A stretch of 64,000 bases of DNA from Rugalucina vietnamica (Eukaryota > Mollusca > Bivalvia > Lucinida > Lucinidae): NCBI GenBank assembly GCA_964017185.1, contig OZ024872.1:59389817-59453816 (forward strand), given 5' to 3'. Positions 1 through 64,000 of the stretch are shown piece by piece (position 1 is the stretch's first letter; every line of letters begins with the position of its first letter). The position numbers were made by a program, and so were the translations under genes. A model generated the notes under the pieces. The model was not told where the DNA came from, did no database searches, and was given only the letters and a program-made list of their open reading frames with translations.

Positions 1-2303
1 TAATTCCAACTTTTTCAAGGCAAATCCAGAAGAAGACACTTCACTGATGCGTTACTAATATGTTTATTGTGCTTTTAGAAAACCAGAGGACCAATGGTCC
101 TGTAAACGCTCACCTGAGTCTGCTGCATATACCAATAAACATGTTTGAATATTATGGTATTTAACCCCAGTGCAGGGGCAGATGAAGCCCTTGGGTCGTT
201 TTCTTTTTTCAGACTAATCAATATTCTGTCCATGGATGCTTCACGCCAAGTTTCATTAAAATCAATCTATTGGTTTCACAGAAGAAGATATTTGAAGGGT
301 TTTTACCATATATGGGCATGGTGGCCATCTTGGTCATGTGACTTAGATTATTAATATACACATTGGTTCCCCCATCCTATAGATGCTTCACATAAAATTT
401 GGCTTCAATTGGCCAAGTGGTTTTAGAGGAGAAGATGTTTGAATATTATGGTAATATACATGTATATTGCCCCGGGGTGTGGACATATGAGCCCTTAGGT
501 CCATTTTTTTTTTCAGAATCATTAATATTTAGTCCTACTACCCATTTCCTGCAAGATTTTCACCTCAAATGACTTTTTAAAAGTTTTCCCCATTCCTGCA
601 CTGCATCGGCAACCTATGTTGACCTTGTCGTAAAATAGGTCAAGGTCACCACAGGGTCATGATTTATATATACATTGTAGTACTTCAGCCATTGGTGCTT
701 CATACCAAGTTTCTTTGAAATCGGTCCTCAAAATTCGGAGAAGAAGATTTTTGAAGGGTTTTTACCATATATGGGCATGGCAGCCATCTTGGTTATGTGA
801 ACTAGATAATTTATATATACATTAATTCCCCCATTCCATAGATGCTTCACATACAATTTGGCTTTGATTCGCCAAGCGGTTTCAGAGGAGAAGATGTTTG
901 AATATTATGGTAATATACATGTATATAGCCCCGGGGTGGGGGCAGATGAGCAGATGAGCCCCTGGGGTCCAATTTTTTTCAGAATCATTAATATTCAGTC
1001 CTACTGCCCCATTTCCTGCAAGACTTTCACTTTAAATGACATTTTAAAAGTTTTCCCTATTCAAATGCATTGGCGACCTATGTTGACCTTGCCGTAAAAA
1101 AAGGTCAAGGTCATCACAGGGTCATGATTTATATGCACATTGTAGTACTTCAGCCATCAATGCTTCATGCCAAGTTTCGTTGAAATCAGTCCACCGGTTC
1201 TGGAGAAGAAGTTTTTTGAAGGGTTTTTACCATATATGGGCATTGCGGCCATCTTGGTCATGTGACCTGGATTATTTATATACACATTTATTATCCCTTC
1301 TTATTGATGCTTCACATAAAATTTGGCTTTGATTGGCCAAGCGGTTTCAGAGGAGATGATGTTTGAATATTATGGTAATATACATGTATATTGCCCCAGG
1401 GTGGGGGCATATGAGCCCCTGGGGTCCAATTTTTTTCAGAATCATTAATATTCAGTCCTACTGCCCATTTCCTGCAAGACTTTCACTTTAAATGACTTTA
1501 AATGACAGTTTAAAAGTTTTCCCCATTCAAATGCATTGGCGACCTATGTTGACCTTGCCGTAAAATAAGTCAAGGTCATCAGAGGGTCATGATTTATATA
1601 TACATTGTAGTGCTTGAGCCATCGATGCTTCATGCCAAGTTTCTTTGAAATCGATCCACCTGTTCTGGAGAAGAAGACTTTTGAAGGGTTTTTACCATAT
1701 ATGGGCATCGCGGCCATCTTGGTCATGTGACCTGGATTATTTATATATACATTGATTACCCCTTCCTATTGATGCTTCACATAAAATTTGGCTTTGATTG
1801 GCCAAGCAGTTTCAGAGGAGATGATGTTTGAATATTATGGTAATATACATGTATTTTGCCCCGGGGTGGGGGCATATGAGCCCCTGGGGTCCAATTTTTT
1901 TCAGAATCATTAATATTCAGTCCTACTGCCCATTTCCTGCAAGACTTTCACTTTAAATGACCACTTTAAATGACATTTTAAAAGTTTTCCCCATTCAAAT
2001 GCATTGGCGACCTATGTTGACCTTGCCGTAAAATAAGTCAAGGTCATCACAGGGTCATGATTTATATACACATTGTAGTGCTTGAGCCATCAATGCTTCA
2101 TGCCAAGTTTCGTTGAAATCAGTCCACCGGTTCTGGAGAAGAAGATTTTTGAAGGGTTTTTACCATATATGGGCATGGCGGCCATCTTGGTCATGTGACC
2201 TGGATTTCTTATATACACATTGGTTCCCCCTTCCTATAGATGCTTCATATAAAATTTGGCTTTGGTTGGCCAAGCGGTTTCAGAGAAGAAGATCTTTGAA
2301 ATT

Positions 2304-2350
2304 GTGGACGGACGGACGGACGGACGACGGACGGACGACGGACGGACGCC
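2304..2350 (+). repeat. (ACGG)n microsatellite of pearl-like copy 1
   Basis: An imperfect GGAC/ACGG run sits between the tandem core and the terminal hairpin of the element. Confidence 0.85.
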
Positions 2351-2369
2351 GGATCATGGCCATCCTATA

Positions 2370-2404
2370 AGCTCACCTTGTGAGCCTTACGGCTCAGGTG
2401 AGCT
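2370..2404 (+). repeat. 3' terminal hairpin of pearl-like copy 1
   Basis: AGCTCACCT pairs with AGGTGAGCT and GAGCC with GGCTC, followed by an A run. The same hairpin occurs inverted at 41568-41602, so it is a conserved element terminus. Confidence 0.8.
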
Positions 2405-2408
2405 AAAA

Positions 2409-3016
2409 AAACCTGTTTTGTCCACTTTTAGCATTTTTATTCGTGTTTAAAAACTTCCACCTGTCATTCTTTCGATACAAAACACTAAATCTTTCGTATA
2501 TGCCCATAGGTTTACGGAAAATTAATTTCTGACCATTTCCATATAAGGAAAGATTATTGATCAATTATTATAATGCAGTGTGTGTTGAAAACTTCACAAT
2601 GACATAAAACTAAAATCAAAATGGCTGACATTGATGTCATTTCTAGAAATGAGTGCATACAGTGCTCCAGATAATTTTTTTTCTCAATCAGTATGGTACT
2701 GGTCAAAATTTGAGCCAGTCAGTATCGAGATTTTGGCTTCAGTATCTGCTCCAAGCCTAATCTGCTACATGGGCTGACCATTTAAGTATATGCTGTGTAC
2801 ACATTTATAAAATGTCTCGTAGTAGACTTTATTCTACATACAGCTTGTTCTTCTTACATCTACTTCATTTTACTAGGTTCATGTAAATTGAGATTTGAGA
2901 ATTAAAGTTAATGTGCATGTATTGCACATGTTCCCCTGAAATTTGCATTTTCTTCTCGCCCCTTTCTTAATTACCCAAAAAGACTTAAAAACTTTTATTT
3001 TAAGTCCAACCCTATA
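2409..3016. other. Intergenic, no gene seen
   Basis: About 600 bp of AT-rich sequence between two pearl-like copies. I see no coding region or recognisable repeat. Confidence 0.5.
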
Positions 3017-3436
3017 ACCAGAGGACCAATGGTCCTGTAAACGCTCACCTGAGTCTGCTGCATATACCAATAAACATGTTTGAATATTATGGTATTTATT
3101 AACCCCAGTGCAGGGGCAGATGAAGCCCTTGGGCCGTTTTCTTTTTTCAGAATAATCAATATTCTGTCCATTTGCCAATTTCTTGCTGGCTTTTCCCTTC
3201 AAATGACATTTTAACAGTTTTTCCCATTCAAATGCATGGGCAACCCATGTTGACCTCGCCATAAAATTGGTCAAGGTCATCACAGGGTCATGATTTATAT
3301 ATATATTGTAGTACTGTATCCATGGATGCTTCACACCAAGTTTCATTGAAGTCAATCTGTTGGTTTCAGAGAAAAAGATATTTGAAGGGTTTTTACCATA
3401 TGATAGTTCGTCTCTCACTAATGAGAAAGACCATCA

Positions 3437-5431
3437 TTATTTCTTGAATAGTGCTGATGTGTGTTGGTGAGTTCTTTGATGGCTGACTAGGCCAATTCTG
3501 GCTCTAAACTGTCGGTTGCAAGTAGAGCAAGTCAATGTCATAGAGTCTGCTGGTGGCACATTTGTTTTGGCTTTGCGCTCTCTTCGCTTTCTTTCAGCTT
3601 CACAGATTCTCTTCTTTTCATAGAGAGCTGCTCCTTTGTTGATGAGACCTCGCCACTTTGATCGCTCCTGTGCAGTCTGTTCCCAGGACCCCATTGGTAT
3701 TTCGAAATCCTTCAGAGAGGCTTTGAGGGTGTCTTTGTAGCGTTTCTTCTGGCCACCTTGAGAGCGCTTTCCCTCCTGTAGTTCTCCATAGAAAACTTTC
3801 TTTGGAAGTCGCGCATCAGGCATTCTTATAACATGGCCAGTCCATCTTAGCTGTGCTAGCTTTAAGACTGTATGCATGCTTTGCATCCCTGCTTTCCTCA
3901 GGACCTCTGTGTCTGGAATCTTGTCCTGCCACTTGATTTTTAACAGCTTTCTCAAACAGCTTAAGTGGAAATGGTTAAGTCTCTTTGCATGGCGTTGGTA
4001 TACTGTCCAGGTCTCACATGCATACAAGAGGGTTGGCAGTACCACAGCCTTGTAGACTTTCAGCTTGGTGTCAAGCTTGATTCCATTTCGCTCCCAGACA
4101 TTTGCACGGAGTCTTCCGAATGCCACACTAGCTTTTGCAATTCTGGCAGTGATCTCATCATCAATATGCACTGCTCTGGAGAGAGTGCTTCCCAGGTAGG
4201 TGAACTTGTCAACAACTTTCAGTTTTTGCCCATTCACAGTGATGGTTGGTTCATTATATGGTTTTCCGGGGGCTGGTTGGTGTACAACCTCTGTCTTTTT
4301 TGTGCTGATTGTGAGATCATAGTTATCACATGACTGTGAGACTTGATCCATGGCTCTTTGCATTTTTGCCTCTGTGTTGGCATTCTTATCCATATCATCT
4401 GCATAGAGGAGCTCATCTAGCACATCAGTCTGGACCTTAGTTTTGGCTTGCAACCTTCTGAGGTTGAATATGTTGCCATCAAAACGGTACCTGATTGGAA
4501 AACCAGTGTCACTGTCCTGAAAAGCATCCATAAGCATGGCAGAAAACATCATGCTGAACAGTGTTGGTGCCAGAACACAGCCTTGTTTGACCCCATTTGT
4601 TACTTCAAATGGTTCAGAGAACTCTCCATCATTCTGCACACGTGCCTGCATGCCATCATGAAACTGCCGCACCATAGCTATGAATCTGGGTGGACAGCCA
4701 AACTTGGCCATGATTTTCCAGAGTCCATCACGACTAACAGTGTCAAAAGCTTTGGTGAGGTCAATAAACGTCATGTATAGATCTACATTCTGTTCTTGGC
4801 ATTTCTCCTGAAGCTGTCTTGCTGTGAAGATCATGTCTATTGTCCCTCTGTCTTTTCTGAATCCACATTGACTTTCTGGGATAAGTCCCGTCTGATCAAG
4901 ATGAGCATTCAGACGATTCAACAGAATTTTTGCAAGTATCTTCCCAGCAATTGATAGGAGGGAGATGCCTCTGTGATTGTCACAGACTTGAGGATTTCCT
5001 TTCCGCTTGTATAGGTGGATTATGGATGCATCCTTAAATTCTTGTGGGATAGCCTCCTTCCTCCACATACAGTGAAACAACTCTGTCAGTTTCTCTGCCA
5101 TGGGTAGCCCCCCAGCCTTGTAAACTTCAGCAGGAATTGCATCTGCGCCTGGGGCTTTGCCAGATGATAGTTGTTGAACTGCTTTTCTTGTTTCCGTAAC
5201 GGTAGGAAATTCATCTAACAGAGCATTGCACTCTATCTGTGGAAGTCTGTCGATTGCATCCTGATTGATGCTTGATGGACGATTAAGCACACTATTGAAG
5301 TGTTCTGCCCACCTTTCCAAGATAGCTTCTTTATCTGTGAGAAGAGTGTTTCCATCTGCACTGAGCAATGTGGTGGCTCCAGAACTCTTTGGACCATAAA
5401 TGGTTTTCAGTGCATCATGAAATTTCTTCAT
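3437..5431 (-). CDS. LINE reverse transcriptase region
   Basis: A 664-residue open frame. It contains the palm-domain series seen in LINE RTs: KAPGADAIP near residue 90, a CGFRKDRGTIDM stretch near 190, IDLTKAFDTV near 220, and NGVKQGCVLAPTLFS near 280. The catalytic YADD box lies near residue 345. A conserved C-terminal segment follows (LSCLRKLLKIKWQDKIPDTEV), ending in a single C2H2 finger (CSTCNRQF...HQRTH). The RT itself looks intact. It begins at a Met inside what is normally a longer polyprotein, so this start is not the native one. It overlaps the upstream endonuclease frame by 17 bases in another frame. It is the enzymatic core for target-primed reverse transcription. Confidence 0.85.
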   Translation of the reverse strand: MKKFHDALKTIYGPKSSGATTLLSADGNTLLTDKEAILERWAEHFNSVLNRPSSINQDAIDRLPQIECNALLDEFPTVTETRKAVQQLSSGKAPGADAIPAEVYKAGGLPMAEKLTELFHCMWRKEAIPQEFKDASIIHLYKRKGNPQVCDNHRGISLLSIAGKILAKILLNRLNAHLDQTGLIPESQCGFRKDRGTIDMIFTARQLQEKCQEQNVDLYMTFIDLTKAFDTVSRDGLWKIMAKFGCPPRFIAMVRQFHDGMQARVQNDGEFSEPFEVTNGVKQGCVLAPTLFSMMFSAMLMDAFQDSDTGFPIRYRFDGNIFNLRRLQAKTKVQTDVLDELLYADDMDKNANTEAKMQRAMDQVSQSCDNYDLTISTKKTEVVHQPAPGKPYNEPTITVNGQKLKVVDKFTYLGSTLSRAVHIDDEITARIAKASVAFGRLRANVWERNGIKLDTKLKVYKAVVLPTLLYACETWTVYQRHAKRLNHFHLSCLRKLLKIKWQDKIPDTEVLRKAGMQSMHTVLKLAQLRWTGHVIRMPDARLPKKVFYGELQEGKRSQGGQKKRYKDTLKASLKDFEIPMGSWEQTAQERSKWRGLINKGAALYEKKRICEAERKRRERKAKTNVPPADSMTLTCSTCNRQFRARIGLVSHQRTHQHTSALFKK

Positions 5432-6404
5432 GTCCTTTCATTGCATCCAGTTGGTTGCAAATGTCTGTTAAGAAATCTTGTCTCATGCTGTCTTTATTCA
5501 GCTTTGAGACATCCAGTCTCTTAGGAGCTTTCTTGCCTTGAGGTCGCCTCGCAGGCTGTATTCTTAGGTTGAGTTTGCTGACAACCAGTCTATGATCTGT
5601 CCAGCAGTCTGCACCACACATAGTCTTTGTCACTTTAACATCCTGCCTGTCTGTTCTCCGCACTATGACATAGTCTATGAGATGCCAGTGTTTGGAACGG
5701 GGATGCATCCAGGATGTTTTGTTCCTATTAGGTAGACGGAAGACTGTGTTGGTGATTAGAAGATCATGTTCAGCACACTTCCTGAGAAGCAAGAGACCAT
5801 TGCTGTTGCACTTTCCAACCCCTTCTGGACCTATAACTCCTTCCCAGGTCTGGTGGTCTGTACCCACTCTGGCATTAAAGTCGCCAAGAAGGATAAGCTT
5901 GTCTGTGCGGGGTGTTGCAGAAATAACATTGTCTAGGTCATCATAGAACTTGTCCTTGACCTCATCTGGATTGGTCATTGTGGGTGCATAAGCACTGACA
6001 ATAGTTGCATGTTTATTGCCTGACAGAGGAAGTCTCAATGTCATTAGACGGTCATTAATGCCTTTTGGCAATCCTGACAGCTTACCAACAAGTTCTGTTT
6101 TGATGGCAAAGCCAACTCCTGCTTCACGCCTCTCTTCACTTTTGCGTCCACTCCAGAAGAAGGTGTATCCAGCACCAACTTCTTTGATCTCCCCAACATC
6201 TGCGAACCGAGTCTCACTCAATGCAGCTATCTGTATATCATACCTCCCAAGTTCTCTGCCCACAAGGGCCGTTCTACGCTGTGGTCTATCTGACCCAGCA
6301 CTATCCATTAAAGTGCGCACATTCCATGCGCCAATCCGTAAGGGGATTACTCTAGCTTTTTTCTTTGTATTTCGACCGCTTAAGGGGATCCCCGCTGATC
6401 GCGG
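5415..6404 (-). pseudogene. LINE APE-like endonuclease region, broken from the RT
   Basis: The frame is open from 6404 to 5415. It reads through GAWNVRTLMDS, ALSETRF, the YAPTM stretch, LGDFNARVG and SWMHPRSKHWHLIDYV to TDHRLV. These are the hallmark blocks of an apurinic/apyrimidinic-type endonuclease (WNVR, SETR, GDFNA, DYV, DHRL). The first Met (6320) lies inside the conserved block, so the native start is upstream and lost behind a stop at 6405-6407. The reading frame then differs from the RT frame. Roughly 90-100 residues normally linking endonuclease and RT in this family appear to be missing at the junction (about 5420-5460), so the element has probably lost autonomous activity. Residue counts are estimates from family memory. 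Confidence 0.75.
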
Positions 6405-8338
6405 TTAACCAGCCAGGGGGTTTGAAGCAGGCAATTGTTTAGGGCACCTTTTCTAGCCCCTTCCCCATGCTACGGGGGTGAGCAGTGCGGTCCTAAATAG
6501 GTCTGCTCAGTCACTCAGCCGACTGCCGAATTCTGCTTACTGCTTCTCCTCACAGAAAACGACCATTAGAACTGAGCCGCCTGTGTGCAGGTCTGCAACT
6601 ACAGCTCCCAGTGTGTCCTACACCTGCTGCTTCGCCACTCGCCCATCGCCACAGGACTTTGTAGGTATGTGGGTGCAAGTGTGATGAAATTGTTGTGTAT
6701 GCAAGTGCTTGTGTGTTGAGAAATAAGATGACATGCGCTATGAAATTGGATTATAGTGAGGAAGAGGTGCGCAACGTCAACCTCACTCTCTAGTCCTCGC
6801 CCAGCTGCGCCCAGAGGCAAGACACAGGTCAAGACGTCTGGAGTTGGGTTTGGATGCAGTGGATGACCGTAACATCTTTAGTGCCTTGTCATGCTCTGCA
6901 TGTTCCACAACATGTTGCTGTATCGCTTTCTGAACCGTTGAATCAGGTGATTTCTTCCGCTCCATCTACCGAAACAGTCTTTGCATATCTGGACTAGGCA
7001 TATCCAGACACACAGGTTTGATTTTGGAGTTTCCTTCTCCTAGATGAATTGCTGGCCACAGCTGATGAGCTCCATCTACCCTTTCTTAGGTTTTGTTTAG
7101 AGACCTGTAAACTCCTAGGAGGGCTGTCAACCAAGACTAATGAGTTCCCCCTGCCCAGCTAGATTTTGTGTAGAGAACTAGCTTAACTCCTAGATGAGTT
7201 GCCTTCCAAGGCTAACGAGCCCCATCTGCACCGCATGACAACAGGTAGTACTGATTACATGTTACAGTAGCATATTTTACCATATATGGGCATGGCGGCC
7301 ATCTTGGTCATGTGCCCTAGATTACTTATATACACATTGGTTCCCCCATCCTATAGATGCTTCACATAAAATTTGGCATCAATTGGCCAAGCGGTTTTAA
7401 ACGAGAAGATGTTTGAATATTATGGTAATATACATGTATATTGCCCCGGGGTGTGGGCATATGAGCCCTTAGGTCCATTTTTTTTTCAGAATCATAAATA
7501 TTTAGTCCTACTACCCATTTCCTGCAAGATTTTCACCTCAAATGACTTTTTAAAAGTTTTCCCCATTCCAATGCATTGGCGACCTATGTTGACCTTGTCC
7601 TAAAATAGGTCAAGGTCACCACAGGGTCATAATTTATATACACATTGTAGAACTTCAGCCATTGGTGCTTCATGCCAAGTTTCTTTGAAATCGGTCCACC
7701 AGATTCGGAGAAGAAGATTTTTGAAGGGTTTTTACCTTATATGGGCATGGCAGCTATCTTGGTCATGTGAACTAAATAATTTATATACACATTAATTCCT
7801 CCATTCCATAGATGCTTCACATAAAATTTGGCTTTGATTCGCCAAGCGGTTTCAGAGGAGAAGATGTTTGAATATTATGGTAATATACATGTATATTGCC
7901 CCGGGGTGGGGGCAGATGAGCCCCTGGGGTCCATTTTTTTCAGAATCATTAATATTCTGTCCTACTGCCCATTTCCTGCAAGACTTTCACTTTGAATGAC
8001 ATTTTAAAAGTTTTCCCTATTCAAATGCATTGGTGACCTATGTTGACCTTGCCGTAAAAAAGGTCAAGGTCATCACAGGGTCATGATTTATATACACATT
8101 GTAGTACTTGAGCCATCGATGCTTCATGCCAAGATTCTTTGAAATCGATTCACCGGTTCTGGAGAAGAAGATTTTTGAAGGGTTTTTACCATATATGGGC
8201 AATGCGGCCATCTTGGTCATGTGACCTGGATTATTTATATATACATTAATTACCCCTTCCTATCGATGCTTCACATAAAATTTGGCTTTGATTGGCCAAC
8301 CGGTTTCAGAGGAGATGATGTTTGAATATTATGGTAAT

Positions 8339-9385
8339 TATCATCCAGCTCATAAATGTTAAAATACCAACAAATGATGTCATTTTAACATTTATAAGTA
8401 GGATAAATTGTTGCCATTCAATTTCATTGATTTTGGCTTTTTTATATTTGTGAACAATCAATTTAATGCTCAACTGAGTTGTGAATAGTTATACTACCTC
8501 TTGGCCAGGCATTTTGCTTATGAATTTGAACTCATTGCTTATACCCTGCCTGTTATATTTAAAGGTATATAGTTAAGAATTTTTGTTCAAGAATAAATTA
8601 TGAAAACAAATAGACTGTTTTTTTTTTATTTCCATTTATTGATCCTGAATACTAAAAAGTGAGTCAAACATAAGAATATCTAAAGTCGGCAAAATTGACT
8701 CACTCTTTTGGAATTTGACTCACCATTCCAAACTCAGTGAGTCAATTTGAGTCAACCAGATCCAAAGGTAGATTAATCACTGTATGGCCAACAAACGAAA
8801 CTGAACAGAATCAGTCATTTCGATCGTGTATTTGGTACTGACAAAATTTCAATTTCTACCGTATTTGCAAAAATGAAATCCGTAAATTAAGGCTGTACGG
8901 ACGCTATCTGGAGCACTGTGCATACCATTGGACAAGACCAAAGTTTTACCTTTCAAATGAAATGAACTAATGTAAGACATTGTTCGACATCAGTTACTGT
9001 AAAATTAGCATATGTGTTCTGCTTGGTCCAGAAATGGGACAACATATTGAACGCGATTGACAAACAGCTGTAGAAATGAATCTGTTAAAAAAAAAAAAGA
9101 TGCAGTATTTTATAAAAAACAACACATGACTGTTAGAAAGTTAAATGTATGTTTCATCAAAAAGTGAAGTGTCGGTGAGCATTTCTTTATATTAACAATG
9201 GAATTCTAAGTGGATAATAGGTGGAATGTACAATCAGAATAAGCTCTGAATCATTTCGACCCATGGGGATTGTAAAAATCAGCTGAATTGTACGAGTCCA
9301 ATTATTTATTAACACAATTTTAACATTTCCGAATACCATTTCCGATTCTTAGAATGTTTTTCTTTCTGTGAACAGGTGAATTTAT
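8339..9385. other. Intergenic AT-rich sequence with a small hairpin
   Basis: No gene is seen. A hairpin with ATAAATGTTAAAAT arms sits near 8353-8397. Repeated GACTCA words occur near 8650-8760. Confidence 0.4.
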
Positions 9386-9685
9386 CTTGGATTTTTAAAA
9401 AGCTTTTGACACTCCTCCACATGAAATCCTTAAAAGCAATTGTTCAGTTATGGAATAGGTGGGAAGACAATTAAATGGATTGATGCTTCCCTTTGCTACA
9501 GACAACAAAGAGTTGCGGTTAATGGCGTTAAATCTAGCTGGGCTCCTGCGGTATCTGTTGTCCCTCAGAGCACCGTTCTTGGCCCCTTGTTGTTCTCTTT
9601 GCATATAAATGATATCACCTCGGATATTGAATCGGCAATTAGACTCTCTGCTGATGATTGTGTTTGTTATCATGAAATTAAGAAT

Positions 9686-9807
9686 GTGGAGGATACAGTG
9701 AAACTTCAGAAAGATATTGATTGTGGAGGATACAGTGAAACTTCAGAAAGATATTGATTGTTTACTAAACAATCAATATCTTTCTGAAGTTTCACTGTAT
9801 CCTCCAC
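9686..9807. repeat. Direct plus inverted triplication of a LINE segment (perfect palindrome)
   Basis: A segment starting GTGGAGGATACAG is present as 9686-9722, again as 9723-9764, then inverted as 9766-9807. The last two form perfect 42-base arms around one unpaired base at 9765. The segment is LINE coding sequence, and the inverted copy marks the start of an insertion. Confidence 0.9.
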
Positions 9808-10150
9808 ATAAAATAAATTTTTGATAAGTATTTGGTCCGGCAAAATAGCCTATAAGTCCAATATAGCTATTTTACCGGGTTCGGCAAAATAGCTCCTAGG
9901 GACTATTTTGCCGGGTCCGGCAAAATAGCCACTGCCTTTTTTATTTGTAGAAATGTATGCAGAAAAGTGACCATATGCAAAATGTAATTCAACAGTAATT
10001 GAAATGTAATTGCCATTACAGACCAATTTTGAGTTGTAATGCATTACATTACAATTATGTAATGAAAAAAACTGACCCATTACAAATTATTTTGCATTAC
10101 TTTAAAAATGTAATTCATTACAATTACATTACAATTACAATTATCACAGG
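9808..10150. mobile_element. Small palindromic insertion in the LINE fragment
   Basis: Between the snapback palindrome and resumption of LINE sequence lies DNA rich in mirrored words. GGCAAAATAGC and GCTATTTTGCC recur at 9845-9930, then TAATGTAAT/ATTACATTA words at 9980-10140. TTGTTTA occurs on both sides of the insertion (9758-9764 and 10154-10160). It is foldback-like and unclassified. Confidence 0.5.
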
Positions 10151-10334
10151 TCTGTTGTTTAGACAGTTGGGCCCCTAAATGGGATATGAGATTCCAATCA
10201 GTCAAGTGCAACATAATGCAGCTGAGGAACAAACGGACTAGTAAAAATCAGGCTTCTTACAAACTTGAGGGCACATTGTTGGAAAATGTTGAAAGCATCA
10301 AATATCTCGGTGTAACAATAACTAAGGATTTAAC

Positions 10335-10560
10335 TCATATAAGCCTGGCATCCCTTTTGTGGGACATAGGCAAACAGAATAGCCCCAGATGTGACGCCGC
10401 AGAACGCGGAGTCCCATCCAGGGCTATTCTGTTTGCTTGGAGGAATTTCATCGAAAAATGAGATAAAAATTAAAAATCACTTCTAACACCCCTAAAAATG
10501 AAAGTGGACTCACCCAACTGATAATGATGGGCAAATCCATTCGTCAAATATGGGTTAAAA
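10335..10560. mobile_element. Short dispersed element with GCAAACAGAATAGC inverted repeat, copy 1
   Basis: GGGACATAGGCAAACAGAATAG near 10361-10382 is mirrored by GCTATTCTGTTTGC near 10421-10436, followed by a tail reading towards TGGGCAAATCC. A homologous inverted copy lies at about 27505-27680. It interrupts the LINE RT fragment. Confidence 0.55.
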
Positions 10561-11387
10561 TGGAATACTCACAACAGCAATGTGTGCACTATAAAAGCCA
10601 ATAGGACCCTTGGTTTTTTTTAGACGAAACCCAAGATGTGTGAGAAACAGCCTATAAAGGTCTGGTGAGACCTATTCTTGAATATGGTACATTTAGCTCA
10701 GTTTGGGACCCTCATATGAAGGCCTGATAGACAATTTGCTCAAAAGCATGCGGCTAGGTTCTTAACTAGGACAAGAACGCCACGGAGGTCAATATTGCAC
10801 CTGCATTGGGCAAAATAACTAAAAACGTGAAATATAGGTCAAGGGCACCAGGTCAAGGTGTGCTCTGAAAGGGTCAAGGACAATTACTATGCTAGGTTTC
10901 ACACTTGCAGCTATCACAGGTGCAGAGAAAACCAAACTTTGATGTAAAGATTAACAAAGTCCATGAAATATAGGTCAAGGGCACCGGGTCAAGGTGCATG
11001 CTTGAAGGGCATGTCAAGGACAATCACTATGCAAGCTTTCACACTCGCAGGTATGACAGATGCAGAAAAACAAACTTCGACATGAAAATTAACAAAGTCA
11101 ATGGACCATGAAATATAGGTCAAGGTCAGCGGGTCAAGATGTGGGCTTGAAGGGTACGTCAAGGACAATTACTATGCAAGGTTTGAGACTCGCAGCTATC
11201 ACTGATGTCGAAAAAACTAAACTTCAATGTAAAATTTGCCAAAGTCAGTGGACCGTGAAATATAGGTCAAGGTCAGCGGGTCAAGGTGTGTGCCTGAAGG
11301 GTGTCACCGTATGTCAAGGACAATAACTATGCAAGGTTTGAGACTCGCAGCTATCACTGATGTCGAGAAAACTAAACTTCGACGTAA

Positions 11388-12627
11388 AAAGGTACAAGTA
11401 GGCAAAGATCAGGAAAAGGCGCAATCAGAAAGAGATTCCCACTCCAAAAACCAAGGTGGGAAAAAACCAAACTAACAATCAGGCAGTTATACATGTACCA
11501 TGAAACATATCATAAGCCGAATGAGCAGCTATTTTCCCAATAGGTGGCCACTCAGTTACCTTAACTTAATTAAAAATATGAAAACATACATAAGGTGCCA
11601 ACAGCACAAAAAATTTTAAACACCAAGACATAAAACAAAAAGAACCACCACAGAAGTATCGCCTTGGAACGATCAGTAACACAAAGTTACTGGCGGGCTT
11701 AAACCGGTTTTACAGGATCCTAACCTCACCCTCAGCTTCTGCAGTGGTTCATAACATTTAGTTAGTTCTTCGGTCCTCGTGGTAAATCTTTAACTAGTCA
11801 ATAAATCAACAAGAACAAACAAATAAATCATGATAAACATCCTGATGAATCAAAAACCAGGACTCACAGATTGAGTAAGCTGCCCGACGATGAAGATCCC
11901 TGGGCGCCGAATAACCTACTAACTCCGGAGCAAAAGAAAAACACCAGTTGGACCCCGGTGGGCCAAGCAACAGACAAGAAACTCCGGCCCCAACCAACTA
12001 AAATGAATAGCTTTAAGTCGGGGCCATCATAGAGTCTGACGCCCGACCCACCGGCGTGCAATTAAAGAAGGCAGCATAGTTATCAACCATGATTGGGTTA
12101 AAAACTAAGCATGCAGACTGTCGCATAACATTCAAGTTATAACCTATACGTCTGTAACGTGTTATGATTTTTCTGAACTGAAAAGAAAAATCATTTATTC
12201 CTTTAAGTTTCTTAAATTTGTAGACCAAGTCACCATAAAATTCAGGTTCCGAAAGGCCCTCACTTAAAAGCGTCTTTAACCCAACATTATATTTGGAAAT
12301 CAATTCATAGTGTCTACGATAAAATTTAGAAAAGGTTTTTCGAAGTTTATGATACCGATAGCCCTGTTGGAGAAGTTTTGCCGTTAAACATTTATTTCGA
12401 GCGTTGAAGTCTGTAACATGATTGCAGACTCTAGCAAACCTAATAAGTTGCGAAATGTATACACCATAAGAAGCACGACTCCAAAAAAGGAAAATTTACT
12501 ATATCAAAATCAAAGTCATCGCGCTTATCATAAATTTTAGAAGAAACAAATCCATTTGCAACAGAAAGATGTAGATCTAAAAAGTCACCATAAAATTCAG
12601 GTTCCGAAAGGCCCTCATTTAAAATCT
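11388..12627 (-). mobile_element. Penelope-like retroelement fragment, copy 1 (RT C-terminus and 3'UTR)
   Basis: Reading the minus strand, the fragment starts in RT sequence: FLDLHLSVANGFVSSKIYDK near 12575. It continues through YGVYISQLIRFARV, GYRYHKLRKTFSKFYRRHYE, EPEFYGDLVYKFKK and CLVFNP to the stop before 12013. A 3'UTR of about 600 bp ends at GCCTACTTGTACC (11388). The C-terminal RT text is one I associate with invertebrate Penelope-like elements; no GIY-YIG domain is visible, so the class is tentative. It is truncated at its 5' side. An extra short direct piece of the same element sits at about 12588-12627. Confidence 0.6.
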
Positions 12628-13092
12628 GTCAAAGTCAGTGGACCGTTAAATATAGGTCAAGGTCAGCGGGTCAAGGAGTGTGCTTGAAGGGTATGTCAAA
12701 AAAAAACTCGCAGCTATCACTGATGTCGAGAAAACTAAACTTTGACGTAAAATCTGTCAAAGTCAGTGGACCCTGAAATAAGGTCAAGGTCAGCAGGTCA
12801 AGGTGTGTGCTTGAAGGGTATGTCAAGGACAATTACTATGCAAGGTTTGAGACTCGCAGCTATCACTGATGTCGAGAAAACCAAACTTCGACGTAAAATC
12901 TGTCAAAGTCAGTGGACCGTGAAATATGGGTCAAGGTCAGCGGGTTAAGGTGCGTGCTTGAAGGGTATGTCAAGGACAATTACTATGCAAGGTTTGAGAC
13001 TCACAGCTATGATTGATGTCGAGAAAACCAAACTTTGACGTAAATGTTGACAAACGGACTAACGAACGGACGGACAGAAATTTGGACTCCTA

Positions 13093-13122
13093 TATCGCAC
13101 CCTGCTATAAGCAGGTGCGATA
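13093..13122 (+). repeat. 3' terminal hairpin of the 145-bp pearl-like element
   Basis: TATCGCACC-C-TGCT pairs with AGCAGGTGCGATA around an ATA loop, followed by AAAAAA. Confidence 0.8.
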
Positions 13123-13128
13123 AAAAAG

Positions 13129-13490
13129 GTAGTATGACTGACATCCTTTAAAAACTAAAATGGGAATCCCTGCAGAAAGGGAGGAAGGATAATAGAATTA
13201 CATGTATATTGCTTTACAAAGGTCTAAAAGGGAGAGCAAAAATACCGAAGGCTGACCTTATCCCCCAAAATAGGTGTTGTAGGAATCAACACTCCTAGGC
13301 ATCTTGGATATCTTCAGCAAGTACAAATGCCTATTTACATAGGTTTTTCTCCCAGACTATTTGAGATTGGAATGAACTACTTTCTGATTCTCTTATCTCC
13401 TCTGCTGAAATGTCAGATGATTGTGTGTCTAAATTTACATCTCTTATGAGAGCTTGAGACTAATCCCCTCCGGTTAAGTCCCATCCTCCT
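13129..13490. other. Intergenic, no feature seen
   Basis: About 360 bp without recognisable coding sequence or repeat. Confidence 0.4.
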
Positions 13491-14419
13491 GGTGTGGTAT
13501 TGTCAGTTTGACATTTCACCTGTGTTCAAGTTCACTTCACTCATGCGTTCTAGGGACTTATTTCTCCCCCATCGGAACCCCTGGTGAAATAATGTCATTT
13601 GGTGTGTCAGATTCAGAACTATTTGGATTCTGATTCTGTGGAGTAGCTATTGTGGTAGACTCAGACCTTCAGCTGTTGTTTACAATCTCCATGTAATCAT
13701 GTATACACCGTACAGGGATTTTTTTGGCAATTTTGGGAAGGGGTCCTAGGGCCTTTCTGATTGGGAAATTTAGCGACGTAAACCCTGAATTTGGGAAATT
13801 TTCAAAATATTCACAATTGATAATATTTTCAAATGTGACCTACCTTATTAAGGTATTTCATTTAGAATCATTAAATAATAACTTATAATCAAAGCTAAAC
13901 ACTGTTTCAAACAGCAAAGTTTGAATTTCACAATGTATGGAACTGTTGAAAAAAAAATCAGCTTTGATTGGGAATTAATTCCTTCAAATTGGGAAAAAAG
14001 TTACCCAAATTGCATTGGGAATGGGGCCTTATTTCGGCCCCTGAGACACCCGAAAAAAATCCCTGCCGTAGCATTCCGAATGTGTCACACAGCCTCAGCG
14101 CCAAGCGTGTAACTCTGAAAAAAATGTTTTTACTTTACACAGTTAAATTCACCTGTTCAAGCTTATTTAATTGTGCACCTTCTGCACTAATTTTGAGGGT
14201 TAACCTATAAAAAGAAATCTTAATTTCAGTATTTCAAACAGAGTGTTTTAAGTATTTTCAGGGCTAATTTCCAGTAATTTCTGCCAATATTGATTTTCTC
14301 TGACCACATTACTTGGATTTTGACTGGACCACGAATAAGCGAAAATTATAGACTAATGTATTGGAGATTCTAATCTATCGAAACATATTAATCCAAGGTC
14401 AAACTGACAATACCACACC
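13491..14419. mobile_element. MITE-like element with GGTGTGGTATTGTCAGTTTGAC-type ends
   Basis: The first about 22 bases at 13491 (GGTGTGGTATTGTCAGTTTG...) are repeated inverted at 14398-14419. The element spans 929 bp with no coding capacity. A hAT-like MITE is nested inside it. I could not define a target duplication. Confidence 0.5.
13713..14065. mobile_element. hAT-like MITE (CAGGG termini)
   Basis: It starts CAGGGATTTTTTT and ends AAAAAAATCCCTG. CCGTA is duplicated directly outside both ends (13708-13712 and 14066-14070). CAGGG-type termini are common in hAT elements. The usual hAT duplication is 8 bp; here only 5 bp match, so the superfamily is tentative. Confidence 0.6.
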
Positions 14420-14614
14420 GGGTACTGTTCAAAGAGATATTAAATTTTGTCTCTAGATGATGTTCCATAAGAAATGTCTCTGACTTTCTGCTTTATTTCC
14501 ATAATTTCTGTGACATTTACACATTCACCTGATGCGTTTGCGGTAATTTTTGAGGCGCAATGCTAAGCTAATCAGAAAGCATTTCTCCAAGCTCACGCGA
14601 TAAAGCGCGCGCCA

Positions 14615-14647
14615 TGACGTCAAAGCATCCCCGTGACGTCAAGGTCA
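14615..14647 (+). promoter_or_regulatory. Two CRE palindromes plus an AGGTCA half-site
   Basis: TGACGTCA occurs at 14615-14622 and 14634-14641, 19 bp apart, and the second runs into TCAAGGTCA (14639-14647). CRE is the binding site of CREB/ATF factors. No gene is visible directly beside it, so a function is only possible. Confidence 0.3.
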
Positions 14648-14743
14648 AGTTTGAATGCACTCACCACATGTCAACCATGTGTAATTCTATTTATTTTTGA
14701 TAAAATAAAGGCAGCAGCTAGGGATACGGTACCATATCTGTAG

Positions 14744-14785
14744 CCTGTGGGCTAGGGATTCGGTACCGTATCCCTAGCCCACAGG
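14744..14785. repeat. 42-bp palindrome in the FB-1 left arm
   Basis: The stretch from CCTGTGGGCTAGGGAT to its mirror ATCCCTAGCCCACAGG is self-complementary except for one pair. A perfect 16-base palindrome GATACGGTACCGTATC lies next to it (14791-14806) and recurs in the right arm (17677-17692). Confidence 0.85.
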
Positions 14786-15161
14786 CTAAAGATACGGTAC
14801 CGTATCTGTAGCCTATATATCGGAAATGGCTAAAGGTACGGTATAGATTAAAAATTGATTATATAATATTTTCAGGTGAGTTTTAAGTTGAATCATCCTA
14901 AAAGGCTAAAGATACGGAAGACTAGAGACACAGACTTAAGAAAACAATGTTAATGTATAAAGTTGAGAGATTTCAATTTTATTTCTAATCCCGTGGAACG
15001 AAATTTTCAATTGTTATATTTGAGTGTGTGTTTGTGCAATATCACCATTATCTACATACAATTATATGACCGACATCGAAGGATATAAAAAGTTTCTAAC
15101 GATGCATGAAGATAATAACAAGATAATAACAAGATAATATTAGCCTCAATTAGTTGCTTAA

Positions 15162-16532
15162 GCCCAGGTTACATTTGCCCCGATCATCGTACGATTTTTC
15201 GGTCTGCGATTTTCTCTACGATTTTTAGACATGGTAGGAGATCGTGGGCTACGACGTATGTGTTAACAATTCATACGGGCATCGTGCGATTTTTTGATCT
15301 GCCATTTCCCCATTTGTCGACGTTCTCATACAAAAATGCAAGGCGATCGTACGGCAGTCGTATGTCTCCGCAGATAGTACGTAGATATGGTACGGATCCC
15401 GTGCGTTGTCCGTACGGAGTCCCTATACGTTTTGATACAAAACGCAAGGAGGCCGCACGGTAGTCGTAGGGTCTCCGCAGACTGTTAGTGGGTATCCTAC
15501 GGAGTCCCTTGGACTTCTGACTGATGCCTTGGTTACATTCGGCCTACGATTAGCTTGCGATGATCGTACGATGCCATTTTTTTTGCATTTTCGTGCGGCC
15601 TCCGCAGGGTGACCTTACGATGTCCCTTCCTACGATCTCCGTAGCCTCTACGATCTTGTAATAGTCTGCACTATTACAAATTTTAAAATCGTAAGACCGT
15701 AGACACGTCGTAGGGCATCATACGGGCACCGTACGGATACCCTGCGATAATCGAGCGGTCACCGCTCGATTTTTTTATGATAATTTGGGAACAAAAATCG
15801 TACAGTGATAGTAGGGAGGCCGCAAGGGGTCATGCCTAGTAGGTTACATTTGCCCCAATCATTGTACGATTTTTCGGTCCGCGATTTCCCTACAATTTTT
15901 TAAAAATCGAATGTGAGCATGGGCTACGACGTAGGTGTTTACAATTCATACGGGCATCGTTCGATTTCTTGTTGTAGCTTTCTTCAATGTCCTGAGTCGG
16001 AACTGTTTGGAGATCGTAGGGAAATCAAAGGGTCTCCGCACACTTTAAGTTGAAATCGTACAGAGCCCGTGCGATGGCCGTGAGGAGTCCTTACCATTTC
16101 TTGCTGTCTCCCTATGATAGCCGTACGATGTTAGGTGTCTGTACGATTTTAATAAACTTGTGATATAACCGTACGGATGCCGCACGATCACCCTAAAGGT
16201 CTACGATTAATTTATTATTTTAGTCCCAACATTATCATAAAACCGTGCGGTGACCGCACGAGCATCGCAGGGTTTCCGTAAGGCGCCCGTACGATGATGC
16301 TACCTACGACGTGTCTACGGGCTACGGTGTTACGATTTTTAAATTTTGTAAAAGTGCAGACTACTACAAAATCGTAGAGGCTACGGAGATCGTAGGAAGC
16401 CGTAGGAAGTCGCAGGAAGCCATAGAATCGTAGGGGCATCGTAGGGTCACCCTGCGGAGACCGCACGAAAATGCAAAAAATGGCATCGTACAATCATCTC
16501 AAGTTAATTGTAGGGCAAATGTAACCTAGGCT
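15162..16532. mobile_element. Composite TTAA element with GTTACATTTG ends, nested in FB-1
   Basis: TTAA flanks both sides (15158-15161 and 16533-16536). The ends are GCCCAGGTTACATTTGCCC and the inverse GGGCAAATGTAACCTAGGC. The interior is made of repeated CGTACGAT, CGTAGG and CCGCACGG words in both orientations. Extra internal end sequences (near 15524 and 15838) show that several copies are nested or fused. A simple copy lies at 33861-34278. TTAA duplication suggests piggyBac- or Kolobok-type mobilisation. Open frames in it are compositional. Confidence 0.65.
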
Positions 16533-17021
16533 TTAACCATCAATATGATGTCTGCGCCTCAAGGTGCGAACAACAAACAAAACAGTAATGAAGTGTTGAT
16601 TTATTTTGTCCTACCGCTTAACCCCTGAAGTAAGACATTTGCCAATTATTATTTGGCGAATGCTTTTAACTTTTGTTATGGTTAAGCAAGTAACTGCAAT
16701 GTAATATAAAACAATTAAGCTATAACTCAATTCAATCGCCGTATATTTTAAAACATGCAGGCAAGTCTTGATTCATACCGTCAGAATGGCTCTTATACTT
16801 CACATCGGTCAAAAAGTTGAAAGCATTTGAAAGTGCTATTGAGCACTATCAGAAGGCCTAAAGCGTTCAGTTCTCTAAGAGAGATAGAAGTGTAGAAAAG
16901 GCGCAAGTGCCTATTTCGTATAAGTTGAACGAAAGACTAAAATACTATGAGGTTAAATTCAGGTGTATTCACGGCGTCACGGCGGCAAGAACTTCAAGTC
17001 TCGAGGAACAGGAGTGAGAGA

Positions 17022-17063
17022 ATCTATCTATCTAAATCTATCTATCTATCTATCTATCTATCG
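17022..17063 (+). repeat. (TCTA)n microsatellite
   Basis: About ten TCTA units with one interruption. Confidence 0.9.
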
Positions 17064-18037
17064 CTGCAGATAAAGACACGGCGTAAATTTGAACTGCAGC
17101 TCTCCACGTCAGTGCATTTACTTGAAAATTTAAAAGAAAGTACGCTTCGTTTACACGTTTTCTTGTTCTCGTGATTGTTTTCGATTTTTTTCTTTTTGCG
17201 TCGAAATGATTGAGATACACATGTATGCTCCTTTATCTAAGGAGTTTTCTTTTTATTTAAAAATTTACAAGCGATTTTCTATTAAAATCAAGTAATAAAA
17301 TGCCTAAAATGCAATCGAAATATAACATTTTTATACCAGATTTAATGACCAAGACTAGCCAAACTGATACTCCAATTTAATATGTTTGAAAAACATGCAA
17401 GCCGCCCTTGTCTCGTACGTTTTTTAGTTGTTATATATATGCATAATTTCCCAAGCAATTAAAAACAATTAACGCTACTACTGTTAAGATTATTGTGCAT
17501 GTGTAGAGCCTGCCCAACCATGAAACTGTGGGAAAAGGTAAGACACCCATAAATGTTTATTTTTATGATTCATTAGGAAACTTGCAATGCTTCAACTTAA
17601 AACTCACCTGAAAATATTACATTATCAATTTTTGATCTATACCATACCTTTAGCCATTTCCGATATATAGGCTACAGATACGGTACCGTATCCCTAGCCA
17701 GTGCCTAAAATAAAACCATCAAGGTCCGCAACGTAGTGGAGTGAGGTTTCGCAACTACTATTGTGAACAGCTTCCGGCAAGCTGTCCATAAAAGTTACTA
17801 ACTTTTCATAGCGCACACACCGCGGTTGTAGATGCCAGAATTGGATTCTACCGCTATTACTATACAGATTGTGGAGGCAATGTGGCTCTAACTTACTTTG
17901 TATATGCAGTTCCAATATCAAGAATGACAACATTTTTATCACCAGTGTTTAAACCCTCATACAGAGGCATATTTAATTCATAAATGATCAAATCTAATAA
18001 ATGTTTCTCGATTATTATTTTTTTTTTTTAGAATAAA

Positions 18038-18560
18038 ATGATTGGTTTGTTTCATCTGCAACAAATACGCCGTTCGTTGAAAACAGGATCCGGGTCAGGT
18101 CGGCCCAAACCGAATTTTTCACCGGAACACGTGGACTATATGATAAGTAAAACAGATCCAGACTTCTGGAGAACTGTTTTTCCTACCAAGACTAATTTAA
18201 CAAAACTCATAATAGACTGTGGTCAGAGAACAGAACTTCAAACTGTGAGGGGAATCGATCTTTCTACTGTTGAAAGGCTCACAAGAAATATGTGTTTTGC
18301 TGCTTAAGAAATTAAATGAGGGGTGAAGATTTAAGAGATATTTGAAAATATAATGCCACAACATCAAGAAATGTCAATGCTGCATTTATGTATGAACATA
18401 TTCCGATGGTTGATGGTATTCTTTAATAATATGCAGCTACTTCAGAGACATTTGTACCACGTAATGCGGGTGCTCCCAGCGGTTGGAGGATAAGACGTTC
18501 CAAAAGACACGCCGGTCCTGGACGCCTCGGACAAAAATTGTTTTCATTATTTTGGTGAAA
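18038..18560 (+). other. Unassigned possible exons
   Basis: A T-tract ending in AG (about 18021-18031) precedes an 89-residue open frame (18038-18307). This frame has a basic start and a hydrophilic body (RPKPNFSPEHVDYMISKTDP). A second open stretch near 18434-18558 encodes a basic peptide (ATSETFVPRNAGAPSGW...). I do not recognise either. They could be exons of an unknown gene or remnants of a transposase. Nothing else supports expression. Confidence 0.2.
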
Positions 18561-18676
18561 AAAAAAAAATGTGCACTCGTTGTTGTTTTTATTTAAATAC
18601 AAGATGTTGATTTTTTCAGACCATGTGACAATTACGTTTGATACTTTCTTTATAAAGTTCGAGTTTCCAAATAAAG

Positions 18677-19532
18677 GTACAATCAGAAAAAGATTCCCAC
18701 TCCAAAAACCGAGGTGGGAAAAAACGAAATTAACAATCAGGTACTTATACCATGAAAAACATATCGTAAGCCAAATGAGCAGCTATATTCCGAATAGTTG
18801 GCCACTAAGTTACCTAAACTTATCTAATATGATAATGTAACCTACAGCCGAGCCAAGCCACAGCAAACCCGGTCGGTGCAAAATCATGCTCACCCACCCA
18901 GGGTGGATTACTGCGCTATATACCCAACACTTGCTCGATTCAGAAAGTCTCGAGTTTGAAATTTGCATATTTCCAAGGGAGACTATCCCGTCATATCACT
19001 CCCCCCTCCGAGAAGACTCGCCCCCGAGTCTTGGCCTGGGGACTACATGGGTAAGGCAACTCCGTTCTTGCAGTTGTCATCATCTCACCGCTGCCACCAA
19101 ATGTAACGAACAGCCGAGCCAAGCCACAGCAAACCCCGTCGGTGGAAAAGCATGCTCACCCACCAAGGGTGGTTTACTGCGCTATATACCCAACACTTGC
19201 TCGATAACGAAGTCTCGAGTTTGAAATGTGCATATTTCCAAGGGAGGCTGTCCCGTCACAATAACATGCATAAGAAGCCAACAGCACAAAAATTTCAAAC
19301 ACCAAGACATAAAACAAAAAGAACCACCTCAGACGTATCGCCTTGGAATGATCAGTAACACAAAGTTACCTGCGGGCTTCAGCCGGTTTTACATGGCCAT
19401 AACCTCATCCTCAGCTTCTGCAGTGGTTCATTACATTTAGGTAGTTCCTCGGTCCTCGTGGTGAATCTCTAACTAGTAAATGAATCATCAAGAACAAACA
19501 AATAAATAACGATAAACATCCTGATGAATCAA
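18677..19532 (-). mobile_element. Penelope-like fragment, copy 3 (3'UTR), split by a miniature LTR element
   Basis: The 3' end of the same family as 11388-12627, read on the minus strand. It is interrupted at 18836-19260 and resumes at 19261 with the CATAAGAAGCCAACAGCAC text. Its 5'-truncated end at 19532 abuts the 3' end of copy 2, so the copies lie head to tail. Confidence 0.65.
18836..19260 (+). mobile_element. TRIM-like miniature LTR retroelement (fossil)
   Basis: Two direct terminal repeats of about 160 bp (18836-18995 and 19102-19260) begin TGTAAC and end in the TG...CA style. They flank only about 105 bp of interior. The 4-bp target duplication ATAA lies at 18832-18835 and 19261-19264. 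The size and layout fit terminal-repeat retrotransposons in miniature; a 4-bp duplication is usual for several LTR groups. It has no coding capacity. The two repeats are visibly diverged, so it is not recent, but it is younger than the Penelope-like copy it split. Confidence 0.7.
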
Positions 19533-21258
19533 AAGGTACAAGTAGGCAAAGATCAGGAAAAGGCGCAATCAGAAAAATATTCCCACTCCAAAAACCGAGG
19601 CGGGAAAAAACAAACTAACAATCAGGCACCTATACCATGAAACATATCGTCAGCCGAATGAGCAGCTATTTTCCCAATAGGTGGCCACTCAGTTACCTTA
19701 ACTTAATTAAAAATATGAAAACATACATAAGGCGCCAACAGCACAAAAATTTTAAACACCAAGACATAAAACAAAAAGAACCACCACAGAAGTATCGACT
19801 TGGAACGATCAGTAACACAAAGTTACTGGCGGGCTTAAACCGGTTTTACAGGTACCTAACCTCACCCTCAGCTTCTGCAGTGGTTCATAACATTTAGTTA
19901 GTTCTTCGGTCCTCGTGGTGAATCTTTAACTAGTCAATGAATCAACAAGAACAAACAAATAAATCATGATAAACATCCTGATGAATCAAAAACCAGGACT
20001 CACAGATTGAGTAAGCTGCCCGACGATGAAGATCCCTGGGCGCCGAATAACCTATTAACTCCGGAGCAAAAGAAAAACACCAGTTGGACCCCGGTGGGCC
20101 AAGCAACAGACAAGAAACTCCGGCCCCAACCAACTAAAATGAATAGCTTTAAGTCGGGGCCATCATAGAGTCTGACGCCCGACCCACCGGCGTGCAATTA
20201 AAGAAGGCAGCATAGTTATCAACCATGATTGGGTTAAAAACTAAGCATGCAGACTGTCGCATAACATTCAAGTTATAACCTATACGTCTGTAACGTGTTA
20301 TGATTTTTCTGAACTGAAAAGAAAAATCATTTATTCCTTTAAGTTTCTTAAATTTGTAAACCAAGTCACCATAAAATTCAGGTTCCGAAAGGCCCTCACT
20401 TAAAAGCGTCTTTAACCCAACATTATATTTGGAAATCAATTCATAGTGTCTACGATAAAATTTAGAAAAGGTTTTTCGAAGTTTATGATACCGATAGCCC
20501 TGTTGGAGAAGTTTTGCCGTTAAACATTTATTTCGAGCGTTGAAGTCTGTAACATGATTGCAGACTCTAGCAAACCTAATAAGTTGCGAAATGTATACAC
20601 CATAAGAAGCACGACTCCAAAAAAGGAAAATTTACTATATCAAAATCAAAGTCATCGCGCTTATCATAAATTTTAGAAGAAACAAATCCATTTGCAACAG
20701 AAAGATGTAGATCTAAAAAGGGGGCTTCGGTATCTGAAAAACCAGGACTCACAGATTTGGTAAGCTGCCCGACGATGGAGATCCCTGGGCGCCGAATAGC
20801 CTACTAACTCCGGAGCAAAAGAAAAACACCAGTTGGACCCCGGTGGGCCAAGCAACAGACAAGAAGCTCCGGCCCCAACCAACTAAAATGAATAGCTTTG
20901 AGTCGGGGCCATCATAGAGGCAGCATAGTTATCAACCATGATTGGGTTAAAAACTAAACATGCAGACTGTCGCATAACATTCAAGTTATAACCTATACAT
21001 CTGTAACGTGTTATGATTTTTTCTGAACTGAATAGAAAAATCATTACTTCCTATAAGTTTCTTAAATTTGTAAACCAAGTCACCATAAAATTCAGGGTCC
21101 GAAAGGCCCCTCACTTAAAAACCTCTTTTACCCAACATTACATTTGGAAATCAATTCATAGTGTCTACGATAAAATTTAGAAAAGGTTTTTCGAGGCTTA
21201 TGATACCGATAGCCCTGTTGGAGAAGTTTGGCCGTGAAACATTTATTTCGAGCGTAAA
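19533..21258 (-). mobile_element. Penelope-like tandem pair, copies 2a and 2b
   Basis: Copy 2a (19533-20730) is nearly identical to the copy at 11388-12590; a 96-residue C-terminal RT stretch (20149-20439) is the same in both. Upstream of DTEAPFLDL (about 20730) the sequence jumps straight into the 3'UTR of another copy (2b, 20740-21258) in the same orientation. Head-to-tail partial tandems of this kind are a known habit of Penelope-like elements, where they form pseudo-LTRs. The 2b RT part is more diverged. Confidence 0.65.
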
Positions 21259-21359
21259 ACGCATTGTGAGGAATTTGAGAGTGTGTCTTTTTTTACCGTG
21301 TTCTGAGTCATCCAATTTCAGACCATTATCTCAGGAGGTTTTGAATTGTGACTTGCTTA

Positions 21360-21545
21360 ATGTCATAACGAACGGCACCCCGGCCGAGGATCGAACCTAG
21401 GACATCTGGGACCAGAGACTACAGTCTACCTCTGCACCAGTCCGCTCCATTTGAAACAAACGGATAGCTCAGTCGGTAGCGCGTTTGGCTTCTGACTAGC
21501 TATGTACCTCTGCCGTGCAGGTTCGAATCCCACTGGCGACGCCAG
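21360..21545. repeat. Two opposed tRNA-like SINE heads
   Basis: Plus strand 21468-21541: a TAGCTCAGTCGGTAGCG A-box, a possible TCT anticodon loop, and a GGTTCGAATCC B-box. Minus strand 21445-21371: a TGGTGCAGAGG A-box and a GGTTCGATCC B-box. In neither do the acceptor and T stems pair well, so these look like tRNA-derived SINE heads or tRNA pseudogenes rather than working tRNAs. Confidence 0.4.
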
Positions 21546-21895
21546 TAAAAACTATCAATTATTGAAAAAACTATCAATGGTTCCTGCATCGGTATGTACC
21601 AATGGTTTGACTGTCACCTTCCGGGCGCGGTGGTTTCACAGGGTATTTCCCGACCGAACGTCGAGAACTGCCCTGGCTTTCCCCCACCACTAGACAATCG
21701 GAGTCTAAGAAGCAGAATTGCTTAGCTAAGTAGAAATGCCTAGCTTGACGTCTATCTCCAGTAAGTAAGTATGCAAAACATAAAAAAGTTGAAATAAGAA
21801 GGTGCAGTATTGTAGATTTGGCGTGTAAACCATTCAGATTCAGATGTTGAGTGGCTGAAAAGAACATTTCTACTTGAACATTGAAAGACGAACGT

Positions 21896-22548
21896 TAAAA
21901 TGTACACGTAGGCAACGATCAGGAAAAGGCGCAATCAGAAAAAGATTCCCACTCCAAAAACGAGCTGGGAAATCAGTAAATTAACAATCAGGTACTTACA
22001 CCATGAAAACATATCGTAAGCCGAATGGGCAGCTATTTTCCCAATAGGTGGCCACTCAGTTACCTAAACTTAACTCAAAATATGATGACATACATAAGGC
22101 GCCACAGCACAAAAAATATACACGAAGACATAAAACAATAAGAACCACCACAGAAGTATCGCCTTGGAACGATCAGTAATATAAAATTACTGGCGGGCTT
22201 AAACCGGCTTTGCAGGTACTTAACCTCACCCTCAGCTTCTGCAGTGGTTCACAACATTTAGTTAATTGTTCGGTCCTCGTGGTGAATCTCTAGCTAGTCA
22301 ATGAATCATCATGGACAAACAAATAAATTATGATAAATACCATGATGAATCGAAAACGAGGACTCACAGATTGAGTAAGCTGCCCGACGATGAAGGTCCC
22401 TGGGCGCCAAATAACTTACTAACTCTAGAGCAAAAGAAAAGCACCAGTTGAACCCCGGTGGGCCAAGCAACAGACAAGAAGCTCCGGCCCCAACCAACTA
22501 AAATGAATAGCTTTATGTCGGGACCATCATATAGTATGACGCGTTTTT
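21896..22548 (-). mobile_element. Penelope-like fragment, copy 4 (3'UTR)
   Basis: A 5'-truncated copy of the same 3'UTR, ending at the shared 3' terminus (GTACACGTAGGCAACGATC at 21900). It is more diverged than copies 1 and 2. Confidence 0.6.
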
Positions 22549-22756
22549 AAGACGTTTATGAAGTCTAGCCATGTTTAGTTGTCCAAATGAGATTTTGTTA
22601 AAGTAAGGTTGGGCGGTTGCACGTTGATAATAATAATGCTCGCTACACTGCTGTCAAGGTTTATAAGGGTTGTCTCCATTACACAATCCGCATTTCGATA
22701 TGAAGTCATACAACATAAGCTACCAAGCGCTTTGGACCCTCGGATTGACAATGGGA

Positions 22757-23035
22757 AGTTAAAAGTAGGCAATGATCTGGAAATGTTGCAATCAGAAAGA
22801 AATCCCCACTCCAAAAAAAACGACGTGGAAAAAAAAACTAAATCAACAATGAAACACTCAAACTAAAAAAAAAAACGTATCGTAAGCCGAGAGACAATCT
22901 ATTTTCCCAAAAGGCGAACACTCAGTTACCAAAACTTAACTAAAATGTGACACCATACATAAGGTGCAAACAACACAAAAATTCAACCCAAAACATAAAT
23001 CAGTAAGAACCACTACAGAGATTAAGCGCCTTAGT
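22757..23035 (-). mobile_element. Penelope-like fragment, copy 5 (3' end only)
   Basis: A short, diverged copy of the terminal about 280 bp, starting at AAAGTAGGCAATGATC and including the CATAAGGTGC..ACAGCAC-like text. Confidence 0.5.
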
Positions 23036-23952
23036 AACTTTGGGCCCACCTGAGTCAACTAATCGTTCAATCTAACGAGTAAAACTGTAAATGTATTGTG
23101 ATTCTTCATTTCTAACTACATGTATCTGATTGATGAGGATTTTCGTAACCATCATTTTGACCATTGGTTTCCAAAGTCGGGCAGTGCATTAATAATAATA
23201 AAACTGTTCTCTAAACCGAAATTAGCGAACAAATCAGACCACGTCTATTCGACGATGTTGTGATATTTAATTCATAAATGGCAAAATTTATACATGTTCC
23301 CGATCATGCTGATTATCAGCTAAACAGTTGATCTATGTTATTTTGATGATAACTATCGTTATTTGTGCAGACAAAGTCCATCACTATACTAGCCTGACAT
23401 CCATTACGGAGATAACCACTTTACGACAGGGTAAGTGACAAAAATAGTTCTATGTAGACCATCTCGAGAAGACCTCCGTTGTAGGTTTTCGACTCCCGCT
23501 CGTCACATGCTTATATAAATCAAAATTAAACCCGGTGACCCCCGTTCTTTATTTGCTCAGCGCAAAGATAACATGTTAAAGAATCTTCTTAATTAAAATC
23601 AGAAAATTTCATTTAGCCGTTTAAAATCACCTGTACGGTCAGTATCATGTCGACGCCCGTTGTTTGAGCTGATGCTTAACGCTCCTGTCATCAGTGTTTA
23701 AATTATATCAGAGAGGATCTCTGAACAACCACTTCCAGGTGAAAAAAAATGTCTCATCATATTTCACTCAAGGGAAAAACGAAAATACCACTGTAAATGT
23801 TACAGAACGGCTTGTTAATCAGTCAACTAGGACTTCGGCTATCCATAGCAAAGCATAGTGACGGTAAAGTGATTTTGAATTGATTAATATTATTTGAATA
23901 CGGAATTTCATAATTCATTCAACCTTTGATTTTAAAACGTTCTCTATTGCAG
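23036..23952. other. 5' flank and likely 5' intron of the NHL gene
   Basis: No ORF is recognised. TCTCTATTGCAG at 23941-23952 is a good splice acceptor 39 bp before the NHL start codon, so a 5'UTR exon probably lies upstream, here or further left. Confidence 0.45.
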
Positions 23953-23991
23953 ATTGCCGGTTGTGATTATACGTGCGTATAACTAACAACC

Positions 23992-24849
23992 ATGACAGAA
24001 GCTTCTTGCAACCATGGGGATACGATAAAACTCCTCTCTGGGATCAAAGCTATGAAAGTGAAGACCTGCAACGTGAAGCCAGTAGATGACTATCCTCCAG
24101 GTTGCCACACTACCTGTATGGTAGTGACCAAGGATGGACAATGGCTACTGGTCGATAGTTCAGGTTCGGTTGTTAAACTGTTCTCCAAGGACATGGAGTT
24201 CATCACGTCTATTGACATGCTGCAATATGGTGCTTACCAGATAGCTGTCGTCAGTGGTCAAGAAGCTGTTGTAACTAATACGAAGAAGGAACTCATAATC
24301 CTTGATATATCCGAAGCTCCCCAAGGAAAATTGTCGATCAAGTGTGTCAAACAACTCAAGTTTCACGCGCGCGCTATAGTAAATTATAAAGAAAAGCTTA
24401 TTGTCACTGCATATTTGGCGCTTGTAGAACCAGCTTCCGTGAAATTGATTGACCAAACTGGCCACGTTTATTGGTCAATGTCAAATCCTTATCTTATTTC
24501 GAAACCAAATTACTTGTGTTGCTATGGTGACACCGTTGTTGTCTCAGACGAGGTGTTGCACATGCTCACTTTGCTCAATGCTGACACTGGTAAGGTCGTG
24601 ACCTCATGTCATGCATCCCAGAATCCCCGTGGTTTAACCGCTGACATATCAGGCAATATATACACTGTGTTTTATTGGGCAAGCGAGGTAGCAGTGTTTA
24701 CAAGAAACCTAACGGATGAAAGAGTGTTGTTGACAGACAGAAGTGGCATCGGGCTTTCTCCATACGGCATAGCTTACGATAGCCTCAAACATCAACTGAT
24801 GGTATCTTATCTAAGTGGGACGGACGTGGACTGTTTTCAGCTATCATGA
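23992..24849 (+). CDS. NHL-type beta-propeller protein (TRIM-NHL C-terminal-like)
   Basis: A 285-residue intact open frame in a single coding exon. Repeated strands of a propeller are visible: CMVVTKDGQWLLVDSSGSVV near residue 43, VVSGQEAVVTNT near 86, NPRGLTADISGNIYTVF near 212, and a last blade starting SPYGIAYDS near 257. PRGL.AD..GNIYT and PYGIAYD are NHL-repeat signatures. Such propellers form the substrate- or RNA-binding part of TRIM2/3/56-like proteins, often expanded in bivalves and lancelets. No RING, B-box or coiled coil precedes it. The start (CAACCATGAC) has a plausible context and follows a splice acceptor 39 bp upstream. It may be a stand-alone propeller gene or the last exon of a TRIM gene; I favour stand-alone because its Met is well placed. 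Confidence 0.7.
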   Translation: MTEASCNHGDTIKLLSGIKAMKVKTCNVKPVDDYPPGCHTTCMVVTKDGQWLLVDSSGSVVKLFSKDMEFITSIDMLQYGAYQIAVVSGQEAVVTNTKKELIILDISEAPQGKLSIKCVKQLKFHARAIVNYKEKLIVTAYLALVEPASVKLIDQTGHVYWSMSNPYLISKPNYLCCYGDTVVVSDEVLHMLTLLNADTGKVVTSCHASQNPRGLTADISGNIYTVFYWASEVAVFTRNLTDERVLLTDRSGIGLSPYGIAYDSLKHQLMVSYLSGTDVDCFQLS

Positions 24850-25239
24850 TCAGACTATTTGTTGAAATGTTAAATGAAAATGAACTTTAGTTTAGGACAT
24901 CATATTCAACCAAAATATCTATAAATTGAAATTGAAGTTATATATTTGTTAAAATCATAAATCCAATCGAAAATATTTTAATTTGAAAATGAACTTCAAG
25001 AATATTGGCTGAGAAGTGGCTCATTAGAAAATATACACTGTTTTATGAGCCAGGATATGAATTCTATATACACGCCCTATTATATTAGTACATGTACTAT
25101 AATAGTAGCAGAGTTATATGATAAAAACATAACTCTTTTAATACTGGGGAGAGTTCATTAATGGGATATAACTGTTTCATGTTAAGAAAAACAAAATACA
25201 CTACGCTGTACAAACAGTATATGTGTGACCATACTATTA
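24850..25239. other. 3' flank of the NHL gene
   Basis: AT-rich, no second ORF. No strong AATAAA is seen near the stop. Confidence 0.4.
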
Positions 25240-25505
25240 TTTTGGAATCCACTTTCACAAATCCATTGAGTCACCTCTATATTTCATCCGAATGTGAGGG
25301 AGCCATAGTGCCCGTGAAGGTCGACGTGATTTGTTTATCTTTGTTGCAACATTTCCATCTCTCTGATAGCCCAATGGTGGAACATATCCCTGCTCGGCCC
25401 TACCCTTTTGTAATGGGACACGGTAAATCATGAAAAAGGTCAAGAACGAAGTCCGTTTTGAAGTTTATGTAGACATGACACTCCTTCAGTTTCGCAAAAC
25501 AGTCA
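25240..25505 (-). pseudogene. FMO 3' pseudogene fragment
   Basis: The minus strand matches the last exon of the neighbouring monooxygenase. Blocks equivalent to [17 protein letters not shown], the HQRDG segment and FTGTMAP can be followed, but in changing frames and without a proper C-terminus. It is the end of a third tandem FMO copy that has decayed. It lies just downstream of FMO-A, so the cluster once had at least three members. Confidence 0.7.
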
Positions 25506-25701
25506 ATGTTTTCCGAGGTGACGGACTCTCACTTATTATTTTGAATATTGTATGCTTGTAAGCCATGGAATTTCCTCTTCATAAAAAATATGCCCTGTGT
25601 ATGTTCTATATTTTTGCGTAACATTCATCGCTATGTCATAAATAGTAAAATTATAATTTACACTAATTCTGGGGTACACCACATACAGAAAAGCTGCACT
25701 A

Positions 25702-25707
25702 TTTATT
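25702..25707 (-). promoter_or_regulatory. Probable polyadenylation signal of FMO-A
   Basis: AATAAA on the minus strand, 33 bases past the FMO-A stop. Confidence 0.55.
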
Positions 25708-25739
25708 GAATAAATGGTTATTTCTCACTTTTTATGGCG

Positions 25740-28650
25740 TTAATTCACGAATGCATCCCTTGAGTCATCTATCGCTTTCATCCATGTGGTATGATGTAAG
25801 GGAGCCATAGTGCCCGTGAAGATAGACTTGAATTGTTTATCTCTGTAGGTCGCAATATCCCCATCTCTCTGATGTTCCCATTTGTGGAACAGATCCCTGC
25901 TCTCTCCTACCCGTTTATCATAGCTCGGTAGATCCTTACAGAGGTCGAGGACGAAGTCCGTTTGGAAGTTTATGTCGTCATGGCAATCTTTCAATGTGGC
26001 TTCTCTCTGTCGCCATTTCTTGATATCTTCCAACATTTCCTGCCGACTCGGGATGTTAAGGTCACCAGATATATATCTGCATGCCCAAAGTGCCTGAACG
26101 TCAAACATTGTGAATGTGTAATATTGGTCGTGTGTGCCAAGATACAGCAGTTTTCCGTTCCCGCCATTCATCCAGACGGTTCCTTTATAAAGGTTGTCTG
26201 GATACACCGTCAGTTTGCCTTTCAACCTCAAGTCGTCCGGAAGGAATGGGTAATGCTTTTTATATCCGGTACAAAGTATGATTGAATCAAAGTCATCGGT
26301 AGTCCCATCGCTGAATTCGGCAGAATTACCCCTGAACTCTTTTACCAATGGGCGTTCGTCAATCCCGGTAGGCCATTTGAAATTCATCGGTTTGGATCTC
26401 CAACATGTTGTGACCTTTTCGGCGCCAAATTTCATCGTTTGCAGTGCCAGGTCTTCCGCGGAGTAACTTGCTCCAACGATCAAAATACGTTCGCCCTTGA
26501 AGTCCCTGGCATCCTTAAATTCGTGCGCGTGGATTATTTTTCCATGAAAATCGTCAATTCCAGGAAGGTTTGGAACGTTTGGGACCGAAAATATCCCCGT
26601 GGCGACAATGACGTGTGTGAATCGTTCGGTACTTTCTTCGTCTTTGTCCAGGTTTTTGGCGACAACGGTAAAATCGTCAGTTTCCTTGTGGTACTCGACC
26701 CGTCTGACGACTGTACTGAACCTGACTAACTTGTCCAAATTTACTTGGGTTTTCATAAATCGGCCTGCAATAAAAGCATTTGAGCCTGTGCATGAGAAAA
26801 CCAACAATTTGGGTTCTGACCAGGTCCGACACAAACCGGCCTTTACAGTCATAGCAGCAGGCCAGAAGCTTGAATTTTTGGATTTAAGAAAGTAGAGGAA
26901 TTGTACTATCCGTGTAGCGAAAAGAAAGGCGCTGATCAGCTTCGCAGTTACTGCGAAGCTGATCTGCGCCTTTTTTCCGCCTATGCAGATTGTTGGTTTT
27001 CCCATGCAGCGGTTCATTTGGTTTATTATAATTTGTAGCTGTACAACGTTAGAATTTTGTCTTGCAGTCGGGGTTTTGGCATCATGCCGACTTGAGCGTT
27101 GCCGAATACAGGATGGCATTGTCAGGTACAATGTCACTGTTTACTCGTTTTTGGTTAAAAAGGATAGCTGGTTCCCTAATCAATATATTTTCAATATACC
27201 GTTTTCTCATTAATATGCTCACTGCTCTCAAGGGGTCTCTCAAGTTTTATACATTTAATTCCTATTAGATAAGGATGTTTATAAAGACTGATCTCTTGCT
27301 GACTGATTCAAAGGTTTTTCTTGTCCTCTCAAACAGACAACAGCTGACGTGACGTAATCTTTGTTTGATGTGCAAACTCAAAGAGTATTCTTGCACTCAA
27401 GCTAGCAATCACACACTCATTTAATATTGGATATTTTCATTTTTATACGTATTGCCCATCAAAATATGTTTAAATGTTTTTCCCATCATTATCATCTGGA
27501 TGAGCCCACCTTCATTTTTGGGGCATCAGGAGTGATTTATAATTTTCAAATGAATTTCTGAAGAAAATCCTCTTAGCAAACAGAATAGCACCAGCTGGGA
27601 CGCTGCGTTCTGTGACGTTCTGCGTACTATATTGTTTGCCTATGTCCCATAAGACGCAAGGCTTAAATGAGTTAAATGGGCACTCTATGGTCGTTAAACC
27701 ACGTAGGCCAACAACGCCCAATGAACATTGCAACAATCAAACTGCATTTTTGTCAATACAGCATGATGAAAAGATGATAAAACTGATCGACCTTGAACGA
27801 CTGTAGCTATCATTACATCCCGGATTGCGCTACACATTTGGTGATAATGGCGATTATAACTGGCCTTTTAAGGTTTGATGTACCTTTTAAAACGTGTATC
27901 AAAATAAACATGTTATCCAAAGGGACGAAATTTATAAAATGAAACTGGATATATGACCCATCTGACATCACCTTCTAAATACTCTCTGAGAACTTCCCTG
28001 GGTGGAAAGGAAGGGATAGCTTTGCCGAAATGATCGTCAAATGTGTAGTCAGGGTACTCGAGACACTCTTTAGGTCCATTTGACCAGAGATCGCGGTACA
28101 TGCCACTGTGAACCGGTTCGCCATACTCATCGACAGCTGAAAACGTAACAAAGATGTTTGGTTGAATGTTTTGCTGTTTTAGGCCCTACTCAACAGCTAA
28201 GGCCATATGGAGACTATACCTTGGTTTAAAGTTTCATCCGATGGACAAGTGAAGCTCGGATTCCAACTCACAACCAATGGTGTACGAGCTAAACGGAGGC
28301 CTCTTCCCTTACACAGTACATGACAATTGTTCTCACTTTGAACATTTTTATTGCTTCCAAAGATCAACCTTTATAGTTTATTTATGAAATCGGTCGAGTC
28401 GTGGAAATCAGTGGGGATACCAAAGTACAATTTGCATCATTAAAACGGTATAAAAAATGCAATGATCAGGAAGGAGCAGTTTCTTGCAATACCCACCGGT
28501 TCTCCAAGTATAGTTCCAGAGTCCTCCCCACGTTGATTGTTTCTCAAAACACACTATTTGAGGTCTTTTGTCTTCGGGCATCTTGGCAAAGTGGTATAAG
28601 GAGGACATCCCACACGGCCCACAGCCGATCAACGCCACTCTTGCAACCAT
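25740..28650 (-). CDS. Flavin-containing monooxygenase FMO-A, Tmm-like
   Basis: Three exons on the minus strand: 28650-28497 (154 bp), 28136-27972 (165 bp) and 26764-25740 (1,025 bp). All introns are phase 1 with GT and AG ends. The joined frame is 447 residues. The N-terminus has the FAD loop [10 protein letters not shown], then [14 protein letters not shown]. Exon 2 has [17 protein letters not shown] and [10 protein letters not shown]. Exon 3 has the FMO signature (F.G...H...F in [11 protein letters not shown]), the NADPH loop GASYSAED, and ILCTGY. FMOs use NADPH and O2 to oxygenate nitrogen or sulfur. Length, absence of a C-terminal membrane anchor, and motifs such as [12 protein letters not shown] and TGTMAP resemble bacterial trimethylamine monooxygenase (Tmm), making TMAO production a reasonable inference. 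The start codon precedes the FAD loop by 4 codons. The gene looks intact. Intron 2 contains a MITE. Confidence 0.85.
26781..27016. mobile_element. TGAGCC MITE copy 1, inside FMO-A intron 2
   Basis: Inverted ends (TGAGCC..GAGAAAACCAACAAT and its mirror) enclose 236 bp. A central palindrome reads GGCGCTGATCAGCTTCGCAG against its complement. It ends 17 bp upstream of the exon 3 acceptor. Open frames extending the exon into it are spurious. Confidence 0.8.
27190..27262. repeat. Fragment of dispersed retroposon R
   Basis: TTCTCATTAATATGCTCACTGCTCTCAAGG matches the 3' part of family R (full copy at 43930-44285). Confidence 0.4.
27505..27690. mobile_element. GCAAACAGAATAGC dispersed element, copy 2, in FMO-A intron 2
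   Basis: Homologous, inverted, to 10335-10560: GCAAACAGAATAGCACCAG and TTGTTTGCCTATGTCCCATAAG flank a palindromic core rich in GCGTTCTG words. Confidence 0.55.
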
Positions 28651-29388
28651 TTTGAGCGTATTGTGGCTGCAAATATTGTATATGCACAAAATTACGCTTG
28701 TTATTAGTATACCTGATATTACTTGACTGCTATGCTCTTTTCGTTGTTGTTTTTGGTTGGTTTATGATTAGATTGTACATCGTTATCTGCAGCTTTTATA
28801 CGCGTTAGTCAGCTGTTGTACGTTATTGCAGCTCGTGCTGTTTAAAAAATATTTCTAAATTTTTTGTTATATTTTCCAAAATATTATTTAACTTTTCAAC
28901 ATATACTCACTTTCGTGTATCTTCGAAACAGCCTCCTTGTCAATATGCCTCACTTTGTAGGCCTAACTCGTATTACACATCAGAGAGGCACGTCATGTTA
29001 TTCGGTACTTATGTAATGTAGGGGAGCCAACAAGCCTCGCCGAAGTTTGCGTCCTTCTCCATCATGATGTACAAGTACAGAAAAGTAAAAGTGTGCTGTA
29101 CAATCAAACACGTAAATTATTTATCGCCACATTATGACATGGAATGGCATAGCTTGCTGGAAGAAATGCTTTTCGGTGGGGAAAATATCATAACCTGTGA
29201 GATACCTCTATGATTATACGGGTAAAAGACATTTAGGTCGGGTGGTTTCCCATTTCTATATCGCTTACGTAAGGGAGTCGGATCCCATGATTGTAGATGT
29301 TAGTAATTAATATCCTATGTGAATGCATGTGGTTGAAAAGATATATCATGTAACAGGCCAGTAAAAGTAATCGAAGCATGAATAAAAT

Positions 29389-29569
29389 AAGCCGCGACCC
29401 GAGAAACCCGTCTTCGGGGTTTCCGACCACATCCGACACAAACTGGCCTGCACAGTCTCAGAAAAAGGCTTGAAGCTTGAAATTTCGGATAAAGGAAGAT
29501 GAGGAATTGTACTATACGTGTAGCGAAACAAAACAAAGGCGCTGATCAGCTGTGCAGTTACGCGGCTCA
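29389..29569. mobile_element. TGAGCC MITE copy 5 (partial), upstream of FMO-A
   Basis: Contains the GGTTTCCGACCA..CCGACACAAAC and CTTGAAGCTTGAAATTTCGG text and one end (GCGGCTCA). The other end is degraded. Confidence 0.65.
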
Positions 29570-29698
29570 AATGGTGTGACTGTACTGTTTGGTATCGAAT
29601 GCAATATATTGAATGTTTCTTTATCATTACGAAAACTTGCCCATACAGTGATTTTTTTCAGCTGTAAAAATTTAAAATTTCATTGGAAACAAATGCTC

Positions 29699-29773
29699 AA
29701 AACATAGATTGTGGGTACACGTTAAAACCGCCTCTCCGAGGCGGTTCTAACGAGTAACCGCAATCTATGTTTT
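29699..29773. repeat. 75-bp hairpin between the FMO genes
   Basis: Arms of about 36 bases starting AAAACATAGATTG pair around a TCC loop with about four mismatches. A related but shorter hairpin (AGATTGTGGGTATGCA arms) is at 59169-59208. It is either a tiny MITE or a structured RNA precursor. Confidence 0.6.
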
Positions 29774-30266
29774 GGAGCAAAAATAAGAAAAACTGGTCTG
29801 CCCCTGCGTACCCCAGTTTTGCTATATAATTGTGGGGTATGATGGGGTATACTTTTCATAGACATGTTTTCGTGATGTTAACACAGAATCTAAGAGAATG
29901 TTCCCCTGTGCTAATACGTAAAAAATCAATGAAATATACCCTGTGCCTAAAAAGAAGCACGACATGAAGAGTGTAGTTATGAGTTTAATTGCTATTAGAA
30001 GGACAACATAAACTATAATTATCATTGTACAGGCTATTCAGAAATTATTAAGTGGGCATGGTAAAAATGGCCGTAATGGCAGCTTTGGAGGAAGACATCA
30101 TAGACAGACAGATAGAAAGGCCACGAATTGATACAATTTAATTTGATATCCCAACACAGACACCAGGTGGAAAATATGTGACAGCACAAGACATCATGTT
30201 AAATTAAACAACACGCATGAAGGGTAATTCATATAGATTCTACTATTGTCTCTTTTAAACCATCAT

Positions 30267-32620
<2,354 letters not shown>

Positions 32621-33860
32621 CTGTAATACATAAAAGTCGTAATATATGGATCGAATGTGTTTCATGAAGAATCATCGTTCTGTAGCGCATAATAAGGCGA
32701 CAGTCATGTCTGCTTTAGCAAGTGCTTTTGCATGTTTGTTTTTGTTTTTTTTTTACCAAAACGTGGTACACATATGTACAAAAATAAGCTTAACAGTTAT
32801 AAAGCCGAAAAATAAGAGGGTAGCAAGGACCAGAAGTGACACTACTGATCATAAACAATTACAAGTCTAAAATACCAAAGCGGGAAATTACTACAACAAC
32901 AAGTTTTCTTAATAAAACAGGACAATATGATAACCTAAGGGAGTGAGGTATGATTTACTTTCTAAAACATCCATGGAGTCCACTTTTGGTTCATCCCAGG
33001 AGCGGATCCATTGGGAAGCTTAAACTGTACCACTCTGCAATGCCCCAATGGATACAAATGCTTCAGATAAACCACATGTACATTGTATACTCAGATTCCA
33101 AACGTAAGGGTTGCTATTGGGGACGGACTGTAACTAATGTTGAAAGAACTTGTACCATAGCTTGACTGCTACGTGTATTTTAAAGACAATAAATGTCCTT
33201 AGTTTTGAACTTAAAGGTATAGGTAGACATTTCTTGCCTAACCCGAAATAGAGTTGTACACCATACACTGAAATACAAACGCTTTTTAATGGGGACGTCT
33301 CAAAATAAAATAACAATCTTCCGTACATGTGCCGCGATGATCCATGTATGGTCAAATATTTTGTATTGAGGAAGTCCTCTCTAATACAGTGTACATGTAC
33401 ATTTACGCTAGTCGGCTAAGCGATCACGCCAATGCTGATCTGTGCATTGATGGAAAGAGCGGGGTTGCTCAAGATATTGCTTTTGTACATGGTATCCTTA
33501 CAAGTGGCCGCGGTGCAAGAAAACGTTCTTTTGTCAGGTTGCATTGATACTTTAAGACAAACAGCTAAGGCTATGTAAGATAACCGCACTGTTCCCGGGC
33601 AAGCCTCCCAAACCAGACTATCGGTGCTCTGTGCACATTTCTTTCTTCATAGGTTTAATACCCAGGCCGGAAACGGCGGTTCTGTCCCGACATGGCTAAG
33701 ATTATTGACAAGGATGTTAAATCAGACGGTGTATGAACACATACCTCATAAAATGTGCCGAACGTTGTCATCACTCTTGGGCCTGCTTCAGTACGAACCA
33801 GATACTCGACTGACCTAGCTATCGCACCCGGTTTTTTAGTTCAATAATAAGTTGCTTATG
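32621..33860. other. Upstream region of FMO-B
   Basis: No coding region is recognised. It should hold the promoter and a 5'UTR exon of FMO-B. A short piece near 33205-33290 (GACATTTCTTGCCTAACCCG) recurs inverted near 35265-35345, so it is a dispersed repeat. Confidence 0.4.
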
Positions 33861-34278
33861 TCTAGGTTACATTTGGCCTACGATTGCCTTGCGATGCTCG
33901 AACGATGTCACAGTCAGTTGTTGCATTTTCCTGCGGTCTCCACATGGTGACCATACGATGTTCCTACGAATCTACGGCTTCCTACGGCGATCCAAGGGAG
34001 ACCGCAAGGGTTCAGTCAGAAATCGTAGGCACTCCTCATGGATATCGCACGGGCTCCGTAAGATTTCCACTTAAAGTGTGTGGATACCCTACGATTTCTG
34101 TACGATTTCCCTACGATCTCTGTACTGTTCTGAATCAGAACGTCGACGCAAGGCAGAGCAAGAAATCGTACGATGCCCGTATCAATTGTAAACACATACG
34201 TCGTAGCCCACGATCACGATGTCTAAAAATCGCAGACCGAAATATTGTACGATAATCGGGGCAAATGTAACCTAGGCA
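33861..34278. mobile_element. TTAA MITE with GTTACATTTG ends, single copy
   Basis: A 418-bp element with ends GTCTAGGTTACATTTGGCC and the mirror GGGGCAAATGTAACCTAGG. It is flanked by TTAT on the left and TTAA on the right. It contains the same CGTACGAT and CGTAGG words as 15162-16532. It gives the unit structure of the family. Confidence 0.7.
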
Positions 34279-34554
34279 TTAACCGAAAAAATTGTTACCT
34301 TTGACGTTGTTTATTGTCGAGATGAGCCCTTTTTCGAGTAAATACGTTCACTGTAGGAATGCAACGATTTTTTTTTTAATTTAAGCACTCCCTTGGCCGT
34401 CCATTTTAGCCATTTATTAGGTTTACATCTATATCCCATCATTCGTTTGTCGGTGCTAGTTTAAATTGATGTTTAACCATTTAGTTAACATTTTTTTCAG
34501 TTATGTCAGGAGAGAAACGCAACTGCGTGATTAATCAGTTCTTTTAGTTTTATT

Positions 34555-34625
34555 TAAGGTGTTGTCTTGCTGAAGCGAGGGTTCGAAACCCCAAATCTTT
34601 ACCACTGAGCTAGTGAATTCCCCTC
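34555..34625 (-). repeat. Truncated tRNA-like sequence
   Basis: On the minus strand, GGGGAATT, a TAGCTCAGTGGTAAAG A-box and a GGTTTCGAACCC B-box lie too close together to leave room for an anticodon arm. It is a tRNA pseudogene or SINE head. Confidence 0.4.
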
Positions 34626-35855
34626 ACAAAAATATGCAATATCACCTACTACCTTTCTAATGGATTTTTTCATTGATTTGTCGGAGTTTAAAACAAACAA
34701 ATGTCAGAGACCAATTGACACAAGGTAGTTACAAGTGACGCGCTGGGGCGTGGCGTACAGCAGCAAACTTTACTGTGAAGCGTAACGCGTTTTTTTTTTC
34801 ACACAAGGTGTTGTAAATGATTCGTTTTTCAACTGGCACATGTATCAAAAAACACTTAAACCCATCTAGTGATGTGTGGATGGGTGCACGAGATGCACAA
34901 GGCCTTTGGTAAGAAGGCATTGCATTGACTCTTGCATGTAAAATACATGTATTCGATCAACTTTGTGTGCTTAAGCCGTCTACAAAACGGAATGTTTTGT
35001 TGTAGCGTTGAATAATTCCGTCAGAATATATTTGTATAAACATCCTTCCCTTTTCTCTGATTTTAAAAGTTTATATATTCGAGTCAGGATAACTGATAGT
35101 CCCGATAGGCTGTAGGCCGTGGTCGTAAAGCAAGAAAACAAACAAATGAACGAACGAACACACGACCAAACATTTTATTTTCAATGGAGTAGTTGGATAA
35201 ATGAAATTGTTCTGTAAGTGCGTCGATGAAATGAAATATCTTGAGAAAATCCCTGACTTTTTGTCAATGTATGGTGTATTTACATCTCAAAATACATCTC
35301 CGGTTAGGCAAGAAATGTCTGGTACAAGTGACCTCGGCTTGAAATGTAGTACACGATTTTTCATTGTAGGTATTGACCGGTTGTGTCCTACATCACTGAT
35401 GTCCTTGTCATAGTGGTGAGATAAAAGATGAAAGAAAAAGATTTCATATCTTGCTAATATTGATAATAGTTGTTAGCAGATCTTTCATTTTAATCGTAAG
35501 AAATTTTGTATTCATCTTGACCGTATATTACATCTATATAATAAGTCTATGCAGATTCTGATCACTTTTTGCTAAATGTATGCATATGATTGTTCGTTTC
35601 TTAATTTTCATAAACACATGTACCATACTTGGTATTGACTTTGTCAAATAATGCAAAACCATACGTTTCAAACATCCCCTCATTAATAAGCCAATACTTG
35701 GTACAAACTGTCGATTGGTAGAGCATATAATTTCTAACATTGAACGATCTGATGAACATCCTTTGACAGTGGTCTTGCATTATACATGCCTTTTAAGTTT
35801 CACGGATTGTCTGTTCCTTAAACTGATAGAATATAAAATGATCCTTTTGAATCAG
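34626..35855. other. Intergenic, no gene seen
   Basis: Only the inverted dispersed piece near 35265-35345 (shared with 33205-33290) is recognised. Confidence 0.4.
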
Positions 35856-35859
35856 TATG

Positions 35860-37245
35860 AACCCTCATTAGTGACCCTTATAAACCGGCAACGAAAGCCA
35901 GACAGTTGTGCTGCAATTTCGAGATTTACGCAAGGGTAGTCTAAATCAAAGACAAATTCATGAACGAGGCCGAATAGTTACAATATTGTTTAAAATAATG
36001 TCTCTAAACATGTATGTTTTGAGTAGTCTGTATATTCTAACTGATCTCAAAGGACGAATCTGCACTATGGATTATGTACGTGGGGGGGTGGGGGGGGGCG
36101 TTTTAGGGCCGCCACATGGCACAACACAAGCTGTCGTAATAACAAATACAATATAAAATTAATTTGTGGAAGCAGTGTAAACCTTCAAAAGAAGAAAGAA
36201 TTGGCCATATTGTGCAATGTCGGGTTATGACCCCTATCAGTGACCCTAATAAACCGGCAAAGAAAGACGCCTAGATCTGTAACCTACGCAAGGGTAGTCT
36301 AAATCAAAGACAAATCCCCGAACGAGGCCAAATAGTAAAATATTGTTTAGACTATGTCTCTAACCATGTATGTTTTGAGTACTCTGAATATTCTAACTGA
36401 TCTCAAAGGAGGGAAAGAAAAAAAATAATCTGTACTATAGAACTGACAAAATCCACTGTTTTCCAAGGTTTTTCATTTTTTAGATTTTATTCATTCTATA
36501 GAACTGAGCCGCTTCGTTAGTGATGACTGAAACAGTCTTGAGCTCATGGTCACAGAACTCGATTATGTGCACCCAGTTCCCAGGACTCTTTGATACTGTT
36601 TTCTTTCCCTGGTAAATATCCAACATAAGGAGATTTCAAACCAAAACGAAAGTGTAGACAGGCGTGCAAGATGAGATTCTCTTAGCAGATGACATGTGAT
36701 GGGAAGGAATGCCAGCTAAGATATAAAATGTAGGAGACGTTAAAATATCATATGGCGATTGATTATGCCATTTCAATCAGCGGATAGAAAGTGAATTTTG
36801 CAATTGAGCGCTTGGCAAGCCATACAATGAAGTCACTATCACTGTGAATGAGAGCACAAACTCCAATGCGATGCGGTCACTGCCAGAATTGCGAAAGCAA
36901 GTGTGACGTTTGGGGAAAAATACTGAGACCCTTTAATGAAGCAGTGAACTTATTAATGAGAAAAAGGGGATGATCCAAACCGCGGTTTCGGCTGCTTAAC
37001 CCTCGTCTGTGACCCTTTAGTGTTGGCAACATGGAGTCTTTAAGAATTACTGTAATTTTGTAACTTTCAACAAGGTAGTCGATACCAAGACAAGTATCCA
37101 AATGAGGCCTTAAACGTTGGTTAGAAAACGAATCTATAACGATAATAATTTTCTGATTTCTCAGAACATCCTCGCTGATCTCAAAGGCCAAATGGGAAAT
37201 ATAATCAGCACTATCGATGATGCACGGAGAGACGTTTTAGTAATT
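35860..37245 (-). repeat. Three degenerate copies of dispersed retroposon R
   Basis: Copies run at about 35860-36125, 36225-36440 and 36925-37245, all with the R 3' end to the left. Shared text includes GTGACCCTT, GCAAGGGTAGTC, AATATTCTAACTGATCTCAAAGG and TTTTAGGGCCGCCACA. A G-rich run is at 36082-36098. No coding capacity. Confidence 0.55.
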
Positions 37246-37268
37246 GCAAATAAAAATAAAAATAAAAC

Positions 37269-37582
37269 TGAGATCCGCCAGTAATTTTATATTACTGATC
37301 GTTCCAAGGCAATACTTCTGTGGTGGTTCTTATTGTTTTATGTCTTGCAATTTAAAATGTTTGTGCTGTTGGCGCCTTATGTATGTTATCATATTTTTAG
37401 TTAAGTTTAGGTATCTGAGTGGCCACCTATTGGGAAAATAGCTGCTCATTCGGCTTACGAAATGTTTTCATGGTACATGTATAAGTACCTTATTGTTAGT
37501 TTGGTTTTTCTCGCCTCGGTTTTTGGAGTGGGAATCTTTCTGATTGCGCCTTTTCCTGATCGTTGCCTACTTGTACCTTTTT
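37269..37582 (+). mobile_element. Penelope-like fragment, copy 6 (3' end)
   Basis: About 310 bp of the family 3'UTR in plus orientation, ending at the shared terminus CGTTGCCTACTTGTACC. It directly follows an AATAAAACTGAGATCC piece of family R. Confidence 0.65.
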
Positions 37583-38746
37583 AAGAGAACATATTGATGT
37601 TAAAGGGGATGGGCCATACCTCAATGGCAACATGGGTACTGTACTAGAAGACACTTTGAAATTACATGTATATCAATGGAATCAAACTTGACCCCAAGCT
37701 GACAAAGTACAGGGATGCGGTCTTAAATGAGTGTAAGACCTGGATAATATACCTACGGCATGATAAGCGACGAAGTCCTTTAAATAATTCGTTTGATGCT
37801 TGATCAATTGGCTAGATTCCAGACACAGAAGTCTTCATGAAGACAGGAATGTTAAGCGCACATACGCTCTAAAAGTAAGCACTACTTAGATTGATGAAAG
37901 TATCATGTTCTATGAATGCCAGATCAGCAATTTCCAAAGTAAGTATTCAATGGCTAATATGGAGAAGCGCTTTCAATATGACCTGAAGAATCCCTAAAGC
38001 CTGTCTGAAGGATTTAAATATCCCGGCAGAGTATGCTGTGCAGGATCGAGTAAATATGATACTGCCTTATCAATAATTTATAGGTGCACTTCAGTTTTAA
38101 GAAAAGAGAATCTGTGAAGAGAATCTCTGCGAAGCAACGCGTACAGAACGCAAGATCGTGCAGTTAAAGGGTATTTATCAGATTTTCCAGTCTCAGCAGA
38201 AATTTTGTGAGATCAGTATTGCAACGTGGCGTTCGTTTTTCATTTCTTCATTTAGAGATAGACTAGTCTTAGATTTTGCAATTTTATTTTGAAAAGACAC
38301 TGATCTTAAACAACATTTTGACTTACCTTTGATCGTCTGTGATGTTGAACACTGTAGCTAGTATCTATTATGTGAGTGGTATCAAAGTTCTGACATCCTT
38401 TTATCATATGAGCCAATTGCGAGAAAGCCCATCTGACCAACCAAACTATGAACAGCTAAAACCTGTTGAAGTTTCGGCTATACGAATAGACTGGGTATTA
38501 CATTAAAATTAATAGAGAGCGATCAACCAGTGATGGCGTTGATTACGTTGCGCGATAGCATGAAAAAGGTAAGTGATGCCTCGTCGTGGCTTAAAGATGG
38601 GTAAGGGTAAAAAGGTAATGTCCCAATACCTCAAGAAATTTTAAACTATTTACAATCTTTATAAATATTATTGATGTCAATTAAATAAACACAAACATTA
38701 AGTTCACAAGGAAATTATCAGGTCTCATCTGGTTGATGATTAGAAT
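37583..38746. other. Intergenic, no gene seen
   Basis: No recognisable coding region or repeat. Confidence 0.4.
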
Positions 38747-38966
38747 TGAGCCTTCGCATGAGAAAACCAAACCAACAATCTGCATATGCGAAAACAAAGT
38801 CGCATTGCTGATCAGCGCCTTTGTTTTCGCCACACGGATAGTACGATTCCTCTTCCACTTATATCCAAAGTTTCAAGCTTCTAGCTATATTCTGTGACTG
38901 TACATCCCGGTTTGTGTCGGACCTAGTCGGAAACCCAAATTGTTGTTTTTCTCATGCACAGGCTCA
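38747..38966. mobile_element. TGAGCC MITE copy 4
   Basis: A 220-bp copy with TGAGCC and GGCTCA ends and the CTTTGTTTTCGCCA and CCCGGTTTGTGTCGGACC internal text. The central palindrome is shortened. Confidence 0.75.
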
Positions 38967-39639
38967 GCTGTCAAAAGGCTATCGTCGTTTGATCTCCAAC
39001 ACTGATAGTTCGTCTAACAACACTGACAAAGACCGTCATATTTTCTGGATGATATTTGTATATGAGTGGCTTATAACGCCAATCAAGCTTAACTCTAAGC
39101 TTTCGGCAAGTTATTTCTGATGGTTATCCTTTAAAGTTGCTAGATTTCTCTGCACTTTCTTTCTGCTTTATAGCTGCTCGATTCCATGCAAACTGCTTAA
39201 ATGACACTATGGAATTTTGTCGAAATGTAGGACTAGTAAGGAGCGAACACGCCAAATGCACGATAATATATAATATGATAATATGAAAGATAAGAATGGA
39301 TTTCGAGTCAGCCAATAAATTGAATCATAAAAGTGCATGACTATTTAACCAAAAATGCATAAGATTAACAAATGTAAAATATCTAATAAAAAGACAAACA
39401 AACACGAAACTACGGTTTTTAAAATGCATGAAGGATATGTAAGATGGACTTATCAAAATTATTTTGACATTGTGTATAGTGTTCGTACTCACTCCTGCTA
39501 AGATTTATCTCGGTCTTTTAGTATTTAATATAATGTTTATGGTAGTCAAGAGTAGACGGTCATTCCAATGAATAACAGAACTTTACACAAATAAACAGGA
39601 GACATGAAACTATAATAAATAAACATCCGCCACAACACA

Positions 39640-40330
39640 TTTAGAGTAAAAGTCAGGGAATCAGTCTATAACACCCTAGTCAGGCCCCAGTTGGAATATG
39701 CGTCTGCTGTAGTTGGAATATGCGTCTGCTGTATGGGACCCGCATACCAAAGACCATTATTCCAAAATTGAAATGGTCCAATGAAGGGCTGCTAACTGGA
39801 CATTTAGCAACTTTGATTGCAGGCCATCTGTAACCGAGTCTGAGATGTTAGATCAACTCGGCTGGAGAACATTGGAACACTGATTCTCACCTTTGTCTCT
39901 TTTATAACATTGTGTATGCTTTGGTAGCAGCCCCTCTCTCAGATTATGTGAAATATAACAACATAATCTCTAGATCTATACTGCCATCCCTGGAAGGGGG
40001 CGTATTTTCTGTATGCGGGGCTGACTATTTTATGGAAATTTATCAGATTTTAGGGTGTGATCAAAATACTAGGTATTTTTGGGTTGGTCCATCACACCAG
40101 GTATTTTTGTGGGGTGGGGGGTGGGGGGTAGAAGCTGGGACCGAGCCTTTGTATCATCCTTAAGACAAGTGTCCACATCAACAGATTTTACAAGTACATG
40201 TACTCATTCTTCCCCCCTTGCCGTTTATTCAAAGAAATGCCTGAGTCGTGTTTGCTTGCAGAGCTTGGATACCTTCAACGCTGCTATCTGTACTCGACCT
40301 TTATTCCTAAATAGCTTGTTTTGACCTGAT
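39640..40330 (+). mobile_element. LINE RT C-terminal fragment
   Basis: Forward-strand text FRVKVRESVYNTLVRPQLEYAS, then EMVQ, ANWTFSNFDC, MLDQLGWRTLEH, VAAPLSDYV, and near 40205 SSPLAVYSKKCLSRV. These follow the order of a jockey/CR1-type RT C-terminus. Frames shift several times, and about 140 bp of G-rich foreign DNA interrupts it (about 39995-40140). A 26-bp repeat (GGAATATGCGTCTGCTGTA) is duplicated at 39693-39735. Inactive. Confidence 0.65.
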
Positions 40331-41092
40331 TTAGCTACTCCATCTGTTTTTATCTATCAATATCACACTTCATTCATCCTTAATACTAACAGACCATGCG
40401 CAACCCTGCATAGACGGGTTGTAAATTCGCAAGCGGTCTTGGATGAGATCATTAAAGAAGGGGTGGTATTCCACAATGTCTTATAGACCTCGGGAATATT
40501 GATTTCATGACATCACTAATCAATATACACATATGTTGTGCACTGTGAGTTGTGGTATATCTTGGTGCTGCTTAAGTTGGTACTGGAGTCATTTTTTTTC
40601 TTAAGATAAACTTTAGCGGAGTTAATTGAGCTCAATCCTAGTAATGACAGGTCCTGTACATCAGCAGAGCAAATCAGCATATCCACTCTCAGTGTATCAT
40701 GCGTGATGAGGCCTTGTAATATTGACAGAGCTCGTTCTCTTTGTGTAAGTATTTCAAAAGGCCTGACCTGGATTACACATTTATGACATTTATAGGTGTG
40801 AAAATCTTACTAACCTGTGGCTAGTCGTACTTTAGGTTTCGTAAGAACAAATACAAATCAGTTCGCAGTTATCTACATTTATGTATTGCAAAAACCTTAT
40901 TTTTGTTTTCCAGTGTCAGACTGGTTTTAAATGTTGATGACCTACCCTTTGCATTTGAACTTATAGAGACCCCGCCATCAAAAGAACAATGGAAAAGACA
41001 GTAAAATCCAAAGTTCACCAGGCAGTTGAAAATCAATGGAGAAATGATGTTGAATCAAAATTCTCACTTACGTACCCGAAGCTGTAAAATGA
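40331..41092. other. Intergenic, no gene seen
   Basis: No coding region or recognisable repeat was seen. Confidence 0.4.
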
Positions 41093-41329
41093 GCCACCTC
41101 GTGGAAAAACCAGCAATGTGGTTTCCGACCAGGTTCGACACAAACCGATCTATAGATACAGTCACAGAAAAGAGCTAGAAGCTTGAAATTTCGGATTTAA
41201 GTAGAAGAGGAACTGTACTATCCGAGTAGCGAAAACAAAGGCGCTGATAAGCTTCGCAGTTACTGCGAAGCTGATCTGTGCCTTTGTTTTCGCCTAGGCA
41301 GATTGTTGGTTTTCCCATGTGGCGGCTCA
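41093..41329. mobile_element. TGAGCC MITE copy 3, complete
   Basis: A 237-bp copy with TGAGCCACCTCGTGG and mirrored CCCATGTGGCGGCTCA ends. The central palindrome GCTTCGCAGTTACTGCGAAGC is intact. Confidence 0.85.
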
Positions 41330-41562
41330 TATAAGTTTTGTTACCTCTTTGTAAAAATGTATTTGTGTGCTCATTAGAATCATCTAGCTTAGAACAATTT
41401 TCGGCTTTTAAACATGTATAAGCAAGATAAAAAAACTAGCTTTGATAATTAAGTTTGAAATTTCTACCAATTTAAGCTATTTTAGTATTTTGAGCAATTA
41501 AAATATCATGCTAAGAAGTATTGAGAATGAAAAGGTTTTTATCACACCAGGGCCTGTTTTCA

Positions 41563-43472
41563 TTTTTAGCTCACCTGAGCCGTTAGGCTCACAAGGTGAG
41601 CTTATAGGATGGCCATGATCCGGCGTCTGTCCGTCGTCCGTCCATCTGTCCACAATTTCAAAGATCTCCTCTTCTGAAACCGCTTGCCCAATCAAAGCAA
41701 AATTTTATATGAAACATTTATAGGAAGGGGGAACCAATGTATAAATAAATCATCCAGGTCACATGACCAAGATGGCCCCCACACCCATATATGGTAAAAA
41801 CCACTCAAATATCTTATTCTCCAGAACCGGTGAACTGATTTCAATGACACTTGGCATGAAGCATGTATGACTCAAGTACTACAATGTGTATATAAATCCT
41901 GACCCTGCGTTGACCTTGATCTATTTTACGGTAAGGTCAATTTTGGAAACATTGGCTTTTACATGGAAAAAAGTGAAAACCGTGGAGTTTTTGAAAACTA
42001 TTGCAGCCTGAGACCTGAAAAGTGACTAATGGATTAGATGAAGGTATGTGATTAATTTAGGTCATCTCTTGACCTTTGCCGGTCTGTCGTCCATACACAC
42101 TTTTCAAAGGATCTTCTTCTCTGAAACCACTTAGCCAGTCAAAGCCAAATTTTATATGAAGCATCTATAGGAAGTGGGAACCAATGTATATATAAATAAT
42201 CTAAGTCACATGACCAAGATGGCTGCCATGCCCATAAATGGTGAAAACCCTTCAAACATCTTCTCCAGAACCGGTGAACCAATTTCAAAGAAACTGCATG
42301 AAGTATGGATGACTCAAGTACAACAATGTATATATAAATCATGACCCTGTGATGACCTTGACCTATTTTACGGCAAGGTCAACTTAGGTCGCCAATGCAT
42401 TTGAATGGGGAAAACTTTTAAAATGTCATTTAAAGTGAAAGTCTTGCAGGAGATGGGCAGTAGGACTGAATATTAGTGATTCTGAAAAAAGGACCCCAGG
42501 GGCTCATATGCCCCCAACTCGGGGCAATATACATGTATATCTCCATAATATTCAAACATCTTCTCCTCTGAAACCGCTTGGTCAATCAAGGCCAAATTTT
42601 ATGTGAAGCATCTATAGGAAGGGGTAACCAATGTGTATATAAATAATCCAGGTCACATGACCAAGATGGCCGCCATGCCCATATATGGTAAAAACCCTAC
42701 AAAAATCTTCATCTCCGGAACGGGTGGACCGATTTCAACGGAACTTGGCCTGAAGTATGGATGACTCAAGTTCTTTAATGTGTATATAAATCATGACCCT
42801 GTGATGACCTTGACATATTTTACGACAAGGTCAACATAGGTCGCCAATGCATTTAATGGGGATAAACTTTTTAAAAAGTCATTTGAGGTGAAAATCTTGC
42901 AGGAAATTGGCAGTAGGACTGAATATAAATGATTTTGAGAAAAAAAATGGACTCAAGGGCTCATATGCCCCCACCGCGGGGCAATATACATGTATATTAC
43001 CATAATATTCAAACATCTCCTCTGAAACCACTTGGCCAATTAAAACCAAATTTTATGTGAAGCATCTATTATACATACATGTGATGAAGTTGAAATAGGA
43101 ATCAGGGACATTTTTCTTTCATTTTAGGGAGATTTTTGAAAAATGTATAAAATATATAGGACAATTCTTGGTTCATTTCCATAAAAAAAGTATATTTTAG
43201 ACAAATTTCTGGCCATTTTACGGCTCATTTCCTGGAGTCTCCCTGCTGATGAGGGAGGTATCACATGTATGGTTATAGGATTGGGGAACCAATGTATATA
43301 TTAATAATCTAGGTCACATGACCAAGATGGCCACCATGCCCATATATGGTAAAAACCCTTCAAAAATCTTATTCTCTAAAGCATCTATAGGAAGAGGGAA
43401 TCAATGCATATATAAATAATGCAGGTCACATGACCAAGATGGCCGCCATGTACATGTACATGTACTACAATG
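41563..43472 (-). mobile_element. pearl-like element copy 3, inverted
   Basis: Reading the minus strand it ends in the hairpin at 41602-41568, preceded by a GGAC/ACGG run (41620-41650). The 460-bp core repeats lie in 41690-43460. It lacks the left terminal palindrome and abuts a MITE fragment at 43476. It belongs to the same family as 81-2408. Confidence 0.7.
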
Positions 43473-43475
43473 TGT

Positions 43476-43530
43476 TCTGTGCCTTTGTTTTCGCCTATGC
43501 AGATTGTTGGTTTTCCCATGAGGCGGCTCA
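43476..43530. mobile_element. TGAGCC MITE copy 6, end fragment
   Basis: Only the terminal about 55 bp is left: CTTTGTTTTCGCCTATGCAG through CATGAGGCGGCTCA. Confidence 0.7.
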
Positions 43531-43546
43531 AATGTAAAGTACACCA

Positions 43547-43761
43547 GGGCCCAGTTGTTCAAAAATAACGATGTCGTTAGTTAAATTTCAAATGGCAACA
43601 TTACGAATACACAATTATTTTTGATGGAACAAATGTGAGAATCCTTTGCATTACCAATGATTCTCATATTAGCAGTGTATTTGCTTTTGAAGTCGGTAAA
43701 TAGTTAACAGAGGGCTTCACGACAACGTTAAGCAAACTAAGTTTTGAACAACTTAGCCCAG
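43547..43761. mobile_element. GGGCCCAGTTGTTCAAAA MITE, copy 1
   Basis: Inverted ends GGGCCCAGTTGTTCAAAA and TTTTGAACAACTTAGCCCAG enclose a core with GAATCCTTTGCATT. It is homologous to 47300-47546. Confidence 0.75.
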
Positions 43762-43778
43762 ATGCATGCAGCCGTTTG

Positions 43779-43809
<31 letters not shown>
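43779..43809 (+). repeat. Poly-A run of about 30 bases
   Basis: An uninterrupted A tract just after the MITE. No retrocopy body is seen upstream of it. Confidence 0.9.
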
Positions 43810-43929
43810 ATACATAATGTACATAATGATAGACGAGCTGAAATTAAGGCAATGTACTGACTGGGACATACGACGTACATATTGCAGTATGTCTATCTCT
43901 CATATACTGAGTCGATCAATTTCTTTTTT

Positions 43930-44285
43930 GTATCTCGGCTGGTGTTGTGCTGTGTGGCGGCCCTAAAAAGTCTCCCCGTACATCAGTACAGGTTATATTT
44001 TCTTTCTGCTCCTTTGAGATCAGCGAAGATATTCTGAGAAATCAGAAACTTATTATCGGTCAAGATCCATTTTCTAGCCAATGTTTCATATATTTGGTCC
44101 CATTTAGATAATACTAGTCTTTGTATCAACTACCCTGTTGAAAGTTGCAAAATTTCAGTAATTTTCTTTGGCTCCAAAGGATCACTGACGAGACTTTAAT
44201 AGTCGAAACCGCGGTATGGTCCATTCCCTTTCTCATCAATTTGTTCACTGCTCTTAAAGGATCTCAGTTTTAATTTTATTTTCTG
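43930..44285 (+). repeat. Dispersed retroposon R, most complete copy
   Basis: It starts near GTGTTGTGCTGTGTGGCGGCC, runs through GCTCCTTTGAGATCAGCG and CTGACGAGACTTTAATAGTCG, and ends GGATCTCAGTTTTAATTTTATT. Other copies end in (TTTTA)n at the same side, so this is the 3' end of a retroposed unit of about 350 bp. I see no RNA polymerase III boxes and no ORF. It may be a SINE of unknown head or the tail of a LINE. Confidence 0.55.
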
Positions 44286-44737
44286 ATGATCATCTTAGGT
44301 TTGGGGTAGGTGCTAAATTTTGAATTTAGCAACATGGGAAGAACATTCGGGATGGGCTATTCAATTATTTACAAGAAGCTAAACAGAGGCATACTAAGAC
44401 TGGTACCTCTGAACACCTGATCTAATAAGAGCCTTGAATTCTTAAGCAGCCTTTGATGAGACCACTGAAGCGGGTAAAGGGATAGTCCTAGGGAAAAAAA
44501 GAATTCTTCAGAGCATCACTATATGCCACATATCTTTGTATTGTGAATCATGAGGTGCCCTGGTCTAATAGGGCAAAATTTTATCAATATAATGTTAGTC
44601 CAATATATGCCAGCTTTGTAAAAAAAATCCTGAAACTAGAGAGCATTTCTTAACCAGTTGTGAAACTCTACAGAACATTAGGTCAGTGTGTCTCGGTAAA
44701 ATAAGATCTCTGTGACAAGATAAACAATCTACTGGAC
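44286..44737. other. Intergenic, no gene seen
   Basis: A weak LINE-like C-terminal cysteine pattern may lie near 44600-44660 (CQLCKKNPETREHFLTSCETL on the plus strand); no frame extends it. Confidence 0.35.
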
Positions 44738-45152
44738 GATCCATTGACTAGTTAGAGATTCACCACGAGGACCGAACAACTAATAAATGCTGTGAACCAC
44801 TGTAGAATCTGAGGGTGAGGCTAGGTACCTGGAAAATCGCTTTAAGCCCGACAGTAATTTTATATTACTGATCAGTCCAAGGCGATACTTTGTGGTGGTT
44901 CTGATTGTTTTATGTCTTGGTGTTTAATTTTTTGTGCTGTTGGCGCCTTATGTATGTTTTCATATTTTTAGTTAAGTTTAGGTAATTGAGTAGCCACCGA
45001 TTGGGAAAATAGCTGCTCATTCGGCCTACAATATGTTTTCATGGTATAAGTACCTGATTGTAGATTTAGTGTTTTCCTACCTCGGTTTTTGGAGTAGGAA
45101 TCCTTTTCTGATTGCACCTTTACCTGATCGTTGCCTACTTGTACCTTTTCAG
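44738..45152 (+). mobile_element. Penelope-like fragment, copy 7 (3'UTR)
   Basis: About 415 bp of the family 3'UTR in plus orientation, from GATTCACCACGAGGACCG to the shared terminus GTTGCCTACTTGTACC. Confidence 0.65.
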
Positions 45153-46230
45153 TTATACGTACTAACCCCGGGAGCTAATTTGACCTATCTTACAACCCCC
45201 TCCCCCAGACAATTTTTCATGGGTGCCAAATCATTCATTGTGACCCAAGAAATGAAAAGAATGTTTGTCCTCAAAGAAAAACTTGCTTGCACTATGAGAA
45301 AATGCATGGTTTCCATGGCAACTGTTAACGTGATTCTTAAGTATGGAGGTGTACATACAAAATTGGTCATATCTCCGCTATTACTTATCTTAGACCATTG
45401 AACTTGGTCTCATTCTAAAGCTGAGACATTGCAAGTAGTACAAGTAGTACAAGTAGTACCAGATATCTAATTAACATATTCATGAATTTTAAATGAAATG
45501 TCGAAAATCGAGGAAAAAACGAGGGATAATCTATAGCAAATGCAAGGTTTTGGATGGGTTATAAGATCTATCTTGTATCCATGAAAACAACTTTCATGGC
45601 TGCCAGTGTGGTCAGAGGGACCATCTTAATGCCATAAAATATTGTCCTCAGCAATGAACACATTTGCATGATATAAAATTACACAGTTTCTACACCCACA
45701 CCCTAGTGTGATTCTAGCATGCTCTAGAATACTATAATTGGTCTGATAGTGATGCATCGACTTAGCAATTTAACCATAATACCTATTATTAAAATCATTG
45801 ATTTTGCTTCTTCATGAAAATTAATGAAACACACAAGAAATCGGAGAAAAGTCTTGGATACAATAGGGGTGTACGTACAAAATCACTTGTACCAGAGCTG
45901 TTAATAAACCCTGGATGCTGAAATAAGTATCAAATGAATGCTATGGTTAGGTTCTATGACACCAAAGTCTCATATAAGAATGATCTTATTTTCAATTTCA
46001 TGAATTTTAATGAAACTTTCATAAACAGGAATGAAAAAGTTGAAAATTAAACTAGTATTCCTCCAAAATGACGTGTTTCTCGGCAGCCAAAATCCCTAAC
46101 ATGCTGAAAATGGCATCAAATGGTTGCTAGGGCAATATTATACCATCCTGTACTACAATATATATGTCATTCAATTCTTTATTTTATGCCTTTCGAATTT
46201 AGGGGAAAATTACTGAAAAAATTAGGCGGT

Positions 46231-47299
46231 CTAGCTCTCTAGGTCTAACGGTATTTTACATGTGAATAAATGTTTCAATGTAGATACTGGAGTATCATAA
46301 TTTTGCGTGTTATACAAGCAATCTGGTGAATAAACATGCATAGTTCCTGGGTTACGGAATTGTGGTAGATTATTTGCAATTTAATGTGGTGACGTACATG
46401 TCTGCAGGAGATTTCATTTTGATAAATTACGATGTTATCAGTTATTCAGTTGTTAAGACACAGATGCTTTCGTTGTAGGCCCTGTCGGGTTATACCCTGT
46501 CGAGTTATTGGTAATGCCCTGTTGGTATATTTGGACATGTCAAAAGTAACAGGTTAGTCCTTGGAACCAGTGATTGACATCCGTGAATCCGTGGGGCGAT
46601 CTTTAAGACACGGAATTGGGAAAGACGTAACACGGGAAACGTTCGATGGGAAAGGACTCGTGACCGGAAGTATGGGACAATGCCTACTAGGAAATGACGT
46701 AAAAATGGAACTGGGGAAAGTAACGAGGAAAGACTGAAGTAAATCAAGAGTTTGGCGGACTTTTGGGGACATTCAATAATGGAAGTGACTTTCTTCATTT
46801 GTTTTTTTTTATTCTATTTTTTCTTCTTTCTTTACTTCTGACTATATCACTCATGGTAAATAACTAAATTCATCAAAATTTAAAGTTGTAGTAAACAGAA
46901 CCCTCTAACATGTTATTGCTTATCTAAACGCAAGAAGCGAATACCCTTGGTCATTCGGTATATGATAAACCATTATATCCTCTGGCTTGATATTATATGT
47001 GAAGCTAGTCCGTGACAGTAATATTAACAGAAAATTGAAGTTTGTGCTCCAACAAAATTTATTGAATCTTGGTTGCCAGCAAGCACACCTTATACGTATA
47101 TCTGAATGCATGGCAATACAACATTATTTTAGCTATTTATTGATGTCATTTTGAGTTCTCTACAGCCATTAGTAGTTGTGATATGAGCGATTTTGTTGGT
47201 GTATGCCCTTCATTTTCGTTGATTTTTCACTTATAAATAGCCTATTTTTTAAATTTCATTAATATCTATCCAATGGAAATAGCTGATGATTTAAATATC
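46231..47299. other. Loop of the inverted repeat, no gene seen
   Basis: A 97-residue frame on the minus strand (46798-46505) is present, but it has no recognisable feature. Confidence 0.4.
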
Positions 47300-47546
47300 T
47301 GGACCCAGTTGTTCAAAGCATCGTTAGCTTAACGATATCGTTAAGACATAAATTTGTTAAGCAAATATCAGCTAAAGTAACAAATGCACTGTTATTTTTT
47401 GTTGAAAAAATGTCAGAATCCTTTGCAGTGCAAAGGATTCTCAAATTTTTTCAACAAAAAATACGAGTGTATTTGTAATATTAATGTTTAAAATTTTAAC
47501 GAAACGTTAACTAACGACGTCGTTAGTTTTGAACAACTGGGCCCAG
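47300..47546. mobile_element. GGGCCCAGTTGTTCAAAA MITE, copy 2
   Basis: Inverted ends (GGACCCAGTTGTTCAAAG and TTTTGAACAACTGGGCCC). The interior has a near-perfect hairpin TTTTTTGTTGAAAAAATGTCAG..CCTTTGCA mirrored at 47412-47465. Confidence 0.75.
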
Positions 47547-47754
47547 ATTATAAGGTTATAGAACATTGTCCTAGCAATAATTTGATACCAATTATAGCTC
47601 TCTATGTCCTGCATGTGATTTTCTATGTATATCGCCTTAATATTTCCGTAATTTTCCCCTAAATTCGAAATGTTTAGTTAATACGCATAATACAAAAACA
47701 ATCAAATAACTTATATATGCCCTATGAATCATTTGAGGCCATTTTAATAAAAAC

Positions 47755-48008
47755 AAAACTGAGATCCTTTAAGAGCAGTGAGCATATTTTCGAGAAAGGT
47801 GATGGGCCATACCGCGGTTTCGGCCATTCAAGCCTCGTCAGTGACCCTTTAGATTTGGCAACATGGAGCCAAAGAGAGTTACAATAATTCCTGAAAATTT
47901 AAGCAGGCTAGTCGACACAAAGACTATTATAATCAAAATGGGGCCAAATTTATTGAACGTTGGTTAGAATATGAATTTAAACCGATAATAATTTTCTGAT
48001 TTCTCAAA
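47755..48008 (-). repeat. Dispersed retroposon R copy in the right arm
   Basis: Starts AAAACTGAGATCCTTTAAGAGC (the R 3' end, minus orientation) and runs to TTTCTGATTTCTCAAAATA. It is absent from the matching place of the left arm, so it inserted after the arms formed. Confidence 0.65.
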
Positions 48009-49198
48009 ATATAAGCATGTTAGGGCTTTTGGTTTACGAGATATACGTCATTTTGTAGGTTGATCGGTTTATTTTTTCCACTTTTTCGTTTCTATTTATG
48101 AAGTTTTCACTAAATTTCATGAAATTGAAAATAAGATCTCTCTAATGTGAGACTTTAGGGTCAAAGTACATTGCCATAGCATTCATTTGATACTTCTTTC
48201 AGCATCCTGGCTTTGTTAACAGCTCTGGTACAATTGATTTTGTATGTTAACCCCCTGTATTATCCGAGATTTTTCTCCGATTTCTTGGGTGTTTTAATTA
48301 TTTTCATGAATAAGGAAAATCAATGATTTGAATAATACGTATTAAGTTTAAATTGCTAAGTCCGTGCATCACTATCAGACCAATTATAGTATTCTAGAGC
48401 ATGCTGTTGTTTGTATATGAATATTTTTGTGAGTACACCCTATTCTTTAGAATCACACTAGGTGTGGGTGTGGAAACTATGTAATTTTACATCATGCAAA
48501 TATGTTCATTGTTCAGACAATATTTTATGGCATTAAGGTGGCCCCTCTGACCACACTGGCAGCCATGAAAATTGGTTTCAGGGATGCAAGAAAGATCTTA
48601 TAACCCATTTAAAAAACCCTGCAATTGCTATAGTTTATCCCTCGTTTTTTCTCTATTTTCAACATTTTATAAATATTCATGAATATGCAAATGAGATAAT
48701 TTTCATTTAGGCCCATGACATCAATTTATTTGCCATATGATATTACTGGTTCAATAACAAAGTGTCACAATAATAGTTTGGGCCTCATATTAGTTTATTT
48801 TTTGGAGTTTTAACGATTTTAATGTCATTTTTAATGTTTTCATTAAAATTCATGAATATGCCAATTAGATATCTTTTACTACTAACTATAGAATGAAAGG
48901 ACAATGAGACCAAGTTCAATGGTCTAGGATAAGTAATAGCGGAGATATGAATAATTTTGTATGTACACCTCAATGCTCAAGAATTACGTTAATGGTTGCC
49001 ATGGAAACCGTGCTTTTTTCATTGTGCAAACAAGTTTTTCTTTAAGGACAAACATTCTTTGCATTTGGGGTCAAACATGTGTTAATCAACATAAACTTTT
49101 AACGTCCTCAGACGGTGCCACGAAAAGTCAACGTGGGAACACTACTCTAAAGAAGAAGAATGACAGACGCTCATTTGTCTTTAAATTATTCAGCTTGT

Positions 49199-50395
49199 GC
49201 GGTGTGTGTTATCACCGGATCGGTCAGGATCGGACTGGATCGGACATAATTACCGGATCGGACCTAAATTTCCCTTTTATTACGACTTTCACATGCTTTC
49301 ACTTGAATATTTCATGCCATATCATCATACAAAACATGTCCAGTGCTTAAAGTGGAGGTACAAATGAATTTATAAGGGTAACAGGACCGAAATACTGGAA
49401 GAAAACCTAACTACCATTGATTTGTTAGTTTCTCTTTAGTATGGAAAAGAGATCATCGAATGCTGTGTAATCAATTGCTATTTATAAATCGTTTTGTTTC
49501 AGTCAATGCAAGAAAAGTTTAAAATAGTCAGTTGAATATTTTCAGATAGTTTTTAGTCCGTTTTGTATAGTTTGGCATGGCTGTGTACATATTTGGTATT
49601 TTGGAATCTTCAAACACGAACCTAGCACCTTGCCACCAGATACAAAGCTCTTAATTGGAAAAGAACAACTATGATCACCCAAAACGTTCCTCAAAGGGAT
49701 AGGATTTTAAACTGCATGATTATAGCTAAAGTTTGTTTCGTAGTGTGATAATGTTTTTCGCAGATATTTTACAACTGTTCAAATGTAGAAGAAATATTTT
49801 CTTGACACAATTAAGCATCTAGTGTGTAGCAAAATGTGCAGTAAACATTTTGAAAATCGGTTGACAAATAAAAAAAAATCTGGAAAACATTTTGAAAAGG
49901 GATTTCCTGTACAAAAATCTCATGGAATGGAGGTAAATACTTTCCCGCAAACATTTTTAATTCTAACTATTTAATCATGATTGCTCAAAATTATTATAAA
50001 TTGACACAAATGACATACATGAGACAAAATCTTCATGATCAGGTAAAATTCTCGAAAAATATGCAATTGTCACGATCATCGATTATGTCCCTTGCCAATG
50101 CAAAATCCCTGTGCAAAACTCATTTTGGCAATAAAAAAACTTTATTTGTTCGCCGATTTTCAAAATTTTTGCAGGTCCTATTAGGACAAACTAAGATGAA
50201 GATTTTGAAATGAAAATATGTTGTTTTTTTTTTTTTATGTCATCCCCCATACAAAAATCTTCTGCGAAAAACCATAAACAGTGGCAAGTTTTTAGACTTT
50301 AGAATAAGTCTTAACACCAATGGAAAATTAGGTCCAATCCGGTAATTACGTCCGATCCGGTCCGTTCCGGTCCAATCCAGTGACTGCACGCACTC
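49199..50395. mobile_element. Foldback-like element FB-2 with CGGATCGGAC arms
   Basis: The left arm (about 49215-49275) carries CACCGGATCGG, GGATCGGACTGGATCGGAC and TAATTACCGGATCGGACC. The right arm (about 50330-50385) carries the reverse complement: GGTCCAATCCGGTAATTACG, TCCGATCCGGTCCGTTCCGG. It spans about 1.2 kb with no coding region. Ends and target duplication are not resolved. Confidence 0.55.
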
Positions 50396-50585
50396 TCTGT
50401 TATACCTGTTATACCTTCGGCCACACCCTTGGGTGCAGCCTAGGGGTTAAGCAACCGAGTCATAGAAACCCATGTATTTCTCTGAAGTGTCTGTTGATGG
50501 CGTTTTTGAATCTGTTCACCGTGGTAGCTGCTATTACTTGCTCTGGGAGTCGATTCCATGCGTTAATAACACGTTATATTATTTA
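50396..50585 (-). mobile_element. LINE RT extreme C-terminal fragment
   Basis: The minus strand reads AWNRLPEQVIAATTVNRFKN then INRHFREI and a stop. This is the usual end of jockey/CR1-type LINE proteins. Confidence 0.65.
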
Positions 50586-53097
50586 TATATGAATCCAAGC
50601 ATTCTAGTTTATTGCTCAAAACATCTCTAAATTCGTTCAATTTACTGCTATCCCATACTATTTTTGTAACTTCGCTTTGCTCCTCCTGAACTGTACTTTT
50701 CACATTTGCTAATAATGAAAATTGTATTGGTGCATGATCTGAATATACAGAAATGTCATGAATGGTGAATTTGCTAATGATATCAAATAATGTGGGAGGA
50801 AAAAGAACATAATCAATTAAACTGCAGCCTTGTACAGACTGAAAAGTGTAATTTCCTATACCAGCATCATCGCCAAGCCGGCCATTGACTATTCGTAAGC
50901 AAGAATCCCTGCAAATTTGCATTAGCCTTTTACCTGATGTGTCAATATTTTTGTCTAAGGAATATCTCCTACCGACCGGGCATTCATTGCAATCATTTAA
51001 CACGGCTAACAAACCTTTAAATGCGTAACCGCGGTTAAGAAAAGAAATCTGATTCATGTCCTTCGGGTTTCGCATCAGATGACCAACAAAAGGTAAACAG
51101 ACTTTTGCAGCTCGTGTTTCCAAGTAAAATATTTCGATTCGAAGACAAATATTATAATTCTCTCAATGCTATTTTATTAGTTAGACATTGCTATATTTGG
51201 ACCCCAAAGGATTTCCAGAATTTTTTCTTTATAATCATGATTTTATTCCCTACCCCAAAACAAATGTTGGGATTGCATTGTACACGACGAAAATGTGGGT
51301 CAGTCGCAGGGATATTTTTAGATTTCCGCTCATTACGTCCATATTAACGGAAAGCAATACAGTGCGCAGATGATTTTAACATTGTGTGAGGTCTGGTGAC
51401 AGTTTCGTCGCCTCTGGCCAATGCATTCTATGCATATATGGTAAAAAGCTGTGTCAACATTTCGGTTACGAATTTAATCATTAGAATGATAGCAATATAA
51501 TCATTATAGAACACATGTATTAAAGTTTTTGTTTTTGTTAATTGTTTTACGCTGAAGATTATTGTCACATTCTCTCGTCCTTTCTTGATAGGTGCTTACT
51601 CAAATTTGTTGTGTTTGTCATACATGATTTGCAGTGAAAATGTTTGATATAAAATAATACTCACTGTCTATGAAATACATGTAATACAATAGTTCACATG
51701 CATGAACTGTTCCTGTTCATGAAGACGATTTTACAGCATTCTGTATACTTTAATTTGTTTGTTTCTTGGTTTTATGTCTTTCAAAACGCTTTACAGGGAA
51801 ATAAATACCATAACTTGAACAGATTGAGGTTTTCAAACGTATCTTGAAATATATCCTTCATATTTTAATGATTAAATGCGTACCCATCTTTTCCTTCCCT
51901 TCAAATCGATGATGCCGGGCACTAACTCAACGAAATACTGGCACAGACATCAGATGCAATTTAGTTAATACATATCTGTAAATTTGTCGTGGAACAATCG
52001 CTAAAATTTGATATTTACCAGCAAATTGTCCAATTTTTGGTTGTATTTCGCCGACTTTGGCCTTGTTGGAACACCAGGTTCGAAGAAGGGAATAAATAAC
52101 TCAAAGACCATTAAATTATTTTGCGAGCTACTTTGGTGCTGACTTACAATAGTAAATAAGTGACAAAATAGCATTCATAGATAATCGATATATTTCTGTA
52201 CTAAAATATAATCATCAATCGATCCTAGTAGTGTATGTTTTGTTTACATTTTCTTGGTCTTCATATGCGCAACCGGAAGGGCGTGAATCGGATTTTCTTT
52301 CTTAACCGGCGGTTACGCATTTAAAGGTTTGTTAGCCGTGTTTAAGTCAGCACCATGTAAACAAGGAATATATCTATCAAGGTTTTCACAGTTTTCAAAC
52401 TGATCGCTAGAAAGTCCTGTTCTGGCATTCAAATCGCCTATAACTGCAACTTTGCCAAAATCTGCGTAATGGCGTATATCAATCTCTAAAATGTCAAACA
52501 AGTTTGTGTCTACATTTTTAAAGTATACCGAGTCTTTAGGTGGGATATAACGAAAGCAAATGAACATGTCATTTTCAAAATTAAAGTACTTTTTACATAA
52601 TTTGACCCATAGGAAGCCGGCAGGATTTGTGTCTACCACCTCGATACCAGACAATACTGAATTGCATATAAATAGGCAAATACCACCGTGCCCACGCTAA
52701 CCCCTGCCCCGTATTCGCATACTTTCTGGTCTTGGTACACAAATGCATTTATACCCATTTATTTGAAATTGCTGCTACTCTTCTGCCATGTTTCGGAACA
52801 AAAAATCAAATCATTTTCTGATACAAAATTCAAAAAGTCACTGTCTTGTAAACATGGACCTAAACCTTCAACGTTCCAAGTCACTATTGACAAGCCATGC
52901 CCCTCTCCGGAACCCTAGTCAACAAATTTCCCGTTAACACATAGCCTGTCCCTGACGAGTGTAGCCTTGTTTCCCGCTGCCCTCTCGCTAATCAGCCGTG
53001 GAATGAGTTCCTTACGACGCTCAAGCACCTCGGGTGGAAGTTGATCAGTTATAACCCTAAAAGCGCCGTTATATGGAGGTTGTTTCAAGTCAACCTT
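50563..53097 (-). mobile_element. LINE 5' half: ORF1 end and APE endonuclease, interrupted by a TTAA element
   Basis: From 53097 down, the minus strand encodes an ORF1 C-terminus (PPYNGAFRVITDQLPPEV, then TLVRDRLCVNGKFVD, stop near 52918). ORF2 follows at once (VTWNVEGLGP, FCSETWQ). The endonuclease continues in 52654-52313 (CFRYIPPKDSVYF, VIGDLNARTG). It resumes after the insertion at 51000-50563 (RYSLDKN, LRIVNGRLGDDAGIGNYT, SLIDYV, SDHAPIQFSL). The RT half is missing at the 3' side. The endonuclease blocks are co-linear once the insertion is recognised, apart from small frame losses near 52680. Confidence 0.75.
51001..52341. mobile_element. TTAA element with CACGGCTAACAAACC ends, inside the LINE endonuclease
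   Basis: Inverted ends of about 60 bp (CACGGCTAACAAACCTTTAA... and its mirror) enclose 1.34 kb. TTAA is duplicated at 50997-51000 and 52342-52345. It splits the endonuclease between ANKPL- and RYSLDKN-like residues. No transposase is visible, so it is non-autonomous, with a piggyBac- or Kolobok-type duplication. Confidence 0.75.
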
Positions 53098-53099
53098 AC

Positions 53100-53730
53100 C
53101 TTATCTATCAGGAGCTGAATTAGTGTGTATTTAGCACTCACTGGATATTTGTTGATTAATTCTTCAAGAACACGTACAAAGTCAATGAGTATAGGTTGTC
53201 GCGCTTCTTCTAGAGTCTTACAGTCCAATAAGAAATGTTGAAGCGTTTCATCGTCTTCTTAAAATAACTGACACACTGGGTTCACTTCATTTTGATTAAA
53301 CTTAGCTCTGTTCGTTTGTAGGATATATGTGCCAGTCAAAACTTTATTCTTCACTGGTCTTCTTTACATAACTGACACACTGGGTTCACTTCATTTTGAT
53401 TAAACTTAGCTCTGTTCGTTTGTAGGATATATGTGCCAGTCAAAACTTTATTCTTCACTGGAATCCTTAAAATGTCTCTGTCACTGATTAGACATGGTAA
53501 TACCGCAGAATGACATTTGCCAACAGTATATGTTTTGGAAAGATACTTCAATGAAGAGTACAGTCTTGATTGTGATATGATTTGGTTACTCCAGTAGTTG
53601 TTAATAGCAGTATTAAAGTCTCTTTTCCAGGCTAGCTTTTCAATTGGATTTTCAAGTAATGTCTCTGGATCCGGAAGGTTATATTTTACTTGTATACATA
53701 ACTTTATGCAGAAGTTTTCAGTAAGTGAAT
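53100..53730 (-). mobile_element. LINE RT C-terminal fragment with an internal tandem duplication
   Basis: The minus strand reads WKRDFNTAINNYW, SRLYSSLKYLSKTY, VLTGTYILQTNRAKF, NPVCQLCKED, then a LINE-end text towards TLIQLLIDK. About 100 bp is duplicated in direct orientation (about 53260-53358 and 53360-53460), breaking the frame. It lies head to head with a different LINE fragment starting near 53735. Confidence 0.65.
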
Positions 53731-53734
53731 CAGA

Positions 53735-54233
53735 AGCTCAGACATGTACTATGTCAGATATTATATCTACCAAATACAAGTGCGACTTAAATACTGAACT
53801 TTCAAGCCTGAGGCGACAGATCCAGGATAATAAATTATATACTTTTTCAAACATTTACTCAAACTTTTCATTACAAGATTACCTTTCATTTGGGCTTCCA
53901 AAAGACAAAACTAGAGAGCTAGCAAAACTTAGAATAAGTGCCCATGATCTATTAATAGAACGAGGTCGCTATTTTAGACCTCGGATTCCTCGTGAGAGTA
54001 GACTTTGTACTAGTTGTAATGAAATTGAAGATGAAGAGCATTTCATGCTGTATTGTTCTATGAATTCTGAGCTTAGAAATGATTTATTTAAAACACTGAA
54101 TATAACTTATCATGATTTGAAACCTGGTAGTGATGCCTCATTCAATGCATTTGTTCATTTAATGAACCCAGCAACTGCTGAGGAGACAAAGTATGTTTGT
54201 GAGTTTATAACAATGTCTCTTGTCTTAAGATAA
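53735..54233 (+). mobile_element. LINE RT C-terminal fragment
   Basis: The open frame reads SLQDYLSFGLPKDKTRELAK, LRISAHDLLIERGRY, then a CCHC-like motif (CTSCNEIEDEEHFMLYC) and a stop at 54233. LRIS.H.L.IE.GR followed by C..C..H...C is the conserved end of many invertebrate LINE proteins. The first 40 codons of the same open frame are antisense to the previous LINE and are not real. Confidence 0.7.
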
Positions 54234-54370
54234 CTTGTAATGCTAACTGTTATGTCATATTATCTCATCATATTCATTCAACATCCCTCATCGCACTCAT
54301 GTACATGTATGTTGTTGTATGTTATAAACATGTATTGGAGGACACCGACTGTTATGGAGGTTATCTGAAT

Positions 54371-55728
54371 GGTAACTGGACAACTCGGCCCATAACAAAC
54401 TCGGCCCATGACAAACTCGGCCCATAACAAACTCGGCCCATACAAACTCGGCCCATGACAAACTCGGCCCATATCCAACTCGGCCTCTATTTATAATATT
54501 GATACAATATGAATTTTATAGTACGATTAAAGGAATATACAAGTATGTTTTTAGTCGGTAATAGCTTTAAACAGCTAATGTTATACTGTTTATACTTTCC
54601 GACTTTTAAATAAAATTTTGTCTTGTCTAAATGTTATAGCTACATGTATTGATAGATACAAATTACAAGGTCTCATATATACTTAAATCATTTATATACT
54701 CGTCTTTATATATATACACTACTTGTGTCGATATAAAATGTGGTATTTTTTATTATTTGAAATGGATTAAATTTTTTAGGACATTAAAAAAGAGTCATGT
54801 ATTTATTTTAAAACGTGAGAAATTTTTCTTAACAGTGGCAGATATGTTTGAAAATTGTGTTTCTTAAAACGCACATACATGTAGCCGACAAAAACGTTAT
54901 AGACTTTGGTGGACTTATCTTTTTAATAAGAAAAATTTCCCCCTGATTTTTATTAGAAAACACATATTGAACAAAAATAAGAGGGAAAAACTAAACAATT
55001 AAATAAATAAAAAACGACACGATAATGTATAAATATTTGTTTTATCATTTAATAATTTTAACAATTTAAAACATGCAAGTATACCAATTATCTTTTAATA
55101 AATATGGTACACGTAGTCTGAACTGTGATAATTACATTGGTTTGTTCAGTAATTGTTTGTTTAGTATAATTGACTGAGTTCTTCATCCAAACAAATACAT
55201 GTACGGTCATTGCCCAATTACTGGTCAGGTGTGACAAAACATTATCAATGGTCGTTCTTTTTTAACTGACTGACTTTCTTTTATATATGATAGGCATACT
55301 CACGTCCATTTCTTTCCTCTTTTTTTTTCTTTCTTTCAACTATGCCCATCATCGATAATAAACTCAGCGTAATGACAAACTCTGCATTACATGCACTTGA
55401 AAATTGTTTGTAAAGGCTTTAAATCTTAATTATTACCAGTCATATTTCATTGAGAATATGGATTGGAAAGCAGCCTGGTGTTGCTAATATGTGTCATCTT
55501 CAAATATACTAATACTAAAAATGATATTTTCTATCCAATCAATGTTTATAACTTCCTATAATACTCAGCAATGAGGTTGTCGTAGTATCTAGTAAATAGG
55601 GGCCGAGTTTGTATGGGCCGAGTTGGTATGGTCCTTGATTTGGTGGCCGAGTTTGTCATGGGCCGAGTTTGTAAAGGGCCGAGTTTGTCATGGGCCGAGT
55701 TTGTTATGGGCCGAGATGTCCCGGAATC
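54371..55728. mobile_element. Foldback-like element FB-3 with ACTCGGCCCAT arms and 8-bp duplication
   Basis: ATCTGAAT is duplicated at 54363-54370 and 55729-55736. The left arm has six units of about 18 bp (ACTCGGCCCATRACAAA). The right arm has the inverse (GGGCCGAGTTTGTCATG). Between them lies about 1.1 kb of AT-rich DNA without coding capacity. Inverted arms built from short direct repeats are the Foldback design. Confidence 0.75.
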
Positions 55729-55965
55729 ATCTGAATAAATCTTGTATCTTGTATCTTGTACAAGAACTTTTTTCACAGCGATAAACCAGCTATGACTTTT
55801 AAATGACTTCACTTCTATCTTTTGGCTTACTGATATTCCACAGAATCATGTGAAAGTCTAGTATTATTTCCGTACAAGGCTAACATTCTTTTATGCTTCA
55901 GCAGGAAGAGTCCCCGATAGAATATCTACTGCCAATATCCATTTCGCCAAAATATGCCCATTTCG

Positions 55966-57181
55966 GGGAAGGAGTAAAACCCGGGACCAACGCCCGGGAC
56001 CCGGGACCAAAATCCGGGACCAATTTTTATTGGCACCAAAAAGGCACTAAGCGTGCAAATAATTACATGAAATTTACACCATATATAGTTTAAAGGGTCT
56101 TCTCAAAGGTCCTTATATTTGTCTTCCAAGCATATTCGAAATATCTGTGAATTTGACCAAAATATAGGACCCCATCAAGGAATTTAGACCCGCGACCAGT
56201 TTTTGCGGTATTGACGATGTTAGGGAAATTGCAATTTTTGTCATTGTAATCATTTGGTAAACAATTATTTTCATGTTTTGCTAACTGTATACATATCAAA
56301 GAAAGCTAGAATGAAAAAATCTGCAATGAAATCCCACAGATATTTGAGATAACCAGCCCGGGACCAACCCGGGACCAAAATTTCCATAATTCATTGTTTG
56401 CGCTATTGACGTTGTCATAACATTAACTATTTTCTATCCCACAATTGTTTGCTTAGCCATATATGCACCTTTAAGCCAAGTCTTAAGATGTTACTTAAGA
56501 AAAAATATCTTAAATGCATCCCATATTGATTTAGAAAATAAGTTTCATAGGACGGGACCAAACTGGGATTATCGCAATAAATCTAAGCATTTTTGTTATT
56601 TTGGTCCCGCGTTGGTCCCGGTCTGATTTCCTCCGTAATTTTAATAAATATCAACGATAATTTTGCATTTTGATCTTCTTTAATAACATACCAGATGACA
56701 GCTCATTAAAATAATTGTATGTAAAAAAAAATGAGATTTACTTGACATCGCAAATATGGATCATAAAATTTGATCCCGGATTGGTCCCGGGCTACCTTTC
56801 TCCTACATTTATGAAAATTCTAAACGGACTTTTTCATTTTAGTATTCTTTGACATGTTAACAGATGGCAAAACATAAAAATAATTGTATATGAAGCGATT
56901 ATAATGGCAAAAATCACGAGTTATCGGACATCGTCAATACCGCAAAAATTGGTCCCGGGTCTAAATTCTTGGATGGGGTCCTATATTTTGATCAAAATTT
57001 CATACAGTTCGAGATTTTTGGGAAAACGATGATATACATCATTGAAAAGACCCTATAAACTACACTTAGGCCAATTTTTATTTTATTTGTTGCACGCAAA
57101 ATGACTTTTTGATGACCGTAAAAATTGGTCCCGGATTTTGGTCCCGGGTCCCGGGCGTTGGTCCCGGGTTTTACTCCTCCC
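55966..57181. mobile_element. Foldback / MULE-like element FB-4 with CCCGGGACCAA arms and 9-bp duplication
   Basis: CCCATTTCG is duplicated at 55957-55965 and 57182-57190. The ends are GGGAAGGAGTAAAACCCGGG and, inverted, GGGAGGAGTAAAACCCGGGA. Homology of the arms continues at least 240 bp inwards, through ATATAGGACCCCATC and GCGGTATTGACGATG. GGGACCAA words recur in the left half and TTGGTCCC in the right half, so most of the 1,216 bp is one large imperfect palindrome. It is inserted about 90 bp upstream of the MYND ORF. Confidence 0.8.
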
Positions 57182-57268
57182 CCCATTTCGTATTTTAGGA
57201 CAATCCCTTGAATGGCGGAAGGATGAAGGCTGTGTTCACGTCGAGCGCGCTGGATTTTATGAAATTTT

Positions 57269-57961
57269 ATGAAAATGGATTTTAACCTGCATAATTTTTT
57301 ACCAGCTGTGTTTTTAAAAGTGATCACCGTTTTAGAAAATGGAAATGAACCCGTTTCGTGGACTTTATCCCGAAGTGGGACAGGCCAATTTTCTTTGTCC
57401 GTCAAATCTCCCGCCATTGTGAAGGACAGGGTGAACTTTACTCAGAGGCCGCAGGATACCGGAAAAGCCGTTCCTGAAAGGAGCACCTCTAAGAAAAAGA
57501 AAACACCTGCCCGTGCCAGGAGAGACAGGAGGCGCTGGACCAAGTGGTACCATAAGAAGAACTCTGGAACCAGTGCACCCAAGCCTGTGGAATCCCGGCC
57601 ATTAGTCCCAGAACCCAATCAGCTGGAATCCAGTCAAGAGGTTTTGGAGTCACCTAAAACCAAGCAGGACAATATTTCTGCAAATGCCATACACTTGGAA
57701 CAGCCAGTGTGTTTGGAGCAAGAAGTTTCATCCTGTTCGGAGATTGACAGTGACGATGATGTTAATGAGCCAGTGTTTGAGCCGCCAAATTTCTGTGCAA
57801 CTTGCTATGTGGGACCTCCAGCAGTGACATTGAAAAAGTGCTCCAAGTGTCAGCTATCACAATATTGTAGCCTTTCATGCCAGAAAGAGGATTGGAGTTC
57901 ACATAAGTTTGCCTGTTCAATCGTGGCTGAACAAAGAACATCAAAAGGAAACTGTAAATAA
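57269..57961 (+). CDS. MYND zinc-finger protein, possibly retroelement ORF1-like
   Basis: A 230-residue intact frame. The C-terminal MYND finger (about residues 172-212) has all expected ligands: CATC, CSKC, YCSLSCQKEDW, H and C. MYND fingers bind proline-rich partners in transcriptional regulators. Before it comes an acidic, low-complexity stretch, and a strongly basic block at about 76-95 (KKKKTPARARRDRRRW). The first 50 residues contain VSWTLSRSGTGQFSLSV. The pattern of an SW/FSLS N-terminus and a KK.P..RRD basic block recalls small proteins coded next to retroelements in cnidarians and molluscs, from memory only. No RT follows within 3 kb. It may be a host gene or a lone ORF1-like unit. 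A second Met lies two codons downstream. Confidence 0.6.
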   Translation: MKMDFNLHNFLPAVFLKVITVLENGNEPVSWTLSRSGTGQFSLSVKSPAIVKDRVNFTQRPQDTGKAVPERSTSKKKKTPARARRDRRRWTKWYHKKNSGTSAPKPVESRPLVPEPNQLESSQEVLESPKTKQDNISANAIHLEQPVCLEQEVSSCSEIDSDDDVNEPVFEPPNFCATCYVGPPAVTLKKCSKCQLSQYCSLSCQKEDWSSHKFACSIVAEQRTSKGNCK

Positions 57962-58664
57962 TTCACTTTAAATAGACTAGTTTTATCACGGATTTAATAG
58001 TGACTTTTATTCACCAGTTTATTGCCTAAGGCGTTTTACACTTTTGTGGATTAACAGTTTTATTGTGTTGTGAACAGTGTTTTTACTAATGGTGTTTTAT
58101 AGACTAGCTTTTAACCTGACAGTTTTCAAGAAGTGAAATTTTAATAGCATTTTAGAAACTTGAGATTTAAGGTTTTACTCGTTTTATACGAGGTTCTCCT
58201 GACAGAGGAGGGATTTACAAACAACAACAACAACAACTACCGTCTCTGGCAAGGGAGGTCACTGATGATGAAAATGGCATCTGCTTCAAATTTCTCACGT
58301 GTTCGCAGTTTCATCCATATTTGTCGCTGCACATGCCAGTCAAGCAGTGTAGCTTTACAGGCAACAAGTCGACGGTATCACTATCTACAACCTAATTTAA
58401 AATCTCCAATTGCACGGTTAGTAATATGTATGTATTACGCAAAGGTCAACCAGGATATCCAGAGTCCGTGCATATCCAAAGTTCGTGATGTGTATATTCT
58501 CATCCAATATCATGCCAAAGATAGTACTGTATCTGTTCTGTTAAAAATCATATAAAAATCATATAACTGCAAATCTGTTCTGATATGTTCAATTTTTTTT
58601 AAAAGTTAAATTATGATCATACAGTAGACCGTAAAAATTACCGTGGTGTCTTTTCGATTGTGTC

Positions 58665-58699
<35 letters not shown>

Positions 58700-59290
58700 G
58701 TAGGTCGTCTTGACCTTTAAAATTTTGATCCATAGTTAACCTCAGGGTTTTCCCTGACTCCATACAAGCAGTCTATCTTATACTGGCGTAACCGTACTTC
58801 GAGGACATAAGTAGTGATATCGGCGGTTTGACAGTTTTCCGATAATGCCTTCTGACACAATGTAAAATGATACATTTTCAAAGCATAATATTTTTATTAA
58901 ATTGCCATCAAAATCAAAATAAATTGATACCAAATGAAAGAAAAATGTTTGATCTTATAAATAAGACATTGAAATAATTTCAGTTTAGGCCAAAAAAAAA
59001 AATACAATTGTTTCTCAGGCACTTTTTGGAAAAAACAGATGAGGCAGGCAGGTTTTTTTTTTTTTTTTTTTTCACCAAAAAACAGATGAGGCCACTTTTT
59101 TTTTTTTGGCAACCGGGAAAACATGCGTGAAAAAAAATTGATATTTTTCTAATTTTGCTCAAAAAAATAGATTGTGGGTATGCACTAGAGCTGCATCACC
59201 CATAATCTGTCTTAAAGCAAAAATACAAAAATATATGTATACCACTGTACAACATAGCTTTACCTGTGGGTTGTATTTTCTATTATGATG
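57962..59290. other. 3' flank of the MYND ORF; poly-T tracts and a small hairpin
   Basis: No second gene is convincing. T tracts occur at 58669-58696 and 59054-59072. A hairpin lies at 59169-59208. A 131-residue frame (58160-58555) has no recognisable motif. Confidence 0.4.
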
Positions 59291-59309
59291 TTCCTGTCGA
59301 AATACCAGA

Positions 59310-59525
59310 CTCTCATCTGGCATAATGGTTACAGCGTTGGCTTTGGAAGTGGGAGTTTGTGCGTTCAATACCAGCTGGGTCATACCAAAGACTTTAAAAA
59401 TGGTATCAGTGGCTACCTTACTTGGTGCTCAGCATTTGACTGGCTTCTCTTCTCCAAAAACAACAACCTCAGTGATAGGAATACAGTAAATATGTCAAGG
59501 TGATGGTTGGTGGCAGACAGTGTAG
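59310..59525 (+). repeat. tRNA-derived SINE
   Basis: The A-box-like TGGCATAATGGTTACAGCG and B-box-like GCGTTCAATACCAGC lie about 50 bp apart. They are followed by the body text GCTGGGTCATACCAAAGAC, TTTAAAAATGGTA and GGTGCTCAGCAT. I recognise this body as a common dispersed repeat in marine invertebrates, but I cannot name the family safely. Confidence 0.6.
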
Positions 59526-61579
59526 TTGTATCATTAGGGTATGGTCACTTTGGTGGTGGTAATACCCTTTCTCGGGGTTAAAACGAGGTGCATCGATAAA
59601 TCGACGGGGGAACATTACGATACAAGGCAAGACAATACTAATTTGCGATCGGGCGAATTACGTAGGTGGAAAGTGAAAGTAAGTCCGAAAACGAGGTTAA
59701 ACTTATCAAAACTTGTTTTTGTTTTTTGAGCGAAACGAAATTGTTTCGTAGACGTTTCGGACTTTGCTGGATACATCTTTCAGGCGGTTTCGACCTTACA
59801 TCATTTATTCCATGACTTTTACAGCTAATAACAATTCAGGTCCATGAGAACACCACCAACAATGGAGTATTACAGAATTGTTGTCCTGATGACAGATCCT
59901 CAATTCACCTTTCAGCGATTGCCACCCACTCTACTAGTGTACCACCATACCCTACTAGGGTTTCCCCCATCGTTATCTCCTAGGGTACTCCTACTACTAG
60001 TGAACCATCATGCCCTACTAGGGTTCCTCCATACCCTACCCTCTCAGGGTACACGCATCCCACCCTACTAGTGTACACTTCAGACCCGTTATATAAGGCG
60101 CTTGTCGGGGTCCACAAGTCGCATGCGCGTTATAGGTGAAGCGCGTAATGCAAATCTACTGAGTCGGACCAGGCTGATCAAAGTTCATGTAGTTTTTGTG
60201 GGTGGGGAAAAGCGCCTATACGGCGTGTTAATTTGCTTAATCGAGCAAATTGGCGGTTTATCCCGGAGTCCTTGTAAAATGGAATAAACAAAAGTGAAAT
60301 TTTGCTTGTTTCAATATTTTAATCAATTTAAAACGATCTACAACGATTTAATGTGAAAAAAAGCGTCCATAACACCCCGCTAATGTTGCTGTTCCGCCTT
60401 TGACTTATTGGCGCACCCGGATATTTAACGCAGACAAGTGTCATTGCCGATTCCTTATTTACAATTATTTTAATTCGCCGTTCTTAATCGAGAAAGCACA
60501 AATGCATTTTCTGATCGGATAGAATTATACAAGATATAGGTGTCCCAATGCTTAAAAAAATCTATGGTTTGTGTCGCCGTCGAAAGTGAGCAACGTTGCG
60601 TAACAGTTGTCACAAATAGCCTACAGCAGCCTGTGTTTACCGTCTCGTTATGGTCTATCGATAATCCCCTAGTGCTTTTGGCTTATTTTCACAACTTTTA
60701 TGGCTAATCTTAAGAAAACAATGTGTCATCCACGCTTCGCGAGCGGTGGATTGTGTCCGTCTAAAAATGACTGAAATGGCAATTATCACTCGTGAATATA
60801 CACGCAGCCGACACGGTTCGTAAACACATTATGCTTTCTATTAGAAAACCTGTTCTGTCAGTTTTGTTCTGTCAGTTTTAAATATGCAAAAGATAATTAA
60901 CATTAATTGTTCTCAATATACAATAAAGAGAAACTGTAAGAAAATCGCTCCTTGGCAAACTCCTGACAACGGCTTTAATTTTTTTTTACCATAAAGAGAA
61001 ACTGTAAGAAAATTGAACCTTGGCGAATTCCCTGCAAACAATCTTTTTAACAGTGAATTCATCCGCACATAAACGCCTTAACTGCAATACAATACAGGAA
61101 TATATTAGGGTAAAACGGCGCCTTGTACTACCCTAACTTACCAGGGTTCCACACTACCTTAGCTCCTAGGATACACCCACCCTATTAGTGAACCATCCTC
61201 CTGTACAAGGATTCCTCCCTACCCTACCCTCTAAGGGTACACCCATTCCACCATACTAGTGTTTTTTCTTCAAACAATTTGGACCGAAACAACCTTGGGA
61301 AGAAACGGCTTGAATCCGAAAGTAAAAATGTTTCCGTCCAAAAAAAAAAAAAAAAAAAATTGTATTAACCCAAAATCATGAAGACGCTTTCGATGCCTCT
61401 TTGCAAGCGCTTGGCTTTATCTCCTTGATCGCCAAAGACAAAAACGAAGATTTGTAACAGATGCGCTATTTTATTTATTTATTTTTTTTGAGACGATAAA
61501 AAGGGGTAATGCGGGGGGTTTCAGACAGATGCGGCGGTGCCTGAGAAACATTTTTGTTTTTTTTTTTTGGCCTTATTGA
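59526..61579. other. Intergenic with degenerate CCCTACTAGTG repeats
   Basis: No gene is seen. Runs of CCTACTAGTG / CCCTACTAGGG units lie at 59930-60085 and, more diverged, at 61120-61262. Two copies of ATAAAGAGAAACTGTAAGAA occur at 60923-60942 and 60992-61011. Confidence 0.45.
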
Positions 61580-62900
61580 TTTTATGTATATTTTGGAAAG
61601 ATTGCAAAGAGCTATGAATAAGTTAGGAAATTTTTGTCAAGTCTGGAATTTGACTGTTAATATATCAAAAACAAAAGTGATTGTCTTTAACAAATCAGGT
61701 AGAATTTTAAAAGGGTTTGCTTTTAACTTTCTGCAAACCAATGTAGAGGTAGTTCAAGAATATAAATATCTTGGTATAGTTTTTAGAGCCTCAGGTGTAT
61801 TTTCAAATGCAGTTAAGTACTTGTGTAACAAAGCCTTGAAGGCAGTTTTTTGTATTAGAAAAGCACTAATGTCAGAAAGTATGAACACTGAATTATATCT
61901 TACAATATATCAACATTGTGTTAAACCTATACTTCTTTACTGTAGTGAAATTTGGTCACTAGATTTCATAGTTAATAAGAATGACTTAACTCAGATAGAA
62001 CAAAGATATGAGTTACTACAATCTGAAAAAATCCAGGTACGCTTTTTGAAGTCGGTAATGGGAGTACATAAGTATGCGAGCAATAATGCAGTAAGATCAG
62101 AATTTGGAATCTTCCCACTGGCTGTTTATGGTCTAAAAAGCTCTCTGAGTTTTTGGACTCATCTGGTGAATCTAGATCAAAGTACATACGCTTATCAAAG
62201 CTATAGTGATAGTTTGTCTTATTCCAAAGGGTTTGCTAGTAAATTTAAACTGTTTATGAGTATAATTGGATTTGAACATGTATGGATTAATCGTTCAACA
62301 TTTTCCAAGAATAAATTGAAATATGCTGTTTGTAACAAGTTGAAGGAATTATACATACAATACTGGAAAAAAAGTATTTTTGACGATTCTGGCTCTATAA
62401 ATGGTAATAAACTTAGAACATTTAGAACTTTTAAAGTGAAGTATGATAAAGAAATGTATTTGCAAATAAATGATTTACCTAAGGAATATATTAGTGTGCA
62501 CTAACACGTAATTTTGCAAAAGATGTAATTATTACATCTTTTGCAAAATTACGTGTTAGTGCACATAGTCTCCAAATTGAAAAGGGTAGACACAAAAATA
62601 AAGCTGTTAACGAGCGATTATGTCCTTTGTGTAAAGCTGATATAGAAACAGAATCTCATTTTTTACTACAGTGCCAATCTTTAAATGACCAAAGAATACT
62701 ATTTTTCACAGAGTTGGAAAAGGCTATTCCATCTTTCATAAATATGGATGAATCTGAAAAATTTAGATTCATTTTACAGAATAAAGAATATGACATACTT
62801 AGTATATGCATTTCCCATATTCACAAGATGTTCAAAATCAGAGAAGATTTAATAGATAATGTTACTATCTCTAATTGATACAATTTGAGCCTGTCCGTGG
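61580..62900 (+). mobile_element. 5'-truncated LINE, RT palm end to C-terminus
   Basis: It starts just after the catalytic box (LGNFCQVWNLTVNISKTKV), then EYKYLGIVF, KPILLYCSEIW and KSVMGVHKYASN. After 62530 come SFAKLRVSAHSLQIEKGRH and the CCHC-like CPLCKADIETESHFLLQC, with a stop at 62878. The two open segments (61554-62504 and 62531-62878) differ in frame by two bases. A 35-base inverted insertion at the break accounts for this exactly. Truncation at the 5' side is normal for LINE copies. Confidence 0.75.
62496..62564. repeat. 69-bp perfect palindrome in a LINE
   Basis: 34-base arms (starting GTGCACTAACACG) around a single T at 62530. The right arm is LINE coding sequence; the left arm is its inverted copy. 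Confidence 0.9.
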
Positions 62901-64000
62901 GAAAAGGTACAAGTTGGTCAAAAAATTCAAAATTTAGTTTTTTGCATAAAACAGTAGTTAAATATCATAAGATTAATTTTTAGGTAATTTTATAGCCACA
63001 TTTTCAATATAACTAGTAAATGACGTCATCAAACGAGATCACCATGGTGAAGTTTTTACGATATTTTATGAAATTTTAAAGAATATTTTAAAACAGTACG
63101 TTTCAGGTGTCAGTGACCTCATTGAAACCATAGATTATGTATTTTGATTGTCAAGGTGGATGCTGGAACCAATTAGCTATTGGAATATTTGACAATTTTA
63201 TTTGAAATCTTATCGTTTCCATGGCAACACTGGTTAATTTTGGGAAACTGGTATGAGTTTTGGTATAAAAGTGGTATCTATGTGTCTATTCAATACTTAA
63301 GCATCCATAAAATTGAATTAAAACGATTTGCACAAGCATCACCACTGTCACAGTTGATATTTCTGTTTATGCAAATATACTCATTTGAATATGCATAAAG
63401 GTAAGGTCATTAATATTCATTAAATTAATTTTCCGAACTCAGTTTTTCTGACAAATGACATCACACTTGGATCACATGAGCACACACTTTTGTGTTTATT
63501 TTATCTGCATGTATGATGCTAATGGTAGCATTTGTTTCAAGTTGGAAGGCAAAAACACCAACAAGATTAAATTATAGTTTATTTACCTGACTGTTGCCAT
63601 GGTAACCTAAGATTGTCATTATTCAAAAGAAAATCTCATGAAAGCTGTAAATGTCCACAGTCTAATCTAGTTTGAAAGCACCCTTATTATTTAGTAACAA
63701 GACTGATACCAAAGCAAATAATCCTGTCAAAAATCAAGATATGCAAATACACATATGTAAATGAGCTCATTTGAATAATCATATTTAAGTGTTTAAGTGC
63801 ATGTATTTAAGAGCTACATAAATCTCAAGTTTAAAACGTAAAAATAGAAACGAAAAGATTATATGAACATGCAAAACGCACTGGAAGAACATTCATCTTG
63901 CCGACTTAATGGAGGTTCGTGGCCAAAAAGGTTTATTGTCATTATTGTTAAAAGCATCTCAGTTTTATTTTTATTTACATCATCTCATCATTACCATGGC
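62901..64000. other. Intergenic, no gene seen
   Basis: AT-rich, with CATTAATATTCATTAAATT-like words reminiscent of the 45-49 kb inverted repeat. A retroposon R 3' end (ATCTCAGTTTTATTTTTATTT) lies at about 63950-63980. Confidence 0.4.

Follow-up and report, generated by a model that had tools for sequence, protein, structure and literature searches.

Foldback transposons such as sea urchin TU and Drosophila FB/NOF have outer arms made of short direct repeats and are flanked by 8-9-bp target duplications. The FB families described here resemble them, by description alone, in arm build and duplication length.

Tm1, a Mutator/Foldback family of root-knot nematodes, carries asymmetric 7-bp outer motifs followed by GGA and then by 13-15-bp tandem words, and it has duplications of 8-10 bp, mostly 9 bp, in 45 of 53 elements (PMC3169594). 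One member encodes a Phantom-type FLYWCH+MULE transposase, and the non-autonomous members are MITE-like (PMC3169594). FB-3 and a Phantom-type element of the same genome likewise show a 7-bp asymmetry ahead of their words. The differences from Tm1 are that the word and outer motifs are not the same, that FB-2 and FB-4 have near-symmetric tips, and that a single genome here holds several families with different words. Tetris of Drosophila virilis is also non-autonomous, with foldback arms of internal tandem units, 8-10-bp duplications and arm ends common to another element (PMC4079207). Its units are about 220 bp long, however, and its authors found no transposase (PMC4079207), whereas for FB-3 there is an element that carries a transposase and ends in an almost identical tip. 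Galileo, of the P superfamily, has long arms with tandem repeats, and footprinting and EMSA have placed binding sites inside these repeats; it differs in its P-type transposase with a THAP domain (PMC3688188).

Foldback elements can stay unclassified because their transposase is missing, as in Tetris. FB-2, FB-3 and FB-4 are likely to be non-autonomous cut-and-paste foldback-type DNA transposons, FB-3 being mobilised by, or a derivative of, a Phantom-type MULE, and FB-2 and FB-4 belonging to the same superfamily with other cognate transposases. The group appears to add new families to a kind already known and not to be a system of its own, since one element's tips nearly match those of a larger Mutator-type transposase element. 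The open-access literature searched contained no description of the FB-2, FB-3 or FB-4 families.

Three foldback elements and their genomic families

The window is a 64,000-nucleotide stretch of Rugalucina vietnamica DNA. Where the preliminary description had placed three foldback elements, each with its own repeated word, inverted arms score 329 bits (FB-4), 132 bits (FB-3) and 75 bits (FB-2), compared with best scores of 30-43 bits per dinucleotide shuffle of the window (n=20; arms within 6 kb). Exact words occur in the window on the + and - strands three times and once for GGATCGGAC, six and three times for ACTCGGCCCAT, and four and four times for CCCGGGACCAA, all within the three elements. 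The features, together with FB-1 of the same window as delimited here, are as follows.

14710..17705, no strand assigned: FB-1, tips GGCAGCAGCTAGGG / GGCACTGGCTAGGG; 9-bp target duplication TAAAATAAA
49200..50395, no strand assigned: FB-2, inverted arms with word GGATCGGAC; tips CGGTGTGTGTTATCACCGG and, at the right end, reverse-complemented, GAGTGCGTGCAGTCACTGG; no clear target duplication in this copy
49726..50302, + strand: abundant, unrelated repeat of about 577 bp nested in FB-2, with ends CTAAAGT... / ...ACTTTAG
54363..54370, + strand: left target duplication of FB-3, ATCTGAAT, 8 bp
54371..55728, no strand assigned: FB-3, asymmetric tips GGTAACTGGACA / GATTCCGGGACA; inward of the tips, arrays of ~16-bp words ACTCGGCCCAT; AT-rich middle
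55729..55736, + strand: right target duplication of FB-3, ATCTGAAT
55957..55965, + strand: left target duplication of FB-4, CCCATTTCG, 9 bp
55966..57181, no strand assigned: FB-4, palindrome over nearly its full length; tips GGGAAGGAGTAAAACCCGGGACC; words CGGGACCA in four clusters in each half
57182..57190, + strand: right target duplication of FB-4, CCCATTTCG

The duplications of FB-3 (54363 and 55729) and FB-4 (55957 and 57182), the 237-bp spacing between these elements and the want of a clear duplication at FB-2 all agree with what had been described; read with the family's consensus tips, the FB-4 duplication is 8 bp. Inverted arms of short direct repeats and flanking target duplications, the latter missing from the FB-2 window copy, are the features of the foldback class. 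The repeat nested in FB-2 and the FB-4 palindrome with its four word clusters per half had escaped the preliminary description.

Each element is a member of a multi-copy family in the window's own 1.09-Gb genome. The FB-4 family comprises 319 candidates; 36 of the 40 scored, the window copy included, are near full length, and 29 oriented copies lie at a mean distance of 1.25% from their majority sequence. For FB-3, the exact tip has 135 genomic matches and the word pair, at up to 3 mismatches, has 1,278, with none for the reversed control in either case; its tips are asymmetric and conserved across copies. FB-2 is an older family, with both tips readable in three of the 13 copies fetched. Target duplications keep to 8-9 bp and do not vary at random, as had been proposed: they are exact in 26 of 30 FB-4 copies (8 bp in 11, 9 bp in 15), in 8 of 10 FB-3 copies (in one more the duplication has a single mismatch, and one copy lacks a duplication), in two of the three readable FB-2 copies and in two of three copies of the Phantom-MULE family described below (one mismatch in the third), and that of the FB-1 window copy is 9 bp.

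Among the small part of the FB-2, FB-3 and FB-4 copies that was read, none encoding a transposase was found. The sole long FB-3 copy read whole, L069, was rejected as an autonomous element, its interior being a non-LTR retrotransposon; a second long candidate lies at C1:33482562-33492538. In viral contigs, neither the exact word of FB-3 nor the exact tip of FB-4 had a match.

A transposase-bearing Phantom-type element and the FB-3 tip

The same genome contains a 7.1-kb element whose word arms are of foldback type and which is flanked by a 9-bp duplication. Between the arms lie matches to FLYWCH and MULE, a pairing described for Phantom-type Mutator elements. The arm tips of this element lie at C2:47333611 and C2:47340702, with MULE at C2:47335856 and FLYWCH at C2:47337405; CTCTAAGAC flanks both arm tips, and the tip reads GGTATCCGGACA. 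Next to a sister gene on C7, the arm is an array of GGACAAAATCCCCCC words. The gene frames are short, at 67-209 aa, in both the C2 and the C7 copy. Six more neighbouring FLYWCH+MULE loci exist in the genome besides the Phantom family read, at C4:28509550, C12:13319973, C2:78379505, C3:70960610, C3:70979864 and C2:46936242.

The FB-3 tip GGTAACTGGACA agrees with the Phantom tip GGTATCCGGACA at 10 of 12 positions and the other ends agree at 7 of 12, a joint chance of 5e-6 in 200,000 composition shuffles, uncorrected for the tips and pairings compared. The common tip is GGTA(A/T)C(T/C)GGACA, and the words that follow differ. The second FB-3 tip agrees at 8/12 with the other Phantom tip and at 7/12 with its partner tip. 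The 10/12 match and the 7-bp asymmetry shared with the FLYWCH/MULE element mark FB-3 as most likely a foldback member of the Phantom/MULE group, non-autonomous itself, which a Phantom-type MULE of the same genome either mobilises or gave rise to. FLYWCH and MULE matches sit in the tip-sharing C2 element and not in FB-3 itself, of which no coding copy was found. Phantom duplications range over 8-10 bp (PMC6446971), and the exact FB-3 duplications of 8-9 bp, in eight of ten copies, fall within that range. The tips thereby link one foldback family to a Phantom-type MULE that has foldback arms and resides in the same genome.

Beyond the tips, the FB-3 and FB-4 arms match the Phantom arm no better than shuffles do. 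The score is reached by 41 and 46 of 150 shuffles for FB-3, 12 and 38 for FB-4, and 62-143 for the FB-1, FB-2 and L022 arms. A kinship between the FB-4 word GGGACCAAAATCC and the Phantom word GGACAAAATCC, suspected by eye, was rejected on the FB-4 counts.

Merlin elements also make duplications of 8-9 bp, and duplication length by itself cannot separate the MULE, Merlin, P/Galileo-like and hAT groups. Movement of the FB families by one of these other superfamilies, with a convergent foldback shape, is nevertheless unlikely. The genome does hold 56 matches to Merlin-type domains (PF12762), and Galileo shows that foldback arms are possible in the P superfamily (PMC3688188; PMC3573991). The FB-3 tip, however, matches that of a Phantom MULE, and the Merlin tips that were read differ from every FB tip: three of the 56 loci were covered (L103, L104 and L106), and Merlin was rejected as the source since the tips of L104, both of whose ends are seen (ATTGCACTTTAGCGG), match FB tips at 1-4 of 12 positions, and the one end of L103, judged by eye, is AATGCATTTTAGCGG. 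No element ends were found for L106. An FB-4-like start in L103 does not enclose the gene, as it lies 1.7 kb downstream and points away. L105, with OTU and MULE domains, was set aside, as it has no FB tips.

One or several transposases

The preliminary description had proposed one mobilisation system acting on sequence-unrelated arms. FB-3 and the Phantom family, which share a tip and have different words, are one case in favour of this idea. In the form proposed it is not supported among FB-1 to FB-4, whose tips agree with one another at 3-7 of the first 12 positions; the two ends of one element (FB-1, FB-2 or FB-3) agree at 8-10. Phantom tips agree with those of FB-1, FB-2 and FB-4 at 3-6 of 12 (one Phantom family read), and the near-symmetric FB-2 and FB-4 tips are unlike Phantom tips. 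When the genome was scanned for the shared tip with any base but A after it, the count was 184, compared with 155 in the reversed control, and hence no other large family of this form is seen. It is accordingly very improbable that FB-1, FB-2, FB-3 and FB-4 all depend on the same transposase, even though their duplications are of equal length, their tips mostly begin with G, and the FB-3/Phantom pair combines one tip with different words. A set of cognate transposases within one superfamily is the better fit, since the likeness of FB-1, FB-2 and FB-4 in duplication length and anatomy does not extend to their tips; FB-2 and FB-4 are probably members of the FB-3 superfamily that use different cognate transposases.

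We infer binding, multimer formation and cross-mobilisation along the following lines. The outer ~12 bp would be recognised by the transposase for cutting, and the repeated words of each arm may be bound as secondary sites. Multimers would then bring the two arms together; the element would leave its site and enter a new one through a staggered cut, where fill-in of the 8-9-bp gap would produce the target duplication.

Conservation and placement of the arm words

FB-4 is a natural test of word function, as its two halves have kept the words and diverged outside them. Words are 96% identical between halves and the remainder 63%, a contrast that 0 of 625 circular shifts reach, and they stand at the same eight positions from both ends (17, 30, 37, 50, 226, 394, 405 and 588). 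Because of this conservation at mirrored positions, the sequence suggests that the words are putative transposase-binding sites under selection. If binding were shown, the purpose of foldback-arm words would become directly testable, with several natural word variants in one genome.

A two-part address code is a more speculative and quite unlikely extension. The tip common to FB-3 and the Phantom element would be read by a Phantom-type catalytic core, and family-specific DNA-binding domains would read each family's own words, in fixed register from both ends. If true, families would diversify when words are exchanged and the tip is retained, and one catalytic system could drive many sequence-unrelated foldback families.

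The words might instead be functionless products of slippage or gene conversion in fast-evolving arms, a reading that we consider rather unlikely. Slippage expands short tandem words easily, and the number and placement of intact words vary between FB-3 arms. The mutation rate of words in FB-4 copies is only somewhat below that of the other sequence (descriptively, 0.0083 against 0.0121 per non-CpG site and 0.0142 against 0.0282 at CpG). Spacing also differs in a divergent FB-4-like fragment (L103/L107), which resembles FB-4 over its first ~218 bases only and has words at 17, 30 and 193, not 17, 50 and 226. Exact spacing is thus not kept between relatives, and its conservation was rejected for this one divergent fragment; over the whole L103/L107 stretch, word columns are 41% identical and others 42%, with 778 of 1317 shifts reaching this. 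Against functionless words stand the eight FB-4 positions, kept from both ends while the intervening sequence drifted to 63%. Re-amplification of words after drift would lose register, and the retained register therefore argues against it. In FB-3, the words of the window copy are 96% identical to those of copy L007, compared with 84% elsewhere.

Foldback elements of the window and their families

The window belongs to a 1.09-Gb genome of 47 contigs and contains, along with one FMO-like and one MYND-finger frame, four foldback elements with inverted arms made of short direct repeats, or words:

FB-1: 14710-17705, inverted-arm element, presumably the FB-1 of the preliminary description; 9-bp duplication TAAAATAAA
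FB-2: 49200-50395, inverted-arm element
FB-3: 54371-55728, inverted-arm element
FB-4: 55966-57181, inverted-arm element

The inverted arms of FB-2, FB-3 and FB-4 score 75, 132 and 329 bits, compared with top values of 30-43 bits per shuffle in 20 dinucleotide shuffles of the window. The three elements described earlier are genuine non-autonomous foldback transposons, forming new families of an already known kind. A further inverted-arm element, CACGGCTAACAAACCTTTAAATGCG..., lies at 50996-52345 with TTAA on either side and falls outside the 8-9-bp class. It separates two minus-strand frames, 50563-51162 and 52313-52696, which resemble one frame split by the element.

FB-4 has 319 candidate places genome-wide, of which 40 were scored. 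Of these, 36 are near full length; one is the window copy, and the remainder of the 36 show 94-98% identity to it. Among 30 fetched copies (again including the window copy), 26 carry an exact duplication adjoining the tips GGGAAGGAG.../...CTTCCC, 8 bp long in 11 and 9 bp in 15; script values of 9 and 10 bp at offset -1 contain the tip's last C and were counted as 8 and 9. One further copy has 7 bp plus one extra base, and the script detected no duplication in the other three. The 8- and 9-bp duplications reported for FB-3 and FB-4 hold for the FB-4 family, and they recur in the FB-3 family as well. When 29 oriented copies were compared (L015, which is longer and contains an additional piece of FB-4, being excluded), they differed from the majority sequence by only 0.7-2.1% (mean 1.25%), so the FB-4 source was recently active and the family is recently mobile. 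At locus L014 (1121-2768), an FB-4 copy sits within inverted ends CACAGATACTTG bearing an 8-bp duplication, AATGGACC; these outer ends apparently belong to a different element hit by an FB-4 insertion.

FB-3 yields 600 candidates, of which 40 were scored. Pieces of five other copies show 92-98% identity to the window copy, while the remaining scored copies are more distant, so the family is of mixed age. The boundaries GATTCCGGGACATCTCGG and GGTAACTGGACAACTCGG, with minor variants, occur in all ten copies whose ends were fetched. Exact 8-9-bp duplications flank eight of these, and in one of the eight a junction carries an additional base; another copy matches at 7/8 positions, and L085, whose tip is duplicated, has none. 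Three more duplications come from the window copy (ATCTGAAT), L007 (TCCAGCAAA) and L069 (GCCCAAGG). The L069 copy (133-5387) is 5.3 kb long and includes a 653-bp direct repeat and a non-LTR retrotransposon with a single 1024-aa open frame encoding endonuclease and reverse transcriptase. In the window, a TATCTTG-repeat tail directly after FB-3 (55729-55765) resembles a non-LTR element 3' end; the neighbouring frame at 53598-54233 has no Pfam match.

FB-2 is older, since the main pieces of other copies are only 72-86% identical to the window copy (185 candidates, 40 scored). Both tips are readable in 3/13 fetched copies. Duplications comprise 9 bp in L070 (by eye), 8 bp in L076, and an imperfect one in L078 seen by eye and not by script; the window copy has none. 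Nested in the window copy at 49726-50302 is a very abundant repeat with ends CTAAAGTCTG / AGACTTTAG and 3,088 candidates genome-wide.

Repeated words within the arms

The FB-4 source is palindromic. Overall identity between its halves is 66%, with 96% in the 71 word columns and 63% elsewhere, a difference reached by none of 625 circular shifts. Words with at most one mismatch lie 17, 30, 37, 50, 226, 394, 405 and 588 bases from both ends, with one extra at 577 in the right half, and the two halves do not differ in their first 60 bases. The spacers resemble diverged units of about 180 bp (one pair 70% identical, others 60-62%). The FB-3 window copy and L007 are 96% identical in words and 84% elsewhere. 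In both L077 and L079, the FB-2 words sit at tip distances of 17, 27, 37 and 55 bases. Two observations count against selection on the words: among FB-4 copies the words seem only slightly less mutated than the rest, and word distances differ in the sole divergent FB-4 relative read. The simplest reading is that selection keeps the words as putative secondary transposase-binding sites. Such sites are demonstrated for Galileo by footprinting and EMSA (PMC3688188).

A Phantom-type element and the tips of the foldback families

Domain searches of the genome return 56 Merlin (PF12762), 59 MULE (PF10551) and 47 FLYWCH (PF04500) matches. By eye, eight loci have FLYWCH and MULE matches on the same strand less than 2 kb apart, a pairing described for Phantom, a Mutator-like group (PMC3169594). 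Two such genes, on C7 and C2, are sister copies, and the 991 bases upstream of each were compared. These stretches are 95% identical up to the start of a word array, GGACAAAATCCCCCC, in the C7 copy; the array is broken by another repeat in C2. A genome search with the GGACAAAATCCCCCC-word arm gave 463 candidates, and in the 40 scored the similarity stops at one base, the tip. Inverted partner arms occur at five places: C2, C7:16193920, C7:16201673, C7:41271629 and C4. The C2 element spans 47333611 to 47340702, encloses the FLYWCH and MULE matches, and has tips GGTATCCGGACAAAATCCCC and GAATGTAGGGCAA with CTCTAAGAC flanking both sides. Two small relatives have duplications ATTTCTCAT (exact) and ATTCACGGA/ATACACGGA (one mismatch), and the exact tip GGTATCCGGACAAAATC occurs 170 times genome-wide versus 0 for the reversed control. 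The C2 and C7 gene copies need not be active, as their reading frames are short (67 to 209 aa). The Phantom row of one PMC6446971 table gives 8-10-bp duplications and names flatworms, arthropods, tunicates and an ichnovirus; it does not include molluscs.

FB-3 agrees with this Phantom family at 10/12 positions in one tip and 7/12 in the other; its second tip matches the first Phantom tip too, at 8/12. Composition shuffles of the Phantom tips give 1.3e-4 for the first match and 5e-6 for the joint match, uncorrected for the twelve tips tabulated and the choice of pairing. In both, a 7-bp asymmetric stretch precedes the inverted part, and GGACA or GGGCA comes next. The same anatomy—7-bp asymmetric ends, GGA, then words—is described for Tm1 (PMC3169594). 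For FB-3, derivation from a Phantom-type MULE is the best explanation. The tips of FB-1, FB-2 (family tips, not the window copy's) and FB-4 match the Phantom tips at just 3-6/12 positions. A genome scan for the shared tip plus a non-A base returned 184 occurrences, little above the control's 155, and beyond the tips, similarity between FB and Phantom arms is no greater than in shuffles. These results do not support the preliminary description's proposal of one mobilisation system acting on the sequence-unrelated arms of all four elements. FB-2 and FB-4 are probably members of FB-3's superfamily. A further small foldback-like element occurs at locus L022 (2865-3301), with tips GGTGGGATATAA / GGTGGGGTATGA, words CTGCCGAGCC and a 9-bp duplication, CGCACCTCG.
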